Made by a program: the position numbers and the translations under genes. Shown here piece by piece: positions 1 through 61,589 of a stretch of DNA of 61,589 nucleotides; within the stretch, counting starts at the first letter, position 1; each line of letters starts with the position of its first letter. The notes under the pieces were generated by a model that saw only the letters and a list, made by a program, of their open reading frames with translations, did no database searches and was not told where the DNA came from. Source of the DNA: Tissierellia bacterium (GTDB lineage Bacteria; Bacillota; Clostridia; Tissierellales; Peptoniphilaceae); assembly GCA_030537875.1 (NCBI GenBank), contig JAUNVC010000007.1:1-61589 (forward strand), given 5' to 3'.

Positions 1-1
1 C

Positions 2-982
2 TCCCACTCAAGTGATCTCGATCATGCAGAATCTGAACACCATCACACCCATTCAGGTGATCACCATCATCACCATGATCACCACGACCACTGTACATTG
101 AAAGATATTGAGAAGATCATCCAAGCCAGTGAGATTGATTCGAAAGCCAAGGAAATGGCCATGGACATATTCCGATATGTGGCACGAGCCGAGGGGAAAA
201 TCCACGGTATGCCCATGGAAGAAGTCCATTTCCATGAAGTGGGAGCGGTGGATTCCATTGTGGATATCGTGGGAACAGCAATTTTACTAAGACAAATGGG
301 CATTGAAAGAGTCCTTTCTTCGCCGCTTCATTTGGGAACGGGCTTTATGCGCTGTGCCCACGGCACCTTCCCCGTGCCGGCACCGGCCACATTGGCCATC
401 ATGGAAGAAGCCAAGATTCCGGCCTATTCCAGAGGAATTCGTTGTGAGTTGGTGACACCTACCGGAGCTGCCATCGTAGCTGGAGTGGTCGATCAATTTG
501 GCCCCATGGAAGACTTTGTGATAGAAAAGATTGGATATGGGGCAGGAAGCTCGGATATAGAAATTCCCAATGTGTTGCGCCTGCTCTTGGTGAGGGATGC
601 TTTTCCTGTAAAAAAAAACATTCTTAAAATAGAGGCCAACATAGATGATATGACGGGAGAGGAACTTTCCTTTGCCATGGAAAAGCTCTTTGAGGCCGGT
701 GCCGTCGATGTGACCATGACGCCCACCTACATGAAGAAAAATCGACCGGCCCATGTGGTGACGGTTCTCTGCCCTATGGATAAGAAGGACTTCCTCATTG
801 AGGCCATGCTTCGAAACACCAGCACCATTGGTTTACGGATGACGAAGATGGAGCGGGTGGAGATGGAACGAGAGGAAACCATGGAAGAAACCCCCTTGGG
901 GAAACTTCGAATCAAACGCTCCCGATACGGGGATATCCTAAAGGAAAAGGCCGAGTTTGAGGATTTGAAACGAAGTCTATAA
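2..982 (+). CDS. larC: Nickel pincer cofactor biosynthesis protein LarC (5' partial)
   Basis: LarC is the CTP-dependent nickel insertase that completes the nickel-pincer nucleotide cofactor of lactate racemase and related LarA enzymes. The open frame enters at the window edge and runs 326 codons to TAA at 980-982; the start codon lies outside. Visible: a histidine-rich stretch at bases 41-93 typical of the metal-binding linker of this family, then conserved LarC1 motifs (HFHEVGAVDSIVDIVG, THIS-family EIPNVLR-like segment IEIPNVLRL), then the LarC2 domain beginning near ILKIEANIDDMTGEEL. A run of nine A (610-618) lies exactly at the LarC1/LarC2 junction. Any larA, larB or larE would be upstream and is not visible. 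Family assignment is firm; substrate context is inferred. Confidence 0.9.
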   Translation, partial: SHSSDLDHAESEHHHTHSGDHHHHHDHHDHCTLKDIEKIIQASEIDSKAKEMAMDIFRYVARAEGKIHGMPMEEVHFHEVGAVDSIVDIVGTAILLRQMGIERVLSSPLHLGTGFMRCAHGTFPVPAPATLAIMEEAKIPAYSRGIRCELVTPTGAAIVAGVVDQFGPMEDFVIEKIGYGAGSSDIEIPNVLRLLLVRDAFPVKKNILKIEANIDDMTGEELSFAMEKLFEAGAVDVTMTPTYMKKNRPAHVVTVLCPMDKKDFLIEAMLRNTSTIGLRMTKMERVEMEREETMEETPLGKLRIKRSRYGDILKEKAEFEDLKRSL

Positions 983-993
983 AGTCTATAAGG

Positions 994-1020
994 AAAGATG
1001 CGAAAGCATCTTTTTTATTT
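994..1020 (+). terminator. Intrinsic terminator after larC
   Basis: An 8-bp perfect stem AAAGATGC/GCATCTTT closes a GAAA tetraloop and runs straight into a T-rich tail. It sits 11 bases after the larC stop codon. Confidence 0.85.
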
Positions 1021-1079
1021 GCAAAAAATGAAAAAGCATGGTATACTACGTTTAACGATACTACGATAAACGTAGTATA
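1019..1079 (+). promoter_or_regulatory. padR promoter with overlapping palindromic operator
   Basis: A -35 TTGCAA (1019-1024) and -10 TATACT (1042-1047) are spaced by 17 bases. The -10 lies inside a perfect 13-bp inverted repeat, TATACTACGTTTA (1042-1054) and TAAACGTAGTATA (1067-1079), separated by 12 bases; ATACTACG also repeats directly at 1043 and 1058. Position over the promoter of padR suggests autorepression by PadR. The palindrome is seen; the bound protein is inferred. Confidence 0.75.
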
Positions 1080-1090
1080 AAGGAGGAACT

Positions 1091-1405
1091 ATGAAACATC
1101 AATACAGTGGTGGAACTTTGACGGAAACCTCGCTTCTCATTCTCCTTTCTCTATTGGACACATCCCATGGGTATGCCATTGGTCAAGAGGTGGAGGTGAT
1201 GACGGAAGGGAGAGTGGTTCTTGGACCGGGAACCCTCTACGGCGCACTGAAAATCATGGAGAAAAAACAGTGGATTAAGCTCCACGGAACGATGGGGCGG
1301 ACGAAGCAATATGAAATTACAAAGGAGGGACGAGAAATGATTCGACAGGAAAAAGAAAGAATGATGGAATTGATCGCACTGATAGAAGAAAGGATGGTGG
1401 AGTGA
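1091..1405 (+). CDS. PadR family transcriptional regulator
   Basis: A 104-residue protein made almost only of the PadR winged-helix domain: LTETSLLILLSLLDTSHGYAIG at the N-terminus, the recognition wing around VLGPGTLYGALKIMEKKQWI, and a short C-terminal helix for dimerization. PadR proteins are usually small-ligand responsive repressors that control a neighbouring membrane or efflux gene and themselves. Start ATG 1091 follows AAGGAGG by 6 bases. The stop overlaps the next gene (TGATG), so the two are co-translated. The palindrome over its own promoter supports autoregulation. The ligand is unknown. Confidence 0.9.
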   Translation: MKHQYSGGTLTETSLLILLSLLDTSHGYAIGQEVEVMTEGRVVLGPGTLYGALKIMEKKQWIKLHGTMGRTKQYEITKEGREMIRQEKERMMELIALIEERMVE

Positions 1406-2025
1406 TGCTTCGTATTCGTTTGTTTGCCAATCCCATAGAGAAGGTGGAGCCCTATTTAAACCGTATGGCCGCCAAGGGATATCGGTTACAATCCATTTGG
1501 TCTTGTTTTTATATGTTTGAGAAAACCGAAAAGACCTATCGCTACATGACCCAATATGTGGGAACCATTGCCAACAATACGTGGAAAGAGTATATTGCCT
1601 TTTTAAAGGAAGGGGGATATAGAATTTTCCATGCGCCTCTCAATCAGGGGAACATTGTATTTGGAAAGATTAAAGTCCGTCCTTTCGCCCATGGCAGTGG
1701 AACCATAGCCACTACTCCGGGAAGATACAATAAGGAAATTTTGGTGGTGGAGTATGAGGGAGATAAACCCAGAAGTCTTCTCACCAACAAAGAGGATCTG
1801 TCCCGTCAGTACGCCTCCATTCGAAATACATATCTCTACGGTACGGTCTTGATGATGGTACTCCTAGGTCTATGGATTCGGAAGATGGTGTCGGATACCC
1901 CATCTCCTTGGAACTATCTCTTGGGACTTCCTCTCCTGGTCGTAACGCTCTTTTTTGGATGGATGGCCATTCAATCTTGGAGGAGCGAAAAAAAGTATAA
2001 GGAAATGGCGCTTTTGGAAGAATAG
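1405..2025 (+). CDS. DUF2812 domain membrane protein
   Basis: A 206-residue protein with an N-terminal DUF2812 domain (about residues 3-110; motif FANPIEKVEPYLNRMAAKGY) and two C-terminal membrane helices (about 140-163 and 172-190) ending in a basic, acidic tail. DUF2812 proteins are regularly encoded next to a PadR regulator and are thought to act as its membrane-linked partner or anti-factor, but the biochemical role is not established. The start is ATG 1405, overlapping the padR stop in TGATG; GTG at 1402 in the same frame is an alternative. No terminator is obvious after it. Confidence 0.85.
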   Translation: MLRIRLFANPIEKVEPYLNRMAAKGYRLQSIWSCFYMFEKTEKTYRYMTQYVGTIANNTWKEYIAFLKEGGYRIFHAPLNQGNIVFGKIKVRPFAHGSGTIATTPGRYNKEILVVEYEGDKPRSLLTNKEDLSRQYASIRNTYLYGTVLMMVLLGLWIRKMVSDTPSPWNYLLGLPLLVVTLFFGWMAIQSWRSEKKYKEMALLEE

Positions 2026-2055
2026 AAGGGAACGCTTTATAAATAATAGGAAGTT

Positions 2056-2084
2056 TTTAATTTGAATTGCTTCTGTGATATAAT
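2056..2084 (+). promoter_or_regulatory. Extended -10 promoter for sulfur-transport genes
   Basis: TATAAT (2079-2084) preceded by TGA (extended -10) with TTTAAT 17 bases upstream. It lies 18 bases before the first YeeE/YedE gene. Confidence 0.65.
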
Positions 2085-2101
2085 ACAGACAGGAGGAATG
2101 T

Positions 2102-2629
2102 ATGAATAAAAAATGGTTACTCAAAGCAATGGTACTTGGCTTGGCTTTTTTTGCCGCCATTTTACTAAAAAAACCCATCGGTGTTTCCACTCAATTTAAT
2201 GTGGCTTCAGGCCTTATGGAATATGCCGTGAATAGAGATATTATAAGAGAAGAGGGGGGAGTCTATTCTTCGGACAACGCCTATTATAATGCCTCCCATG
2301 GAAAACTGGCCAAGGCCATCGCACATCCAATCAATTATGGATTTGTCTTTGTCCTTTCCATTTTCCTAGGAGCCTTTGTGGGACATAGGATTCTAGGGAA
2401 AAAGGATGCCACAAGAGAACCCATCTCTCGAGAGAAATCCTGGAAAGATAGCAATGGAATCTATTTCCTAGGAGGCTGTATTCTCCTCTTTGGAGCTCGG
2501 TTTGCAGGAGGGTGTACCTCTGGTCACATGATGAGTGGCATCATGCAAGGAGCCATCAGTGGAATGGTCTTCGCAGGGATTGTCTTTGCTTTTGCCATCC
2601 TTACAGCGATAGTAAAGGAGAGGGTGTAA
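2102..2629 (+). CDS. YeeE/YedE family sulfur transporter, N-terminal half
   Basis: A 175-residue membrane protein with about four helices and the conserved YeeE/YedE sulfur-transport signature GARFAGGCTSGHMMSG near residue 135. Family members such as TsuA import thiosulfate or move reactive sulfur through conserved cysteines; the single cysteine in GGCTSGH is in the expected place. Here the usual ten-helix protein is split into two genes (this and the next), as in many Bacillota. Start ATG 2102 follows AGGAGG. The stop overlaps the next start (TAATG), a strong sign of a two-subunit transporter. A long loop at residues 45-75 faces outside and lacks obvious motifs. Confidence 0.85.
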   Translation: MNKKWLLKAMVLGLAFFAAILLKKPIGVSTQFNVASGLMEYAVNRDIIREEGGVYSSDNAYYNASHGKLAKAIAHPINYGFVFVLSIFLGAFVGHRILGKKDATREPISREKSWKDSNGIYFLGGCILLFGARFAGGCTSGHMMSGIMQGAISGMVFAGIVFAFAILTAIVKERV

Positions 2630-3183
2630 TGGATATTTTACTTGCCATATGTCTCGGTGGATTTTTTGGGTTTGCCCTGTATTTTGTAGGTGCCGCCAAC
2701 ACAGCAAATATTACCAATATGCTTCGCCTTCGGGATATGACCCTGGCAAAAATCATTCTATTTGCCATCGGATTTGCAGGATCTTTAGTATCCCTTCTCG
2801 GCGTGGTGGGGTGGTTCCCGGTGGATCACTTCTCCATTAAGACCATGCACTTGGGTGTCGTCCTCGGCGGAGCCATTTTTGGCATTGGGTTTGGACTCAT
2901 CGGAACCTGTCCCGGAACTTGCCCTGCAGCGGTGGGGGCTGGATTTAAAACCAGGGGATGGATGGCTATTCTCGGAGGATTATGTGGTGCTTGGCTCTAT
3001 GGACAAGCCTACGGAAGTTTTGTCAATCTCGGCATATTTGAACGGATGAATTTTGGAAACATCAGTCTATTTCATCTCAATGATTCCATTCCCTCGGTTT
3101 TCACCGTTGGGTTTGGAGGTCTCTTGGTATTTTGTATTCTTCTCATGGGCGTGGCCTATGCCTTACCCGAGAGAATACGATAA
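2629..3183 (+). CDS. YeeE/YedE family sulfur transporter, C-terminal half
   Basis: A 184-residue protein with five predicted membrane helices and the second sulfur-transport signature GIGFGLIGTCPGTCPAA, which carries two cysteines around residue 103. It completes the split YeeE/YedE transporter begun by the preceding gene. The start ATG 2629 shares its A with the previous TAA; a longer in-frame reading from 2512 lies inside the upstream gene and is not needed. The substrate (thiosulfate, selenium or another sulfur species) cannot be told from the sequence. Confidence 0.85.
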   Translation: MDILLAICLGGFFGFALYFVGAANTANITNMLRLRDMTLAKIILFAIGFAGSLVSLLGVVGWFPVDHFSIKTMHLGVVLGGAIFGIGFGLIGTCPGTCPAAVGAGFKTRGWMAILGGLCGAWLYGQAYGSFVNLGIFERMNFGNISLFHLNDSIPSVFTVGFGGLLVFCILLMGVAYALPERIR

Positions 3184-3184
3184 G

Positions 3185-3571
3185 ATGGAAGCGTATAAAA
3201 CAGAAAGGCATCCCAATATGGAAGATAAAGAAATTCAATTGAGTCGATTCCGTGTGCGTGAGGGAAAGGAAGAAAAAGCGAAGGAGTGGATGGAGTATTT
3301 ACGGAACCATCTCCCGGCGGCTTTGGAAACCTTGGAAGATGAAAACATGTATGTGGAAACCATTTTTAGCGAATGGGTGGACGGACGATTCTTTTTGTAT
3401 TGGTATAGCATCCAAGGGCGGGATGGAAAGCCGGTGGAACAAAGTGACCACGAATTGGATAAGGTCCATATTAGCTATTGGAAGGAGTGCATTGACAACG
3501 AGTATGGAGAGGCATCTCTTCAAAGGGAGCTTGTACTTATTCCAAACAAAGTACAACGCTCCATGAAATAA
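3185..3571 (+). CDS. DUF6176 family protein
   Basis: A 128-residue soluble protein. The segment EIQLSRFRVREGKEEKAKEWM, followed by MYVETIFSEWVDGRFFLYWYSIQG, matches the DUF6176 family, small ferredoxin-like alpha/beta proteins of unknown function. It starts one base after the sulfur-transporter stop and so is probably in the same transcript. ATG 3218, with AAAGG nine bases upstream, is an alternative start that would better match the usual N-terminus of the family. No catalytic residues can be named. Confidence 0.75.
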   Translation: MEAYKTERHPNMEDKEIQLSRFRVREGKEEKAKEWMEYLRNHLPAALETLEDENMYVETIFSEWVDGRFFLYWYSIQGRDGKPVEQSDHELDKVHISYWKECIDNEYGEASLQRELVLIPNKVQRSMK

Positions 3572-3635
3572 CAAGGACAAATGTCCCGTATAAGAAAATA
3601 AATTTATAAAAATCGAAAAAAGTTTTCGAATTGCC

Positions 3636-3664
3636 TTGCATGGGCTTGGGATCTGATGTATACT
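3636..3664 (+). promoter_or_regulatory. S10 operon promoter
   Basis: TTGCAT (3636-3641), 17-base spacer, TATACT (3659-3664). It is the only good promoter seen before the run of ribosomal genes and starts a leader of about 195 bases before rpsJ. Confidence 0.8.
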
Positions 3665-3670
3665 GATTAA

Positions 3671-3860
3671 GTGCCCGAAGTCAAGGCGTTGAAGCGAAAG
3701 GTGGCCCCACGGGGGAAATTTTCGCAGAGTATGTTGGGCCTATGAGCCCGGCGGAAGCCTGCTTTTTTCGGTTTTTTCTTTTGAGCGGAAAAAGAAACAC
3801 CCGGATCCGTTGCAGGCTTGACGTCGTATGAAAGGGCAGACTCATACGATAAATAAGGAG
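3671..3860 (+). promoter_or_regulatory. Structured 5' leader of the S10 operon
   Basis: The untranslated leader can fold in several ways. TGGGC/GCCC (3735-3749) forms a hairpin with loop CTATGA; AAGCCTGC (3755-3762) is followed by six T and is exactly complementary to GCAGGCTT (3812-3819); between them TTTCTTTT (3775-3782) pairs with AAAAGAAA (3790-3797). A weak hairpin plus T-run at 3749-3768 competing with the long-range pairing would suit attenuation by a ribosomal protein, as L4 does in other phyla. The structures are visible; the regulator is inferred. No gene lies here. Confidence 0.5.
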
Positions 3861-3866
3861 GGTATT

Positions 3867-4178
3867 ATGAGCACAAGCAATAAAATCAGAATCCGTCTGA
3901 AGGCTTACGACCACGAAGTGTTGGATCAATCAGCCAAGAGGATTGTAGAGACGGCGAAAAGAACCGGTGTGGAAGTATCGGGTCCCATTCCACTTCCCAC
4001 ACAAAAAGAGATTGTTACCATTCTCCGTTCCGTTCACGTCAACAAAGATTCTCGTGAGCAGTTTGAACAAAGAACACACAAACGATTGATCGATATTTTA
4101 AATCCCAATCAAAAAACGGTAGATGCTTTGATGAAGCTCAATCTACCAGCAGGTGTAGATATCGAGATTAAACTCTAA
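3867..4178 (+). CDS. rpsJ: 30S ribosomal protein S10
   Basis: A 103-residue protein of normal length for S10, starting [16 protein letters not shown] and containing the conserved GPIPLPT segment. It packs in the 30S head. ATG 3867 follows AAGGAGG; an in-frame upstream reading to 3828 has no ribosome binding site. It is the first gene of the operon and is preceded by its own leader rather than by fusA/tuf. Confidence 0.97.
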
Positions 4179-4235
4179 GCCGGAAGATTTATATGATTGA
4201 AATCAATCCGCTATAAAATATGGAGGTGCTTTAAA

Positions 4236-4862
4236 GTGAAAGGCATTATGGGTAAAAAACTCGGGATGACACAAGTCTTCGGACCTACCGGAGAATTGGT
4301 TCCCGTCACCGTTATCGAGGCCACGCCCAACGTGGTGATTCAAAAGAAGACGGTTGAAAACGAAGGATACGATTCAGTCCAATTGGGATTTGAACCGATC
4401 CGTGAAAAGCTAGCCAACAAGCCTAAGAAGGGGCATTTTGAGAAGGCCGGTGTGAAACCGATGCGCTATCTCAGAGAATTCAAGGATGCGTCCTTCCAAG
4501 AACTGGAAGTTGGTAGCGAAGTGAAAGTAGATATTTTTGAAGAAGGTCAATTTGTAGATGTGACCGGAATTTCTAAGGGAAGAGGAACGCTGGGTGTAGT
4601 CGCCCGTCACGGATTCACCAAAGGTAGAGAATCCCACGGTTCGAAGCACCACAGAATGCCCGGTGGTATGAGTGCCGGAACCTTCCCTGGAAGAGTCTTC
4701 AAAGGTCATAGAATGATGGGTCGAACAGGAAACGAGCAAGTGACCGTTCAAAATTTGGAATTGGTTCGTGTGGATGCAGAAAAGAATCTCCTTCTCGTGA
4801 AGGGTGCTGTTCCCGGAAGCAAAAATTCCATGGTTCTCATCAAGGCTGCACTTAAGAAGTAA
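4236..4862 (+). CDS. rplC: 50S ribosomal protein L3
   Basis: A 208-residue L3, starting [14 protein letters not shown] with the conserved basic loop around [18 protein letters not shown] that reaches the peptidyl transferase centre. The start is GTG 4236, 9 bases after GGAGGTG; the longer in-frame TTG 4197 reading has no ribosome binding site and a non-family N-terminus. Confidence 0.96.
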
Positions 4863-4873
4863 AGGAGGACGAG

Positions 4874-5494
4874 ATGCCTAAGATTAAAGTAATTAATATG
4901 AAGGGCGAAGAGGTCAAAGAAATTGAACTCAACGAAAATTTATTCGCCACAGAAATAAGCGAAACCGCTGTTCATCAGGTAGTCGTCAACCACCTTGCCA
5001 ATAAGAGACAGGGAACACAGTGCACGAAGACCAGAAGCGAAGTCCGCGGTGGTGGTAGAAAACCGTGGAGACAAAAAGGTAGAGGAGCCGCAAGACAAGG
5101 TTCCATTCGTTCTCCTCAATGGAAGGGCGGAGGCATTGTATTTGCACCCAAACCTAGAGACTATTCCTATAAACTACCAAAAACTCTGAAGAGAAAGGCC
5201 CTGGCCTCGGCTCTGAGCTCCAAATTCCAAGATGGTCATCTCATCGTCGTTGATTCTATCAACTTCAATGGACCAAAGACCAAGGAAATGGTGGAGTTCA
5301 TCAACAACATTCAGGCTGTGAAGCCCTTGATCGTTACCGAAGCTGTGGATAAGAATGCATACCTTTCCGCAAGGAATCTTGAGAAAACGGCCGTAACTTT
5401 TGCCGAACTCATCAATGTGTACGACATTCTAAAACATCAATCTCTTGTTTTGAGCGAAGGAGCACTTAACAAAATTCAGGAGGTGTTCGCATAA
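4874..5494 (+). CDS. rplD: 50S ribosomal protein L4
   Basis: A 206-residue L4 with the conserved basic extended loop ([19 protein letters not shown]) that lines the peptide exit tunnel. In proteobacteria L4 also represses the S10 operon by binding its leader. The stop overlaps the start of rplW. Confidence 0.97.
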
Positions 5495-5784
5495 TGAATG
5501 CATATGATATCATCATTCGCCCGGTAATCACCGAGAGAAGCATGGATGACATGCAAGAGAGAAAATACACCTTCCGTGTGATGAAAAACGCAAATAAGAC
5601 GGAGGTTAAGAAAGCGATTGAAACCATTTTCGACGTGGATGTGGAAAAGGTGACGATTATGAACATGAGAGGCAAGAAGAAGCGTCAAGGCATGATCGAA
5701 GGAAGAACATCGGATTGGAAAAAAGCAATTGTAAAATTGAAAGAAACATCCAAGTCCATTGAGTTCTTCGAGGGTCTTGAGTAA
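5494..5784 (+). CDS. rplW: 50S ribosomal protein L23
   Basis: A 96-residue L23, at the tunnel exit where trigger factor and SRP dock. It starts [13 protein letters not shown], typical of the family. Its ATG shares a base with the rplD stop (TAATG). Confidence 0.96.
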
Positions 5785-5796
5785 AGGAGGGTAACC

Positions 5797-6627
5797 ATGG
5801 CCATTAAAAAGTTTAAGCCGACCTCACCCGCCCGTCGAAATATGACGGTTTCCACCTTTGAAGAGATTACGAAAAAGGAACCGGAAAAGAGCTTGGTGGT
5901 TTCTCTTCCCAAACATTCGGGAAGAAACTCCAAAGGGAGAATCACCATGCGTCACAGAGGTGGCGGAGCCAAGAAAAAATATAGAATTATCGATTTTAAA
6001 AGAGATAAAGATGGCATCGAAGGCGTAGTCAACGCCATTGAATACGATCCCAATAGAAGCGCAAACATTGCCCTGATCTTCTATCGTGATGGAGAGAAAA
6101 GATACATTCTTCATCCCAATGGATTGAAGGTAGGAGATGTGATTGTTTCTGGGGAAGGTGCCGATATCAAAGCAGGAAATGCTTTGAAATTGAAAGATAT
6201 TCCCGTTGGTACGGTGGTACACAACATCGAACTCAAACCTGGCAAGGGAGGACAAATGGTCCGCAGTGCCGGAGGAGAGGCCCAACTCATGGGTAGAGAA
6301 GGAAAATATGCACAGTTAAGACTTCCTTCCGGAGAGATGCGCATGGTGCTTCTCGAATGTAGAGCCACCATCGGTCAAGTGGGAAATACAGAACACGAAC
6401 TCATCACCATTGGAAAGGCTGGAAGAAGCCGTTATATGGGAAGAAGACCCCATGTTAGAGGTTCTGCCATGAACCCTGTGGATCACCCCCATGGTGGTGG
6501 TGAAGGAAGAACTCCCATTGGACGTCCCGCTCCTATGACCCCTTGGGGCAAGAAGAGTGCCGGCGTGAAGACCCGGAAGAAAAACAAGAAGTCCAATGCA
6601 CTGATTATCAGAAGAAGAACCAAGTAA
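5797..6627 (+). CDS. rplB: 50S ribosomal protein L2
   Basis: A 276-residue L2 of standard length. [19 protein letters not shown] and the essential [17 protein letters not shown] loop with the conserved histidine near the peptidyl transferase centre are both intact. ATG follows AAAGGAGGGT. Confidence 0.98.
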
Positions 6628-6637
6628 GGAGGATAGC

Positions 6638-6919
6638 ATGAGTCGATCGATTAAAAAAGGACCTTTCGCCGATGATCATCTCTTGAAGAAGATCGAGGCA
6701 ATGAATGAGAAGAATGAGAAGAAAGTCATCAAGACCTGGTCAAGACGTTCAACCATCTTCCCTGAATTTGTAGGCCATACCATTGCCGTTCATGACGGTA
6801 GAAAACATGTTCCCGTGTATATCACCGAGGACATGGTAGGTCACAAGCTTGGTGAATTTGTAACTACCAGGACCTTTAGAGGACACGCCGGTAAGGATAA
6901 GACGGCTTCAATGAGATAA
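6638..6919 (+). CDS. rpsS: 30S ribosomal protein S19
   Basis: A 93-residue S19 with [15 protein letters not shown] at the start and the conserved [17 protein letters not shown] segment. It contacts S13 and the 16S head. It lies 10 bases after rplB. Confidence 0.97.
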
Positions 6920-6926
6920 GGAGGCC

Positions 6927-7262
6927 ATGATGAAAACAAGAGCAATTGCAAAATATGTAAGAATCAGTCCCAGAAAAGTTCACTTTATCTGTGACGAAAT
7001 TCGTGGTAAGCAAGTAGATGAAGCTTTAGCTTTTCTCATGTTTACTCCGAAGAAAGGGGCTCGTATCCTTTCCGATGTTTTGAAAAGTGCCGTTGCCAAT
7101 GCAGAGCACAATTTTGAGGCCAATAGAGAAGACCTTTATGTGGCAGAGGCATTTGCCAATGACGGCCCCAGAATGAAGAGATATCGTCCCAAAGCTAAGG
7201 GGATGGCATATCCGATAATCAAGCGTACGGCTCACATCGGCGTCGTAGTTTCAGACGAGTAA
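6927..7262 (+). CDS. rplV: 50S ribosomal protein L22
   Basis: A 111-residue L22; RISPRKVHFICDEIRGK and the tunnel hairpin RMKRYRPKAKGMAYPI are typical, the latter being the site of macrolide-resistance changes in other bacteria. ATG 6927 or the adjacent in-frame ATG 6930 may be used; GGAGG lies just upstream. Confidence 0.96.
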   Translation: MMKTRAIAKYVRISPRKVHFICDEIRGKQVDEALAFLMFTPKKGARILSDVLKSAVANAEHNFEANREDLYVAEAFANDGPRMKRYRPKAKGMAYPIIKRTAHIGVVVSDE

Positions 7263-7274
7263 AGGAGAGGAATT

Positions 7275-7988
7275 ATGGGTCAAAAAGTAAATCCCCACGG
7301 TCTGAGAGTGGGCGTTATCAAAGATTGGAATTCTAAATGGTTCGCCAATAAAAAGAATTTTTCCGATCAGCTGGTAGAAGACTATAATATTAGAAAATTT
7401 ATTAAGAAAGAGTTATACCAAGCCGGTATCTCCAAGATTGACATTGAGCGCGCAGCGAGCAAGTTGAAAGTTTCTGTGCACACACAAAAGCCTGGAGTCG
7501 TCATCGGTCGTGGTGGCGAGGGTGTAGATGCCCTTCGTATGAAACTCAATAAAATGACAGGCAAAGATGTGGCTGTCAATGTGGAAGAAATCAAGAATCC
7601 TGACGTGGATGCCCAATTGGTCGCTGAAAGCATTGCGAGCGCCTTGGAGCGCCGTATTGCATTCCGCCGTGCCATGAAATCAGCCATTCAACGTTCCATG
7701 CGTGCAGGTGCCAAGGGAATTAAAACCATGGTTTCCGGTCGTTTGGGCGGTGCCGATATTGCAAGAAGCGAAGGATATTCAGAGGGAACCATTCCCCTAC
7801 AAACCTTGAGAGCAGACATTGCCTATGGGTTTGCAGAAGCCAATACCACCTACGGAAAGATCGGCGTTAAAGTTTGGATCTATCGTGGAGAAGTATTGAA
7901 CGGTAAATTACCGGAGATTCTTCCACCCCAAGATAACAGAAGAAGACGTAAGAAAAGATTTAACAACAGGGATAAGTCCGGTAGATAA
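7275..7988 (+). CDS. rpsC: 30S ribosomal protein S3
   Basis: A 237-residue S3 with the KH domain [15 protein letters not shown] and the C-terminal beta domain. It ends in a basic tail ([13 protein letters not shown]) slightly longer than in Bacillus. It forms part of the mRNA entry channel. ATG 7275 follows AAAGGAGAGG. Confidence 0.97.
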
Positions 7989-8002
7989 GGGAGGAATAAA
8001 GT

Positions 8003-8446
8003 ATGTTGATGCCCAAAAGAGTAAAGAGAAGAAGGGTACATCGCGGCAGAATGAAGGGTTTTGCTCAGAGAGGAAACACCATCACCTATGGTGATTACGC
8101 TCTCCAAGCCCTGGAGCCCGCATGGATTACCTCCAACCAAATCGAGTCCGCCCGTCGTGCGATGACAAGACACGTCAAAAGAGGCGGTAATATCTGGATT
8201 AAGATTTTCCCGGACAAGCCCGTAACAGCAAAACCGGCCGAAACCCGTATGGGTTCTGGTAAAGGTGCTCCTGAGTACTGGGTAGCTGTGGTGAAACCGG
8301 GTAGAGTAATGTTTGAGATGGGCGGTGTATCCCTCGAGGATGCTAAAGAAGCTATGCGTCTTGCCGCACACAAACTTCCTATAAAAACAAAATTCATCAC
8401 CCGTGATGAAGTTGAACCAAAAGGCGGTGAAGCTCATGAAGGTTAA
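8003..8446 (+). CDS. rplP: 50S ribosomal protein L16
   Basis: A 147-residue L16 starting [19 protein letters not shown] and containing [19 protein letters not shown], both diagnostic. It sits by the A-site tRNA. The 3' end overlaps rpmC by 11 bases. Confidence 0.97.
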
Positions 8447-8642
8447 AGAAATACGCCAATTATCCGATGCTGAGCTTTCAATAAAGCTCCAGGACCTAAA
8501 AGTCGAACTCTTCAATTTGAGATTCCAGTCGGCCACCGGTCAATTGGATAATCCTCTACGGATTCGTACCGTAAGGAAAGAAATTGCTAGAGTAAAAACC
8601 ATCCAAAAGGAAAGAGAACTCGGCTTAAGGAAGGAGGCATAA
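8436..8642 (+). CDS. rpmC: 50S ribosomal protein L29
   Basis: A 68-residue L29, two long helices beside the exit tunnel. The start is ATG 8436 inside the end of rplP, with AAGGCGGTGA upstream, giving the usual [14 protein letters not shown]; the longer reading from 8403 adds residues not found in the family. Confidence 0.94.
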
Positions 8643-8643
8643 C

Positions 8644-8898
8644 ATGGAAAGAAACCTTAGAAAGACCAGAGTCGGGGTAGTTACCAGCGACAAAATGGAT
8701 AAAACCATTACGGTCACCGTGGAAACCAAGGTTGCACACCCCAAGTATTTGAAACGAATCAACCGTTCCACCAAATTTAAAGCCCACGACGAAAACAACG
8801 AAGCCAAAATCGGCGATAAGGTTAAGATCATGGAAACAAGACCTCTTAGCCGCCTGAAGAGATGGAGACTCGTTGAAATTATAGAACACGCTCGCTAA
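8644..8898 (+). CDS. rpsQ: 30S ribosomal protein S17
   Basis: An 84-residue S17 (OB fold, 16S assembly). It begins [20 protein letters not shown] and includes the conserved [16 protein letters not shown]. One base separates it from rpmC. Confidence 0.96.
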
Positions 8899-8913
8899 AC
8901 CAAGGAGGAAATT

Positions 8914-9282
8914 ATGATACAACAAGAAAGCCGCATGAGAGTTGCTGACAACTCCGGAGCGAAAGAGGTCCTCGTTATCAAGGTATTGGGCGGTTCTAAA
9001 AGAAGAATTGCCAGCGTAGGGGACATCGTAGTTGTTGCTGTTAAAAGTGCAACACCCGGTGGAGTTGTAAAGAAAGGGGATGTTCAAAAGGCCGTTATCG
9101 TAAGGACCAAGCGTCCCGTACGTCGTGCCGACGGAAGTCACATTGCCTTTGACGACAACGCATGTGTAATTATTAAAGATGATAAGAATCCGGTTGGAAC
9201 ACGTATTTTCGGACCGGTAACCCGCGAATTGAGAAAGAACGACTTTATGAAGATCGTTTCTTTGGCACCGGAAGTTTTGTAA
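8914..9282 (+). CDS. rplN: 50S ribosomal protein L14
   Basis: A 122-residue L14, the highly conserved intersubunit-bridge protein; [19 protein letters not shown] and [13 protein letters not shown] are intact. ATG follows AAGGAGG. Confidence 0.98.
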
Positions 9283-9292
9283 GGAGTTTGCC

Positions 9293-9604
9293 ATGAAGAT
9301 TAGAAAAGATGACACGGTAATCGTGGTAGCAGGAAAAGATAAGGGCAAGACCGGTAAAGTGCTTCGTGCCTTCCCCAGGGAACACAAAGTAATTGTAGAA
9401 GGGGTTAACATTCAGGTAAAACATCAAAAACCGATGGGACCTCGTAAACCCGGTGGACTTGTGAAGAGAGAAAGTAAAATCGACGTTTCTAACGTAATGT
9501 TTTATGACTCTTCGAACAAACGGCCCACAAGACTCGGCTATAAATTCCTAGAGGATGGAACTAAAGTTCGCTTTAGAAAGTCCGATGGGGAAGTTATAGA
9601 CTAA
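9293..9604 (+). CDS. rplX: 50S ribosomal protein L24
   Basis: A 103-residue L24 with the N-terminal KOW motif ([18 protein letters not shown]). It nucleates 50S assembly. GGAGTTTGCC precedes ATG 9293. Confidence 0.97.
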
Positions 9605-9614
9605 GGAGGTAGAC

Positions 9615-10157
9615 ATGGCGCCAAGATTATTAGAAAAATACAAAAATGAAGTCGTATCTCAATTGGTTGAGAAATTCGGCTACAAGAATATTCACGAAGT
9701 ACCCAAGTTGGAAAAAATTGTGTTGAACATTGGACTTGGAAATGCAAAGGACAATCCCAAAATGCTCGAAAGTGCAGTTAAGGAATTGGCCCTGATTTCC
9801 GGACAGGCCCCCGTTGTAACCCAGGCTAGAAAGTCCATCGCTAACTTTAAGCTCCGTGAAGGAATGAAAATCGGTACAAAAGTCACCCTCCGCGGAGATA
9901 AAATGTACTACTTCTTAGATAAATTTATCAATATCGCCCTTCCTCGTGTACGGGACTTCCGGGGGATCAGCGACAAAAGTTTCGACGGTCGTGGAAACTA
10001 TGCAGTGGGAATCAAAGAACAATTGATTTTCCCCGAGATCATCTATGATGAGGTGGACAATATTCACGGAATGGATATCGCCATCATTACATCAGCGAAG
10101 ACCGACGAAGAAGCAAAGGCTCTCTTAGAGCTTATGGGCATGCCCTTTAGGAAGTAA
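9615..10157 (+). CDS. rplE: 50S ribosomal protein L5
   Basis: A 180-residue L5 binding 5S rRNA; conserved [32 protein letters not shown] and the C-terminal [20 protein letters not shown] are present. ATG 9615 follows AAGGAGG. Confidence 0.98.
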
Positions 10158-10169
10158 GGAGGAAGAACG

Positions 10170-10355
10170 TTGGCTAAAAAATCGAAAATTGCAAGTCAAA
10201 AGAGAAAACCGAAATTCTCCACTAGACAATATAATCGTTGTAAAATTTGTGGAAGACCCCACGGATATTTGAGAAAGTACGGGATCTGCCGTATATGCTT
10301 CAGAGAACTGGCTTACAAGGGTGAGATTCCCGGCGTAAGAAAGGCAAGCTGGTAG
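10170..10355 (+). CDS. rpsN: 30S ribosomal protein S14, zinc-binding type
   Basis: A 61-residue zinc (C+) form of S14, with cysteines at 24, 27, 40 and 43 forming the zinc ribbon. The start is TTG 10170 after AAGGAGGAAGAACG. The zinc form suits a Bacillota organism; a zinc-free paralog, if any, is not here. Confidence 0.96.
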
Positions 10356-10376
10356 ACGAAAGAAGGAGGTAGAACT

Positions 10377-10772
10377 ATGTTAACTGATCCTATTGCTGAT
10401 ATGTTAACCAGAATTCGAAATGCCAATAACCAAAGGCATGATTCTGTTGATATTCCGGCCAGTAAAATCAAGGTCCGTATCGCTGAAATTCTAAAAGAAG
10501 AAGGATTCATTGAGAGTGTTGAAATTTTAGAAGATAGCGTACAAAATACCATTCGTATTGGCCTAAAATACATTAACAAAAAGGAAAGGGTTATCTCCGG
10601 AATTCGTAGAATTTCTAAACCCGGACTGAGAATTTACGTAAATGCAAATGAACTGCCGAAGGTCCTTGGTGGACTTGGTATAGCTGTGATTTCCACATCC
10701 AAAGGAATCATGGTGGACCGAGACGCAAGGAAACAAAGAGTCGGCGGAGAAGTCATCTGCTACGTATGGTAA
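10377..10772 (+). CDS. rpsH: 30S ribosomal protein S8
   Basis: A 131-residue S8, a central-domain 16S binder and in proteobacteria the spc-operon repressor. [15 protein letters not shown] and the terminal [10 protein letters not shown] are diagnostic. GAAGGAGGT precedes ATG 10377. Confidence 0.97.
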
Positions 10773-10782
10773 GGAGGAAGTA

Positions 10783-11319
10783 ATGAGTAGAATTGGATTG
10801 AAACCTATTGAAATTCCTTCCGGAGTTACCATCGACATCAAAGGAAATGATGTAGTAGTGAAGGGACCCAAGGGAGAGCTTACTCTCACCAAGGTACCAG
10901 AGATGAAACTGGAGATGGAAGATGGTGTACTCAATGTGGTACGCCCTAACGAAACGAAGAGAATGAAGAGTCTTCACGGACTGACCAGATCCTTGATTCA
11001 AAACATGGTGACGGGAGTTACGGAAGGATTTAAAAAGAGTCTTACCATTGTAGGAACCGGTTATAGAGCACAGATGAGTGGCGCTAAATTGGGTCTTACC
11101 TTAGGATTTTCCCACCCATTGGAAGTGGAAATTCCCAAAGGACTCACCGTTGAAGTACCGGCACAAGATACCATCATAGTATCGGGTTCCGACAAGCAAC
11201 AGGTGGGACAATTCGCCGCCAAGATTCGCGGGTACAGACCGCCTGAGCCCTACCTGGGTAAAGGGATTCGTTACTCCGATGAAACCGTCCGTCGCAAAGT
11301 CGGAAAAACGGGTAAGTAG
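10783..11319 (+). CDS. rplF: 50S ribosomal protein L6
   Basis: A 178-residue L6 with two similar domains; SRIGLKPIEIPSGVTI at the start and RPPEPYLGKGIRYSDE near the end are typical. It lies by the GTPase-associated centre. Confidence 0.97.
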   Translation: MSRIGLKPIEIPSGVTIDIKGNDVVVKGPKGELTLTKVPEMKLEMEDGVLNVVRPNETKRMKSLHGLTRSLIQNMVTGVTEGFKKSLTIVGTGYRAQMSGAKLGLTLGFSHPLEVEIPKGLTVEVPAQDTIIVSGSDKQQVGQFAAKIRGYRPPEPYLGKGIRYSDETVRRKVGKTGK

Positions 11320-11329
11320 GAGGATGTAA

Positions 11330-11692
11330 ATGGTAAATAAAACAGATAGAAATAAAAATCGTCTTAAAAGACATAGAAGAATCCGTGTGAAAGTATCCGG
11401 AACCCAAGAAAGACCAAGACTATCTGTCTATAGAAGTGGGAAACATATCTATGCACAGATAATTGATGATGTTGCGATGATGACATTGGCAAGTGCATCC
11501 TCACTAGACAAAGAACTGACACTGGAACATACGGGAAACAAGGAAGCTGCCAAAGCAGTTGGCGAACTCATTGCGAAGAGAGCTCTGGACAAGGGCATCG
11601 AAGCAGTGGTCTTCGATAGAGGTGGATACATCTATCACGGAAGAATCAAAGAGTTGGCTGAAAGTGCTAGAGAAGCGGGCTTGAAATTCTAA
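11330..11692 (+). CDS. rplR: 50S ribosomal protein L18
   Basis: A 120-residue L18 binding 5S r[23 protein letters not shown] and the terminal REAGLKF are family hallmarks. Confidence 0.97.
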
Positions 11693-11705
11693 AGGAGGGA
11701 CTACT

Positions 11706-12209
11706 TTGCAAGAGAGAATAAAACACGAAGAGCTCGATATTAAAGAGAGAGTCGTAGCAATCAATAGAGTATCCAAGACCGTTAAAGGTGGTAAGAATTT
11801 CCGTTTCTCCGCACTGGTTGTGGTGGGCGACGAAAATTCCCATGTGGGCGTTGGTATGGCCAAAGCATTGGAAGTACCAGAAGCCATTCGTAAAGCAATT
11901 GCTGATGCGAAGAAGAACATGGTCACCGTTCCCATTGAGAACAATACCATTCCCCATGAAATCGTAGGACGTTATGGTGCTGGTAGAGTGGTTCTCAAGC
12001 CTTCCAAAGAAGGTACGGGAGTTATCGCAGGAAACGCTGTGCGTGCAGTCTGTGAGTTGGCAGGTATTAAAGATATCAGAACCAAATGTCTTGGAACAAA
12101 CAACCCCAGAAACGTGGTCAACGCTACGTTGAGTGGACTACTCAATTTAAAGCGTCCAGAAGATGTCGCTAAGAATAGAGGCAAGTCCCTGGAAGAGATT
12201 TTAGGATAG
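11706..12209 (+). CDS. rpsE: 30S ribosomal protein S5
   Basis: A 167-residue S5 with the double-stranded RNA binding motif ([20 protein letters not shown]) where spectinomycin-resistance changes occur, and [13 protein letters not shown]. The start is TTG 11706 after AAAGGAGGG. Confidence 0.97.
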
Positions 12210-12219
12210 GAGGTTCTTT

Positions 12220-12396
12220 ATGGCTAACATTAAGTACAGGCAAAAAAGAAGTCTCATCGGAAAACCTGAAAGTCATCGGAAAATAATCAAAGCCCTCGGG
12301 CTCAGAAGAATCGGCCATGTGGTTGAAACCAAAGATACTCCTCAAATTCGAGGAATGATCCATAAGGTTCAATACATGGTAGAAGTCATTGACTAG
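12220..12396 (+). CDS. rpmD: 50S ribosomal protein L30
   Basis: A 58-residue L30 between rpsE and rplO. ATG 12220 follows AGGAGG. The reading begins MANIKYRQKRSLIGKPESHR and continues through ALGLRRIGHVVE to a TAG at 12394-12396, matching the compact L30 fold and its normal operon place. Confidence 0.95.
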   Translation: MANIKYRQKRSLIGKPESHRKIIKALGLRRIGHVVETKDTPQIRGMIHKVQYMVEVID

Positions 12397-12408
12397 GAGG
12401 TGAGCATC

Positions 12409-12846
12409 TTGAAACTGGAACAATTAACATCAAACCAACAGAGAAAAACTAGAAAAAGAGTCGGTCGCGGAATCGGATCCGGTATGGGTAAAACATCTAC
12501 CCGTGGACAAAAAGGTCAAAATGCCAGAAGTGGCGGAGGCGTTCGTCCGGGATTCGAAGGAGGCCAGATGCCCCTCTTCAGAAGACTACCGAAGAGAGGA
12601 TTTACCAATATTTGGAGAACAGACTATGAGCTAGTCAATGTGGAAGATCTCAATATCTTTGATGAAGGCACTGTCATCGACAGAGAATTTCTCATAGAGC
12701 AGGGACTTGTCCGCAGAAACGCTCGTAGAGTGAAAGTCTTGGGTCGTGGAGAATTGACCAAGAAACTCACCATCAAGGTGGACAAAATTAGCGCCAGTGC
12801 AAAGGAGCAAGTTGAAAAGCTGGGCGGCAGCGTAGAGGTGATATAA
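12409..12846 (+). CDS. rplO: 50S ribosomal protein L15
   Basis: A 145-residue L15; [19 protein letters not shown] and [18 protein letters not shown] are diagnostic. The start is TTG 12409, six bases after AGGAGGTG; the in-frame GTG at 12400 overlaps that ribosome binding site and cannot use it. Confidence 0.95.
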
Positions 12847-12847
12847 G

Positions 12848-14122
12848 ATGTTTAAAACCTTACGCGATGCTTGGAAAGTTGCTGAACTACGGAAGAAAAT
12901 GCTCTTTACATTACTTTGTTTATTCATCTTCCGCTTGGGTTCCCACATTCCGGCACCCTTTATCAACAAAGATATTATCCGCCAGATTTTTGAAGGTGCA
13001 CAGGGCTCCGTCTTGGGGTTCTTAGACCTGATGGCAGGGGGATCCTTCTCGCAAATGAGTATATTTGCAATGAATATCTATCCCTACATCACTGCATCCA
13101 TTATCATCCAACTTTTGACCGTAGCTATTCCTAAATTGGAAGAGTTGGCAAAGGAAGGACAGGAAGGCAGAAGAAAATTAAACAAAATCACCCGTATCAC
13201 CGGTGTGGCCTTGGCAGCCATCCAAGCCATTGGAACCGTCTTCGGACTGTATGCCAGTGCCGTTACCGCAACGGGATTCTTACAAAGCTTTATTATGATT
13301 GTAACCCTCGTAGCAGGAACGAGTTTCTTGGTATGGTTGGGTGATCAAATCACAGAAAAGGGCGTTGGAAATGGTATTTCCTTGATTATTTTCATCGGAA
13401 TTATTTCCAGACTCCCCAGCAATATTTTGCAAAACATTCGTTTGGCCCAAGCAGGTGCTGCTTCTTGGCTATCAGTCATCATCTATTTCGCAATTCTCGT
13501 CTTGATCGTAGCCTTTGTTGTGCTCATTCAAGAAGGTGAAAGAAGAGTGCCGGTGCAATACGCCAAACGTGTGGTAGGTCGAAGAGTCTATGGTGGACAA
13601 GCCACCCATATTCCCATCAAAGTCAACATGGCTTCCGTTATGCCTGTTATCTTTGCTTCAACCTTTATGCAAATCCCGGGCACCATTGCCCTATTATCCA
13701 AAGGAGGATTCGCCAAGTTCTTGCAAAACTTCTTTACTCCGCAAGGACAGGCGGGATTCTGGATCTACTTGCTACTCAACTTTACCCTCATCGTATTCTT
13801 TACCTACTTCTATAATGCAATTCAATTCAATACGGTGGAATATGCAAAGAACATCCAATCCCAAGGTGGATTTATTCCCGGCATTCGTCCTGGAAAACCC
13901 ACCAGCCAATTCCTATCTCGTACGGTGAACAGAATTACCCTCATTGGTGGTCTGGCGCTGGCAGCGCTTTCAACAGCACCCCTTCTCCTTTCTCACTTCT
14001 CTAATTTGCAAGTGGGATTCCAAGGAACGGCTTTGATCATTGTCGTGGGTGTGGCTCTTGAAACGGTAAAACAACTAGAAGCACAGATGACCATGCGTCA
14101 CTACAAAGGATTCTTAGGATAA
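12848..14122 (+). CDS. secY: Protein translocase channel subunit SecY
   Basis: A 424-residue, ten-helix channel of the Sec translocon. The plug region follows FRLGSHIPAPF; the cytosolic loop EGERRVPVQYAKRVVGRR binds the ribosome and SecA. It is one base after rplO, as usual in the spc operon. The stop overlaps the adk start (TAATG). Confidence 0.98.
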   Translation: MFKTLRDAWKVAELRKKMLFTLLCLFIFRLGSHIPAPFINKDIIRQIFEGAQGSVLGFLDLMAGGSFSQMSIFAMNIYPYITASIIIQLLTVAIPKLEELAKEGQEGRRKLNKITRITGVALAAIQAIGTVFGLYASAVTATGFLQSFIMIVTLVAGTSFLVWLGDQITEKGVGNGISLIIFIGIISRLPSNILQNIRLAQAGAASWLSVIIYFAILVLIVAFVVLIQEGERRVPVQYAKRVVGRRVYGGQATHIPIKVNMASVMPVIFASTFMQIPGTIALLSKGGFAKFLQNFFTPQGQAGFWIYLLLNFTLIVFFTYFYNAIQFNTVEYAKNIQSQGGFIPGIRPGKPTSQFLSRTVNRITLIGGLALAALSTAPLLLSHFSNLQVGFQGTALIIVVGVALETVKQLEAQMTMRHYKGFLG

Positions 14123-14769
14123 TGCGACTTATATTGTTAGGCCCGCCAGGTGCGGGAAAAGGCACCCAAGCGACCTTTATAAAAGAAGAATTCAGGATAC
14201 CCCATATATCCACAGGGGATATCTTCCGTCAGAATCTACGCGACAACACGGAACTGGGACAAAAGGCCCGCGTCTATATGAACAAGGGAAAATTGGTCCC
14301 AGATGATCTCACCATAGAATTGGTCCGAGATCGTTTGAGCCGTGAAGATTGCAAATATGGATATTTATTAGATGGATTTCCAAGAAATTTGGTACAGGCG
14401 GAAGCCTTGAGCCAATTCTTGGAAGAGCGAGGCGAAAGTCTCGATGCGGTTATTGATATAGAAGTGGATAAAAACTCTTTGGTAGAAAGAATTACGGGAA
14501 GAAGAATGTGTAAGGATTGCAAGGCAAGCTTTCACATTCACAACTACCCTCCCCGTGAAGAAGGCAAGTGCGATCATTGCGGGGGAGAATTGTATCAAAG
14601 GGAAGACGACCGAGAAGAGACGGTCCTTAAACGTATCGGTGTGTACGAAGAGGAGACCAGTCCCCTTATCGCTTATTATGATAGGCAAGGCAAAATACAA
14701 AAGATCAACGGCAACGCTTCCATGGAAGATGTAAAGGCCGAAGTGCTCGAGGCACTACGGGAGATATAA
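14122..14769 (+). CDS. adk: Adenylate kinase, zinc-LID type
   Basis: A 215-residue enzyme interconverting ATP + AMP and 2 ADP. The P-loop GPPGAGKGTQA is at residues 7-17, DGFPRN at 84-89, and the LID carries four cysteines (130, 133, 150, 153) for structural zinc, common in Bacillota. The methionine aminopeptidase gene map, which normally follows, is absent. Confidence 0.97.
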   Translation: MRLILLGPPGAGKGTQATFIKEEFRIPHISTGDIFRQNLRDNTELGQKARVYMNKGKLVPDDLTIELVRDRLSREDCKYGYLLDGFPRNLVQAEALSQFLEERGESLDAVIDIEVDKNSLVERITGRRMCKDCKASFHIHNYPPREEGKCDHCGGELYQREDDREETVLKRIGVYEEETSPLIAYYDRQGKIQKINGNASMEDVKAEVLEALREI

Positions 14770-15038
14770 TGCCAGATAAGATCAAAGTAGGCCAAATCGT
14801 AAGAAGTAGAGCCGGACGAGACTTCAATCGGCATTTTGTCATCATTGAAGTCATGGACCATGAGTATGTGAGAATCGTAGATGGTTCTCTACGAAAAGTG
14901 GATGCACCCAAAAAGAAAAAGGTTAAGCACTTGGCATTTTTAAACGCCAACGCAACCAAAGATCCGGAATTTACATTTACAAACAAAAAACTAAAATCAT
15001 TGCTCAAATCATATAACGATGGAGGGGAAGACCGTTAA
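14769..15038 (+). CDS. KOW domain RNA-binding protein (L14e-like)
   Basis: An 89-residue basic protein with an N-terminal KOW/SH3-like barrel ([21 protein letters not shown]) followed by a lysine-rich stretch ([11 protein letters not shown]). In Clostridia a gene of this type sits between adk or map and infA; it is assumed to bind rRNA or assist ribosome assembly, but its function is not proven. The start overlaps the adk stop and its stop overlaps infA, so translation is coupled. Confidence 0.85.
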
Positions 15039-15256
15039 TGTCAAAAAAGAACACAATCGAGGTTGAGGGCGTTGTAGTCGATGCTCTCCCCAATGCTATA
15101 TTTAAAGTGAAACTGGAAAACGGCCACGAGATTATAGCCCATATATCTGGGAAACTACGGATGTTTAACATTCGAATTCTCCCCGGAGATAGGGTGACCA
15201 TGGAGTTATCTCCCTATGATCTCACCAAAGGTCGTATCACATGGAGACACAAATAA
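15038..15256 (+). CDS. infA: Translation initiation factor IF-1
   Basis: A 72-residue IF-1, an OB-fold protein that occupies the A site during initiation. [36 protein letters not shown] and the terminal KGRITWRHK match the family. ATG shares a base with the preceding stop. Confidence 0.97.
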
Positions 15257-15272
15257 AGAAGGGGATGTAAAC

Positions 15273-15386
15273 ATGAAAGTAAGACCATCCGTAAAGAAGA
15301 TGTGCGAAAAATGCAAGATCATCAAAAGAAACGGAAAAGTTATGGTAATCTGTGTAAACCCGAAGCACAAACAAGTACAGGGTTAA
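15273..15386 (+). CDS. rpmJ: 50S ribosomal protein L36
   Basis: A 37-residue zinc form of L36. ATG 15273 after [30 protein letters not shown] is diagnostic, with cysteines 11, 14, 27 and histidine 32 as zinc ligands. Its place between infA and rpsM is canonical. Confidence 0.96.
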
Positions 15387-15398
15387 TGGAGGTATTGA

Positions 15399-15758
15399 AT
15401 GGCAAGAATTGCAGGAATTGACCTTCCGAGAGATAAAAGAATTGAAATCGGACTGACCTATATCTACGGAATCGGCAGACCCACCGCTAAGAAAATTTTG
15501 GAAAAAGCTGGTGTAAACCCCGATACCCGTGTAAGAGATCTATCCGAATCAGAAGCCGCTGAAATTCGTGCGGCCATGGAACCTTACAAGGTAGAAGGAG
15601 ATCTGAGAAGAGACGTGGCTCTTAACATTAAGAGATTACGTGAAATCGGATGCTACCGTGGACTTCGTCACAGAAGAAACCTACCCGTAAGAGGCCAGCG
15701 GACGAAAACCAACGCAAGAACGAGAAAAGGACCTATTAAGGTCAGCGGCAAGAAGTAA
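15399..15758 (+). CDS. rpsM: 30S ribosomal protein S13
   Basis: A 119-residue S13 at the head of the small subunit. [20 protein letters not shown] and the basic tail [15 protein letters not shown] are intact; the tail reaches P-site tRNA. Confidence 0.98.
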
Positions 15759-15769
15759 AGGAGGGTACA

Positions 15770-16165
15770 ATGGCTAAAAAAGGAAAAGTAACAAGAGTTA
15801 GAAGAAGAGCCAGAAAGAATATTGAAAAGGGCCAAGCCCACATCTCTTCTTCCTTTAACAACACCATGGTATCCTTAACGGATATGCAAGGAAATTTGAT
15901 TTCCTGGGCAACGGCAGGACAATTGGGATTTAAGGGCTCCAGAAAGAGCACTCCCTTTGCCGCACAGGAAGCCGCAGAATCTGCTGCTAAAAAAGCCATG
16001 GAACATGGCTTGAAGCACGTGGAAGTCTATGTAAAAGGACCGGGAAGTGGAAGAGAAGCGGCCATCCGCGCTCTGCAAGCAGCGGGACTGGAAGTAACAT
16101 TGATTAAAGATGTAACACCCATTCCCCACAACGGTTGCAGACCTCCTAAACGTAGAAGAGTTTAG
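15770..16165 (+). CDS. rpsK: 30S ribosomal protein S11
   Basis: A 131-residue S11 on the platform. [20 protein letters not shown] and the terminal [16 protein letters not shown] are diagnostic. rpsD, which normally follows in Clostridia, is not present; only 25 bases lie before rpoA. Confidence 0.98.
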
Positions 16166-16190
16166 GTTAATGCACAAGGGGGAATAAGCT

Positions 16191-17144
16191 ATGGAAATTG
16201 AAAAGCCGGTAATTGAGATAATCGAACAAAACGAAGACGTAAGCTATGCTAAAATAGCAATAGAACCCCTGGAACGAGGCTATGGAACCACTCTTGGAAA
16301 TTCCATGAGAAGAGTACTCCTATCAAGCCTCCCAGGCAGTGCCATCTCCAACATTAAAATTCAAGGAGTATTGCACGAGTTTTCAACCATTCCCGGAGTC
16401 CTGGAGGACGTCCCCGAGATCATCTTAAATATTAAAGATTTGGCCATTAAGTCCTACACCAATGAACCCATGAAGCTTCTCATTGATGCCAAGGGTCCAA
16501 AGGAAGTGACTGGAGCCGATGTGATTACAGGAAGTGATTGTGAAATTGCCAATCCATCCCATCACATTGCCACCGTCAACAAGGACGGTCACCTGATCAT
16601 TGAGATGGATCTCAAACAGGGGAGGGGATATGTGCTTCAAGAGAAAAACAAAGAAGCACAGAAAGATACCAGCACCATAGGGGATATTCCCATCGACTCT
16701 GCCTTTACACCTGTGAAAAAAGTCAATTTTCACATTGAAAATACCAGAGTCGGACAAATTACGGACTATGATAAATTGGTGCTTGAAATATGGACCGATG
16801 GAACCATACAAGCCGATGAAGCAGCCTCCTTGGGCGCAAAGATTTTAACCGAACATTTAAATCTACTCATTGGTTTAACGGAAGATGTGGAAAATAGTTC
16901 TTTCCTCACCATCCGCGACAATCGCAAGAGAGAAAAATTCTTGGAAATGGCCATCGAGGAGTTGGACCTCTCCGTTCGGAGTTTCAACTGTCTCAAACGA
17001 GCCAATATCAATACGGTAGATGAATTGACACAAAAGACCGAAGATGACATGCTCAATGTACGTAACATGGGCAAGAAGAGTCTGGAAGAGGTCAAAAATA
17101 AATTAAGCGAACTGGGGCTCACATTGAGACCTAAAGATGAGTAA
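16191..17144 (+). CDS. rpoA: DNA-directed RNA polymerase subunit alpha
   Basis: A 317-residue alpha subunit. The N-terminal assembly domain carries [20 protein letters not shown]; the C-terminal domain (about 250-317) has the 265-type determinant region ([14 protein letters not shown]) and helix-hairpin-helix [14 protein letters not shown] used for UP-element and activator contacts. It lies directly after rpsK. Confidence 0.98.
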
Positions 17145-17156
17145 AGGAGGTTCTGT

Positions 17157-17495
17157 ATGGCTCTTAGAAAATTAGGAAGAAAGACCGACCATAGAATGGC
17201 GATGCTTAGAAACATGACGACCTCTTTGTTACTACATGGCCGTTTGGCCACCACGGTAACCCGTGCCAAGGAAGTTAGACGAATGGCAGATAAAATGATT
17301 ACCCTCGGAAAAAGAGGAGATCTTCATGCCAAAAGACAAGTCGCTTCTGTATTGTATGACAAAGAAGCCGGAAAGAAAGTGTTCACCGAGTATGCGGAAA
17401 AATATGCCGACAGAAATGGTGGATACACGAGAATTTTAAAAACCGGTGTCCGTCGTGGTGATGCATCGGAAATGTGTATCATTGAATTAGTATAA
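17157..17495 (+). CDS. rplQ: 50S ribosomal protein L17
   Basis: A 112-residue L17, last gene of the alpha operon. [17 protein letters not shown] at the start is diagnostic. A strong terminator follows; the ecfA/ecfT/truA/rplM genes common downstream in Bacillota are replaced by the RiPP cassette. Confidence 0.97.
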
Positions 17496-17499
17496 GAAG

Positions 17500-17524
17500 A
17501 TTCCCCGAAAGGGGAATTTTTATT
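17500..17524 (+). terminator. Terminator of the ribosomal operon
   Basis: ATTCCCC/GGGGAAT around a GAAA tetraloop followed by TTTTATTG. It closes the long operon 5 bases after rplQ. Confidence 0.9.
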
Positions 17525-17536
17525 GAGTTGGATGTC

Positions 17537-17565
17537 TTGTTTTTTTTTTGAAATTATGGTACACT
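17537..17565 (+). promoter_or_regulatory. Candidate promoter of the RiPP cassette
   Basis: TTGTTT (17537-17542), 17-base spacer and TACACT (17560-17565), 52 bases before the precursor start. A small dyad TATCA/TGATA follows at about 17577-17591. This is a plausible but not strong match. Confidence 0.5.
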
Positions 17566-17616
17566 TAGTTAAAGGTATCATATTTTGATATTTTACAATA
17601 TAAAGGGAGGTTCAAC

Positions 17617-17784
17617 ATGAATAAAAACATAAAACAAACAAAAATTGGTACAAATGCAATTGTAAAGGAGTCATGCCAAGTTATCCCGGAAAGTTTGAAA
17701 CAGTTGGCGAAGAAAAAAAGAATAGAATTAACTTGCTACTATGCAGGTTGTGGTGTTGCTGATAGTTGGCCACTGAGCAATTAA
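17617..17784 (+). CDS. Candidate RiPP precursor peptide
   Basis: A 55-residue peptide directly before a radical SAM/SPASM gene. ATG 17617 follows AAAGGGAGG by 7 bases. The N-terminal part (about 1-36) is lysine-rich and leader-like, with one cysteine at 20. The C-terminal part ELTCYYAGCGVADSWPLSN has cysteines at 40 and 45 within small and aromatic residues and is the likely core. There is no Gly-Gly cleavage site and no resemblance to the six-cysteine SCIFF peptides. Thioether (ranthipeptide or sactipeptide type) crosslinking is inferred from the neighbour, not seen. The gene is AT-rich relative to the ribosomal operon beside it. Role (antimicrobial, signal or redox peptide) is unknown. Confidence 0.75.
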   Translation: MNKNIKQTKIGTNAIVKESCQVIPESLKQLAKKKRIELTCYYAGCGVADSWPLSN

Positions 17785-17799
17785 GGAACGGAGTGAGAT

Positions 17800-19020
17800 T
17801 TGCACAAATTTAATACTAAAAACTATTTCTATGTATATCTAGAGGAAGTTAAACAAGCCTATAAGTTTGAAACGAAGGAAGAGAGACAGGACTTTATAGA
17901 ACAAGATGTAGAAGAAATTTTGAAAGATAGTGAACCTTTGATGTCTATTGGTCCTAAGACACGACGTGGCTTATTTCTTAATATTGCAAATACATGTAAT
18001 ATGCGGTGTACATATTGTTTTGCTAACCAAGGTAATTATGGGAAGAAACCTGGAATTATGGATTCAGGAACAGCGAGAAAAGCTGTCGACTATTTTATTA
18101 GAATGACGGAGCCTTGCTTTCAAATTAACATAATATTTTTCGGTGGAGAGCCATTGGTTAATTTTCCGGTCATAGTGGAAACGGTAAATCATGTTAATAA
18201 AACTTACTCTAACCGAGATATTAAGTTTCATTTGGTTACGAACGCCACTCTACTAAGCAAGAAAAGGATTGATTTTTTATCTGAGCACAATTTTAGTTTA
18301 GGAGTCAGTATCGATGGGTGCAGAGAAATTCAAAACAAACAAAGACCTTTGATTAACGGAAAAGATTCATATTATGAAACAACTAAACATTTGGAATACA
18401 TATTAAAAAGAATGAATAATGTACATGCAAGAGGAACATATGTAGATTTTAATGAACCTTTGGTGGATGCATATAGAAGTCTTTTAAAACTGGGGTTTAG
18501 AGAAGTTTCTATACCACCGGATGTTTTAGGCTGTAAAAATATAAATCAGTACGAAAGACTAGAATATCAATTGGATTTGTTATTTGAATACATAGTTGAT
18601 TATGCAAATAAAACCTTTACACTTCCATTTGGTATTTATATTGAAAGCTTGAGAAGATTATTTATGCAAAAAATAGATGTTGAATATACATGTGGATTAG
18701 GTGAGGATATATTATCAATAGATTATAATGGAAATATTTATCCATGTCATCGTTTTTCGTCAGAGGAAAAGTTCAAGATAGGTAATATTGATGATTATGT
18801 AAATACAAAAGAGTTGGAATTTACTTCAACAATATGCAATGCGTGTTGGAATAGATATACTTGCTCTCACGGCTGTCATTACAATGATTACATATTAGAA
18901 AAAGGGGAAAACAAAAAAAATCCTCTGTGGTGTAAGTATGCTAAGAAGTTAACGGAACAATCAATAAAATTGTGTGAATCCTTACCGAAGGAACTCATAG
19001 AGGAATATTGTTTGAAATGA
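17800..19020 (+). CDS. Radical SAM/SPASM peptide maturase
   Basis: A 406-residue radical SAM enzyme likely to modify the preceding peptide. The [4Fe-4S] SAM-binding motif CNMRCTYC has cysteines 66, 70 and 73; GGEP lies at 115-118. The SPASM domain has C298, C316, C346, C349, C355, C359 and C378 in the standard CX2CX5CX3C arrangement for two auxiliary clusters. The N-terminal 50 residues (MHKFNTKNYFYVY...) resemble the start of SCIFF/QhpD-type thioether maturases and may bind the leader. The start TTG 17800 is six bases after GGAG and 15 bases after the precursor stop. Composition is strikingly AT-rich compared with flanking genes, pointing to transfer. Exact chemistry cannot be read from sequence. 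Confidence 0.88.
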   Translation: MHKFNTKNYFYVYLEEVKQAYKFETKEERQDFIEQDVEEILKDSEPLMSIGPKTRRGLFLNIANTCNMRCTYCFANQGNYGKKPGIMDSGTARKAVDYFIRMTEPCFQINIIFFGGEPLVNFPVIVETVNHVNKTYSNRDIKFHLVTNATLLSKKRIDFLSEHNFSLGVSIDGCREIQNKQRPLINGKDSYYETTKHLEYILKRMNNVHARGTYVDFNEPLVDAYRSLLKLGFREVSIPPDVLGCKNINQYERLEYQLDLLFEYIVDYANKTFTLPFGIYIESLRRLFMQKIDVEYTCGLGEDILSIDYNGNIYPCHRFSSEEKFKIGNIDDYVNTKELEFTSTICNACWNRYTCSHGCHYNDYILEKGENKKNPLWCKYAKKLTEQSIKLCESLPKELIEEYCLK

Positions 19021-20930
19021 AGACTATTCGAAAATATATACAATGGCTAAAAGTATATGGTGGAAAAAGGGGGAAGAACTCTTTATTACTTTTTCTTTTG
19101 GCCATTGTTTTTCATGGGATGGTCGTACTGGCACCGGCCATTCAGAAAAACCTCATAGAGTCGTTGACCCATGCAGCCATTGATCACAGAGCCATTCTCT
19201 ATTACATAGGTGTTGCCCTTTGTCTGGCCATATGTACAGTGTTGGAAGTCTTTTTGTTGATTCAGATGAAGTTGACTTTGCAAAAGAAATTTACCCTTAC
19301 CATGCTCCACTCTATGTTGCGTTCTGAAAATAAGATTATTCAAAAAAGGGGTGCAGGGGCCTATTTAAGTCGCATCTTTGGGGATGCGGAGCAGATGAGC
19401 AACTTATATGGAGAGAATATTTTTACCGGCTTTATCAGTGTCCTTTCATCGATTGTGATTTTTATCATCGCCACCCGCTGGACACCATTATTTGCCTATG
19501 TGACCATTCCTACCACAATTCTGATTATTATCGTGATGATAGGCACCAATCAACTTCAGATGAAGTACTTTGCCTTGGCTCGTGAAAAGATTTATGAATT
19601 AAATCCCTGTGCCCTAGAACTCATAGAAAACAGAAAGACGATGATGGGGAATTTGTCCAATACCATGGCGTTTTCTTCCATCAAAGAGACCATGGAAGAA
19701 AGGGACCGTATGTTTTATAAATCGAGTCTTGCTGCCACCTTGGGAAACACATTGATACGGGTCATCAAAGACCTATCCTTTGTGTGCTTTTTTATTTTCT
19801 CTATGAATGAAATCCTGCGAGGTAAGCTGGACATTGCCACCTTTATTCCACTTATGGCATATTTGAACTTCTTCTATGCTCCTGTGGGTGAATGGAAGGA
19901 GTGGCAGGAAAGACTTTCAAAATTTGACTTTTTCAGCAAACGAAATGAAGAAAATTTTATGTTGAAACAGCACTATACTCTACCAGAAAATCATAGTCTT
20001 CGATTGGCAGGGGTCTCTGTAAAGCGAGGAGAAAAGACCATTTTATCTGATTTTCATCTCACCTTGGACCAAGTCTATGGTGTGGTTGGCCTATCGGGGG
20101 AGGGAAAGAGCACCCTGATTAAGGCACTTTTAAAAGAAATAGAAGACTACGAAGGACATATCGAAATCGGTGGGAAAGATGCCAGAGAAATTCCTTTGCC
20201 CATTGTTCATGGTTTCTTTAATACCTCATTTCAAGAGGCCGAGATTTTTGATGGAGATTTAAACTATAATGTAACTTTGGGTCGGACTGGGTTGGATGAT
20301 ATGACATATGATCAAAAACAAAAGGCCCTGGAAGAAAAGATAGGTGCGGAACTGGGAAGACTAGAAAAGGGTGAATCCATTTTGGACAGGGATCTCTTTT
20401 TGGAGATATACCATCTAGAACCATTTGAGTGGACGGAAGAAATGGAAGCCCAATGCAGATCCCATCTAGGCAATGTGGAATCCACGGCCCGAGAAATGGC
20501 AAAGATTTTAATGACAAAAAAGTATTATAAGACGAGCAGGTATGAATACATCCTAGAGGCTCTTCATTTACATCCTCTGGAGGAGAGAGAATTTGGACAG
20601 CGGGGAAGCCATATTTCCGGCGGAGAAAAGAATAAAGTTGCTTTGGCGAGATTCTATCTCAAAGAAGATTTTCCCTTCATTATGGACGAACCCTTTACGT
20701 CCCTTGACGAAAAATCGGAGAAAGAAAATCTTGCAATTTTATCTTCCATGGTGCGTGGCGGAAGGGGTCTGGTCATCAGTCACAAGTTGAATATTCTCCG
20801 TGAACTATCCGATGAAATCATTGTGATTCATGGCGGAAGAGTGGAAGCCGTTGGAACCCATGAAGAACTATTATCCAGATCCAAATTATATGGAGAGCTC
20901 TATCAAATGTATAGGGAAAAGAGAAAATAA
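19017..20930 (+). CDS. ABC transporter, permease-ATPase fusion, with enlarged ATPase domain
   Basis: A 637-residue half-transporter with about six membrane helices (residues 20-310) and a C-terminal ATPase. Walker A GLSGEGKST, signature HISGGEKNK and Walker B FPFIMDEP with its glutamate are present, as is the H-loop ISHKL. Between the Q-loop side and the signature the helical subdomain holds roughly 60 extra acidic/basic residues (around 430-510), unusual for exporters. No C39 peptidase domain is present, so leader removal needs another enzyme. ATG 19017 overlaps the maturase stop as ATGA; TTG 19008 is an alternative. Its base use is closer to the host than that of the maturase. Export of the mature peptide is inferred. 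Confidence 0.8.
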   Translation: MKTIRKYIQWLKVYGGKRGKNSLLLFLLAIVFHGMVVLAPAIQKNLIESLTHAAIDHRAILYYIGVALCLAICTVLEVFLLIQMKLTLQKKFTLTMLHSMLRSENKIIQKRGAGAYLSRIFGDAEQMSNLYGENIFTGFISVLSSIVIFIIATRWTPLFAYVTIPTTILIIIVMIGTNQLQMKYFALAREKIYELNPCALELIENRKTMMGNLSNTMAFSSIKETMEERDRMFYKSSLAATLGNTLIRVIKDLSFVCFFIFSMNEILRGKLDIATFIPLMAYLNFFYAPVGEWKEWQERLSKFDFFSKRNEENFMLKQHYTLPENHSLRLAGVSVKRGEKTILSDFHLTLDQVYGVVGLSGEGKSTLIKALLKEIEDYEGHIEIGGKDAREIPLPIVHGFFNTSFQEAEIFDGDLNYNVTLGRTGLDDMTYDQKQKALEEKIGAELGRLEKGESILDRDLFLEIYHLEPFEWTEEMEAQCRSHLGNVESTAREMAKILMTKKYYKTSRYEYILEALHLHPLEEREFGQRGSHISGGEKNKVALARFYLKEDFPFIMDEPFTSLDEKSEKENLAILSSMVRGGRGLVISHKLNILRELSDEIIVIHGGRVEAVGTHEELLSRSKLYGELYQMYREKRK

Positions 20931-20993
20931 GGCTCTAAGGGTATCCATGCTAGCAGCATCTGTGTTTCTAAACCATCGATCATGAAATCACCC

Positions 20994-21021
20994 TTGTTTT
21001 AAATTTTTTCTGTTGTATAAT
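20994..21021 (+). promoter_or_regulatory. Promoter of small membrane protein gene
   Basis: TTGTTT (20994-20999), 16-base spacer, TATAAT (21016-21021), 45 bases before the gene. Confidence 0.65.
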
Positions 21022-21065
21022 AGAAGCAAGGTAGCGAAATCAAGACATGAAAAAGGAGGGTTTTC

Positions 21066-21239
21066 ATGAAAAAGAAACACATACTCTATGGACTTTGGGC
21101 CATCATTGCAATCCTTTTTGGATTTATGATTCGACCCATCTTTACGCAGCCCGATCTGGGACTAAAGGTGCTATTTGTTGCTCTTATCGTGATGATCATC
21201 ATCTTGATCTATTGGATGCGAAGGACGTATAGGATGTAG
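21066..21239 (+). CDS. Small two-helix membrane protein
   Basis: A 57-residue protein not assigned to a known family. ATG 21066 follows AAGGAGGG. Helix one covers about residues 6-22 and helix two about 33-50, joined by a short loop containing RPIFTQPD; both ends are basic. A frameshifted tandem copy lies 90 bases downstream with matching YG, PIF, Q and D residues and its own promoter, so the gene arose by duplication. Function unknown; such proteins often modulate larger membrane complexes. Confidence 0.7.
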   Translation: MKKKHILYGLWAIIAILFGFMIRPIFTQPDLGLKVLFVALIVMIIILIYWMRRTYRM

Positions 21240-21266
21240 GACCTACTCTCATCGATCTTTCCTCTT

Positions 21267-21294
21267 TGAAATGGAATCTTTTTATGGTACAATA
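21267..21294 (+). promoter_or_regulatory. Promoter of the second small membrane gene copy
   Basis: TTGAAA (21267-21272), 16-base spacer, TACAAT (21289-21294). It mirrors the arrangement of the first copy. Confidence 0.65.
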
Positions 21295-21331
21295 CATAGG
21301 GTCCAATAAGTCGGACCAAAAGGAGGAACCA

Positions 21332-21524
21332 ATGAAAGATCAACGATTTTTCTATGGGATTGTGGGTTTTATTGCCGCACTTTTTGTGATTGTGGGAGAA
21401 CCTATTTTCTCGCAACTAGATCAATGTGAAGATTAAATTTTCCATTCTCGCCATCATAACCTTTGCAACCATCCTGTATCTTCATTTGAAGATACGCACC
21501 TTGGGAAAAAAGGTAGATAAGTAA
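21332..21524 (+). pseudogene. Frameshifted paralog of the small membrane protein
   Basis: ATG 21332 follows AAAGGAGG and reads 34 residues (MKDQRFFYGIVGFIAALFVI then VGEPIFSQLDQ) before TAA at 21434-21436. The missing second helix continues in another frame from GTG 21426 (VKIKFSILAIITFATILYL) to TAA at 21524. Comparison with the intact copy places the break just after the QxD residues at about 21423-21426, a one-base insertion or equivalent. It may be a pseudogene, two overlapping short peptides, or a sequencing error. Confidence 0.65.
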
Positions 21525-21571
21525 ATGCATAGGAAAAAATTCTAGAATTGATTTGACAGATAATCTTTACC

Positions 21572-21612
21572 CCTCCCCTTGGACCTAAAAGGAGCCAAAG
21601 GGAGGTTTTTTC
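21572..21612 (+). terminator. Intrinsic terminator after the small membrane genes
   Basis: CCTCCCCTTGG (21572-21582) pairs, with one mismatch, with CCAAAGGGAGG (21595-21605), followed by six T. Confidence 0.8.
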
Positions 21613-21635
21613 ATTGGCCCAATCGATGGTTTCCA

Positions 21636-21660
21636 AATAAAAAAAGCCGCAAAGCGACTT
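21636..21660 (-). terminator. Intrinsic terminator of the ArsR-type gene
   Basis: Read on the minus strand: AGTCGC-TTT-GCGGCT followed by seven T. It lies just past the stop codon at 21667. Confidence 0.8.
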
Positions 21661-21666
21661 ATGAGA

Positions 21667-22704
21667 TTAAGATTTTTCTGAAAGTTTTAAATCTTTTTGA
21701 AGGGCATCAAAGACCCTTTGGATCAAGGCGTCATTGACTTCATATTTTCCCGTTCCCTCGTTGGTTTGGATGAGATCGTGTTCTGCCAGGGTTTTTAATT
21801 GATAGGTCACGCCGGCAGAGGTGATGGAAAATATGGCAGCCAATACCTTATTGGTTGTGATTCCCCCTTTAATCATTTTAAGAATGCCAAAACGGGTGGG
21901 ATCTGCCAAGAGTTTCAATATGTCAAGACATTGTCGTTCATCAACGGCTTCACTGCCTTCTTTTGCCAATATATTGTCCCATAGAAATAGACCCATGGAG
22001 AAAAAGCAGGTTTTTTCTCCATATAAACTCATATCAATGGAAACTCGATTTACATTCATGGGAAGAATATAGATCTCACTGGGTTCTGGGCTTTGGGGAA
22101 GAAAATCGTAATAAAACTTTTGTAAAATCTTTTCTTGGTTGGTGGATAGTTTTTGGCATTTGCATTCGATAAGGGAGGGAAACTCCTTTTCCAATCCATG
22201 ATAGTGTTTACGATAGAGCTGGGCGGTCTTTGTGTAGATGGAAAGGAGTTGTTTTTTGGTTCGTTCAAAATCACCCAATAGACTTAGGATGCACCATTTT
22301 CCTTCGGGAGACAGATCGGTTTCATTTAACTCGGCCACGGAAAAATCTTCTTCTAGACCCAATCCAATGGATAGCATGGCACGGATGTCTTCCTGTTTTA
22401 AAGCTTCCAGTTGGGTGGTGAAAGCATCGAAGGTATCCAAGGGATGGTTCATTTTGTAATAGGCATAGAGACTTGTATACATATTAAAGCCCTTGGAAAC
22501 AAAGTGAGAAATGGGGAGTCGAAGATCTTCCAAGTCTTTTTGATAGGATAGGATGGCTTTCATATAGGCTTCTTCTGTGGTGCTATACTCTCTCTCTTTT
22601 GTATCAAAGAAATCTTTTTCCAATTCCTCTGAGTGGATTTCAAGGGTCGCAATGAAATCACGAACTAAATTTTTTTCCGCAATAAGGTTCATATCCACCT
22701 TCAC
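21667..22704 (-). CDS. ArsR-type winged-helix regulator with long N-terminal domain
   Basis: A 345-residue protein whose C-terminal 80 residues form an ArsR-like helix-turn-helix: ILKLLADPTRFGILKMIKGG, then SITSAGVTYQLKTLAEHDLI as recognition helix and wing. The first 250 residues are helical and not assigned; they may bind ligand or dimerize. No clear CxC metal site of the ArsR/SmtB type is present, so metal sensing is unsupported. ATG 22704 or the in-frame ATG 22692 may start it. An AACCATGGTT palindrome (22732-22741) and an extended -10 TGCTATTAT (minus strand, near 22770) lie upstream, compatible with autoregulation. Confidence 0.75.
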   Translation of the reverse strand: MKVDMNLIAEKNLVRDFIATLEIHSEELEKDFFDTKEREYSTTEEAYMKAILSYQKDLEDLRLPISHFVSKGFNMYTSLYAYYKMNHPLDTFDAFTTQLEALKQEDIRAMLSIGLGLEEDFSVAELNETDLSPEGKWCILSLLGDFERTKKQLLSIYTKTAQLYRKHYHGLEKEFPSLIECKCQKLSTNQEKILQKFYYDFLPQSPEPSEIYILPMNVNRVSIDMSLYGEKTCFFSMGLFLWDNILAKEGSEAVDERQCLDILKLLADPTRFGILKMIKGGITTNKVLAAIFSITSAGVTYQLKTLAEHDLIQTNEGTGKYEVNDALIQRVFDALQKDLKLSEKS

Positions 22705-22878
22705 TCCTATGATAAAAAACCAATGGCTCTAAACCATGGTTCCTGTTAGAATACCGCTTGGTTTCATAATAGCATATTTTGAGGGGGAATAAAAGAGGGA
22801 AAAAAGACAAAGAATTATAAAATGAATATATGTTCATATATTTACTATTACAACTACATTACATATCTATAGGAAATG

Positions 22879-22907
22879 TTGAATAAAAAACATTCCCATG
22901 GTATACT
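22879..22907 (+). promoter_or_regulatory. Promoter of the secreted protein gene
   Basis: TTGAAT (22879-22884), 17-base spacer, TATACT (22902-22907), starting a leader of about 85 bases. Confidence 0.75.
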
Positions 22908-22911
22908 TGGG

Positions 22912-22981
22912 GTGATCCATGGATCGAGTAGAAGCTGGGTATCTCTTGGATACCCCAGGGTCATATCTTTAGGATATGGAA
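22912..22981 (+). promoter_or_regulatory. Structured leader with three dyads
   Basis: Three hairpin-forming repeats follow the promoter: the 12-base palindrome GATCCATGGATC, then CTGGGTATC-TCTTG-GATACCCCAG (one bulge), then CATATC-TTTAG-GATATG. None has a T-run, so this is not a plain terminator. It may stabilise the mRNA or be a regulatory RNA; no known riboswitch class is recognised. Confidence 0.5.
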
Positions 22982-22998
22982 ACAAAGGAGGTACGAAG

Positions 22999-23388
22999 TT
23001 GAGAAAAACAATTGCCATTGTATTGGCTCTTGCAATGCTCCTTCTTCCCACCACGATTTTTGCGGAAAAATCCGCAGCGCAAATCGATCAGGAAGTCAAT
23101 GCTGCCATGAGGAAGCTCATGCAACCCATGAGCCCCTTGATGGCGATGTTCCGCGAGGACGCCCAAATCTACGGAAGGGATTGGGGTGCGCCTGATGACG
23201 GAGCAGGAACTAGATTTGAAACTGTTGTTGTGACCTTGAGAGGGAATCTCTATGATGTTGCACCAACCTATTTCTTCAACTCTGGTGGATACAAAGGAAC
23301 GTTACGATACCAACACAAAGAGTTTGTAGTCATCAACGGTGAAAATTATACCCTTGTAAAATACAACGGGGAAGTCACTAAACACTAA
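22999..23388 (+). CDS. Small secreted protein of unknown function
   Basis: A 129-residue precursor with a classical signal peptide (RKTIAIVLALAMLLLPTTIFA, cleavage after the A before EKSAAQ). The start is TTG 22999 after AAAGGAGGT; a longer in-frame reading from 22876 would cross the promoter and leader and is rejected. The mature part is rich in methionine around residues 37-50 and ends in beta-prone segments such as GENYTLVKYNGEV. No lipobox cysteine or anchor is present, so release or wall-binding is likely. I do not recognise the family. Confidence 0.75.
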   Translation: MRKTIAIVLALAMLLLPTTIFAEKSAAQIDQEVNAAMRKLMQPMSPLMAMFREDAQIYGRDWGAPDDGAGTRFETVVVTLRGNLYDVAPTYFFNSGGYKGTLRYQHKEFVVINGENYTLVKYNGEVTKH

Positions 23389-23430
23389 ACATCTCACAGA
23401 TGTTGGAGGAAGACAAATTTGTCATATGAA

Positions 23431-23462
23431 AAGGGGATACGCTGGGTCGTATCCCTTTTTAG
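23431..23462 (+). terminator. Intrinsic terminator after the secreted protein gene
   Basis: GGGATACG (23434-23441) pairs with CGTATCCC (23448-23455) around CTGGGT, followed by TTTTT. Confidence 0.8.
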
Positions 23463-23507
23463 GTGAAATGGTCTGGTTTTATTCTGGAGCAGCTTTTGGA
23501 AACCGTC

Positions 23508-23536
23508 TTGTCAAGAACCGCTCAATACGTTACAAT
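23508..23536 (+). promoter_or_regulatory. Promoter of the amidohydrolase gene
   Basis: TTGTCA (23508-23513), 17-base spacer, TACAAT (23531-23536). Its place rules out in-frame starts upstream of it. Confidence 0.75.
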
Positions 23537-23554
23537 AGGGGTAGAGGTGATCGT

Positions 23555-24682
23555 GTGCTTTTAAAGGGTGGTATCTATTTAACAGAAGAGGGAGTTTTAA
23601 AAGAAAATCCCGGAATTTACATTCGAAATGGAAAAATTGAGGCCATTGGTTTCCATGGAGAAGATGACCATGTGATACATCTAGATGGAATGTTTATTTT
23701 CCCCGGCTTTATCGATGCCCACTGCCACACCGGCGTGGAGGAGCAGGATATGGGCTTTGAAGGAAATGATATCAATGACGTGGGAGATCCCAATCAGGCC
23801 GACGTTCGTGGGATAGATGGATTCAACCCCTTTGATACAGGGGTGAAAGAAGCTCTGGAAGCTGGTGTGACAACCATTCATACCGGGCCCGGATCGGCCA
23901 ATTGTATTGGAGGAACCTTTACCATCGTAAAAACCCACGGAACCGTGGTGGATGAAATGGTACTGGTCAAGGATTCTGCCATGAAGATAGCCTTCGGAGA
24001 AAATCCCAAGCGTTTTCATGGTGAAAGACAGGGAAAGAGCCCCTTTACTCGTCCCAAGATTATGGCCATTCATCGGGAACAAATCATGAGAAGTCAAGAC
24101 TATGGTTCAAGAGATAACCCCACTTTTGATGCAAAGTTGGCTGCTTTCTTGCCCGTTTTGGACCAGACCATTCCACTCAAGGCCCATTGTCATAGAGCCG
24201 ATGATATTGCCAGCGCCATTCGTTTGGCTAAGGAGTTCCATTTGCGACTGACCTTGGATCACGTGACGGAAGGTCATCTCATTGCCGAGTATATTCGAGA
24301 CAGTGGATTTCCTGCCATTGTGGGCCCCAGTTTTGGAGGGCGTCCCAAGATTGAGCTGAAGAATAAGACCTATAAGACCGCCGGCATCCTATCCAATTTG
24401 GGTGTGAAAGTGGCCATCATGACTGACGCGCCAGTGATTCCTTTGGATCATCTTCCCCTCTGTGCAGCCTTGGCTGTTCGAGATGGAATGAAGCGAGAGG
24501 ATGGCTATCGCGCCATCACCATTGTCCCGGCGGAAATCATGGGAGTCGATCACCGTGTGGGAAGTATTGCTCCTGGGAAAGATGCTGATTTTGCCATCTA
24601 TGATAAGGATTTTATGGACCGTGTCGATGCTCGCTGTCTCATGACCATTGTGGAAGGTGAAGTGGTGTATGAAGCGATATAA
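23555..24682 (+). CDS. Amidohydrolase family protein (imidazolonepropionase/DHOase-like)
   Basis: A 375-residue metal-dependent hydrolase. The HxH metal site HCH is at residues 56-58 (GFIDAHCHTG), followed by further histidines in KAHCHRAD and LDHVTEGH and the catalytic aspartate in MTDAPVIP. The N-terminal beta-sandwich half is completed by the C-terminal GKDADFAIYDKD, as usual. GTG 23555 follows AGAGGTGAT and lies after the promoter. Many such predicted proteins are annotated as imidazolonepropionase-like, but no histidine-degradation genes are near and the substrate is unknown. It overlaps the next gene by 14 bases. Confidence 0.8.
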   Translation: MLLKGGIYLTEEGVLKENPGIYIRNGKIEAIGFHGEDDHVIHLDGMFIFPGFIDAHCHTGVEEQDMGFEGNDINDVGDPNQADVRGIDGFNPFDTGVKEALEAGVTTIHTGPGSANCIGGTFTIVKTHGTVVDEMVLVKDSAMKIAFGENPKRFHGERQGKSPFTRPKIMAIHREQIMRSQDYGSRDNPTFDAKLAAFLPVLDQTIPLKAHCHRADDIASAIRLAKEFHLRLTLDHVTEGHLIAEYIRDSGFPAIVGPSFGGRPKIELKNKTYKTAGILSNLGVKVAIMTDAPVIPLDHLPLCAALAVRDGMKREDGYRAITIVPAEIMGVDHRVGSIAPGKDADFAIYDKDFMDRVDARCLMTIVEGEVVYEAI

Positions 24683-25313
24683 ATATTTGATTTTTGATTG
24701 TGACGGAACCCTTTTGGATTCAAGGTTTTGTACCGTGTCGGCCTTTGAAAAAATGGTCCAGACCATCCAAGGTAGACCATTGACAGAGGAGGAGCGGGAG
24801 GAAGTATTCCATCGTCCTTCAACAGAAAGTCTTTTGGCCATGGGAGTTCCTGTGGATTCCTACCATTTGGATTTACTCAATACCTATTATTTTGAAGAGA
24901 CGGCCCATATTCAAATGTTTGATGGGTTGGAAGAGGTTCTTCGTTGTCTACAAAAAAAGGGGATCCCCATGGGGATGGCCACCAATCGAGATGAAGAGGA
25001 GAGCCTCTATGCCATGAAATACCATGGACTCTCCAAGTACTTAGAAGGATTTACCTGTCGAGATTATGTTCGCGATCCCAAACCATCGGGAGCGATGTTG
25101 ACCTATTATTTAGAAAAGTATCATATTCCCAAGGAGGAAACCCTATTCTTGGGAAATGGAACGACGGATCATTTATCCGCCATTGATGCTGGATTGGATT
25201 ATGCGTATTGTATGTGGGGAACCACCGAGATGTTGGAGGAGGAAGCCTACACCATTGAGGATCCCCGGGAAATTATGTTATATGTAGGAGAAGACTATGA
25301 TTCTTGCGAGTAA
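24669..25313 (+). CDS. HAD-family phosphatase (phosphoglycolate phosphatase-like)
   Basis: A 214-residue HAD hydrolase. Motif I DCDGTLLDS holds the nucleophile and acid aspartates; motif II is ATNRD, and the C-terminal motif GNGTTDHLSAIDAGLD matches motif IV with an unusual G-N-G-T-T-D in place of GDxxxD. The helical cap lies between residues 20 and 80. ATG 24669 is preceded by AAGGTGA. It overlaps both the amidohydrolase and maf. Substrate unknown. Confidence 0.82.
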   Translation: MKRYKYLIFDCDGTLLDSRFCTVSAFEKMVQTIQGRPLTEEEREEVFHRPSTESLLAMGVPVDSYHLDLLNTYYFEETAHIQMFDGLEEVLRCLQKKGIPMGMATNRDEEESLYAMKYHGLSKYLEGFTCRDYVRDPKPSGAMLTYYLEKYHIPKEETLFLGNGTTDHLSAIDAGLDYAYCMWGTTEMLEEEAYTIEDPREIMLYVGEDYDSCE

Positions 25314-25899
25314 CTCCCCCAGAAGGAGAATGATTCTGGATAAGTTGACCGATAATTACAGAATACAAGTTCCCACCATTGATGAAGAGGCCGTCATTCG
25401 GACCTATACCTTCAAAGAAGATTGTGAAAAAGGACTCTGTGTTATGGAATTGGCACTAAAGAAAGCTTTGGATATTGAAACCACGGAAGATGAAATGGTG
25501 GTGGCGGCAGATAGTTTGGTTTTCTATGGAGATAAGTTTATGGGAAAACCAAAGGATGCTGAGGATGCAAGAGAAACCCTGACCTTTCTTGCCGGGAAGA
25601 CCCATGAAGTGGTGACGGGAGTATGTATTCTAGAAAAGGACAATCGCCATTTCTTTTATGTGACTACGGAAGTGGAATTTTATCCCTACGATCACTTTTA
25701 TAAGACCTTGGTGGATGAATATATCGAGGAAGAGCTCCATGTGGGTAAAGCTGGCAGCTATGGAATTCAAGATAAGGGCTCCCTATTCGTAAAGAAAATC
25801 ACGGGGGACTATTACAATGTCATGGGACTTCCCGTAGTTGCCCTTCGAAAAATCAAAGAACTTATGCTAAAGAGTATTGAAGCTGTGGAACTGAAATAA
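25297..25899 (+). CDS. maf: Maf family nucleotide pyrophosphatase
   Basis: A 200-residue Maf/YhdE-type protein, hydrolysing dTTP/UTP or modified NTPs to monophosphates. ILASNSPRR at the N-terminus, AADSLV and the KAGSYGIQDKGSLFVKKI segment are diagnostic. It starts inside the HAD gene, so the two housecleaning-type enzymes are translated together. Confidence 0.88.
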   Translation: MILASNSPRRRMILDKLTDNYRIQVPTIDEEAVIRTYTFKEDCEKGLCVMELALKKALDIETTEDEMVVAADSLVFYGDKFMGKPKDAEDARETLTFLAGKTHEVVTGVCILEKDNRHFFYVTTEVEFYPYDHFYKTLVDEYIEEELHVGKAGSYGIQDKGSLFVKKITGDYYNVMGLPVVALRKIKELMLKSIEAVELK

Positions 25900-25901
25900 A
25901 C

Positions 25902-25943
25902 AAAAAATGTCACCATGGGCAAGATCCCCAGAGTGACATTTTT
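25902..25943. terminator. Bidirectional terminator between maf and trpB
   Basis: AAAAAATGTCAC (25902-25913) pairs perfectly with GTGACATTTTTT (25932-25943), with TGGG/CCCA extending the stem. It serves convergent genes on both strands. Confidence 0.88.
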
Positions 25944-25967
25944 TATTGTTTATTTTGTATGGGTACC

Positions 25968-27179
25968 CTAGAAACGATCCCCATATCGCTCCAAGATATA
26001 CTCCAAATCCTTATCTCCCCGTCCACTTAAATTTACAAGAAGACTTCCATAGCCATCTTCCCTTGCCAATTTCATGGCATAGGCTAGAGCATGGGAACTT
26101 TCTAGAGCGGGGATAATGCCCTCCAAACGTGACAGGGCAAAAAAGGCCTCCACGGCTTCTTCATCATCAATAGCTCCATAGTTTACCCGACCGATACTTT
26201 GTAAGTAAGCGTGTTCGGGACCGCTCGATGGATAATCCAATCCACTGGCAATGGAATAGACTGGCGCAGGCTCTCCTGCAGCATCTTGCAACATGATGGA
26301 ATGGAATCCATGCATGGTTCCATCCACACCATAGGTGAGAGATGCGGCATGATCTCCCGGTTGGGGTCCCTTGCCCAGAGGCTCCACTCCATAGAGGGTA
26401 ACAGGTGTATCCAAAAATCCCGAAAAAATTCCCATGGCATTGCTACCTCCGCCGACACAGGCAATGACGCCGTCGGGAAGAAATCCGGTCCGTTTTTCAA
26501 ACTGATCCCTTGCTTCAAATCCCACCACACTTTGGAAATCTCTTACCATTTTGGGGAAGGGATGGGGCCCCACCGTGGAACCAATACAGTATAGGGCGTC
26601 TTTGTAGTCCTTGGAGTAGGCACTAAAAGCCGAGTCCACGGCTTCTTTCAGTGTCTTTAATCCATGGGTGGCCGGGACGACCTTGGCACCGAGAAGTTTC
26701 ATTCGACTCACATTGGGAGCTTGTTTGGCGATGTCCACCTCGCCCATGTGGATCTCGCATTCCAACTGGAAATAGGCGGCAGCCGTGGCCAGTGCCACCC
26801 CGTGTTGACCGGCACCGGTTTCGGCAATGAGTTTTTTCTTGCCCATATACTTGGCCAAAAGCCCCTCTCCCATACAATGGTTCAATTTGTGAGCTCCCAT
26901 ATGATTCAAATCTTCTCGTTTCAAATAAATTTGGGTACGACCCTTGCCCAAGGATGCACTCAATCTCTCGCAGGGATAGATGGGAGTGGGGCGTCCCTGA
27001 AAATCTCTTCGTATTCTTCTAAGTTCCGAGATAAAAGATTCGGTATGGGCAATTCGCTCGTAGGCATCGGTTACTTCTTCGAGAGCTTCTTCAAGCTCTT
27101 TGGGCAAAAATACGCCACCATAGGGGCCGAAAAAGCCCTTTTCATCGGGAAATTCCCGGAGATAATTTGTAAAATTCAT
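25968..27179 (-). CDS. trpB: Tryptophan synthase beta subunit (stand-alone)
   Basis: A 403-residue PLP enzyme joining indole and serine into tryptophan. GAHKLN gives the PLP lysine at residue 98, AETGAGQHG the catalytic glutamate at 120, and GGGSNAMG the phosphate loop. Usual NHTGAHKINN is changed to [10 protein letters not shown]. No trpA or other trp gene is adjacent, so indole salvage is a reasonable inference. The start is at 27179 after AAAGGAG; 23 extra in-frame codons upstream lie in the T-box leader and are not coding. A tryptophan-type T-box controls it. Confidence 0.88.
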
Positions 27180-27189
27180 ATCTTCTCCT

Positions 27190-27428
27190 TTCAAATAAAA
27201 AACTTGCCCATAAGGACAAGTACACAAAGCCACCTTACTATTCTTCACGACAAAGAATCCCTTCGAAATGCCAACACATCTCTAGGCCGTAACGTGGCCA
27301 ACGTCTAAGCTACTCTTTTCGCCGCCCTCCAAGGCCCATCCTCCATCAAGAACACCAGGCTCCCACCGCCCCCGGCTCGCTAGGGATCTCTTCCATGAAG
27401 TTATCTCCTCGTCACAGGTTTGCTATTG
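27190..27428 (-). promoter_or_regulatory. T-box riboswitch (tRNA-Trp) of trpB
   Basis: The minus-strand leader shows a T-box stem I apical part (AGCGAGCCGGG, then GGTGGGAGCC), a likely specifier UGG (27331-27329, within CCUUGGAGG), the T-box AAGGUGGC (27236-27229) whose UGGC would pair with GCCA of tRNA-Trp, and a terminator ACTTGTCC-TTAT-GGGCAAGT (27221-27202) followed by a T-run. Uncharged tRNA-Trp would favour readthrough into trpB. The T-box sequence diverges from the consensus after UGG. Specifier assignment is inferred from context. Confidence 0.85.
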
Positions 27429-27433
27429 ATACT

Positions 27434-27462
27434 ACTATAGCATAAAGAAGTGGCCCTGTCAA
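27434..27462 (-). promoter_or_regulatory. trpB promoter
   Basis: On the minus strand TTGACA (27462-27457), 17-base spacer, TATAGT (27439-27434). A strong match starting transcription near 27427. Confidence 0.85.
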
Positions 27463-27501
27463 GGAATTGGGTATAAAGGTATAAGAAAGAAGGAGGAGAC
27501 T

Positions 27502-28038
27502 ATGTCAAAAATTTATACAAAGGGTGGAGATAAGGGCCAAACTTCTCTCTATGACGGAGTGCGCATCTCCAAAGGCCATGTCCGTGTGGAAAGCTATGGA
27601 ACCCTGGATGAATTGGGAGCCGCTCTCGGAGTGGCCAAAAATTTTGTGGAAGATCAGACCATGGTGGAAGAAATCGAGGAGATTCAAAAAAAACTCTTCA
27701 CCGTATCGGCCATTCTCGCCACGGAAGATCCAGAGAAAACCTTTTCCGATATAAGGGAAGAAGATATTGTGTATTTGGAAGAGTTGGTGGATAAATACAT
27801 GGGACAACTCCATAATCCTAACAACTTTATCTTGAACGGCTCGGGAACCAAATCCTGTTTTCTCCATTTGGCACGAACCATTTGTCGCCGTGGGGAGCGA
27901 CGGATCATTGCCCTCGATGAAATCATTGATGTGGACCCCTTGGTGGTCAAATACGTCAATCGACTTTCCGATGCACTCTATGCCATGGCAAGATATAATG
28001 AGGATAGAGAAGAAGTGGTGGAATTTCAAAAGAAATAA
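27502..28038 (+). CDS. Cob(I)alamin adenosyltransferase, PduO type
   Basis: A 178-residue enzyme that transfers adenosine from ATP to cob(I)alamin to make adenosylcobalamin. IYTKGGDKGQTSLYDG is the ATP-binding N-terminus, YGTLDELGAALG the trimer region, and ARTICRRGERRI the conserved motif that ends the active site. ATG 27502 follows AAGGAGGAG. Diverges from trpB; no cobalamin biosynthesis or B12-dependent enzyme is adjacent, so it probably serves imported cobalamin. Confidence 0.92.
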   Translation: MSKIYTKGGDKGQTSLYDGVRISKGHVRVESYGTLDELGAALGVAKNFVEDQTMVEEIEEIQKKLFTVSAILATEDPEKTFSDIREEDIVYLEELVDKYMGQLHNPNNFILNGSGTKSCFLHLARTICRRGERRIIALDEIIDVDPLVVKYVNRLSDALYAMARYNEDREEVVEFQKK

Positions 28039-28090
28039 AGAAAGTCATTGTACATGGATGGAACATCCATCCAATCAAGAGCATAAAGGA

Positions 28091-28122
28091 AAAAAGGTGG
28101 AGTGGAAACTCCATCTTTTCTT
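28091..28122 (+). terminator. Intrinsic terminator after cobalamin adenosyltransferase
   Basis: AAGGTGGAGT pairs with ACTCCATCTT around GGAA (one G-U pair), then TTCTT. Confidence 0.75.
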
Positions 28123-28156
28123 ATGAAAAGCTCCAAGGACCACGACCAAGGATTTC

Positions 28157-28232
28157 TTGACAGAGGCAAACATTTGCCCTACAATATAAGTATAAGTTTA
28201 AATTATTAAAATATAATTAAGTGCTCACTTAA
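28157..28232 (+). promoter_or_regulatory. ABC operon promoter with two palindromes
   Basis: TTGACA (28157-28162), 17-base spacer, TACAAT (28180-28185). The spacer holds GGCAAA-CA-TTTGCC (28165-28178), and the leader holds the perfect dyad TTAAGTG-CT-CACTTAA (28217-28232) just before the ribosome binding site. Either may be an operator; the second resembles sites of TetR or GntR regulators. No regulator gene is adjacent. Confidence 0.7.
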
Positions 28233-28245
28233 CAAAGGAGAAAAA

Positions 28246-28956
28246 ATGAAATTAGAAATTCAGGGACTGGTGAAGTCCTTTGGGCAAAAAGAAGTTTTAA
28301 AGGACATTCGCTACATCTTTGAGGAGGGGAAAATTTACAGTATCATCGGAAGAAATGGTGCTGGAAAGACCACTCTTTTCAACTGTATCAATCAAGATGA
28401 AGAGTTTCAGCAAGGAAAAATCTATCTTGTAGATGAAGCTGGCAGCCGCCGTCCTCTTCGTTTTGAAGATGTGGGCATGGTGTCGGCATCTCCCATTTTA
28501 CCAGAATTTTTAACGGGCCAAGAATTCATCAGTTATTTTTTAAAGCTGAATTCCTCCGTGAAGGATGGGGAGAAAAAGCATGTGGAAGAATATTTTGATT
28601 TTGTCAAGATTCAAGAGAAAGATCGGCACAAACTCATCAAATATTATTCCTATGGGATGCAAAATAAGCTCCAACTCCTTTGCGCCCTCATACGAAATCC
28701 CAAGGTGCTCCTTTTAGATGAGCCTCTATCCTCCTTTGATATTGTGGTTTCCCATGACATCAAGGAGCAGCTCATGGCCATGAAAGGGGAGCATATTACC
28801 CTGATGAGTACCCATATCCTCCAGCTCGCCACCGATATCAGTGATGAGATTGTCCTTTTACGCAATGGCAAACTCTCAGGGGCAGAGGATGTTCAGTTGG
28901 GAAGCGGAGAATTTGAAGAGTATATTATGAAGGCCTTGGAGGAGGACCTTTCATGA
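28246..28956 (+). CDS. ABC transporter ATP-binding protein
   Basis: A 236-residue ATPase. Walker A GRNGAGKTTLFN and Walker B VLLLDEP are clear, with H-loop STHILQL. The signature is degenerate: YSYGMQNKLQL replaces the usual LSGGQ, as seen in several ABC-2 exporters such as EcsA-like and bacitracin-type families. It partners the following permease, which it overlaps by 4 bases (ATGA). Confidence 0.88.
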   Translation: MKLEIQGLVKSFGQKEVLKDIRYIFEEGKIYSIIGRNGAGKTTLFNCINQDEEFQQGKIYLVDEAGSRRPLRFEDVGMVSASPILPEFLTGQEFISYFLKLNSSVKDGEKKHVEEYFDFVKIQEKDRHKLIKYYSYGMQNKLQLLCALIRNPKVLLLDEPLSSFDIVVSHDIKEQLMAMKGEHITLMSTHILQLATDISDEIVLLRNGKLSGAEDVQLGSGEFEEYIMKALEEDLS

Positions 28957-30542
28957 AGATTTTAAAATACTATTTACAAATTATTCTCCTCATGGATGCC
29001 AATGCCATGCTTCATTATATCAGCCGGATTCCCTTTATTGGCGATGCCTTGACTAGACGGAGCTTTGACAAGAGAAAGACCAAGACCTTTTTTAGCTTCT
29101 TGGGTTTTCTCTATGGACTACTCAATGAAGTTTTGGGAAAATTCATTGTCTATTTTGTGGCCTTGGATTGGCTGCCGCGATTTGTACTTCGAAGGTCCAT
29201 GGAAGGAACGGAAGGAACCCAAATTCAAGTAACCCTCTTTCTCCTTCTCTTTTGTCTTCTTCCATTTCTCGGTGGGAGTAGCATTTTTTCCGTCACCAAG
29301 GAAGATCGTATCTTTCTCCATCATTTCACCTTGGACCCCAATATCTATTACAAGGCAAAGGTGGGAATAGGAACATGGACCACATTCTTCATGAGTTTAC
29401 CGGGTCTTTATTTTGTGTTTCGGGATGTGAGATGGGTGGTTTATCTCATGGTCATCAAACTATGTTCCGCCTATTTGACCCATGGCATCTATCTCTTTCA
29501 ATTTCAAAAGAACATTCCCTTTGTGCCTAAGGTTGCTCGTCAAATCCTAAATTTTTCCCTCTATATTGGAGTCTATGTTCTTCTCAGAAAAGGACTTCTT
29601 CCCCTCTTTCCCATGGAGGGAAAGACGGCGATGGTGGTCGCTTTGGTGCTTGGTCTCTTGGGAATTGTATCCATGACCTATGTGTTCTTGTATCAGGGAT
29701 ATAAGAAAATTGCCGTGAAATATGCCAATATGGGGGTGGCCCAAATCAAAGTCACCCTTGCATCGGATGCCTTCATCAGTGAAGGGGACGAGGGACTCAA
29801 ACACTGCACCGAAGAAAACAATCGAAGATTTTATGAAAAACATGGTCACCTTTCCCCCGAGGGATATGTGGGGAAGGCCTTTCAACATCGATTTCATTCC
29901 ATATTAAGAAATACCATTCTACAGGGTATTTTGACCACGACCTTTTTTTCCATCATCTTTGGTTTATGTATTCGGTATGATTTGTTTTCCTTGGAAGATG
30001 ATCCCATAAATTATACATCCAAACTGATCTTTCTCATCTTCTCTCTCCCCATGTCCATGAAATACTTGTCCCTTTATTTCCGAAATGTGGACCGAGTATT
30101 TTTGAGTCAGCGACTCTATGGAAAGAAGGACATACAAAAGACCATGATCCAACGAATGCTCTTCTTATTTCAAATTTCCATTCCCATTCTCTTTGGATTT
30201 TGGCTCAACTTGCTTCTTTTGACTTGGATTGGAAACATTTCCCTTCCATGGGATGCCTGGCCTCCCATCATGGTCGCCTTTGCATTGATTTACTATGTCT
30301 ATGAGCTTTTCATGATTTTGAGCTATTATGGACTGCAACCCTATTCCACGGAGCTTGTTGTAAAAAGTCCCCTCTTTCGTCTATTGCAATTCCTTTTTGG
30401 AATCTTTGGTATCTATTTTCTATTCACCGAATCCAACGTGACTCGGCTCATTCCAGGTCTATGGATGAGCCTGGGAATTCTTTCCATCTCCACCATCATC
30501 CTTTGGTGTTTTGTAGATCGAACCTTCAAATTGCGATATTAA
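28953..30542 (+). CDS. ABC transporter permease (ABC-2/EcsB-like)
   Basis: A 529-residue integral membrane protein with roughly ten to twelve hydrophobic helices and a cytosolic stretch at about 265-310 between the halves. It lies directly behind a cognate ATPase. The size and topology recall EcsB/bacteriocin-type permeases; no family motif is firm. Export of a peptide or lipid-linked substrate is possible. A bidirectional terminator follows. Confidence 0.75.
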   Translation: MKILKYYLQIILLMDANAMLHYISRIPFIGDALTRRSFDKRKTKTFFSFLGFLYGLLNEVLGKFIVYFVALDWLPRFVLRRSMEGTEGTQIQVTLFLLLFCLLPFLGGSSIFSVTKEDRIFLHHFTLDPNIYYKAKVGIGTWTTFFMSLPGLYFVFRDVRWVVYLMVIKLCSAYLTHGIYLFQFQKNIPFVPKVARQILNFSLYIGVYVLLRKGLLPLFPMEGKTAMVVALVLGLLGIVSMTYVFLYQGYKKIAVKYANMGVAQIKVTLASDAFISEGDEGLKHCTEENNRRFYEKHGHLSPEGYVGKAFQHRFHSILRNTILQGILTTTFFSIIFGLCIRYDLFSLEDDPINYTSKLIFLIFSLPMSMKYLSLYFRNVDRVFLSQRLYGKKDIQKTMIQRMLFLFQISIPILFGFWLNLLLLTWIGNISLPWDAWPPIMVAFALIYYVYELFMILSYYGLQPYSTELVVKSPLFRLLQFLFGIFGIYFLFTESNVTRLIPGLWMSLGILSISTIILWCFVDRTFKLRY

Positions 30543-30564
30543 ATTTTTTAAGAAATTTATAACC

Positions 30565-30593
30565 AAAAAGAGATGCCATTGGCATCTCTTTTT
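30565..30593. terminator. Bidirectional terminator
   Basis: AAAAAGAGATGCC-ATT-GGCATCTCTTTTT, a perfect 13-bp stem between convergent genes. Confidence 0.9.
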
Positions 30594-30602
30594 TATGCTC
30601 TT

Positions 30603-32336
30603 CTAAAATGCACTATCATCAACGGCATCCAAGTACTCTACCACCGGTTGGATGGTTTCGGCAATGGTACCATCGATAAAGGGATTTTTCAGATTGGCCA
30701 GCTCCACAAGCTCGAGGAAGGGCTTGCTTCCTCCTGCCTTACAGAGATTGAGATAATCCTTCCAAGCTGTTTCGTGATCCTTTCTATCCTTGGTCCAGAA
30801 TTGGAGTGCAAGAACTTGAGCCAAGGTGTAGTCGATGTAATAGAAAGGCATTTGGAAGACGTGACCTTGACGGAACCAGAAACCACCTTCTTCGAGGATG
30901 GTCTGTCCATCATAATCTCTTGATGGAAGATATTTCTTCTCCAATTCACGGTATTTGGCCCTTCTTTCAGCGGGAGTTACTTCTGGATGTTCATAGACGA
31001 AGTGCTGGAATTCATCAATTAAAGCTCCGTATGGGAGGAAGAGGATGGCACCTTGGAGGTGTTGGAATTTAAATTTTTCCACCTCATCTTCAAAGAAGAG
31101 TTTCATCCAAGGCCATGTGAAAAACTCCATACTCATGGAGTGGATTTCTGCCGACTCCATTCCAGGCCATAGATATTCGGGCACATCATAATCTCTAGAA
31201 TTAAAGACTTGGAAAGCGTGGCCCGCTTCGTGGGTGAGCACCGTCATATCATGGGCGGTTCCATTGAAATTGGCGAAGATAAAAGGACTTCTCCACTTGG
31301 ACATGTAGGTACAGTATCCACCACCGGCCTTGCCCGGTTTAGAATCTAGGTCAAAAAGCTCTCGTTCCGTCATAAATTTGAAGAAGGTATCCGTATCCTT
31401 GGAGAGATCGGCATACATGAGAGAAGCTCTCTCTAGCATCCAATCCCGATCCCCGTGGGGAGCGGCGTTACCCGTTGTAAATTGGAGAGATTCATCATAA
31501 TATTTCATAGGTGAAATGCCGATACGCTTGGCTTGACGTTCCCGTAGCTTTTCTGCCAAAGGAACCACTACTTCTACGATCTGCTTCCGATAGTTGGCCA
31601 CGTCCTTGGCATTATAGTCCAAACGACCCATGCGTTTGTAGCCCAAATCGATGAAATTCTCATAGCCCAATTTCTTGGCAATGGTATGGCGGACCTTAAC
31701 GAGTTTATCATAAATTTCATCAAGTTTTTCCGTGTTCTCCTCAAAGAACTCTGCCACAAGGGCCGAAGCTTCTTTACGTACCGTTCTGTCTTCATCTTGA
31801 ACATATTTACCAAGCTGGGTAAGATTCATGGTTTCTCCCTTGTACTCCTTGGCACAGGATGCCAAGAGTTTTTGGTATTCCATGGAAAGTCGTCCCTCTT
31901 CAATGAGGTCTTCCACAATCTCGGGGGAGAAAACTTCTAAGCTCATTTCATACTTTTGGAAAAGATACTTGCCTAAGAGTTTTTCCAATTCTTTTCTGTG
32001 ACGGCTGTTGAGGAAGGCCCTTTGAAATTCCACATCACTTTCTTGGATCCGTGGGGCATTTTCATTGTGATACTCCACTTCCTTGTCATAGAATTCATCG
32101 GTGGTATCAATGGTGTGACGGATATTGGCCAGGGTCATCATGGACTCGGCCTCCTGATTGATGCTGGAAACTCGACGATAGGCGTGGAGCGCCTCATCGG
32201 TGGTGAGAGCTTCCTTCAGATCCTTGGTCTGCTCTTTGATGACCGTTTCAATTTCCTGAAAATCCGGCCGAACATATTTGAATTCGCTAAACTTCAACTT
32301 GGGATCATGAAAAATTTTGTCATTGATTGTATTCAT
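30603..32336 (-). CDS. M3 family oligoendopeptidase
   Basis: A 577-residue cytosolic zinc metallopeptidase. The zinc-binding motif is LTHEAGHAFQ (HExxH), with the third ligand glutamate in MESAEIHSMSMEF 25 residues later. The long helical N-terminal half closes over the channel that limits substrates to short peptides. Start near 32336 behind AAGGAGGTAAAT. It is monocistronic, between a terminator and an extended -10 promoter. The closest named relatives are PepF-like M3 enzymes; exact specificity is unknown. Confidence 0.92.
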   Translation of the reverse strand: MNTINDKIFHDPKLKFSEFKYVRPDFQEIETVIKEQTKDLKEALTTDEALHAYRRVSSINQEAESMMTLANIRHTIDTTDEFYDKEVEYHNENAPRIQESDVEFQRAFLNSRHRKELEKLLGKYLFQKYEMSLEVFSPEIVEDLIEEGRLSMEYQKLLASCAKEYKGETMNLTQLGKYVQDEDRTVRKEASALVAEFFEENTEKLDEIYDKLVKVRHTIAKKLGYENFIDLGYKRMGRLDYNAKDVANYRKQIVEVVVPLAEKLRERQAKRIGISPMKYYDESLQFTTGNAAPHGDRDWMLERASLMYADLSKDTDTFFKFMTERELFDLDSKPGKAGGGYCTYMSKWRSPFIFANFNGTAHDMTVLTHEAGHAFQVFNSRDYDVPEYLWPGMESAEIHSMSMEFFTWPWMKLFFEDEVEKFKFQHLQGAILFLPYGALIDEFQHFVYEHPEVTPAERRAKYRELEKKYLPSRDYDGQTILEEGGFWFRQGHVFQMPFYYIDYTLAQVLALQFWTKDRKDHETAWKDYLNLCKAGGSKPFLELVELANLKNPFIDGTIAETIQPVVEYLDAVDDSAF

Positions 32337-32362
32337 ATTTACCTCCTTATATGTATGGCTTC

Positions 32363-32391
32363 ATTATAGCATATTTCGATACGGTTCTAAA
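32363..32391 (-). promoter_or_regulatory. Promoter of the M3 peptidase gene
   Basis: Minus strand: TGCTATAAT (extended -10, TATAAT at 32368-32363) with TTTAGA 17 bases upstream. Confidence 0.65.
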
Positions 32392-32543
32392 GGGTGGACT
32401 TTTTTCTCCATATATTTTGCAGAGAATAGGACGAAACTCTTCGGAAAGGGCGGTTTTAATTGGATTTGAAAAGAAACTTGTCATGGGATTTATGGTAAGA
32501 GTATTATTCCACCCCCTCACTGTATTATTTTTTCCATATCGTT

Positions 32544-32549
32544 TATAAT
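32544..32549 (+). promoter_or_regulatory. -10 element of rsmI, close to the start codon
   Basis: A perfect TATAAT ends only 6 bases before the rsmI ATG at 32556, so a start of transcription at normal distance would fall on the ATG itself. No good -35 is present at 17 bases (TGTATT), and no ribosome binding site lies between. Confidence 0.5.
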
Positions 32550-32555
32550 AGAGAT

Positions 32556-33383
32556 ATGGACGGTAAGTTATTTGTAGTACCCACACCGGTGGGAAATTTA
32601 AAGGATATGACCCTTCGGGGGATAGAGGTTTTAAGGGAAGCCCATGTGATTTATTGTGAGGACACGAGACATTCCATGGTCTTGCTTTCCCATTATGATA
32701 TCAAAAAACCTCTTCTTAGCTTGCATAAATTCAACGAGATGTCCCGTGTGGAAGAAATACAAAGGCGATTGGAAGCGGGTGAGAAGGTGGCCTATATCAG
32801 CGATGCAGGCACACCGGGCATCAGTGACCCCATCATCGATGTGGTGCGTTCTCTACCAGCGGAGAGGGTGAGCGTACTTCCTGGAGCGACGGCCTTTGTG
32901 CCGGCTTTGGTGGCCTCAGGGTTATCGACGGAACATTTTTTCTTTTATGGCTTTCTTCCTCAAAAGGGGGGAGAAAGAAAAGAGGTGTTGAAGTCGCTTT
33001 CCAAAGAAAGGGCAACCCTTCTTTTCTATGAGAGTCCCCATCGTATCAAGGATACTCTCAAGGATATGTGGGAAATTTGGGGCAATCGAACCATTGCCAT
33101 TTGCCGTGAACTCTCCAAACTCCATGAGGAAATCCTCCGCCTAGATTTGAAACAGGCTTTAGAAATTCAAGAATTTCGTGGCGAGATGGTTTTGGTGGTG
33201 GAGGGAGCTTTGGAAGAAGAAAGAGAAGATTTTCGACCTGTGGTGGATTTGCTTTTGGCAGAAGGACTGCGATCCAAGTCCATTGTCAAGGTGTTGCAAT
33301 CCATGACGGCCTTTGCCGCTGTGGGTAGAAATCAGGTCTATGAATATATTTTGAACCAACAAAAGGAACGGGAAGATCTATGA
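32556..33383 (+). CDS. rsmI: 16S rRNA (cytidine-1402-2'-O)-methyltransferase
   Basis: A 275-residue SAM-dependent enzyme methylating the ribose of C1402 in the decoding centre. VPTPVGNLKDMTLRG, YCEDTRHS and ISDAGTPGISDP are diagnostic of the RsmI tetrapyrrole-methylase-like fold. The start ATG 32556 has no clear ribosome binding site and sits right after a TATAAT element, suggesting a leaderless message. It overlaps nurA by 4 bases (ATGA). Confidence 0.94.
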   Translation: MDGKLFVVPTPVGNLKDMTLRGIEVLREAHVIYCEDTRHSMVLLSHYDIKKPLLSLHKFNEMSRVEEIQRRLEAGEKVAYISDAGTPGISDPIIDVVRSLPAERVSVLPGATAFVPALVASGLSTEHFFFYGFLPQKGGERKEVLKSLSKERATLLFYESPHRIKDTLKDMWEIWGNRTIAICRELSKLHEEILRLDLKQALEIQEFRGEMVLVVEGALEEEREDFRPVVDLLLAEGLRSKSIVKVLQSMTAFAAVGRNQVYEYILNQQKEREDL

Positions 33384-34282
33384 GAAAGGGTATGGAAGAA
33401 GCGTTTTGTCAATTCAACCAACAATTGCGTCAGAATTATGAGGCGATGGATCGCTCCCATTTGCGAGAAAAATTAAAGAAACTGGGAACCTTTTATTCAT
33501 CCCATCCCTTGAAAAAAGAAGAGCTAGAAGCCTATTTGCCCGGTTCTGTGGCGGCGGTGGATGGTTCCATGAACCAATGGGGTGGAGCCGAACCCAATGT
33601 GCTTCACCTTTTGACGGCGGTTTTTCTTCCCGATTTAAAGAGAGAGTCCCATGAAAAGGCCAAGGTCATGAGTCCTCTTACAGGGGGAGAAGATCGCAGC
33701 AAGGCCGCTTTGTCCCAGTTGGAGGTGCAGGTGGCAAGAGAAGGGCTCGATCTCTATCACAGTCGGGTCATTCTCATGGATGGTGGATTCATTCGATATG
33801 TGGCCGATGCGGAACAGATGTTTTCTGATTTGGTGCAGGCGTGTAAGGAGAGGGATTGTCTTCTCTTGGGAGTGATTGAAGATATCAAAAGTACTTCCAT
33901 TGGCGAGGCCATGGGAATGGAACTCTTTGATCGGGAGATTTTATTTGGTCATCTTGGTTTGGGAGAGGCCTTCATCTTGGATAGCGAATACAATAAGAAG
34001 ACCACCTCTGGTGTGGGAACGGCCTATTTCCGACCATCCAACAATCCCCAATGTGTGGCCATTGACTTTCCCATCCATGAAAGAGAGCGTATTGAGGAAG
34101 GATTGAATTTGATTCATACCCTCACTCCGGAGGGCAGCCGCGGGATTCCTCTTCTCTTGGACTTGGTCGATCGATATGCCCGTGTGACCGATCGAGATAT
34201 GCAGGCCTATATCAAAAGTTATATTGACGAGGATTTACGAAGAATTTACTTAGACGAAGCCAGAAAAAAGAGGTGGTTATAG
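33380..34282 (+). CDS. nurA: NurA domain nuclease
   Basis: A 300-residue protein with the NurA fold, a 5'-3' exonuclease/endonuclease used with HerA for DNA end processing. SVAAVDGSMN holds the first metal-binding aspartate (61) and VILMDGGFIRY the second (134). Overlaps rsmI and herA at both ends, as expected for HerA-NurA pairs. The pair is widespread in Archaea and found in some bacteria. Function by family; physiological role here is inferred. Confidence 0.85.
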   Translation: MRKGMEEAFCQFNQQLRQNYEAMDRSHLREKLKKLGTFYSSHPLKKEELEAYLPGSVAAVDGSMNQWGGAEPNVLHLLTAVFLPDLKRESHEKAKVMSPLTGGEDRSKAALSQLEVQVAREGLDLYHSRVILMDGGFIRYVADAEQMFSDLVQACKERDCLLLGVIEDIKSTSIGEAMGMELFDREILFGHLGLGEAFILDSEYNKKTTSGVGTAYFRPSNNPQCVAIDFPIHERERIEEGLNLIHTLTPEGSRGIPLLLDLVDRYARVTDRDMQAYIKSYIDEDLRRIYLDEARKKRWL

Positions 34283-36096
34283 TGAAGATTGCAGGAATGA
34301 CAAGCCAGAGTGAAGCCTATGTGGTTACCAAGGAACACTCTATCAGAATCAATGAGTATTTAAAAATAAAGGATCCCTTACAGGGAGATTTGCTCTGCGA
34401 AACCATTGAGACCCATACCTATAACCGATTCATGCCCTTGGATCCCGACAGCGACATGGCCGACAAAAGAGTGGTGGAGAGTATGAAAACCCTGGGATAT
34501 GATTTGGACAACGAGCGAATCTATATTGCCAAAGTACGGCTGCTAAATGAGGCACCCTATCCCATCGAAACGGGTTCAGAAGTGGTAAACCCAAGTTTTT
34601 CTGAGGTGAAGCCCGTTCTCATCCGTAGCAATGCAAAGCAGGGACTGATTTTGGGGCCCATTCAAAATACGGACGGAGTCTACCAAGGAGCGGACCCACA
34701 ATATAAAGATCTAATGACCACTGTGGAAGATGGAAAGGTGCAGGAGCAGAGGGAACTTCCCCTCATCTTTCATCTTTGGGGCATGAAAGATTATCCCCAC
34801 ATTGGCATTTTTGGTGGAAGTGGAAGTGGAAAGAGCTATGGTCTTCGGGTGTTCTTGGAAGAACTCATGCGACTCCATATTCCCACCATTGTTTCCGATC
34901 CCCACAATGAAATGACCTTTGTCACCGAGGATGGTCGCTTTGATACATCCTATGAGGTATTGGAGGTGGGAACCAATACGGGAATTGCTTTTCAAGAACT
35001 GTCTTCCTTTGATTTGATTCACCTTTTGAAAAGTCGGGGGGATTTGACGGAGTCCATGGAATCCACCATTGAGCTTTTGAAAAAATCCAAGGAATCGGTG
35101 GAACTTTTCCAAACCAAAATCAAATATCTCCTGGAAATCCACGAAATGGGTGGAGAAGAAGGTGCAAGACGAGAGATGGCCCATATGGCTCCGGAGGAAC
35201 AAAACACATTGGAGGATAAACTCCGCTTGTTTGGTGTCTTTGGAAAGTTTACCAATCCCAAGAGTTTGAAGGGAATTTTATGGAGAATGAATAGTCTTCG
35301 CTCTACCGGCATCTTTGATAGAGAAGAGGCCTCCATTGAAGATATGATGAAAGCTGGAAAGACGGTAGTGATCCAAGGAGCAAGACGGGTCCTCACCGTG
35401 TACATGAGCTATATCTTACGAAAACTTTATTATCTTCGTCGAGACTATTTGGACGGCGAAAAAAGAGACGAGGACCAATATTTCCCGCCCTTTGTGGCCG
35501 TCATTGATGAAGCCCATAACTTTGCGCCTAGGGGAGCTGACGCGCCATCCAAGACCATTTTACGGGAGATTGCGCAGGAGGGGCGGAAATATGGTAGTTT
35601 TCTCGTCCTTGCCACCCAACGCCCCAGCATTTTGGATGACACCACCACGGCCCAGTTAAATAGTAAATTCCTATTTCGGACCACCAGAGAAACGGACATT
35701 AAGACCATACGAGAGGAAACGGATATTTCTTCAGAAGAAGCCAAACGGCTTCCCTATCTCAAAAGTGGAAATGTGTTTTTTTCCAGTGCCATCATGGGAC
35801 GAACCCTCTTTTTGCGAATGCGTCAAGCATTGAGTCATCAGCCCAAGAGTGAAAATCCCTTTGATGAATTGGAAACGAGACGGGTGGAAAAAGATGGACT
35901 GGTTTTAGATATTTTACGGGACTATTCTCCCTTTGGCCCCAGTGATTTTCCCCAACTATTACAAATTTTAGAAAAGAGTGGGGAGCATTATACTGTGGAG
36001 GCATTGAAAGGGGTGTTCCGGAGATTGGAAGAAAGCGGAGCTTTGGAGAAGAAAGAAAACATTTTTGGGGAGGTCTATGCATGTCAGAAAAGTTAA
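34282..36096 (+). CDS. herA: HerA-type DNA translocase ATPase
   Basis: A 604-residue FtsK/HerA-superfamily ATPase. An N-terminal HAS-barrel domain (about 1-130) precedes Walker A IFGGSGSGKSYGLR, Walker B VAVIDEAHNFAPR, sensor LATQRPS and an arginine-finger segment FRTTRETD. It forms a hexameric ring that pumps DNA to NurA. GTG 34282 overlaps the nurA stop (TAGTG), eight bases after AGAGG; an in-frame GTG at 34273 is an alternative. Overlaps the next gene by 16 bases. Confidence 0.9.
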   Translation: MKIAGMTSQSEAYVVTKEHSIRINEYLKIKDPLQGDLLCETIETHTYNRFMPLDPDSDMADKRVVESMKTLGYDLDNERIYIAKVRLLNEAPYPIETGSEVVNPSFSEVKPVLIRSNAKQGLILGPIQNTDGVYQGADPQYKDLMTTVEDGKVQEQRELPLIFHLWGMKDYPHIGIFGGSGSGKSYGLRVFLEELMRLHIPTIVSDPHNEMTFVTEDGRFDTSYEVLEVGTNTGIAFQELSSFDLIHLLKSRGDLTESMESTIELLKKSKESVELFQTKIKYLLEIHEMGGEEGARREMAHMAPEEQNTLEDKLRLFGVFGKFTNPKSLKGILWRMNSLRSTGIFDREEASIEDMMKAGKTVVIQGARRVLTVYMSYILRKLYYLRRDYLDGEKRDEDQYFPPFVAVIDEAHNFAPRGADAPSKTILREIAQEGRKYGSFLVLATQRPSILDDTTTAQLNSKFLFRTTRETDIKTIREETDISSEEAKRLPYLKSGNVFFSSAIMGRTLFLRMRQALSHQPKSENPFDELETRRVEKDGLVLDILRDYSPFGPSDFPQLLQILEKSGEHYTVEALKGVFRRLEESGALEKKENIFGEVYACQKS

Positions 36097-37529
36097 ATAT
36101 ACTCTACGCTGCCAGTGAAGCCCTGCCCTTTATTCGCACCTGTGATGTGGCAGATTTCGTCTACAACATGACGAGAATTTATCGAGATGATCACCATCGT
36201 GTCAAAGTGGTTTTGCCCCTCTATCGATCCATTAAAGATAAATACGATGACAGCTTTCGCTATCTGATGAATTATACGGTGGAGATGGGATTTTCCTATC
36301 AACTAGCCAACATATTGACCTTGGATGTGGAGGGAGTTGAATTTCTTTTCATCGATAACGAGCACTATTTTAGTCGGGATCGTATTCTTGGAGAGCCCGA
36401 TGATGCGGAGCGCTATATCTTTTTTAACAAGGCCATCTTGAAGTTGATGAGAGAAATCGATTTTCATCCCCATATTCTCCATGTCCATGATTATCCAACG
36501 GCCTTGTTACCGGCCTATGTGAAAAATTACAGACAGGTCGATGATTTTTATATGAAGATTCGTTCGGTGCTTTCCATTCACAACATTCGAAATCAAGGGA
36601 TTTTCCCGGCGGAGGATGGGGCAGAAATGGCGGGACTTCCCATGAGTTTCATGGAAGACCCCGACTATCAATATTATCCCTGTATCAATTTTTTAAAAAC
36701 GGGAATTGCCACAGCCGATCATATTACGTTGCCCTCACCCACCTTCAAGGAGGAGGTTCAAATTCCCTATTATGGAGAAAAATTGGATCGACTCATGAAG
36801 GCCAACGCCTTTAAGACATCGGGTATCTTGGATGGCATTGACTATCGACGCTATGACCCGGAACGCTCTCCCACCATTTTTTTCAACTACAATAAGGAGA
36901 GTTTGGAGCAAAAGCAAGAAAATAAGATGGGAATCTTGAATTACTATGGATTGGACGCTTCAGAAAATCGGATGTTGGTCGGTGTCATCTGTCGATTGAT
37001 CAATCGAAAAGGCTGCGATCTCTTGGTAGATAATTTGGATTATATGGTGGAAAAGGGGATGAATGTCATCGTCATGGGAACCGGCGAAACTTCCATTGAA
37101 GATGCCATCATCGATGCGTCCTTGCGTCATCCACAAAATATTGCAGCAAAAATCTATCTCAACGAGAAGGAAAAGGAGAGAATCCTCGCCGGGAGCGATT
37201 GTATCCTCATGCCCTCTAGAACCGAGATGCAAGCCACCAACCAGTTGATCGCCATGCGCTATGGTACGGTACCCATGGTCCGTGCCACGGGGGCGTTGAA
37301 GGATAGCGTCCGTCCCTTCAATAAATTTAGCAAAAAAGGAGAGGGATTCCTCTTTTCTAGCCTGACGGATAAGGGACTCCGGGAACTATTGGATCAGGCC
37401 ACGGAAGTTTATTTTGAAAAACCGGATATTTTTAGAAAAATGCAAGAAAATGCCATGGAAAAAGATAGCTCGTGGGAACATACGGCCAGAGGCTACATGG
37501 AAATCTACAAAGAACTAATCAACTATTAG
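36081..37529 (+). CDS. Glycogen synthase-like GT5 glycosyltransferase with altered donor motif
   Basis: A 482-residue GT-B protein of the GlgA family. The catalytic ARG/LYS pair is kept in CRLINRKGCDLL and the glutamate region in PSRTEMQATNQLIAMRYGTVP. However, the donor-binding KTGGL near the N-terminus is changed to RTCDV (EALPFIRTCDVADF), and the HDWH motif reads HDYP. No glgB, glgC, glgD or glgP is nearby. It may be a starch synthase with another sugar nucleotide, or a non-catalytic relative. It starts within herA, so expression is coupled. Confidence 0.75.
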   Translation: MSEKLNILYAASEALPFIRTCDVADFVYNMTRIYRDDHHRVKVVLPLYRSIKDKYDDSFRYLMNYTVEMGFSYQLANILTLDVEGVEFLFIDNEHYFSRDRILGEPDDAERYIFFNKAILKLMREIDFHPHILHVHDYPTALLPAYVKNYRQVDDFYMKIRSVLSIHNIRNQGIFPAEDGAEMAGLPMSFMEDPDYQYYPCINFLKTGIATADHITLPSPTFKEEVQIPYYGEKLDRLMKANAFKTSGILDGIDYRRYDPERSPTIFFNYNKESLEQKQENKMGILNYYGLDASENRMLVGVICRLINRKGCDLLVDNLDYMVEKGMNVIVMGTGETSIEDAIIDASLRHPQNIAAKIYLNEKEKERILAGSDCILMPSRTEMQATNQLIAMRYGTVPMVRATGALKDSVRPFNKFSKKGEGFLFSSLTDKGLRELLDQATEVYFEKPDIFRKMQENAMEKDSSWEHTARGYMEIYKELINY

Positions 37530-37537
37530 GAGGCGCT

Positions 37538-38290
37538 ATGAAGATTTTAGAATATGGCAAGGGAAAGGAAAGGACCTTCTTATTGGTCCAGGCTTCCTGT
37601 ATGGCCGTCAATTTATGGGAAGAAAATATCCAAGAGTTACAAAAAGACTTTCATCTCATCGTTCCCATTATCCCTGGACATTGTGATCCTGAAGGGAGAG
37701 ATTTTACCGATGTGGAATCCATCTCGAAAGAATTGGAAGAGGATTTACTTTCCATGGGTATGGACCATGTGGATGGAGCCTATGGACTTTCCATGGGGGG
37801 GAGTCTTCTCATAAAAATGCTGGACCATGGCAGAATCTCCATGGATAAGGTGATTCTCGATGGGGCCATCACCCCCTATGGGTACCCCAAGTGGATTTGC
37901 CGATTGATCGGGATTCGGGATTATCTCCAAGGAAAACTTTTTGCATCCAATAAAAAATTTACTTTAAAAATGCTTCAGCACTATGGATACTCTCCAGAGG
38001 CAGCCGACAAATTTTTCGATGCTCTCCACTCCATGAGTGGAACCACTCTATACAATGTATTTTACTCTTGCAACAATTATACTTTGGACCATGTTCCCTT
38101 AGACCATGGGCACATTCTTTATATGTACGGAGAAAAGGAAAAACGGGCGAGAAAGAAAGATTTGGTCAATGTGAAAAAATTCTTTCCCCATGTGACCTTT
38201 GACGAACTCAAAGGCCGGGACCACGGACAGTTCTCCGGCGTGGAATACGATGCTTTCTGCGCCTATGTAAAAAATTATATGAACGCATAA
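37538..38290 (+). CDS. Alpha/beta hydrolase
   Basis: A 250-residue alpha/beta-hydrolase fold protein. The nucleophile elbow GLSMGGS carries the serine, and GRDHGQF near the C-terminus provides the likely catalytic histidine. ATG 37538 follows TTAGGAGGCG; the longer frame from 37472 lies in the upstream gene. Last gene of the rsmI-nurA-herA operon. Substrate unknown. Confidence 0.82.
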   Translation: MKILEYGKGKERTFLLVQASCMAVNLWEENIQELQKDFHLIVPIIPGHCDPEGRDFTDVESISKELEEDLLSMGMDHVDGAYGLSMGGSLLIKMLDHGRISMDKVILDGAITPYGYPKWICRLIGIRDYLQGKLFASNKKFTLKMLQHYGYSPEAADKFFDALHSMSGTTLYNVFYSCNNYTLDHVPLDHGHILYMYGEKEKRARKKDLVNVKKFFPHVTFDELKGRDHGQFSGVEYDAFCAYVKNYMNA

Positions 38291-38292
38291 TA

Positions 38293-38331
38293 AAACTCCC
38301 TTCCACTTTCTATGTGGTGGGGAGTTTTTTT
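38293..38331 (+). terminator. Intrinsic terminator of the rsmI operon
   Basis: AAACTCCC-TTCCAC pairs with GTGG-TGGGGAGTTT, followed by seven T. Confidence 0.82.
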
Positions 38332-38382
38332 ACATTGGATTTTCATAAACCACAGGCCGGTCAATGAAAATACATTTAAATT

Positions 38383-39015
38383 TTATCTTTCCCAATTCCC
38401 TTTGGTTTCATCGTCAATGAAATATTGAATCAGTTCCTCTGCGATGAAAGAGGCCTGCACCATGGAGATTTCTTCCTTAAAGTGGATATGATCTCGATAG
38501 ATGTCCTGGCCCAAATGTTTGATAAAGGTATAGAGATCGGCCTCGGGGATAGATTCCCTGGCCATGATGTTGTGGGCCGCTTTATTATATCGAACCACAT
38601 CCTCATCATATCGAAGAAAACCATGGATTCTCCCATTATGAATGGCATCACTGACCGGAGTCGAACTCACCCAAAGGATGTCTTTGGCCATGGATTTTGC
38701 CAAAGAGAGGATGTTCTCCAGATTGGTCTCATATTGTTCCAAGGGGACCTGCCTTTTCTTAGAAGAAGAATCCACTCGAATATCATGAAGACCACAGTTT
38801 AAGAGCAGGACATCAAAGGTTCGTCCCTTTTTCTTCTCCTCCTGTAAATAGGAAAGAACCATGCCACTGTCTCCAGCATTGGCATCGCTCGACACATCCA
38901 GATTGTCGGCACCACCTTTTCTGTCATAGGTGAAATAGGGGGCGATGCACTCCTTTAGATAGGGACCATAGCCCATGGAGATACTATCTCCCAATACATA
39001 TAAATTTCGTTTCAT
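38383..39015 (-). CDS. SGNH/GDSL family hydrolase
   Basis: A 210-residue esterase-type protein. Block I GDSISMG has the serine; NCGLHDIR is block III; YRDHIHF gives the Asp/His pair of block V. No signal peptide, so cytosolic. ATG at 39015 behind TTGGAGGTTGCT. It neighbours an AraC gene in the same direction, but a link is not shown. Substrate unknown. Confidence 0.8.
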   Translation of the reverse strand: MKRNLYVLGDSISMGYGPYLKECIAPYFTYDRKGGADNLDVSSDANAGDSGMVLSYLQEEKKKGRTFDVLLLNCGLHDIRVDSSSKKRQVPLEQYETNLENILSLAKSMAKDILWVSSTPVSDAIHNGRIHGFLRYDEDVVRYNKAAHNIMARESIPEADLYTFIKHLGQDIYRDHIHFKEEISMVQASFIAEELIQYFIDDETKGNWER

Positions 39016-39058
39016 AGCAACCTCCAAGGATAGTATATCATATGGAAGTGGAAAAAAC

Positions 39059-40024
39059 TCATTGTTTTTTCTCCATCATAGTTCGAAGTGTGCGGGGATG
39101 AATTCCCTTATATTTTTTAAAGAGTTGGGAAAACCTACTATGGGATGTGTATCCCACCAATTTTGCCACATCTCCCACATTTAGGGTTGTCGACATCAAT
39201 AGATTTTCTGCTGCCGAGATCCGTCTTCGTTGAATATATTCGGTGATGGTCATCCCATTTTTTTCTTTGAATCGTTCTTTAAGTTTGGTCTTACTCATGG
39301 TGGCAATCATACATAGAAGGTCTTGGGAGATGTCCATGGCATAGTGATCACAAATATATTTTTGCACATTTGCGATGGCTTCTCTGTCGTCCAATTCCAT
39401 TTTGGATTGAAAAGCTTGCTTCGTGAAATAATTGTTGAGAGCAATGCTTAGGACTTCCTGTGCCTTTACCTCATAAAATAGTCGACTGCCCAAGTGGGTC
39501 TCTCGAAAGGGTAAAATTTCATCCACAATTTTTTCAATCTCCAATGCATCGTCCATATACAGCAAGGAGGTCAAGGCATCCCGAATCTCCTCTTTGGCGA
39601 TGGCATATTTCTGGGGAATGAAGGTATTCAAATAATCGGCCTTGTATTCAAATCCGATGCTAAAGAAGGGGAAATTGCCATGGAGCAGAAACTTAAAGGG
39701 TTGCTGACTGTAAAAGTTTACGATGATGGAGTGATCGCGGATTTTCTGATAGGGTGATAAAAACTCTCCATTGGCCATTTTAACAAAGGAAATACTGACG
39801 GGATTGACCTCATCTTCTTGTAGTTCAAACACAAAGATGTGGTCTTTTTTTACCTTGAAATCATGGATGTTGATGACAAAGTTTTCCATCTCAAAAAACC
39901 AATAATATCCGTCCATATGGTCGGATGATATGGTGAAGGTTTTTCCCAGAGAGGAGTATCTCTGGCAATGGGGGTCATGGATAAAGCCTGCTTTTTTTAG
40001 AAACGCTTCATGGGGGTAGCTCAA
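39059..40024 (-). CDS. AraC family transcriptional regulator
   Basis: A 321-residue regulator. The C-terminal 100 residues hold the double helix-turn-helix of AraC/XylS (MDISQDLLCMIATMSKTKLK and LNVGDVAKLVGYTSHSRFSQ), as in YbtA-type activators. The N-terminal 200 residues are a ligand-binding cupin-like region without clear motif. Start TTG 40024 follows AAAGGAGGCG. It diverges from the ABC/ECF uptake cassette and probably activates it; the same arrangement (AraC, two ABC proteins) is found in siderophore importers. Confidence 0.88.
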   Translation of the reverse strand: MSYPHEAFLKKAGFIHDPHCQRYSSLGKTFTISSDHMDGYYWFFEMENFVINIHDFKVKKDHIFVFELQEDEVNPVSISFVKMANGEFLSPYQKIRDHSIIVNFYSQQPFKFLLHGNFPFFSIGFEYKADYLNTFIPQKYAIAKEEIRDALTSLLYMDDALEIEKIVDEILPFRETHLGSRLFYEVKAQEVLSIALNNYFTKQAFQSKMELDDREAIANVQKYICDHYAMDISQDLLCMIATMSKTKLKERFKEKNGMTITEYIQRRRISAAENLLMSTTLNVGDVAKLVGYTSHSRFSQLFKKYKGIHPRTLRTMMEKKQ

Positions 40025-40086
40025 CAGATCGCCTCCTTTAACACGATTGGCCAGATGTTCTGATAGGTCTTTTTTATTTTATCATA

Positions 40087-40131
40087 TTGTATTTAAAAAC
40101 ATTCTACAATATAATGAAATTGATAGTCAAT
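40087..40131 (+). promoter_or_regulatory. Promoter and dyad of the ABC/ECF uptake cassette
   Basis: TTGTAT (40087-40092), 17-base spacer, TATAAT (40110-40115). Just downstream is the dyad ATTGA-TAG-TCAAT (40119-40131). The region is AT-rich and could bind Fur-like or AraC proteins; this is inference. Confidence 0.6.
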
Positions 40132-40157
40132 AGTTATAATTATTTGGAGGGATATAT

Positions 40158-41951
40158 ATGCAGCATAACAACAGTATTAAGTCCACTATTATGAAATTTG
40201 CAAGAGAAAAGAGCCATCTCTATTATGTCACCCTCATCACATCGGCACTCAATGGTATCTTATCCGTCATTCCCTATTATTTCATTTGGAAAATTCTTAG
40301 GGAACTGGTGGTTCATTTTGATTCCATAGATGGCCATAAAATCATCTGGTATGGCATCTATATATTTGGTTCTCAAGTTTTGGGAATTATCATGAACTTT
40401 TCAGCCCTCTTGGCATCTCACTATATGGCTTTTCGTGTTGAGACCAATATTCGGAAGAAAAGCGTTGCCCATCTTCTGACCCTCCCCATTGGTTTTTTTG
40501 AGAATCAAGATTCCGGTAGACTCAGAAGAATTATCGATGACAACGCTTCCAAGACCCATTCCTTTATCGCCCACATTTTTCCCGATAGTGCAGCTGCCTT
40601 CAGTGTACCTGTAACCCTTTTTGTACTCATGTTCATCATCAATTATAAGCTCGCTTTGGTATGTGTCATGGGTGTGGTATTGGGCCTTCTTTGTTTGATG
40701 CGAATGACCCGTGGAGACGGAACCAAGATTATGGAAGAGTACATGAAAGCTTCGGAAAATCTCAATATCAATGGAGTTGAATATATTCGAGGGATTCCCG
40801 TGGTCAAGGTATTCAACCAGACCGTGGAAAGTTTTCAGCGGTTTTATGCCGCCATCATGGAGTATGATGAGAAAGCAAAACAATCGGTTCGGTATTTCCA
40901 AACGCCCATGGTTCTCTACAACGTGGCCCTCAATTTGCCGGCCGTACTATTGATCCCAGTTTGTATCCTCATGATGGGCCAGACCGAAGATCCCCTTTCT
41001 TTATTTGTGGAATGTATTTTCTTTTTGATCATGTCACTCATGCTTCATACCACATTGATGCGACTGATGACCATCAGCGAAGGACAAAATATCTACAGAG
41101 TGACCCTGACGAAGCTCCATGAATTTTTTGAAGAAAAAGGAAGAACGGTGATTCCTTCGGAAAAAAGAGAAGAGGAAGGCATCGTCTTTGACCACGTTCA
41201 CTTCACCTATCCGGAGAAAACCACGGAAGCACTTTCCGATATCCATTTCCACTTTGAAAAGAAAAAATCCTATGCCTTAGTGGGAGCCAGCGGGTCGGGA
41301 AAATCCACCTTGGTGAGTCTCATCGCCGGCTTCTATTCTCTGGATTCTGGAGAGATACGATTGGACGGAGAAAACATCGCCTCAATCCCTCAAAATGAAC
41401 TTCTATCCAAGATGGCCATTGTGTTTCAACAGAGTTCCCTTCTGAAGCAAAGTCTGCGGGATAATATTGCCATGGGCCTTCAGGTAGGGGATGAGGAAAT
41501 CCTCCACGCCATGGAGCAAAGTCAATGCACGGATATATTGGATCGGATGGACCGGGGACTGGATACGATGCTCGGCACCAAGGGAACCTATGTTTCTGGG
41601 GGAGAGGCGCAGCGAATTGCCCTTGCAAGGGCCTTCCTACGAAATCGGGACATCCTTCTACTGGATGAAGCCACCGCCTATGCCGATCCGGAAAATGAGG
41701 CCTTGATTCAACAGAGCATCGATGCCTTAAAACGAGAAAAAACCACCATCACCATTGCCCACCGTCTCAATAGCATCAAAGATGTGGATGAGATTGTATT
41801 TATGGATCGAGGGAAGATCGTTGCCACCGGTAGCCATGATACCTTGATGGAGAAAGAGGCTAGGTACCGAGAATTATATGAAGAATATAGTCGTAGCATT
41901 GCTTGGAAAGCCCAAGGAAAATCTAGGGAACAAGGGGAGGTAATGGCATGA
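40158..41951 (+). CDS. ABC transporter permease-ATPase (YbtP/IrtA-like subunit)
   Basis: A 597-residue half-transporter: six membrane helices then ATPase (Walker A GASGSGKST, signature VSGGEAQR, Walker B LLLDEATAYADPENE, H-loop IAHRL). The DEATAYADPENE wording is characteristic of YbtPQ/IrtAB-type importers of metal-siderophores despite their exporter fold. It overlaps the next ABC gene by 4 bases, forming a heterodimer. Together with the AraC regulator and ECF genes this suggests metallophore or heme uptake. Confidence 0.85.
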   Translation: MQHNNSIKSTIMKFAREKSHLYYVTLITSALNGILSVIPYYFIWKILRELVVHFDSIDGHKIIWYGIYIFGSQVLGIIMNFSALLASHYMAFRVETNIRKKSVAHLLTLPIGFFENQDSGRLRRIIDDNASKTHSFIAHIFPDSAAAFSVPVTLFVLMFIINYKLALVCVMGVVLGLLCLMRMTRGDGTKIMEEYMKASENLNINGVEYIRGIPVVKVFNQTVESFQRFYAAIMEYDEKAKQSVRYFQTPMVLYNVALNLPAVLLIPVCILMMGQTEDPLSLFVECIFFLIMSLMLHTTLMRLMTISEGQNIYRVTLTKLHEFFEEKGRTVIPSEKREEEGIVFDHVHFTYPEKTTEALSDIHFHFEKKKSYALVGASGSGKSTLVSLIAGFYSLDSGEIRLDGENIASIPQNELLSKMAIVFQQSSLLKQSLRDNIAMGLQVGDEEILHAMEQSQCTDILDRMDRGLDTMLGTKGTYVSGGEAQRIALARAFLRNRDILLLDEATAYADPENEALIQQSIDALKREKTTITIAHRLNSIKDVDEIVFMDRGKIVATGSHDTLMEKEARYRELYEEYSRSIAWKAQGKSREQGEVMA

Positions 41952-43672
41952 TTTCCTATCTAAAGAAACGATTCATCCTGTCCCATGAGGGGGCAGTGAC
42001 CATGGTAAAGAATATTCTCTATTGTGCCCTCTTTAACATTGTTTCCATTTTGCCCTTGGCCATGATCTTTACCTTCTTTGCAGAGACCATCACCATTTTC
42101 ATTTTGCATCAGCAAACAGGCTATGACCTCACCAAATACTGGATCATGGCACTTGCCATTTTAGTTGGAATCTATTTGTCAGGAAGATTGCAGTATAGGG
42201 TCTATATCTCAACCTATACGGAAACGGCCCAGAAACGGGTGGCCATCTCGGAACGACTTCGTACATTGCCCCTATCTTTTTTTGCCAAGAGGGATTTGGC
42301 CGATTTGACCTCGACCATTATGACCGACGTGGAAGCCATGGAACACGCCTATTCTCATGCGGTTCCCCAATTTTTTGGCACCTTGGTTTCGGCCTTTCTC
42401 CTCATGATTGGCATCCTAATACAAAGTCCGCTGATGGCGCTGGCCATGTTTTGGCCCTTTCCCATTGCTCTATGCCTGATTCATTTTACCCATCGCAAGA
42501 TCATTGGACTGCACCGAATCCATGCCAAACAGAAGCTGCTCATCAGCGATCGGATCCAAGAAATTTTAGAAAACGTCTTGTCCTTAAAGGCCTATGGCTA
42601 TGAGGAGGCCACTTTACAAGACTTCAATCATCAGATGGATAAGGAAGAAAGAGCCAAAATCCAATCGGAAAAGTTTGCGCCTCTTACCCTTGGACCGGTA
42701 TCGACCCTCTTACGTTTGGGATCCTTAACCACCATTTTTACAGGCCTACATCAATATTTGATGGGCCATCTCCCGCTCCATGTGCTGATGGTCTTTATCA
42801 TCGCCTCGGTCACCATCTATCTACCCTTAGATGCCGTATTCCTCTTTATCACCGAATTTATGATGGTGGAAATACCGGCAAGTAGAATGAAAGAAATCAT
42901 TGAAATGCAGACCATGGATGGGGAAGTGGTGACGGTGGATCAATATGATATTTCGTTAGGCCACGTTTCCTTTGGCTATGACCAGCGAGAGGTGATTCGT
43001 AACGTTAGTTTCACAGCCAAACAGGGCGAAACCACTGCCTTGGTTGGACCCTCCGGATGCGGAAAAACGACCCTGGCCAAATTGATGCTGCGATTTTGGG
43101 ATGTGGATCAAGGGGAAATTACCCTAGGTGGGGTCAATATCCGAACCATTGAACCCGAGAGTTTGCTAAGTCATTATTCGGTGGTATTTCAAGATGTGGT
43201 TCTCTTTAACAACTCCATCTTGGAGAATATACGCATCGGGAAAAAGAATGCATCGGATAAGGAGGTGATAGAAGCGGCAAAGATTGCCCAAGTCGATGAG
43301 TTTGTCAAGGACTTACCCCAAGGCTACCATACCCTCATTGGAGAAAATGGAGTCCTCCTTTCCGGAGGAGAACGGCAGCGGATATCCATCGCAAGGGCTA
43401 TTTTAAAGGATGCACCCATCATTTTCTTAGATGAATCAACATCCAGCGTCGATGCCGACAGTGAGACAAAATTGCAAGAAGCGCTCTCCCGTCTCATTGC
43501 CAATAAAACCGTCGTCATCATTGCGCACCGTTTGCGCACCGTAGAAAACGCGGACAAGATCATTGTCTTAGACGAGGGACGATTGGTAGAAGAAGGGACG
43601 GCGACAGAACTCATCGCAAAAGAAGGATTGTTTTATCAGCTTTGGAAGACCCAAAAAGAAGTTTCAAAATAG
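41948..43672 (+). CDS. ABC transporter permease-ATPase (YbtQ/IrtB-like subunit)
   Basis: A 574-residue partner of the preceding ABC protein. Walker A GPSGCGKTTLA, signature LSGGERQRISIAR, Walker B IIFLDESTSSVDADSE and H-loop IAHRL are all intact. Six N-terminal helices are visible. It starts with ATGA overlap. Paired half-transporters beside an S component point to import of an organic cofactor or metal chelate. Confidence 0.85.
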   Translation: MISYLKKRFILSHEGAVTMVKNILYCALFNIVSILPLAMIFTFFAETITIFILHQQTGYDLTKYWIMALAILVGIYLSGRLQYRVYISTYTETAQKRVAISERLRTLPLSFFAKRDLADLTSTIMTDVEAMEHAYSHAVPQFFGTLVSAFLLMIGILIQSPLMALAMFWPFPIALCLIHFTHRKIIGLHRIHAKQKLLISDRIQEILENVLSLKAYGYEEATLQDFNHQMDKEERAKIQSEKFAPLTLGPVSTLLRLGSLTTIFTGLHQYLMGHLPLHVLMVFIIASVTIYLPLDAVFLFITEFMMVEIPASRMKEIIEMQTMDGEVVTVDQYDISLGHVSFGYDQREVIRNVSFTAKQGETTALVGPSGCGKTTLAKLMLRFWDVDQGEITLGGVNIRTIEPESLLSHYSVVFQDVVLFNNSILENIRIGKKNASDKEVIEAAKIAQVDEFVKDLPQGYHTLIGENGVLLSGGERQRISIARAILKDAPIIFLDESTSSVDADSETKLQEALSRLIANKTVVIIAHRLRTVENADKIIVLDEGRLVEEGTATELIAKEGLFYQLWKTQKEVSK

Positions 43673-43673
43673 A

Positions 43674-44285
43674 TTGGAGGAACCTATGCAACTCAAAGAT
43701 ATTGTTAAGATTGTTATTTTATCCGTGATTGCCTTTGTGCTAGAAATGGCAGGGGGCTATCTATCCATGGTCTTCGGACCCTATATGCTCTTTGTGAACC
43801 ACTCTCTGGCGTCCCTCATCGTAGCGCCTGTATTCTTCACACTATGTCACAAAGTACCCAAAAGAGGAACCCTATTTCTCTACTATCTCATTATCGGAAT
43901 CATTTATAGCATCATTGGTTTTTGGCCCATGATCTTTATTCTCCTCCTCACAGCCATTGCAGCCGAACTCATCATTGGAAAAGTAGAGAATTATGTCAAC
44001 GACGGAAGAATTACCCTCACCTTTGTCATTGCCCAGACCATATTTGCACTCCACGGACTTATTTTCTTCTTGGTATTAAAACCCAGTGGTATGCAAAAGG
44101 TATTCCCAGATATGTTTACTCCGGAAATGGTGGACACCTTGTCCAACTTCTATGGGAAATTTGTCAATGTATTGGCCGTCATGGCCATTCAAGTGGTGGT
44201 AGCATATATTGGTGCTAGATTTGGCATCTATGTCTATCGGAAGTTTTTTAGCAAAAAGGATCAAAAACAGAGCGTATTGGATTAG
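43674..44285 (+). CDS. MptD family ECF transporter S component
   Basis: A 203-residue integral membrane protein with six helices, matching the Trep_Strep/MptD putative S-component family. S components bind the substrate for ECF transporters. Here it sits between the ABC heterodimer and EcfT/EcfA, a combination seen in several Bacillota uptake loci. ATG is probably at 43674 or the methionine five codons later, behind TTGGAGG. Substrate unknown; iron compounds are favoured by context. Confidence 0.85.
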   Translation: MEEPMQLKDIVKIVILSVIAFVLEMAGGYLSMVFGPYMLFVNHSLASLIVAPVFFTLCHKVPKRGTLFLYYLIIGIIYSIIGFWPMIFILLLTAIAAELIIGKVENYVNDGRITLTFVIAQTIFALHGLIFFLVLKPSGMQKVFPDMFTPEMVDTLSNFYGKFVNVLAVMAIQVVVAYIGARFGIYVYRKFFSKKDQKQSVLD

Positions 44286-44290
44286 GTCCC

Positions 44291-44980
44291 ATGGAAGAAA
44301 AGAGATATTTTCTAAATCCAGTGACGATTTTAGGGGTGATTTTTATATCCACCTTCGTTCTCTTTTTGGGAACGCCCGTATTGCAATATATGGTCACGGC
44401 CATTGCCTTTATCATTTTGGGAGGAGTCAATCCAAGGCAATGTATCAAATACTTGATCCTCTATATTGCCATGGGGGCTTTGCTCTACCTATGGCGGAGT
44501 TTGGATATATTTCAATATATGGGGATAGGATTTTTCTATCCCCTTGTCGTATTTATGTTCAAGGTCTGGGGTCTCATTGCCATGGCCCGCGCCATTGGTT
44601 CCTATACCTCCTCCGAACTGATGACGGCCTATCGAAACATAGGATTGAAGGAACAATTTTGTATCGCCATTGCCATCTTCTTTCGATTTGTTCCCGAATT
44701 TAAACATCGTATGGGGGAAATACGAGAGGCGGCCAAAATCAGAAATCTAGGGATGAATCTTCTCCATCCCGTGAGGTCCTTCGAAATTTTCTTGGTGCCT
44801 ATGATATTTAAGGGATTGGCCATCAGCGATATTATTACGGCCTCCATCATCACCAAGGGGATTGAATACCCTTGCAAAAAAACGGCCTATCGTAACATTC
44901 GCTTTGCATACACCGATGGAATTCTCTTGGGGTCCATTGGTATTCTCTTGGGGGTGGCCCTATGGCAAAAAATAGTATAG
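44291..44980 (+). CDS. ecfT: ECF transporter transmembrane protein EcfT
   Basis: A 229-residue membrane scaffold protein. The cytosolic coupling helices carry the paired short motifs (AAKIRNLGMN and the ARAIGSY region) that bind the ATPases. It lies between the S component and the EcfA gene, which it overlaps by 19 bases. The ribosome binding site is weak (TTAGG). Confidence 0.85.
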   Translation: MEEKRYFLNPVTILGVIFISTFVLFLGTPVLQYMVTAIAFIILGGVNPRQCIKYLILYIAMGALLYLWRSLDIFQYMGIGFFYPLVVFMFKVWGLIAMARAIGSYTSSELMTAYRNIGLKEQFCIAIAIFFRFVPEFKHRMGEIREAAKIRNLGMNLLHPVRSFEIFLVPMIFKGLAISDIITASIITKGIEYPCKKTAYRNIRFAYTDGILLGSIGILLGVALWQKIV

Positions 44981-46410
44981 AACTGAGTATCCAATCCTTT
45001 TCCTATCACGGAACGCCCCAATTAAAAGACATCCAATTGGAGGTTAAAGCCGGTGAATGTATTGTACTCACAGGACTTTCTGGCTGCGGTAAAACCACAC
45101 TCCTTCGAGCCATCAATGGATTGATACCGGATTTTTATGAGGGAGAATTTAAGGGACAGGTAAAGATCTTGGGAAAAGACATAAGAGAGTACGAAAAAGG
45201 GGAATTGGCCAAGTATATGGGAAATGTGTTCCAAAATCCCAAAGATCAATTCTTTTCCACCATAGCTGAAGATGAAGTGGCCTTGGTAGGAGAAAATCTG
45301 GGCATGGAAAGAGAACGGTTAAAATGTCGAGTGAAAGAAGTCATGGAAGAGATGGATATAGGAAAGCTCAAAGACAAATCCGTCTTTGAGATGTCGGGAG
45401 GAGAGCGGCAGAAAGTGGCCATCGCCACCACCATGGTCTATGATACGGAGATTATTTTATTGGACGAACCCTCGGCAAGCCTGGACTATTTTGCCACCTT
45501 GGAATTGAAAGACACTTTGAAAAAGTTAAAAGCCATGGGAAAAACCATCATCGTTGCAGAGCATCGCCTCTTTTATCTAAAGGAACTATGGGATCGGCTC
45601 GTCATCATGGAAAATCAAACCATTGGCCATATCTTGACCCGGGAGGAATTGACCGAAGAGATGAGAATATCCCACCAACTTCGCTGCTTCGACGAAAACA
45701 AACTACAATCGGAACGACCGCCAGCAACGGGGAAGGAAAGGCTAAGGGTCCATGGACTCCAAATCCAGAGGAAAGGCAAGGTACTCATGGAATCTATGGA
45801 TTTTTCCTTGGCAGAAGGCGAGTGCATGGGCATCATCGGTGGCAATGGGGTGGGAAAATCCACCATGGCCAAACAGCTTTCGGGCCTCTTGCCCATTAAA
45901 AAAGGCAGCGTAAGCTATGGTAGACATAAGAAAAAACGTCTCAAAAACACCTATTATGTGCTACAAGATGCCGATTCTCAATTATTCTCTGATACGGTGG
46001 AAAATGAATTGATTCCAAAGAGCAAACGAAAGGACAGGGACTACTTGGACAGGGTGAAAACCTATCTCATAGAAGGAAACCTATGGGAGAAACGATTGGA
46101 TCATCCCCAGGAAATGTCCTCCGGAGAAAAGCAGAGGTTGGCACTTTTGACCGCCTTGGTGGAGAAACGTTCCCTACTCATCCTCGACGAGCCTACCAGT
46201 GGACTTGATTTCAAGCGGATGGATTTGGTGGCAAAATTGATTCAAGATGCATCGAAGGAGGTTCCTATTCTCATCATCACCCATGACACCGAACTTCTGT
46301 TCAAAGCCTGCAATACGGTTTTGATGATGGGAAATGAGGACTACAAAAAAATACCCATTCAAGGGAATGAAGACAGGATTATGGAATTTTTAAATCATCA
46401 GAGAGCCTAG
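44962..46410 (+). CDS. Double ATP-binding protein EcfA (A1-A2 fusion)
   Basis: A 482-residue protein with two complete ABC ATPase domains: first Walker A GLSGCGKTTLL, signature EMSGGERQKVAIA, Walker B ILLDEPSASLD; second Walker A GGNGVGKSTMAK, signature EMSSGEKQRLALL, Walker B LLILDEPTSGLD. It would power the ECF complex as an internal dimer. The stop codon sits in the loop of the terminator. Related to YkoD/CbiO-type duplicated ATPases. Confidence 0.9.
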   Translation: MAKNSIELSIQSFSYHGTPQLKDIQLEVKAGECIVLTGLSGCGKTTLLRAINGLIPDFYEGEFKGQVKILGKDIREYEKGELAKYMGNVFQNPKDQFFSTIAEDEVALVGENLGMERERLKCRVKEVMEEMDIGKLKDKSVFEMSGGERQKVAIATTMVYDTEIILLDEPSASLDYFATLELKDTLKKLKAMGKTIIVAEHRLFYLKELWDRLVIMENQTIGHILTREELTEEMRISHQLRCFDENKLQSERPPATGKERLRVHGLQIQRKGKVLMESMDFSLAEGECMGIIGGNGVGKSTMAKQLSGLLPIKKGSVSYGRHKKKRLKNTYYVLQDADSQLFSDTVENELIPKSKRKDRDYLDRVKTYLIEGNLWEKRLDHPQEMSSGEKQRLALLTALVEKRSLLILDEPTSGLDFKRMDLVAKLIQDASKEVPILIITHDTELLFKACNTVLMMGNEDYKKIPIQGNEDRIMEFLNHQRA

Positions 46411-46426
46411 CTTTCTGATGATTTTT
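46392..46426 (+). terminator. Terminator overlapping the ecfA stop
   Basis: AAATCATCAGA (46392-46402) pairs with TCTGATGATTT (46414-46424) ending in a T-run; the TAG stop is inside the loop, so translation reaches into the hairpin. Confidence 0.75.
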
Positions 46427-46557
46427 TGCAGCATCTTTTGTAGAAATATGGAAAAGGATACAACCCCATCCGTTGCACGAAACTGAACCAACGAAAGGGG
46501 GGAGTTAAAATTAAAGATGAAACATGGAGAGGCAGGAAAGAATAAATAGAAAGATAT
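46427..46557. other. Intergenic stretch, no gene
   Basis: Between two terminators. No convincing reading frame, RNA gene or promoter was seen here; a GGGGGG run occurs near 46500. Confidence 0.5.
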
Positions 46558-46582
46558 AAAAAGGGGGAAGCCCCTTTTTTAT
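46558..46582 (+). terminator. Second terminator before the anchored protein
   Basis: AAAAAGGGG-GAAG-CCCCTTTTT with a T-rich tail, a strong intrinsic terminator not adjacent to any gene end; it may end a readthrough or a short unseen transcript. Confidence 0.75.
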
Positions 46583-46611
46583 TGAAATCAACCTATCAAA
46601 AATGATATACT
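46582..46611 (+). promoter_or_regulatory. Promoter of the anchored protein gene
   Basis: TTGAAA (46582-46587), 18-base spacer and TATACT (46606-46611) preceded by TGA (extended -10). Confidence 0.7.
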
Positions 46612-46637
46612 CAAAGAAAGAGGGAAAGGAGCTTCAA

Positions 46638-48095
46638 ATGAAAAAACAACATTGGATGATTGGAATTGTCATAACCTTGGTGTTGGGACTTTTCTTTTAT
46701 ATATTTTTACAGAAGAGAAAAGATGCACCATTGCCGGTGATACGAGAAACTCTTTGTCCATCCTTTGATGCATCGGACACAACCCAATTGGTTCATCATG
46801 CGGATACTTATTTTATCGGAAAGATTTTGGAAGAAAAAGAAACCGTACAATATGAAGATGGCCCTTACACGGTCTATGAAGTGGAGGTTATTGAAACCTT
46901 CAAAGGGAAGGCGAAAAAAGGTAGCAGCCTATTGGTGGAAGTTTTTGGAGGAGTATCTGCCGATGGGAAAAATATAATTCTAAATGGCGAAGGAAATCTT
47001 CCTGAGAAGAATAAATTTTATGTCTTTGCCTTGGAAAGAAGGGAGCTTGGCTCTTTGGTGGCGACCTATCCCGAAAGCATAGAGGAACTTCCTATCACTG
47101 ACGAAAGAGAGCTAACCACAGAACTTCTTGACAAATATAAAAAACACGTACAGATTCAAAAACCCATGGTGATGGACTTGGATATCATTGCGGAAAATGC
47201 TTTGGACCAAATCATAAGAGAAACGGAAAGACGATTTGGAAGCATCTACACTTTTGACAAGTATTCCTATGGCTATGACTTGAAGAAAATCGATGGTGTG
47301 GACTATCTTCTTATGGAAGTGAGCACAGATATGACTTTGATGCAGCCTGTGGAAGAGTCTCCCTATGTACAGGGAATGCGAAACGAATTGGAACGGGTCA
47401 TGTCTCAGGAGAAAAAAGAAGAACTGTCTAAGGAAGTCGATGCCTATGTGGAAGAAATGAGTCCCTATTATATGCAGCCCAATCGGATGACCTTCCCCTA
47501 TGCCGTCAAGGTACCGACCAGTTCCAAAAAAAAATTGGATATCTATAGTTGGAATGAGGATTCGGATCAGCCCATTGGAATGCCCATTGCAGATTTACCC
47601 TCGGCTCCAGGATACGGAGAAGCCTACGTCGATGGAAGAAATGCTATCTATAGAAAAACGGAGGAACAAAGACAAGATACAAGGGAATTCAAGGCGCTGC
47701 TCTTAGGCATAGAAGGCAAGGATCTCCATCTTCAAGAGATTGTATTTTTGAGATGGGGGTTGGATGCCGACGGAGAAGAGATTGCAAAAAGGGATTTACG
47801 AAAAGAACATTTCCCCAGTTATGTCTACAGTGAATATCCCACAGATAACATCCATGTGGTCAAGGTGACAGAAAAAACCAAGTACCGATTCTATGACATG
47901 AATCTCCAATTTACCCAAGGTTCACCAGACCGAAGATATGTGACCCATAGCTTTGATGAATTTCAATCCTTTATGAAAGATAGGTTGGAAGAAACCATGG
48001 AGCCCACCTCCAAACCACGCACTCCCATCTTCCATATTATCCTCAATAGGGAAGGCACAGAAGTCCTCTTTATCGATGAAGAATTTGTCAATTAA
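46638..48095 (+). CDS. Membrane-anchored extracytoplasmic protein of unknown function
   Basis: A 485-residue protein with one N-terminal membrane helix (WMIGIVITLVLGLFFYIFL, residues 5-23) and a large outside domain. The first 100 outer residues (DTYFIGKILEEKETVQYEDG, VYEVEVIETFKGKAKKGS) have a beta-barrel/OB-like repeat pattern seen in several secreted Bacillota proteins. The rest, rich in Asp, Glu and Tyr, is not recognised. ATG 46638 follows AAAGGAGC; the frame from 46602 covers the promoter. No anchor motif at the C-terminus. Confidence 0.7.
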   Translation: MKKQHWMIGIVITLVLGLFFYIFLQKRKDAPLPVIRETLCPSFDASDTTQLVHHADTYFIGKILEEKETVQYEDGPYTVYEVEVIETFKGKAKKGSSLLVEVFGGVSADGKNIILNGEGNLPEKNKFYVFALERRELGSLVATYPESIEELPITDERELTTELLDKYKKHVQIQKPMVMDLDIIAENALDQIIRETERRFGSIYTFDKYSYGYDLKKIDGVDYLLMEVSTDMTLMQPVEESPYVQGMRNELERVMSQEKKEELSKEVDAYVEEMSPYYMQPNRMTFPYAVKVPTSSKKKLDIYSWNEDSDQPIGMPIADLPSAPGYGEAYVDGRNAIYRKTEEQRQDTREFKALLLGIEGKDLHLQEIVFLRWGLDADGEEIAKRDLRKEHFPSYVYSEYPTDNIHVVKVTEKTKYRFYDMNLQFTQGSPDRRYVTHSFDEFQSFMKDRLEETMEPTSKPRTPIFHIILNREGTEVLFIDEEFVN

Positions 48096-48100
48096 GAATA

Positions 48101-48136
48101 AAACTCCAAAGATCCTCATGGATGTTGGAGTTTTTT
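48101..48136 (+). terminator. Intrinsic terminator after the anchored protein gene
   Basis: AAACTCCAA (48101-48109) pairs with TTGGAGTTT (48125-48133), T-run follows. Confidence 0.85.
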
Positions 48137-48231
48137 ATTGGAGAAATTATGAAAACTTTGTAACAATCTGATTTAAAACAGATGGTGGGGGTAAAAGTAG
48201 TTTCAAGGAAAAGTAGGGTAGGAGGTTGCTT

Positions 48232-49956
48232 TTGCAGTACATAGTCACAAAAAAAGGAAAAAAATTCATTGTATTCCATGTAGTTTCTTCCATTTTACTT
48301 GGTGCCATTCCCCTTCTTCTAATCCCCCTTCGGAAGGTTTTGGTGGACAGGGGTTTGGAGGGAGAGTTTCACCGAGTCATGCAAGGGTTGGGTCTTTATG
48401 CCACCCTTCTTTTGTTGATGAAGTTGGTGGAATTGCTCCATGGGAAAAAGAAGGGAGACTATTGTTTGGCCCGTAAGACAGAACTTGATGGAAGGGTTCT
48501 TCGAAAATTTTCAGAAGTATCCTATGGACAGGTGGAATATCCAAGGAACCGTCAAGCCTACGACCGGGCTTTGGCTGCCACAGAGGTGCCAGAACAATGG
48601 TTGGATGCCCTATTTCAAACCCTTCGTTTTGGAGTGAAAAGCGGGGGAATTCTCCTAGTGTTCGCCTGGGCCGATGGCTTTACCGCTCTCTTATTTGTGG
48701 TCCTATTGGGCTTAGGGTTTTGGGTGGAAAGAAAAAATACCAAGTTCACCGGCGGTATTTGGAAGAAATATCGAGAGAACATGCGGAGGGCCAATTATTT
48801 TTCCGAAGTTCTTCTGGGGAAAGACTATCAGGGGGAAAGAAAAATATTCCAAAGCTTTTCTTTTTTTCAGAGGTTCTTTGAAGGAGAATACCAAGGGGCA
48901 GCTCGGGAAAACGACAGTCTAGGTAGGAAAAGATTGTGGATGGATAGCGGCAGGAAAATCCTTTCCGTCGCTTTGTGGATGGTCTTTATGTTTCGAATGG
49001 TACCGAGGATTGGAGAGGGAGCCATGACCATGGGACTTTTTGCTACCCTTTTTTATTCTCTCTTGGATCTGTTGCAGTCGGGAGACCTTTTTCTTGCCAA
49101 TCTTTATGAGGTTGGCATGGCCAAGGAAAAGATTTTGGATATGGAGACCTTTCTTGCCATGGAGGAAGAAAAAATCCATGGAGAGGAAGAATTGGAGGGA
49201 ATTTCCACCATCGAATTTCGAAATGTTCATTTTACATACCCAAACACAGATCGGGAGATTCTAAAGGGAATCAGTTTTACTCTTTCCATGGATGGGGGAG
49301 GAGATTATGCGCTCATTGGTGAAAATGGATCCGGGAAGTCCACCCTCACCAAACTGTTGGCTGGCCTCTACGCTCCCACCAAGGGGGAGATTCTCATCAA
49401 TGGAAAAGAGATGCAAAGATATAGTGCAGAAAGTTTGGAGAAGCATATCGGATATGTGGCTCAAACTAGCTATGCATATCCTGGAACGGGGAGAGAAAGT
49501 CTTTTCCTCGGGGGAGAAGAAAGAAATATCCCGGAGGAACTTTCTCCCCTGGCCATGGAAGACCTATGGGCAAGTCTTCCCCAAGGGATGGAAACGGAGC
49601 TAGGGATTTTAAGCCAAGATGGTGTAGGACTTTCCGGCGGACAATGGCAAAAAATATCCATTGCCCGTGCCCTGCTCAAGGAAAGAGATCTGTACATTTT
49701 GGATGAACCCAACGCAGCGTCGGATCCCTTGTTGGAAGCAGAACTATACAAGGTCTATCGAGACTTTTTGAAGGATAAACTGTCCCTCATGATCTCCCAT
49801 CGATTGGGGGCCACCCGAAACTTTGGGTGTATCCTAGTTCTTGAAGAGGGACGTCTACGGTCCATGGGAAGCCATGAAGAATTGATACAAAAGGATCCAA
49901 CCTATCAAGAACTCTACGAAACCCAACGTTCCCTATACGACGGGAGGGCATCATGA
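48232..49956 (+). CDS. ABC transporter permease-ATPase, subunit A
   Basis: A 574-residue half-transporter. Six membrane helices then ATPase: Walker A GENGSGKSTLTK, signature LSGGQWQKISIAR, Walker B LYILDEPNAASDP, H-loop ISHRLG. The start is TTG 48232, six bases after AGGAGG; TTG 48226 overlaps that site and cannot use it. It overlaps the following gene by 4 bases, so a heterodimeric exporter is likely. The substrate is not indicated by neighbours. Confidence 0.85.
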   Translation: MQYIVTKKGKKFIVFHVVSSILLGAIPLLLIPLRKVLVDRGLEGEFHRVMQGLGLYATLLLLMKLVELLHGKKKGDYCLARKTELDGRVLRKFSEVSYGQVEYPRNRQAYDRALAATEVPEQWLDALFQTLRFGVKSGGILLVFAWADGFTALLFVVLLGLGFWVERKNTKFTGGIWKKYRENMRRANYFSEVLLGKDYQGERKIFQSFSFFQRFFEGEYQGAARENDSLGRKRLWMDSGRKILSVALWMVFMFRMVPRIGEGAMTMGLFATLFYSLLDLLQSGDLFLANLYEVGMAKEKILDMETFLAMEEEKIHGEEELEGISTIEFRNVHFTYPNTDREILKGISFTLSMDGGGDYALIGENGSGKSTLTKLLAGLYAPTKGEILINGKEMQRYSAESLEKHIGYVAQTSYAYPGTGRESLFLGGEERNIPEELSPLAMEDLWASLPQGMETELGILSQDGVGLSGGQWQKISIARALLKERDLYILDEPNAASDPLLEAELYKVYRDFLKDKLSLMISHRLGATRNFGCILVLEEGRLRSMGSHEELIQKDPTYQELYETQRSLYDGRAS

Positions 49957-51668
49957 ATAAAAAATTCTACAAAGACAGTATAAAAATCATGGCAAAGACC
50001 ACACCATGGGAGTTTGGTTTTCTTTGCCTGTGGAATACCCTTCGATTGCTCGTGCCTCTCCTTGGTATCTATGTGGGAGCCCTTCTCTTTGGAGAAGTGG
50101 AGGCCGTGGCAAAAGGAGGAGTCTTCCATAGAGAAAAAATATATGTCTATGCACTCTATCTTTTGCTGGCTTCGGCCTATACCATCTATTATGGTAGATA
50201 TCACTCCGCTTTTCGTGCCATTCCAAGGCTAGAGTTGCGACTGCGAAAGGAATTGCAAGCCAAGGTCAACGACATTTCCAACCATACTTTGGAAGATCCC
50301 ATGATTCATCGGAGCTTGCAAGGGGCGGTTTTTGCTAGCACCAATATCTATCGCTTGGTGCAAAGCACCATGGATCTGTTCTTTGTGATTCTATCGGCCC
50401 TCTTAACAGGAACGGTCATTTCTTTGGTCCATCCTCTCTATCTTTTCCTGTTGTTACTGGGACTTTTCCCCATGGTACTGGAAATTCACTTACAAAATAC
50501 CCTTAAAAAACGGAGCCGAGATGCCCTCGTCCAATGGAATCGAGAAGAGAAGGCCTATGAAAAAGCCCTCCATGGTCGAGAGGCCGCCATGGAAACAAGA
50601 CTCATCGGAGCAAGAAATTTCTATGAAGAAAAATATTTTTCTTCCCGCCAGCAAAAACATGATCGACTGCAAAAGGACAGGAATCTTCTTCTTCGATGGA
50701 AACTATTTCTTCTTCCCATGACCATCCTTGGAGAAATAGGTGCCTATGGATTGAGTGCACTCCTTTTAGCCAAAGGTGTCATCGGATTTGAAGTTTTCGG
50801 AGCGGGGCTCGCTGCCTTCATGGCTATGCAAGCCATGACCAGAGAAGTTTTTAGCCTTTGGGGATATGCCAATCAATTCAATCATATGGTGGAGCCCTAT
50901 TTTACCTTTATGTCCAGGGAGGATAGGAGAGGGGAAAGGGAATTTTCCCCAGGAGCCATCCGATTGGAAGGGGTTTCCTTCCGTTATCCCACAGGAAAGG
51001 ACTGGGCGGTGGAAGATGTGGATTTTCAGATCCAACCCGGAGAAGTGATCGCCATTGTGGGAGAGAATGGTTCTGGGAAAACCACCCTCACCAAACTCAT
51101 CACAGGAGAATATGTACCAACCAAGGGAAGAGTCTTCCACGGAACCAAAACCAGTGGGGAAATCTCAGAGGAGGTTTTGTACAACCATTGCTCCAGTGTG
51201 CTCCAAAAATTCATGGGCTATGCTCTTACCTTTAAAGAAAATATCTTCTTTGGTAGGGAAGGGGATGCAGAAGCCTTGCGATGTCGACTCCTACCCCAAA
51301 GGGAAGATATCAAAGAAGATACTCTCCTGGGGAAAGAATTTGGAGGAATGGAACTTTCCGGTGGTCAGTGGCAGAGAATTGCCATCGCCCGTGGCATTGG
51401 AAAGGGAGGAACACTCCTTCTTCTTGACGAACCCACCAGTGCTATTGATCCCATCCATGAAATGGAACTGTTGCATCTATTCCAAGAAGAAATTGGTGGA
51501 AAGACCGCCGTTCTTGTGACCCATCGCATGGGGATGATCTCCTTGGCCGACCGTATTTTGGTCATGGAAAAGGGAAGAATTGTGGAAGAAGGAAGCCATG
51601 AGGACCTCATGAAAAAAGAAGGAATTTATTCTACCATGTATCGTGCCCAGGCTGATTTATTTGACTAA
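49953..51668 (+). CDS. ABC transporter permease-ATPase, subunit B
   Basis: A 571-residue partner of the previous gene. Walker A GENGSGKTTLTK, signature LSGGQWQRIAIAR, Walker B LLLLDEPTSAIDP and H-loop VTHRMG are all canonical. The signature tryptophan (GGQWQ) is shared with the partner, as in several peptide or lipid exporters. ATGA overlap with subunit A. Confidence 0.85.
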   Translation: MNKKFYKDSIKIMAKTTPWEFGFLCLWNTLRLLVPLLGIYVGALLFGEVEAVAKGGVFHREKIYVYALYLLLASAYTIYYGRYHSAFRAIPRLELRLRKELQAKVNDISNHTLEDPMIHRSLQGAVFASTNIYRLVQSTMDLFFVILSALLTGTVISLVHPLYLFLLLLGLFPMVLEIHLQNTLKKRSRDALVQWNREEKAYEKALHGREAAMETRLIGARNFYEEKYFSSRQQKHDRLQKDRNLLLRWKLFLLPMTILGEIGAYGLSALLLAKGVIGFEVFGAGLAAFMAMQAMTREVFSLWGYANQFNHMVEPYFTFMSREDRRGEREFSPGAIRLEGVSFRYPTGKDWAVEDVDFQIQPGEVIAIVGENGSGKTTLTKLITGEYVPTKGRVFHGTKTSGEISEEVLYNHCSSVLQKFMGYALTFKENIFFGREGDAEALRCRLLPQREDIKEDTLLGKEFGGMELSGGQWQRIAIARGIGKGGTLLLLDEPTSAIDPIHEMELLHLFQEEIGGKTAVLVTHRMGMISLADRILVMEKGRIVEEGSHEDLMKKEGIYSTMYRAQADLFD

Positions 51669-51686
51669 GAATAGGGTCTAGTTTAG

Positions 51687-51714
51687 AAGGGGTGAGGTTC
51701 ACCCTTTCTTTTTT
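51687..51714 (+). terminator. Intrinsic terminator of the ABC pair
   Basis: AAGGGGTGA-GGT-TCACCCTTT (one G-U pair), followed by CTTTTTT. Confidence 0.8.
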
Positions 51715-51746
51715 GGGTATCAATGAATATAGAATTGAGGTATGGT

Positions 51747-52292
51747 ATGAAATTAGAAACAAAGCGGCTCATCTTGCGCCCATGGAAATTGGAAGATGCA
51801 GAATATCTATATATGTATGCCAAAGAACCGGAGGTGGGTCCATCGGCCGGATGGCCGCCCCATCAATCGGTGGAAGAAAGTCGAGAGATTATTGAAAAAA
51901 TTTTATCGGCGGAATACACTTTTGCCCTGGTATGCAAGGAAACAAACCACCCCATTGGGAGCATGGGACTCAGCATGAAAAGTGATTTGGTGGAAAAAGA
52001 TGGCGAGGCAGAAGTGGGGTATTGGATTGGAGTTCCCTTTTGGGGACAGGGTCTTGTCACCGAGGCTTTGGAAGAAGTTTTGCGCTATGCATTTGAAGAT
52101 TTGATGCTGGATAAGGTATGGGTCTCTTGTTTTGTAGAAAACCATGGGAGCAAGAGAGTGCAGGAAAAGTGTGGGTTCACTCTCCAATACAAGTGCCGGG
52201 ATAAGTATCTACCACTATTGGATGTGACCAGAGAGAGTTATATAAGTAGTATTGGCAAGGAAGAATGGGTACAAAGGAGAAAAAAGAAATGA
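51747..52292 (+). CDS. GNAT family N-acetyltransferase (RimJ/RimL-like)
   Basis: A 181-residue acetyltransferase; KLETKRLILRPWKLEDAEYL at the start and the acetyl-CoA loop IGVPFWGQGLVTEAL are typical of the RimJ/RimL group that acylates protein N-termini or small molecules. ATG 51747, six bases after GAGG; the in-frame ATG 51723 is an alternative. First of three overlapping genes. Confidence 0.88.
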   Translation: MKLETKRLILRPWKLEDAEYLYMYAKEPEVGPSAGWPPHQSVEESREIIEKILSAEYTFALVCKETNHPIGSMGLSMKSDLVEKDGEAEVGYWIGVPFWGQGLVTEALEEVLRYAFEDLMLDKVWVSCFVENHGSKRVQEKCGFTLQYKCRDKYLPLLDVTRESYISSIGKEEWVQRRKKK

Positions 52293-53059
52293 ATCGAGCC
52301 ACAGAAGAACAATTATTGACCACCATTAAGGAGAGGATGAAAAGAAGCCACTCCCCTTGGAAAGAAGAGGGAGTCTTTCTTTTTTATGATATGGGAGTGG
52401 AAGAAAAAGATACCCATTTGAGGGGCATCACCCTTCGCTCCGTAGATGTCACCGAGGATGGGAAAAATCGTCTGGATACTCTATTGCAAGAGCTGGAAGA
52501 AGATCGGAGGAAGATTTGGAACATACGAATTCCCTTGGGGATTCTCCCCCAATGGAGAGAGTTTTTTGAAACTCGCGGCTATCATGTGACGGAAGAGGAA
52601 GGCTATCCTGCCATGGAACGCAGAGAAGAGATTTGTTGGGAGCCCAAGTTTGAAGTCCAGTGGGCGAAGGAGGAGGAAGATTTTCTCCGATGTGGACCAG
52701 TCCTAGGAGAAGCCTTTTCCCTCTCCCAGGAGACAGCAAAGAAAGTTCTCGCCGTCTTGAAGGAAGGTGAGCTAGCCTTTATTGCTGATGACAAAGGAAA
52801 GGTCCTATCCTGTGGTATTCTCACAAAGGATGAGGCGACCCAATATGCAGGGCTCTATTATATCTCCACCGATACAAACCATCGGGGCAAGGGATTGGCC
52901 AAGGATTTGGTCGCAGCCATGACCAACGAGGCTCTTCAAAAGGGGGCGAAGAATGTCATCCTCCAAGCTTCCGATTTGGGGAAATTTGTCTATGACCGTT
53001 TGGGATATGTGGAAGTGGGAAGGTACACCAGTTTTTCCAACGAAGAGGAGGACCAATGA
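52289..53059 (+). CDS. GNAT family N-acetyltransferase
   Basis: A 256-residue protein with the GNAT domain in the C-terminal half; acetyl-CoA motif ISTDTNHRGKGLAKDLVAAM and the final YDRLGYVEVGRYTSF are clear. The first 120 residues are unassigned. ATG 52289 overlaps the previous stop (ATGA); AAAGGAG lies nine bases upstream. ATG 52265 is a less likely start. Confidence 0.85.
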   Translation: MNRATEEQLLTTIKERMKRSHSPWKEEGVFLFYDMGVEEKDTHLRGITLRSVDVTEDGKNRLDTLLQELEEDRRKIWNIRIPLGILPQWREFFETRGYHVTEEEGYPAMERREEICWEPKFEVQWAKEEEDFLRCGPVLGEAFSLSQETAKKVLAVLKEGELAFIADDKGKVLSCGILTKDEATQYAGLYYISTDTNHRGKGLAKDLVAAMTNEALQKGAKNVILQASDLGKFVYDRLGYVEVGRYTSFSNEEEDQ

Positions 53060-53730
53060 TAGAAGCGCTGAAAGCATTGCAAGATTTGGGATATAAGAGC
53101 TTTACCGAAGGATTGATACCCACCTTGGATAAGGAAAGGATTCTTGGAGTACGGATGCCTGCCATACGAAGCCTTGGCAAGTCTATGATGAAAGAAGAAC
53201 CTGAAAAGGTCTATGCATTCTTACAAAATCTACCCCATGGAACCTATGATGAAAACCAACTCCATGCCGTCTTCATCAATGAAGAAAGGGAGTATCAAAG
53301 GGCTCTAGATGCCTTATATTCTTTTCTTCCCCATGTGGACAATTGGGCTACCTGTGATGTTTTGTCGCCCAAGGTCTTTCAGAACCATCGTCAAGACCTC
53401 CTTCCCCATATCAGACAATGGATGGGAGATGAGAGGGAGTATGTCTGTCGCTTTGGGATCAAAATGTTGATGGAACACTTCCTTGGAGAACAGTATGATA
53501 AGAGCCTTCTATATGAAGTAGCCAACATCGATAGAGAAGACTATTATGTGAAGATGATGGTGGCGTGGTTTTTTAGTATGGTCCTCGTCCATCAGTACGA
53601 AGACGGTCTGGAAATCCTAAAAGAGGGACTGCTTTCCAAGTGGATCCACGATAAAACCATACAAAAGGCGGTGGAAAGTCGACGAATCCCAGCGGAGAGA
53701 AAAGAGGCATTGAGAGCGCTTCGAAAATAA
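53056..53730 (+). CDS. AlkD-like DNA alkylation repair protein
   Basis: A 224-residue all-helical HEAT-like protein of the DNA alkylation repair family, which excises 3- and 7-alkylpurines without base flipping. GVRMPAIRSLGKSM, NWATCDVLSPK and EYVCRFGIKMLMEHF match the conserved repeats; the central DNW-type segment (HVDNWATCD) holds the catalytic aspartate region. ATGA overlap with the acetyltransferase. Confidence 0.88.
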   Translation: MIEALKALQDLGYKSFTEGLIPTLDKERILGVRMPAIRSLGKSMMKEEPEKVYAFLQNLPHGTYDENQLHAVFINEEREYQRALDALYSFLPHVDNWATCDVLSPKVFQNHRQDLLPHIRQWMGDEREYVCRFGIKMLMEHFLGEQYDKSLLYEVANIDREDYYVKMMVAWFFSMVLVHQYEDGLEILKEGLLSKWIHDKTIQKAVESRRIPAERKEALRALRK

Positions 53731-53745
53731 AAGAAATATAGTATG

Positions 53746-53774
53746 GGATCTAGTGAAGATCCAATCGTTTTTTG
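53746..53774 (+). terminator. Probable terminator after the alkylation repair gene
   Basis: GGATCT-AGTGA-AGATCC followed by AATCGTTTTTTG; short stem. Confidence 0.5.
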
Positions 53775-53845
53775 AAAGGGCTTCTCCCACCAAGGGATTA
53801 TGGGTGATGAGGAGAGTTTTCCATCTATGTTACAGGACCGCTTTG

Positions 53846-53854
53846 TGGTATACT
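53846..53854 (+). promoter_or_regulatory. Extended -10 promoter of the glycine-rich protein
   Basis: TGG then TATACT (53849-53854), 18 bases before ATG 53872; no good -35. Confidence 0.5.
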
Positions 53855-53871
53855 ATATATGGAGGGATACT

Positions 53872-54057
53872 ATGGATACAAAAGATACACAAGAACAAAA
53901 AGCCCCTTTGGGACTGACCGTTGGACTTTGTCTTGGTATAGCACTGGGGAGTGCCATGGGAAATATTCCCATAGGTATTGCAATGGGCCTTGCCTTTGGA
54001 GTGGGGATAGACCATTGGAAGAAAAAGAAGTCTCAAAAGGACGATAAAGGAGAATAG
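53872..54057 (+). CDS. Small glycine-rich membrane protein
   Basis: A 61-residue protein with a polar N-terminus (DTKDTQEQKAP), one or two hydrophobic segments (residues 12-45) containing small-residue spacing such as GLCLGIALGSAMG, and a lysine-rich end. The Gly-x3-Gly spacing suits helix packing. ATG 53872 follows GGAGGG. It adjoins a VOC gene with no gap. Not recognised. Confidence 0.7.
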   Translation: MDTKDTQEQKAPLGLTVGLCLGIALGSAMGNIPIGIAMGLAFGVGIDHWKKKKSQKDDKGE

Positions 54058-54516
54058 ATGATTAGAGAAATTGCCCATGTGGGCCTTACAGTGACGGATT
54101 TAGATCGTTCCGTCGCTTTTTATAGAGATGTGTTGGGGTTGGAATACTTGGGAGAAATGACCATGGAAGGGCCGGCCACCGACGCCCTATTTCAAAGAAA
54201 AAATGCCAGAGCAAGAGTGGCCTATCTCAACGGAAGCAAGGAGATTATCGCTCCTCCCGTGGAACTTATCATGTTCACAGAACATGTGGTGGAAAAAACG
54301 GAGATGGATTTGTTCCGCACGTCCATATCGGAGCTTTGCTTTGCGGTGGAAGATATAGATAGGCTCTATGAACATTTGCAATCCCACGGGGTGGAGTGCC
54401 TATCGGAACCCCAGTTTTTTGATTTGACTCCCTTTGGATTTGGGAAGAGCAAAGCCATATATTTCAAAGATCCCGATGGAATCATTTTAGAAGCTGTGCA
54501 GGATGTGGAAGAATAA
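54058..54516 (+). CDS. VOC family (glyoxalase/bleomycin-resistance fold) protein
   Basis: A 152-residue metal-dependent VOC fold protein. IAHVGLTVTDLDRSVAFYRDVLG is the first beta-alpha repeat with metal ligand His; YFKDPDGIILEAVQ at the end gives the glutamate ligand of the second. Starts right behind the small membrane gene stop. Lactoylglutathione lyase-like activity, dioxygenase or drug binding cannot be separated. Confidence 0.85.
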   Translation: MIREIAHVGLTVTDLDRSVAFYRDVLGLEYLGEMTMEGPATDALFQRKNARARVAYLNGSKEIIAPPVELIMFTEHVVEKTEMDLFRTSISELCFAVEDIDRLYEHLQSHGVECLSEPQFFDLTPFGFGKSKAIYFKDPDGIILEAVQDVEE

Positions 54517-54544
54517 CGTGAGGTGTACGCTCTAACAAGATAGG

Positions 54545-54986
54545 TTGGATGATAAAGATGAAGAATATAGTGGAAAACGAAAGGTCAATGTATCTGCCGA
54601 CAGGGCATTTCAAGTCTTAAAACACATGGATAGGTGGTTGGTCAACTTGGATATGATCACGAAGGTGGAATATGAAGCGGAGCCTTTTTTCTATGAGGGT
54701 CGCACCTATCGAGTCATACCCCTGAATAGGTGGGAATGAAAGCAGAAATTGTGGAGGCCAATGAAGAAAAACGATACGTCCGTATCCTTCCAAAGCGAGC
54801 ATCCTCCGTTCCCAACTCTACTGTGGAGTGGAAGAAGTGGACGGGTCCCATTGTTATTTAATCCGTAAGCAAGCCTATCTAGGATTTGTGGGGTGGCTAT
54901 TTACCAAATGTTTCAATAAAAGAGAGGCCGAGGAGACGGAAGCTTATTTGAAAGCTTGGGAAGCTCACGGACTTCAGGTGAAATGA
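54545..54986 (+). pseudogene. Decayed SRPBCC-type gene (frameshifted)
   Basis: The plus strand carries pieces of one protein in three frames: KVNVSADRAFQVLKHMDRWL and the following segment to 54739, then KAEIVEANEEKRYVRILPKR from 54736 in a second frame, then VDGSHCYLIRKQAYLGFVGWLF onward to TGA 54984-54986 in a third. The order and the SADRAFQVL opening resemble an SRPBCC/polyketide cyclase-like lipid-binding protein. At least two frameshifts break it. Confidence 0.6.
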
Positions 54987-54991
54987 CACAA

Positions 54992-55017
54992 AAAATAACT
55001 CCCTAGGGAGTTATTTT
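54992..55017. terminator. Palindromic bidirectional terminator
   Basis: AAAATAACTCCCTAGGGAGTTATTTT is a perfect 26-base palindrome with T-runs on both strands, between the decayed gene and thiD. Confidence 0.75.
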
Positions 55018-55105
55018 GCTATATCGTAAAGAAAGGTTTAAAAATCTTTTCAAAGAATTTCTAATCTTCCTTCTTAGTTACTGATGATTCAGAAGATAGC
55101 CAATC

Positions 55106-55897
55106 TTAAGATCCTTTGATTTTAAAGGCATGGTCCAATGGTCCGCTCCCTTTTCCTAAATCCAAGTTAGCTCGGATTGCGTTTGTCACATAGTCTTTCG
55201 CTTTTTTTACCGACTCTTCTAAGGGGAATCCTTTGGCAAGATTGGCGGCTATTGCCGAGGAGAGAGTACACCCTGTGCCATGGGTATTTTTTGTATGAAT
55301 ACGTTTTTTAATGAATCGTAGAACCTTTCCCTGGTGGTATAGGACATCTACGGGGTCTTTGGGTAAATGACCTCCTTTGACCAAAACGGAGCAGTTATAT
55401 TCCTCGCCTAAAGATTGAGCCGTTTCCTCCATTTGATGGAGATTTTCTATTTTTTCCGAAACCAATGCTTCTGCCTCCATAAGGTTGGGTGTAATCAGAG
55501 TTGCCAATGGAAATAACTTTTCTTTTAGATGTTGAATTGCCTCTTCCGAAATGAGTTTTGCTCCACTTGTGGCAATCATAACAGGATCTAAAACAATATT
55601 TTTAGCATTCCACTTTTGTAGTGATGCCGAAATAACATCGATGATTTTCTCTGATGATACCATCCCAATTTTTATGGCATCGGGAAAGATATCTTCAAAA
55701 ATCATATCGATCTGGTCTTTGAGACAGGCAGGATCGGTTTCTTGAATGGATCGAACGCCGGTGGTGTTTTGTGCGGTGAGCACCGTAATTGCACTCATGG
55801 CATAGACACCATTCATGGTCATTGCTTTTAGATCAGCTTGAATTCCTGCGCCTCCCGAGCTGTCACTTCCGGCAATCGTTAAAGTTGTTTTTTTCAT
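55106..55897 (-). CDS. thiD: Hydroxymethylpyrimidine (phosphate) kinase
   Basis: A 263-residue ribokinase-fold enzyme phosphorylating HMP and HMP-P for thiamine. LTIAGSDSSGGAGIQADLKAM is the substrate region; HGTGCTLSSAIAAN the anion hole with catalytic aspartate region; LVKGGHLP the ATP part. Last gene of the thiW-thiM-thiE-thiD operon. Confidence 0.95.
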   Translation of the reverse strand: MKKTTLTIAGSDSSGGAGIQADLKAMTMNGVYAMSAITVLTAQNTTGVRSIQETDPACLKDQIDMIFEDIFPDAIKIGMVSSEKIIDVISASLQKWNAKNIVLDPVMIATSGAKLISEEAIQHLKEKLFPLATLITPNLMEAEALVSEKIENLHQMEETAQSLGEEYNCSVLVKGGHLPKDPVDVLYHQGKVLRFIKKRIHTKNTHGTGCTLSSAIAANLAKGFPLEESVKKAKDYVTNAIRANLDLGKGSGPLDHAFKIKGS

Positions 55898-55908
55898 ATG
55901 ATTCTCCT

Positions 55909-56535
55909 TTATGGCCGCAGATTCTGTAAAAGAATCTGAAAATGTTTCGTATTTTGATGTATATTTCCATTTTTAAATATTGCTTCGCAGACCGCCGCTC
56001 CACGGATTCCTGTGTGTTCAAAAACAGAAATATTGTTTAATTGTATCCCTCCAATTGCAAATACGGGAATGGAAACTGCTTGTGTGATTGAACAGAGGGT
56101 TTGGATAGACATGGGTTGAGCCTCTTTTTTTGTTATGGAGGGAAAAATAGATCCACATCCCAAATAATCAGCCCCCAGACTTTCTGCCCTCTTGGCTTGC
56201 GCTACTGTTTTTGCTGTGACACCCAAAATTTTTTCAGGTCCGAGTATTCTTCTTGCTTCTTTTATGCTTAGATCATTTTGACCAATATGAGCTCCGCTGG
56301 CTCCCGTCTTATGAACGAAGTGTACATAATCATTTAAGATAAGAGGGATTTTCTTTTTTTTACAAAGATGGGATAACTGCAAAGCCCGATTAAAAAATTG
56401 GTTGGGAGAAGATGTTTTGTCCCTATATTGTATCATATGGACCCCACCCTCTAAAGTGATCCAAACGTCCTTAAAAATGTGATTTGAATCATGGGGTGTG
56501 ATGGCATAGAGGGTCATATTAGAAGATAACTTCAT
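55909..56535 (-). CDS. thiE: Thiamine phosphate synthase
   Basis: A 208-residue TIM-barrel enzyme coupling HMP-PP and thiazole-P. IQYRDKTSSPNQFF binds pyrophosphate, LILNDYVHFVHKTGASGAHIGQND the pyrimidine, and FAIGGI the thiazole. ATG 56535 has GGGAGG 12 bases upstream, overlapping the thiM end; ATG 56565 is an alternative. Confidence 0.93.
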   Translation of the reverse strand: MKLSSNMTLYAITPHDSNHIFKDVWITLEGGVHMIQYRDKTSSPNQFFNRALQLSHLCKKKKIPLILNDYVHFVHKTGASGAHIGQNDLSIKEARRILGPEKILGVTAKTVAQAKRAESLGADYLGCGSIFPSITKKEAQPMSIQTLCSITQAVSIPVFAIGGIQLNNISVFEHTGIRGAAVCEAIFKNGNIHQNTKHFQILLQNLRP

Positions 56536-57319
56536 ATCGTATCTTTGCCTCCCACTCTTTATCATCTAAACAATAGAATATATCACTCATCCGATGAGCG
56601 AGGCTATGGAGCCCTTCTCCTTTTCTTAAAGATAAATCTGCCATTTCTCCAGCAATGGTAAAACTACCCAATCCATACAAGGCTGCATAGAGAGGGGAGC
56701 TTTTTTTGGCTGCCAAAAAAGCTGTAATGATGGCGGAGGATTGACAACCCGTCCCCACTATCTGCGCCATGGATGCACATCCATTTTCTAAAAGATAGGT
56801 CTGGGTACCGTCTGTAAGAATATCTTTTTTTCCAGAAAGCACAATGATAGTATCAAATTGTTTTGCTACTTCCTTGGCAAGTTGGATTTTTTCGTTCAAG
56901 GGAATGAGATTGTTTTCCCCATCAATTCCTTTCATTGTCTTTTTATTCTTTTGTAGAGCAAGAATTTCTTTATAATTCCCTCGAATGGCTGTTACCGAAA
57001 CAGTTGAAAGTAATTCTAATGCGGCGGTTCTTCTTAAAGATGAGGTCCCAATTCCAACGGGATCTAAAACGATTGGATGATTGAAAGTATTGGCCACTTT
57101 TCCAGCCAGAATCATAGAATTTAATTTTTCTTTTTTCCACATGCCCATATTTAACATCAATCCATCGGCACCGGCAGTCATATCTTCTATTTCTTCTACT
57201 TCCTCTGCCATAAATGTCCTTACACCGAGGCACGCTAGGATATCGCATATGGCATATGCGGTGACAGGGCTGGTGATGCAGTGAACCATAGGTTTCATGT
57301 CCCGTACATCTTTAAGCAA
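56519..57319 (-). CDS. thiM: Hydroxyethylthiazole kinase
   Basis: A 266-residue thiazole salvage kinase. VHCITSPVTAYAICDILACLG opens the family, NHPIVLDPVGIG and the GTGCQSSAIITAFLA anion-hole segment carrying the catalytic cysteine/aspartate region follow. TTG 57319 is the likely start behind AAAGGAGG; it overlaps thiW and thiE. Confidence 0.94.
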   Translation of the reverse strand: MLKDVRDMKPMVHCITSPVTAYAICDILACLGVRTFMAEEVEEIEDMTAGADGLMLNMGMWKKEKLNSMILAGKVANTFNHPIVLDPVGIGTSSLRRTAALELLSTVSVTAIRGNYKEILALQKNKKTMKGIDGENNLIPLNEKIQLAKEVAKQFDTIIVLSGKKDILTDGTQTYLLENGCASMAQIVGTGCQSSAIITAFLAAKKSSPLYAALYGLGSFTIAGEMADLSLRKGEGLHSLAHRMSDIFYCLDDKEWEAKIRYEVIF

Positions 57320-57803
57320 TTTTGTATCCTCCTTTCTTCCATATTTTTATAATGCAAAGGCCGAGGATAGCACCCACAGATGTGGATACAAAGAAGGGAA
57401 GAATATAGGAGTAAAAGAAAATAGTGCCGGCCACGGATCCTAAAAATTTTATGGCCAAGGGATAGGCAGCAAGACCACCTAAAACAGATGTTCCAAAGAT
57501 TTCTCCAAGAGCTGCCATGGAAGGTTTCTTAAAAATTTTGAACATCACTCCGGCGAGAAATGCACCGAACATGGAGCCGGGAAAGGCTAAAATGGTTCCC
57601 ATACTTAGCATGTTTCTTATAAGACTTGAAACAAAGGCCATACCAATGGCATAGAAAGGTCCAAATAGGACTGCTGCAATAACATTTACTATGTGCTGCA
57701 CGGGTGCGCAACGGCTTCCAAAAATGGGAAAAGAAAGTGCACTTCCAACAATGGCCACACCACATAACACACCGGCGTATGTAAGTTTTTTCGTACGAGA
57801 CAT
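57312..57803 (-). CDS. thiW: ThiW, energy-coupling factor S component for thiazole
   Basis: A 163-residue membrane protein with five to six helices, the predicted substrate-binding component for uptake of hydroxyethylthiazole. It is the first gene behind the TPP riboswitch and overlaps thiM. ATG 57803 follows GGAGGAAATT; a longer reading to 57899 lies inside the riboswitch. It would use a shared ECF module. Confidence 0.9.
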   Translation of the reverse strand: MSRTKKLTYAGVLCGVAIVGSALSFPIFGSRCAPVQHIVNVIAAVLFGPFYAIGMAFVSSLIRNMLSMGTILAFPGSMFGAFLAGVMFKIFKKPSMAALGEIFGTSVLGGLAAYPLAIKFLGSVAGTIFFYSYILPFFVSTSVGAILGLCIIKIWKKGGYKIA

Positions 57804-57815
57804 AATTTCCTCCAT

Positions 57816-57843
57816 AAAAAAAGTATTTGCCCGAAGCAAATAC
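57816..57843 (-). terminator. Riboswitch expression-platform terminator
   Basis: Minus strand: GTATTTGC-TTCGG-GCAAATAC followed by seven T, immediately before the ATGGAGG ribosome binding site of thiW. Confidence 0.85.
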
Positions 57844-57849
57844 AAAAAA

Positions 57850-57942
57850 AGATTCCCTCCGTTGGCATTACCCAAATCAGGTTTAGGGTCAAAGCACACA
57901 TTGCTTACTCTCAGCCCACAGATGGTGAGCTCCCCTTCATCT
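57850..57942 (-). promoter_or_regulatory. TPP riboswitch (thi box)
   Basis: Minus-strand sequence contains the conserved GGGGAGC, GGGCTGAGAG, TTTGACCC, ACCTGATTTGGGTAATGCCA and CGGAGGGAA elements of the thiamine pyrophosphate aptamer, followed by a terminator hairpin. High TPP is expected to stop transcription before thiW-thiM-thiE-thiD. Confidence 0.95.
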
Positions 57943-57944
57943 TA

Positions 57945-57973
57945 ACTATACACTCTTTTATAATTCAGGTCAA
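57945..57973 (-). promoter_or_regulatory. thi operon promoter
   Basis: Minus strand TTGACC (57973-57968), 17-base spacer, TATAGT (57950-57945), starting just before the TPP aptamer. Confidence 0.85.
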
Positions 57974-58058
57974 GTCTGTCGAAGGACCATTTTTTAGCAA
58001 AATAATAAATGATTTTACATTTTAAAAGTTTCTATGCTTAAATCTGTATAAAAGAAAA

Positions 58059-58649
58059 TTATTTCAAAATACCATGGATCAACACTTGAAAATCTCGTTC
58101 GAAGATGGGGAGTAATTCCCTTTCTTTTTCATCAATGGTCCAATGAAAAATGAGACCACGGATATGGCGCATACAGTGGAAGGCCAGTTGCCGAGTAGAG
58201 AGGTGTTCTCTTAAAAGGCCCTCTTTCTGTAGTCGAAGCAATTGACTTTCAAGACCGGAGAAGAAAGGCCGTTCGCTAGAAAGTTCTGGTGGAAAGACTT
58301 TTTTTAAAATCAAGGTATAATATTCTTGCATCACTTGTCTTCCCTCCTTCATGGCCACCTTCACAGGAAGAACCATCATAGCATGGAGACCTTCCAAAGG
58401 GGAAAGTGCGTTGGCTGCTGGAAGTTGTTGCTCTGTAAGGAGTTTTTCCACTCTCTCATAAGCAACGAGAGCTAGATTTTCTTTCGATTGAAAGTGATGA
58501 TAAAAAGAACCACTGGAAACATTGGCTGCTTGACAAATTTGGCGTACCGTAATGTTGGAAAACCCCTCTTTACGAAAAAGTTTCGTAATGGTTTCAATTA
58601 ACTTTGTTCTTGTCTCTTCCGTGCATTTATACACTTTTTGTTTGTCCAT
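58059..58649 (-). CDS. TetR family transcriptional regulator
   Basis: A 196-residue repressor: N-terminal helix-turn-helix (FRKEGFSNITVRQICQAANVSS, GSFYHHF) and a helical ligand domain. ATG 58649 follows GAGGAGG. It diverges from pdxS but no clear operator palindrome was seen between them. The target is unknown. Confidence 0.88.
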   Translation of the reverse strand: MDKQKVYKCTEETRTKLIETITKLFRKEGFSNITVRQICQAANVSSGSFYHHFQSKENLALVAYERVEKLLTEQQLPAANALSPLEGLHAMMVLPVKVAMKEGRQVMQEYYTLILKKVFPPELSSERPFFSGLESQLLRLQKEGLLREHLSTRQLAFHCMRHIRGLIFHWTIDEKERELLPIFERDFQVLIHGILK

Positions 58650-58750
58650 TTTGTCCTCCTCTATATTTAGTATACCACAATATTTGATTTCTAACAATTG
58701 AGATACCACGTTGAAATGGCATAAAATACAGTGTTTCATCTGAAAATCTA

Positions 58751-58779
58751 TTGACATGGGAATAGATAAAATCTATAAT
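58751..58779 (+). promoter_or_regulatory. pdxS promoter
   Basis: TTGACA (58751-58756), 17-base spacer, TATAAT (58774-58779): a consensus sigma-A promoter. Confidence 0.9.
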
Positions 58780-58814
58780 AACTATGTAAAAAAATATTAC
58801 CAAAGGAGGGAAGC

Positions 58815-59666
58815 ATGTTTAATAAAAATTTAGCCGAAACTTTAAAGGGTGGCGTCATTATGGATGTTATTAATGTAGAGCAGGCAAAAATTGCGGAAGA
58901 AGCCGGCGCAGTGGCCGTCATGGCTTTAGAAAGAGTGCCAGCAGATATACGAGCAGCAGGAGGGGTGTCAAGAGCATCAGATCCCGGAATGATACGGGAG
59001 ATAATGGATGCAGTGGAAATTCCTGTTATGGCGAAAGTCCGTATTGGGCATTTTGTAGAAGCACAAGTCTTGGAAGCAATGGGAGTGGACATGGCAGATG
59101 AAAGTGAAGTTTTAACTCCCGCCGACAATCAATACCATATCGATAAAAACTCTTTCAAAATCCCCTTTGTGTGTGGTGCTAGAAATTTAGCGGAAGCTCT
59201 TCGTCGTATTGGGGAAGGAGCATCTATGATTCGAACCAAAGGAGAGGCTGGGACAGGTGATGTTTCTCAAGCGGTAACTCACTTGCGTCAAATTCTCGGG
59301 GAAATTCGCCAAGTGGTTCATATGAGAGACGATGAACTCTATTCCTATGCCAAAGAAATTTCGGCTCCCTATGAATTGGTAAAATATGTACATGAACATG
59401 GTAAATTGCCGGTGGTAAACTTCAGTGCCGGTGGTTGTGCCACACCTGCTGATGCTGCTCTTATGATGCAGCTGGGTGCAGAAGGGGTTTTTGTGGGAAG
59501 TGGTATTTTCAAGTCTGGTGATCCTAAAAAAAGAGCGAAAGCCATTGTGGATGCCGTAGCAAATTATAAGAATCCAGAGATTATTGCAAAGGTAAGTGAA
59601 CACCTAGGAGAGGCCATGGTTGGACTCAACGAAGAAGAAGTAAAAGTTGTTATGGCGGAACGATAG
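58815..59666 (+). CDS. pdxS: Pyridoxal 5'-phosphate synthase lyase subunit PdxS
   Basis: A 283-residue TIM-barrel enzyme making PLP from ribose 5-phosphate, glyceraldehyde 3-phosphate and ammonia. Catalytic residues fit: D17 in [10 protein letters not shown]74 in AKVRIGHF, and K142 in [13 protein letters not shown] 58815 follows AAAGGAGGG. The glutaminase pdxT, normally next, is absent here. Confidence 0.96.
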
Positions 59667-59725
59667 TTTTTCCTAAAGATACCGATACTTCATTTCTCTT
59701 CCAAACCGTATAATCACGATGATCG

Positions 59726-59765
59726 AATAGACATGTGGGAGATGTTCCATATGTCTATTTTTATT
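59726..59765 (+). terminator. Intrinsic terminator after pdxS
   Basis: AATAGACATGTGG (59726-59738) pairs with CCATATGTCTATT (59747-59759), one G-U pair, T-rich tail. Confidence 0.82.
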
Positions 59766-59804
59766 GTAATATTCTCAAAAAAAATATATATCTCTAAAAT
59801 TACA

Positions 59805-59833
59805 TTTACTTTCGTTTTTTTCTGGAGTATAAT
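59805..59833 (+). promoter_or_regulatory. Promoter of the surface protein gene
   Basis: TTTACT (59805-59810), 17-base spacer, TATAAT (59828-59833). Confidence 0.7.
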
Positions 59834-59897
59834 ACAATGTACGTTAAATTCAGGAATAAAAAAATAACGAAATAAGTATAAATACTGGAGGAAACAA

Positions 59898-61589
59898 ATG
59901 AATGTAAAAACATATAGAATTGTTTTAATTGTTCTACTTACAGGGATATTCTGTATTTTACAAATACAGAATATTCTTGGAGAAAAGTGTGACCATGAAT
60001 TTGAACAAATATATAAGACACAACTAAGGGGCAGAATAAAAATGATAGGAAACACTTTACAAGAACCTGCAACGTTGCTTGAAACAAATAAACTCAATAA
60101 TAACGATTATACTATGAAATTTGCAGATAAAGACAGCGATACATCTACGGAGAGCTCATCTTCTGCATGGTTGGAACTCAAAGATACTGTTAGAGTGAAA
60201 AAAGCCTTTCTTGTATGGGGAGGCACAATGAACAAAGAAAAAAGAACAAGTAAAGATGTATGTAATACAACCTATAAAAATGGGAGTCCAAGCATTGAGT
60301 TTAAAACACCAGGAATGACAGATTATGAAATCATTTCAGCCAAGGAATTTCATCAGATAACATGTGAAGAAACAAGGTGCGCTTATGTTGCATATGCAGA
60401 TGTGACGGAAAAAGTTAAGGAAAAAGGTACGTACTGGGGCGCTAATATTGATCAAGTGACTGGCGGTTCTGATCTATATGGGGGTTGGAGTTTAATTGTG
60501 GTATTAGAAGATGAGGATTTACCTTTGCATGATATCACCATATTTTTTGGTCATGTTGTTGTGAGTCCTGAAATAGGGGATCGAAAAGTAAAGATTGAAT
60601 TTGGACGTACACCTTACAAAGGAGATGTGAAAGCAAAGCTTGGTTTTATTACTTGGGATGGCGATAGAAACTTTAAAGGAGATCAAGTATTTCTGGATGG
60701 TCAGATCCTATATGATGATTTATCTGAGAAACAAAACTTTTTTAATTCCTCCATTACAGACGAAAATACATTTGTTCCAGACAATAGGCCAAATTACAAT
60801 ATGTCCATTGATATTAAGCGCATAAATATTGATACAATGTTGAAAAATGATATTAAAGAAACGACTTTAAACTTTTTGACAACATATGAATGGTATTACC
60901 CAACGGTGTTAACATCAGAAATTGAATTGGCTGATCCCGCAGTTACAATAGAAAAAACAGTAGAATCTTCCAATAGGTTAGATACTGTTGAAAATGGAGA
61001 TATATTAACGTACACGATAAAGATAAAAAACGATAGTATAACTGAAGCAACCAATGTTACAATGGAAGATAGACTTCCAGAGGAAATTGAATATATAGAG
61101 GGTACAATGGTTGTTTCTCCTAATTCGGCGCCTGCCACAATTGAAAAAAATAGAAAGATAAGTGTACAGATTGATTCATTGAAACCCAGTGAAACGGTTG
61201 AACTAACATTCAAAACGAAGGTAACAAAACAAGATTTGGAAAATGGTGTAACAAACATAGCCTATGTTCGTTACAAAAGCTCTAAAGGTGATATTGAAAA
61301 AAGTTCGGTTGCAGAAATTGGAGTTGCAAGACCCGACTTTATTTTTGAAAAGACCGCAGATAGAATGCCGAGTCATACGCTGACGGCTGGTGATAAAGTA
61401 GTATATAAGTTTTTTGTTAAAAATACAGGAAACACACCTCTGTCCGATATAAAAATTGAAGACCCCAAAATAGGACTTGACTTCGTGGATTTAAAGAGCA
61501 CGCTTGAGCCCGGTGGTGAAAAAACCATTGTCGCAACCTATACGGTAAGTAGAGAAGATGGGAAGAATGGCGAAATTATCAATACAGCG
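59898..61589 (+). CDS. DUF11-repeat cell-surface protein (3' partial)
   Basis: A frame open from ATG 59898 (after TGGAGG) to the window edge, 564 codons. An N-terminal hydrophobic segment (RIVLIVLLTGIFCILQ) is a signal peptide or anchor. Residues about 25-330 are a large beta-rich domain (LVWGGTMNKEK, GGWSLIVVLEDED) found at the front of bacterial surface proteins. Then DUF11-type repeats start near residue 355: ENGDILTYTIKIKN and AGDKVVYKFFVKNTGNTPL mark two. The gene is AT-rich compared with its neighbours. The C-terminal anchor is outside the window. Confidence 0.82.
   Translation, partial: MNVKTYRIVLIVLLTGIFCILQIQNILGEKCDHEFEQIYKTQLRGRIKMIGNTLQEPATLLETNKLNNNDYTMKFADKDSDTSTESSSSAWLELKDTVRVKKAFLVWGGTMNKEKRTSKDVCNTTYKNGSPSIEFKTPGMTDYEIISAKEFHQITCEETRCAYVAYADVTEKVKEKGTYWGANIDQVTGGSDLYGGWSLIVVLEDEDLPLHDITIFFGHVVVSPEIGDRKVKIEFGRTPYKGDVKAKLGFITWDGDRNFKGDQVFLDGQILYDDLSEKQNFFNSSITDENTFVPDNRPNYNMSIDIKRINIDTMLKNDIKETTLNFLTTYEWYYPTVLTSEIELADPAVTIEKTVESSNRLDTVENGDILTYTIKIKNDSITEATNVTMEDRLPEEIEYIEGTMVVSPNSAPATIEKNRKISVQIDSLKPSETVELTFKTKVTKQDLENGVTNIAYVRYKSSKGDIEKSSVAEIGVARPDFIFEKTADRMPSHTLTAGDKVVYKFFVKNTGNTPLSDIKIEDPKIGLDFVDLKSTLEPGGEKTIVATYTVSREDGKNGEIINTA
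59946..59974 (+). repeat. Perfect inverted repeat in the signal-peptide region
   Basis: ATATTCTGTATTT (59946-59958) and AAATACAGAATAT (59962-59974), separated by TAC, form a perfect 13-bp hairpin within codons 17-26 of the surface protein. It could act in mRNA folding or transcription pausing. Confidence 0.8.

Follow-up and report, generated by a model that had tools for sequence, protein, structure and literature searches.

Positions 17617-20930 of the window (the whole stretch of DNA analysed, 61,589 nucleotides, from a member of the genus Ezakiella) hold a three-gene cassette encoding a 55-residue peptide, a maturase of the radical SAM/SPASM type and an ABC exporter. Its product is very probably a small cysteine-containing peptide that is cross-linked and exported. 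With moderate confidence, we read the product as an exported ranthipeptide-like RiPP with one predicted thioether, between Cys45 and Asp49, where the exporter is probably protective and the product probably antibacterial. Ranthipeptides are defined by the linkage of a Cys sulfur to a beta or gamma carbon through a radical SAM enzyme; the cassette is a predicted member of this chemical class, and the CX3D motif is present.

Cassette organization

A terminator-like hairpin lies 3' of rplQ (17500..17520, + strand; inverted repeat 17497-17506/17511-17520, then a T run), which suggests that the cassette is transcribed independently; a scan of the region yielded 6 terminator-like sites, versus 2.2 in shuffles. 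The precursor gene (17617..17784, + strand) starts at an ATG, has a good ribosome-binding site, and encodes a leader and a C-terminal core; AAAGGGAGG stands 5' of the ATG. The core, CYYAGCGVADSWP (C40 to P52; 17734..17772, + strand), contains Cys45-X3-Asp49 (17749..17763, + strand), the predicted thioether ring, which has the PapB-type CX3D spacing. The initial annotation described a peptide with two C-terminal cysteines: C40 and C45 are indeed in the core, but a third cysteine, C20, is present in the leader, without a counterpart in the other three precursors.

The maturase (17800..19020, + strand, 406 aa, TTG start) follows after a 15-base gap, as initially annotated. Hairpins separate precursor and maturase in three of four cassettes, which would fit an excess of precursor transcript. 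The exporter (19017..20930, + strand, 637 aa) comprises a permease and an ATPase. Although the mechanical ORF list placed its start at TTG 19008, ATG 19017 is preferred, given that both the ATGA overlap with the maturase stop and the orthologue alignment fit it; the 4 nt overlap noticed earlier is hence correct. By composition, the window maturase is foreign and the exporter is host-like. With a possible insertion of the cassette at a conserved site behind rplQ in mind, seven downstream window genes were compared with the 4-5 kb that follow rplQ in five other members of the genus, and none matched.

Conservation and distribution

Cassettes were found in four genomes in all (the window, E. peruensis, G213 and G423), which belong to three families of one class. 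The order peptide-maturase-exporter is the same in all four, with the precursor directly 5' of the maturase; that is, the arrangement expected of a RiPP biosynthetic cassette, a short precursor with a conserved core adjoining a modifying enzyme and an exporter, occurs at all four orthologous loci. The initial annotation's proposal depended on the peptide being conserved beside maturase homologs, and each of the four orthologous maturases does have it alongside. Pairwise identity among these maturases is only 38.7-54.2%, yet every precursor ends in C-x-Y-x-G-C-G-x-x-D-x-W-P, in which 8 of 13 positions are invariant. More than one codon is used at five of the seven invariant non-Trp residues, and changes in the variable core columns are biased to the third codon position (4, 3 and 9 by position).

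When 130 genomes of the window's bacterial family were searched for the DNA pattern of YxGCGxxDxW, seven matches were obtained in six genomes, versus zero for the reversed control. Two are cassettes, two are orphan cores in genome G018, in which Cys45-X3-Asp49 is also invariant, and three come from one genus. The latter (YVGCGPKDLW) were dropped; the one inspected sits within a gene that looks by eye like an ornithine carbamoyltransferase, and is a coincidence.

Maturase matches of about 30% identity are present in 118 of the 130 family genomes (1e-25). Among the genome-contig matches listed with a maturase frame above 300 aa, a SCIFF-type peptide is upstream at 37 of 77 loci, and the cassette core is found at E. 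peruensis only. The only one of the ~30%-identity family matches scanned (L147) is a true SCIFF maturase, at 714 bits.

In viral contigs, the single window maturase retrieved no match, the maturase alignment retrieved seven loci at 24-29% identity, and the core pattern retrieved none. The maturase matched 183 plasmid records, all below 60% identity (best ~31% among the 40 records listed); the precursor had no match in plasmids or phages, nor the exporter in plasmids at 1e-40. Open-licence literature searches on ranthipeptides, PapB/QhpD, Ezakiella and Peptoniphilaceae showed no description of the cassette among the papers listed, and the core strings led only to an unrelated Wolbachia paper.

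Maturase family assignment

The radical SAM CX3CX2C cysteines (C66, C70, C73) and the seven SPASM cysteines (C298, C316, C346, C349, C355, C359, C378) are invariant in the four cassette maturases, in agreement with the motif set first reported. In Pfam, the window maturase matches Radical_SAM at 9.4e-17 and SPASM at 3.6e-4, the latter just below its cut-off (21.2 versus 21.5 bits). Its best NCBIfam profiles are Nif11 (231.7 bits), PapB (219.3), SCIFF (193.1) and QhpD (180.0), and sactipeptide maturase profiles score far lower (RumMC 84.1, GggB 77.1). The top profile of the other three cassette maturases is PapB, at 220.7-225.8 bits; that of the window maturase is Nif11-type, which counts against the ranthipeptide-like reading. 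Among the matches listed, no curated NCBIfam cut-off was reached by any of the four, and the earlier proposal of a candidate new radical SAM RiPP cassette is supported. Likewise, as far as the NCBIfam and Pfam libraries reach, the precursor matches no known type: none of the four had an NCBIfam match or a Pfam match above cut-off (one has RPAP2_Rtr1 at 15.3 bits, cut-off 33). The best solved-structure match of the window maturase by sequence is 5wgg (8.6e-48), which we take to be the SCIFF maturase CteB. An anti-phage role was considered and rejected, as viperin-like matches were at superfamily level only (best 59.4 bits).

In a tree of 34 chosen rows, the cassette maturases form one clade (support 100/99), which groups with a long-branched row (94/91) and not with PapB. 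When three cassette maturases are combined in a profile, it aligns with a PapB-family maturase over almost the full length, the N-terminal region among it. The window maturase is without 9-11 residues of that region that the other three have, and so this copy could bind a leader less well. Other maturases scanned against the PapB model NF047865 either pass its 340-bit cut-off (four, at 359-481 bits) or score 228-294 (L099, L146, L147, L148, L155). A CX3D peptide is upstream at all four passing loci, two of which are in the window's bacterial family; at L146, a PapB-like locus below the cut-off, the upstream stretch has no cysteine peptide.

Exporter and exporter-only genomes

The window exporter matches ABC_membrane (75.5 bits) and ABC_tran (70.5 bits), both above the Pfam cut-off. 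These are the only domains above cut-off in the four exporters; the C39 peptidase domain expected of a PCAT was not found. A long stretch of 103 residues (20283..20591, + strand; 102-112 residues in the four cassettes) lies between N-V-T-L-G and the G-Q-R-G that precedes the ABC signature; it is kept as an insert while its sequence is poorly conserved. Walker A and signature are 166-176 residues apart in six cassette-type exporters, versus 86-91 in three others.

Two genomes, G002 and G026, have a cassette-type exporter without the peptide and without an intact maturase. This retention fits an antibacterial role with immunity better than signalling, and the whole fits a putative bacteriocin-like module with exporter-borne immunity. 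The exporter dN/dS between G002 and E. peruensis is 0.107, a value that averages both lineages; the exporter in G002 may also persist on other grounds, or the loss may have happened only recently.

Proposed product and alternatives

By analogy with its relatives, the maturase would bind the 55-residue precursor through the leader. The radical SAM cluster would generate a 5'-deoxyadenosyl radical that takes a hydrogen atom from the Asp49 beta carbon, and, with help from the SPASM clusters, the Cys45 sulfur would then be coupled there, closing a single Cys-X3-Asp thioether ring with a loss of 2 Da. Cys40 would be free, or in a second bond. The product would be exported by the overlapping ABC exporter, and the leader probably cleaved by a protease encoded outside the cassette, given none was found within it. 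The exporter most likely protects the producer as well, which makes a narrow-spectrum antibacterial peptide the probable product.

The predicted bond is narrowed to Cys45-Asp49 by the chemistry of PapB, SCIFF and QhpD, the best-scoring relatives of known chemistry, which involves Cys thioethers to non-alpha carbons. The CX3D spacing alone proves little, since PapB takes Cys-Xn-Asp with n = 0-6 in vitro (PMC9413430). Cys40, equally invariant, counts against a Cys45-Asp49-only reading; it has no acidic residue at +4 (CYYAG, CDYAG), and CYYEG has a Glu at +3.

It is conceivable, if somewhat unlikely, that the maturase links this peptide differently, through a sactipeptide bond from Cys to an alpha carbon, through a bond of Cys to Tyr or Trp, or through two crosslinks that engage both cysteines. 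Invariance is not limited to Cys45 and Asp49 but holds equally for Cys40, Tyr42, Trp51 and Pro52, and the tree separates the clade from those families of known chemistry that it included; yet the sactipeptide profiles score far below the non-alpha thioether ones, and Cys-X3-Asp is also conserved in the two orphan cores. More doubtful is a new RiPP family whose CxYxGCGxxDxWP motif undergoes bicyclic or mixed chemistry of its own and whose product is antibacterial. The exporter, with the long insert in its ATPase, would be the immunity protein, and the peptide-maturase pair would come and go beside a resident exporter; exporter-only species would then be immune non-producers.

That the product is a cell-cell signal rather than an antibacterial, with the ABC protein an exporter only, is unlikely. 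Rgg quorum systems control streptococcal radical SAM peptides, and the two G018 orphan cores adjoin regulators, XRE-type by eye, and are preceded by a perfect 26-bp palindrome; the one regulator scanned gave only an HTH match, at 20.7 bits (cut-off 71.65). However, both cores lack a standard start codon in frame, and at the thresholds applied neither a cassette maturase nor a cassette exporter was found in G018, hence they look like relics. Moreover, the sequence read beside the cassettes shows no regulator of this type (the G423 contig starts only ~180 bases upstream), and the exporter-only genomes are better explained by immunity. Finally, a short peptide without any family match could be a chance or regulatory frame, with the maturase's substrate elsewhere, but its conservation as protein beside every cassette maturase, its third-position-biased change and its good ribosome-binding site make this very improbable.

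On the ranthipeptide-like reading, the thioether-forming radical SAM peptides gain a separate maturase clade and a new core motif, here in an anaerobic, human-associated genus. With its single CX3D, the precursor offers an uncomplicated way to ask how enzymes of this group select the acceptor residue, and the exporter-only genomes provide a natural test of two points, antibacterial activity of such peptides and immunity through the exporter.

Comparison with known systems

The PapA/PapB ranthipeptides (freyrasin; NF047865) share with the cassette a radical SAM/SPASM maturase, a Cys-X3-Asp precursor and the near end-to-end maturase alignment, and within CX3D PapB connects Cys with the beta carbon of Asp (PMC9413430). 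In contrast, PapA has six CX3D motifs versus one in each of the four cassette precursors; the cassette maturases, in their separate clade, reach 219-226 bits against 340 (window 219.3, E. peruensis 225.8, G213 225.7, G423 220.7); and the cassette has the G-C-G-x-x-D-x-W-P core and an ABC exporter with a long insert.

The SCIFF maturase (TIGR03974) has the enzyme architecture of the window maturase and non-alpha thioether chemistry, and QhpD/PeaB (TIGR03906), also homologous, forms Cys-Asp and Cys-Glu methylene links (PMC8172795 for both chemistries). The window maturase scores 193.1 bits against 425 for SCIFF, whose six-cysteine precursors carry SCQSACKTSC, whereas the window precursor has two core cysteines. 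For QhpD it scores 180 bits against 453; the QhpD substrate is an enzyme subunit, not a small exported peptide, and inspection by eye of the ORFs between 15.5 and 26 kb showed no amine dehydrogenase genes, which adjoin QhpD. The Nif11-like peptide maturase (TIGR04064) provides the top-scoring profile, but 231.7 bits is far below its 518.7 cut-off, and the precursor has no match to the Nif11 leader expected of that family's substrates in Pfam or NCBIfam.

Organization of the cassette

Behind the ribosomal operon, the window carries three co-directional genes, which confirms the gene set proposed in the initial annotation: a precursor peptide gene (17617-17784, 55 residues), a radical SAM/SPASM maturase gene (17800-19020, 406 residues) and an ABC exporter gene ending at 20930. 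For the exporter, ATG 19017 is the most likely start; it lies four bases within the maturase gene, in agreement with the 4-nt overlap previously described. Given the terminator-like hairpin 3' of rplQ, the cassette probably forms a separate unit. At the window's end, a large open frame (59898-61589) with a low third-position G+C of 0.271 resembles, by eye, a repetitive surface protein.

The order peptide, maturase, exporter is the same in all four genomes carrying the full cassette, namely the window's genome, Ezakiella peruensis and comparison genomes G213 and G423. Their precursors have 55, 39, 40 and 41-44 residues (the range, for G423, reflects an ATG or GTG start) and end in a common C-terminal core, C-x-Y-x-G-C-G-x-x-D-x-W-P, which contains two of the three cysteines of the window precursor. 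Eight of the thirteen core positions are invariant, and core DNA changes by codon position number 4, 3 and 9, i.e., they are mostly third-position changes. A hairpin (-20.6 to -29.4 kcal/mol) lies between the peptide and maturase genes in three of the four cassettes; in the window, only 15 bases separate these genes. The four precursors presented no family match in the NCBIfam scan and nothing above cut-off in the Pfam scan.

In E. peruensis, BlaI- and BlaR1-like genes precede the cassette (locus L038, 6561-8348) and are retained in the collinear genome G002, with weak matches of 37.5 and 58.7 bits that are below cut-off. In E. peruensis, inspection by eye also shows a palindrome, TGAGTATATACTCA, overlapping a promoter with TTGACA/TATACT elements. 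No such genes were seen by eye among the listed ORFs beside the window cassette.

Distribution among genomes

In genome sets that overlap and were in some cases sampled evenly from larger groups, strict maturase searches yielded orthologues in 3 of 249 genomes at the order level (window, E. peruensis and G213), 3 of 391 at the class level (window, E. peruensis and G423), the window's own genome only among 398 at the phylum level, and the centre genome only around G423 and G213 (79, 20 and 378 genomes). With a looser threshold of 1e-25, 118 of 130 family genomes matched, only the window and E. peruensis exceeding 183 bits; the single weaker match that was scanned, L147, is a SCIFF maturase. The window belongs to Ezakiella: G003, of the same genus as the window, has a cassette identical to that of E. 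peruensis NZ_LT962473.1. The cassette is present in at least four genomes, the window's own being a 1.19-Mb draft that is 72% complete, and further members may exist.

Exporter retention and the peptide-maturase pair

The cassette exporters share 32.7-41.1% identity. The stretch between Walker A and the signature motif measures 166-176 residues in these and in the exporters of G002 and G026, versus 86-91 in three further ABC exporters drawn from retrieved loci, which indicates an insert of about 75-90 residues in the cassette type. The N-[VI]-T-L-G to G-Q-R-G spacing is 102-112 residues in the four cassette exporters. A search of these four revealed no C39 peptidase domain, hence leader removal must occur elsewhere.

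Besides the window and E. peruensis, an exporter-profile search at 1e-70 recovered G002 and G026, which makes 4 of 130 family genomes. On both sides of the affected region, G002 and E. peruensis are collinear, with approximately 95% DNA identity; in G002, the precursor is gone, the maturase is reduced to about its final 35 codons, and a different short open frame is present there. Its exporter is full length, with a dN/dS against E. peruensis of 0.107; the next gene presents 0.084, and the two genes in front 0.074 and 0.277. In G026, a lone exporter stands between other genes, and no trace of precursor or maturase was found. In G018, two copies of the core occur with neither maturase nor exporter and lack an in-frame standard start. 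Among 53 long ORFs of the window, the lowest third-position G+C belongs to the maturase (0.261, against a mean of 0.458 and an s.d. of 0.060), whereas that of the exporter is ordinary (0.439). These sequence patterns fit, without proving, a resident exporter retained as protection, with a peptide-maturase pair subject to gain and loss.

Other loci

Each orphan core of G018 is preceded by a perfect 26-bp palindrome, TGTACAGGACACATGTGTCCTGTACA (locus L047, 6401-6426 and 14929-14954), with XRE-like regulators near both. The two palindrome/core blocks look duplicated, with transposase-like ORFs in between. The same locus of this genome, which belongs to the same bacterial family, holds a different RiPP-like cluster (9865-14510), comprising, on the minus strand, a YcaO-domain protein (9865-11625), an ABC exporter (11615-13204) and a SkfB-like radical SAM protein (13220-14281; 75.9 bits, cut-off 300); a short peptide, MKILFKGLRQGTITIKSCGTKRTQQTKTTLM, can be read upstream. 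The pairing of radical SAM and YcaO looks unusual.

The G213 cassette adjoins another radical SAM RiPP-like pair (locus L048, 3831-5620), made up of a maturase resembling CefB (128.8 bits, cut-off 600) and a peptide ORF whose product ends in GNHWCCAC. Anaerococcus prevotii plasmid pAPRE01, typed as conjugative, carries an unlabelled ranthipeptide candidate at locus L151 (3476-5062): a "hypothetical protein" of 50 residues that contains CMWCD and CIFCD motifs, next to a maturase scoring 359.1 bits on matching region L142, above the PapB cut-off.

Predicted crosslink and comparison with known systems

The four cassette maturases are 38.7-54.2% identical and share, without variation, all ten Fe-S cysteines that a full SPASM maturase should have. 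All four fall below the cut-off of every NCBIfam model among the matches listed (the 25 best of 73, 62 and 79; for G423, one model at 1e-60). The top profile for the window maturase is of the Nif11 type, which offers no citable chemical guidance. In a maximum-likelihood tree of a chosen subset of 34 maturases, the four form one clade (support 100/99), apart from the PapB-family rows (L097, L105, L142 and L143 by score, L145 as a near copy), the SCIFF rows (L147 by score and seven others grouped with it), and the QhpD (L154) and Nif11 (L152) rows, labelled from plasmid annotation. Deeper placement of the clade is weakly supported and influenced by long branches. The alignment of a PapB-family maturase to a profile built from three cassette maturases extends over columns 2-416 of 419 and takes in the N-terminal, presumed leader-binding region, in which the window maturase lacks 9-11 residues.

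According to PMC9413430, PapB links Cys to the Asp beta carbon within Cys-X3-Asp and tolerates Cys-Xn-Asp with n = 0-6 in vitro. The review PMC8172795 describes QhpD linking Cys to methylene carbons of Asp or Glu and states that PapB does not process CX4D, which the later PMC9413430 contradicts for minimal substrates. The four loci with a maturase above the PapB cut-off, L097, L105, L142 and L143, have an upstream peptide with C-x-x-C-D or similar, i.e., CX3D; at three below it (L146, L148 and L149), there was no upstream peptide, or none convincing. Given the PapB and QhpD chemistry and exactly one conserved CX3D, Cys45-Asp49 in window numbering, in each of the four cassette cores and two orphan cores, one S-C-beta thioether joining these residues is predicted. 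The main weak point of this scheme is Cys40, equally conserved yet without a partner. By enzyme ancestry and motif, the cassette is ranthipeptide-like; it lies outside every curated family scanned, and the initial annotation was right to propose a new cassette.
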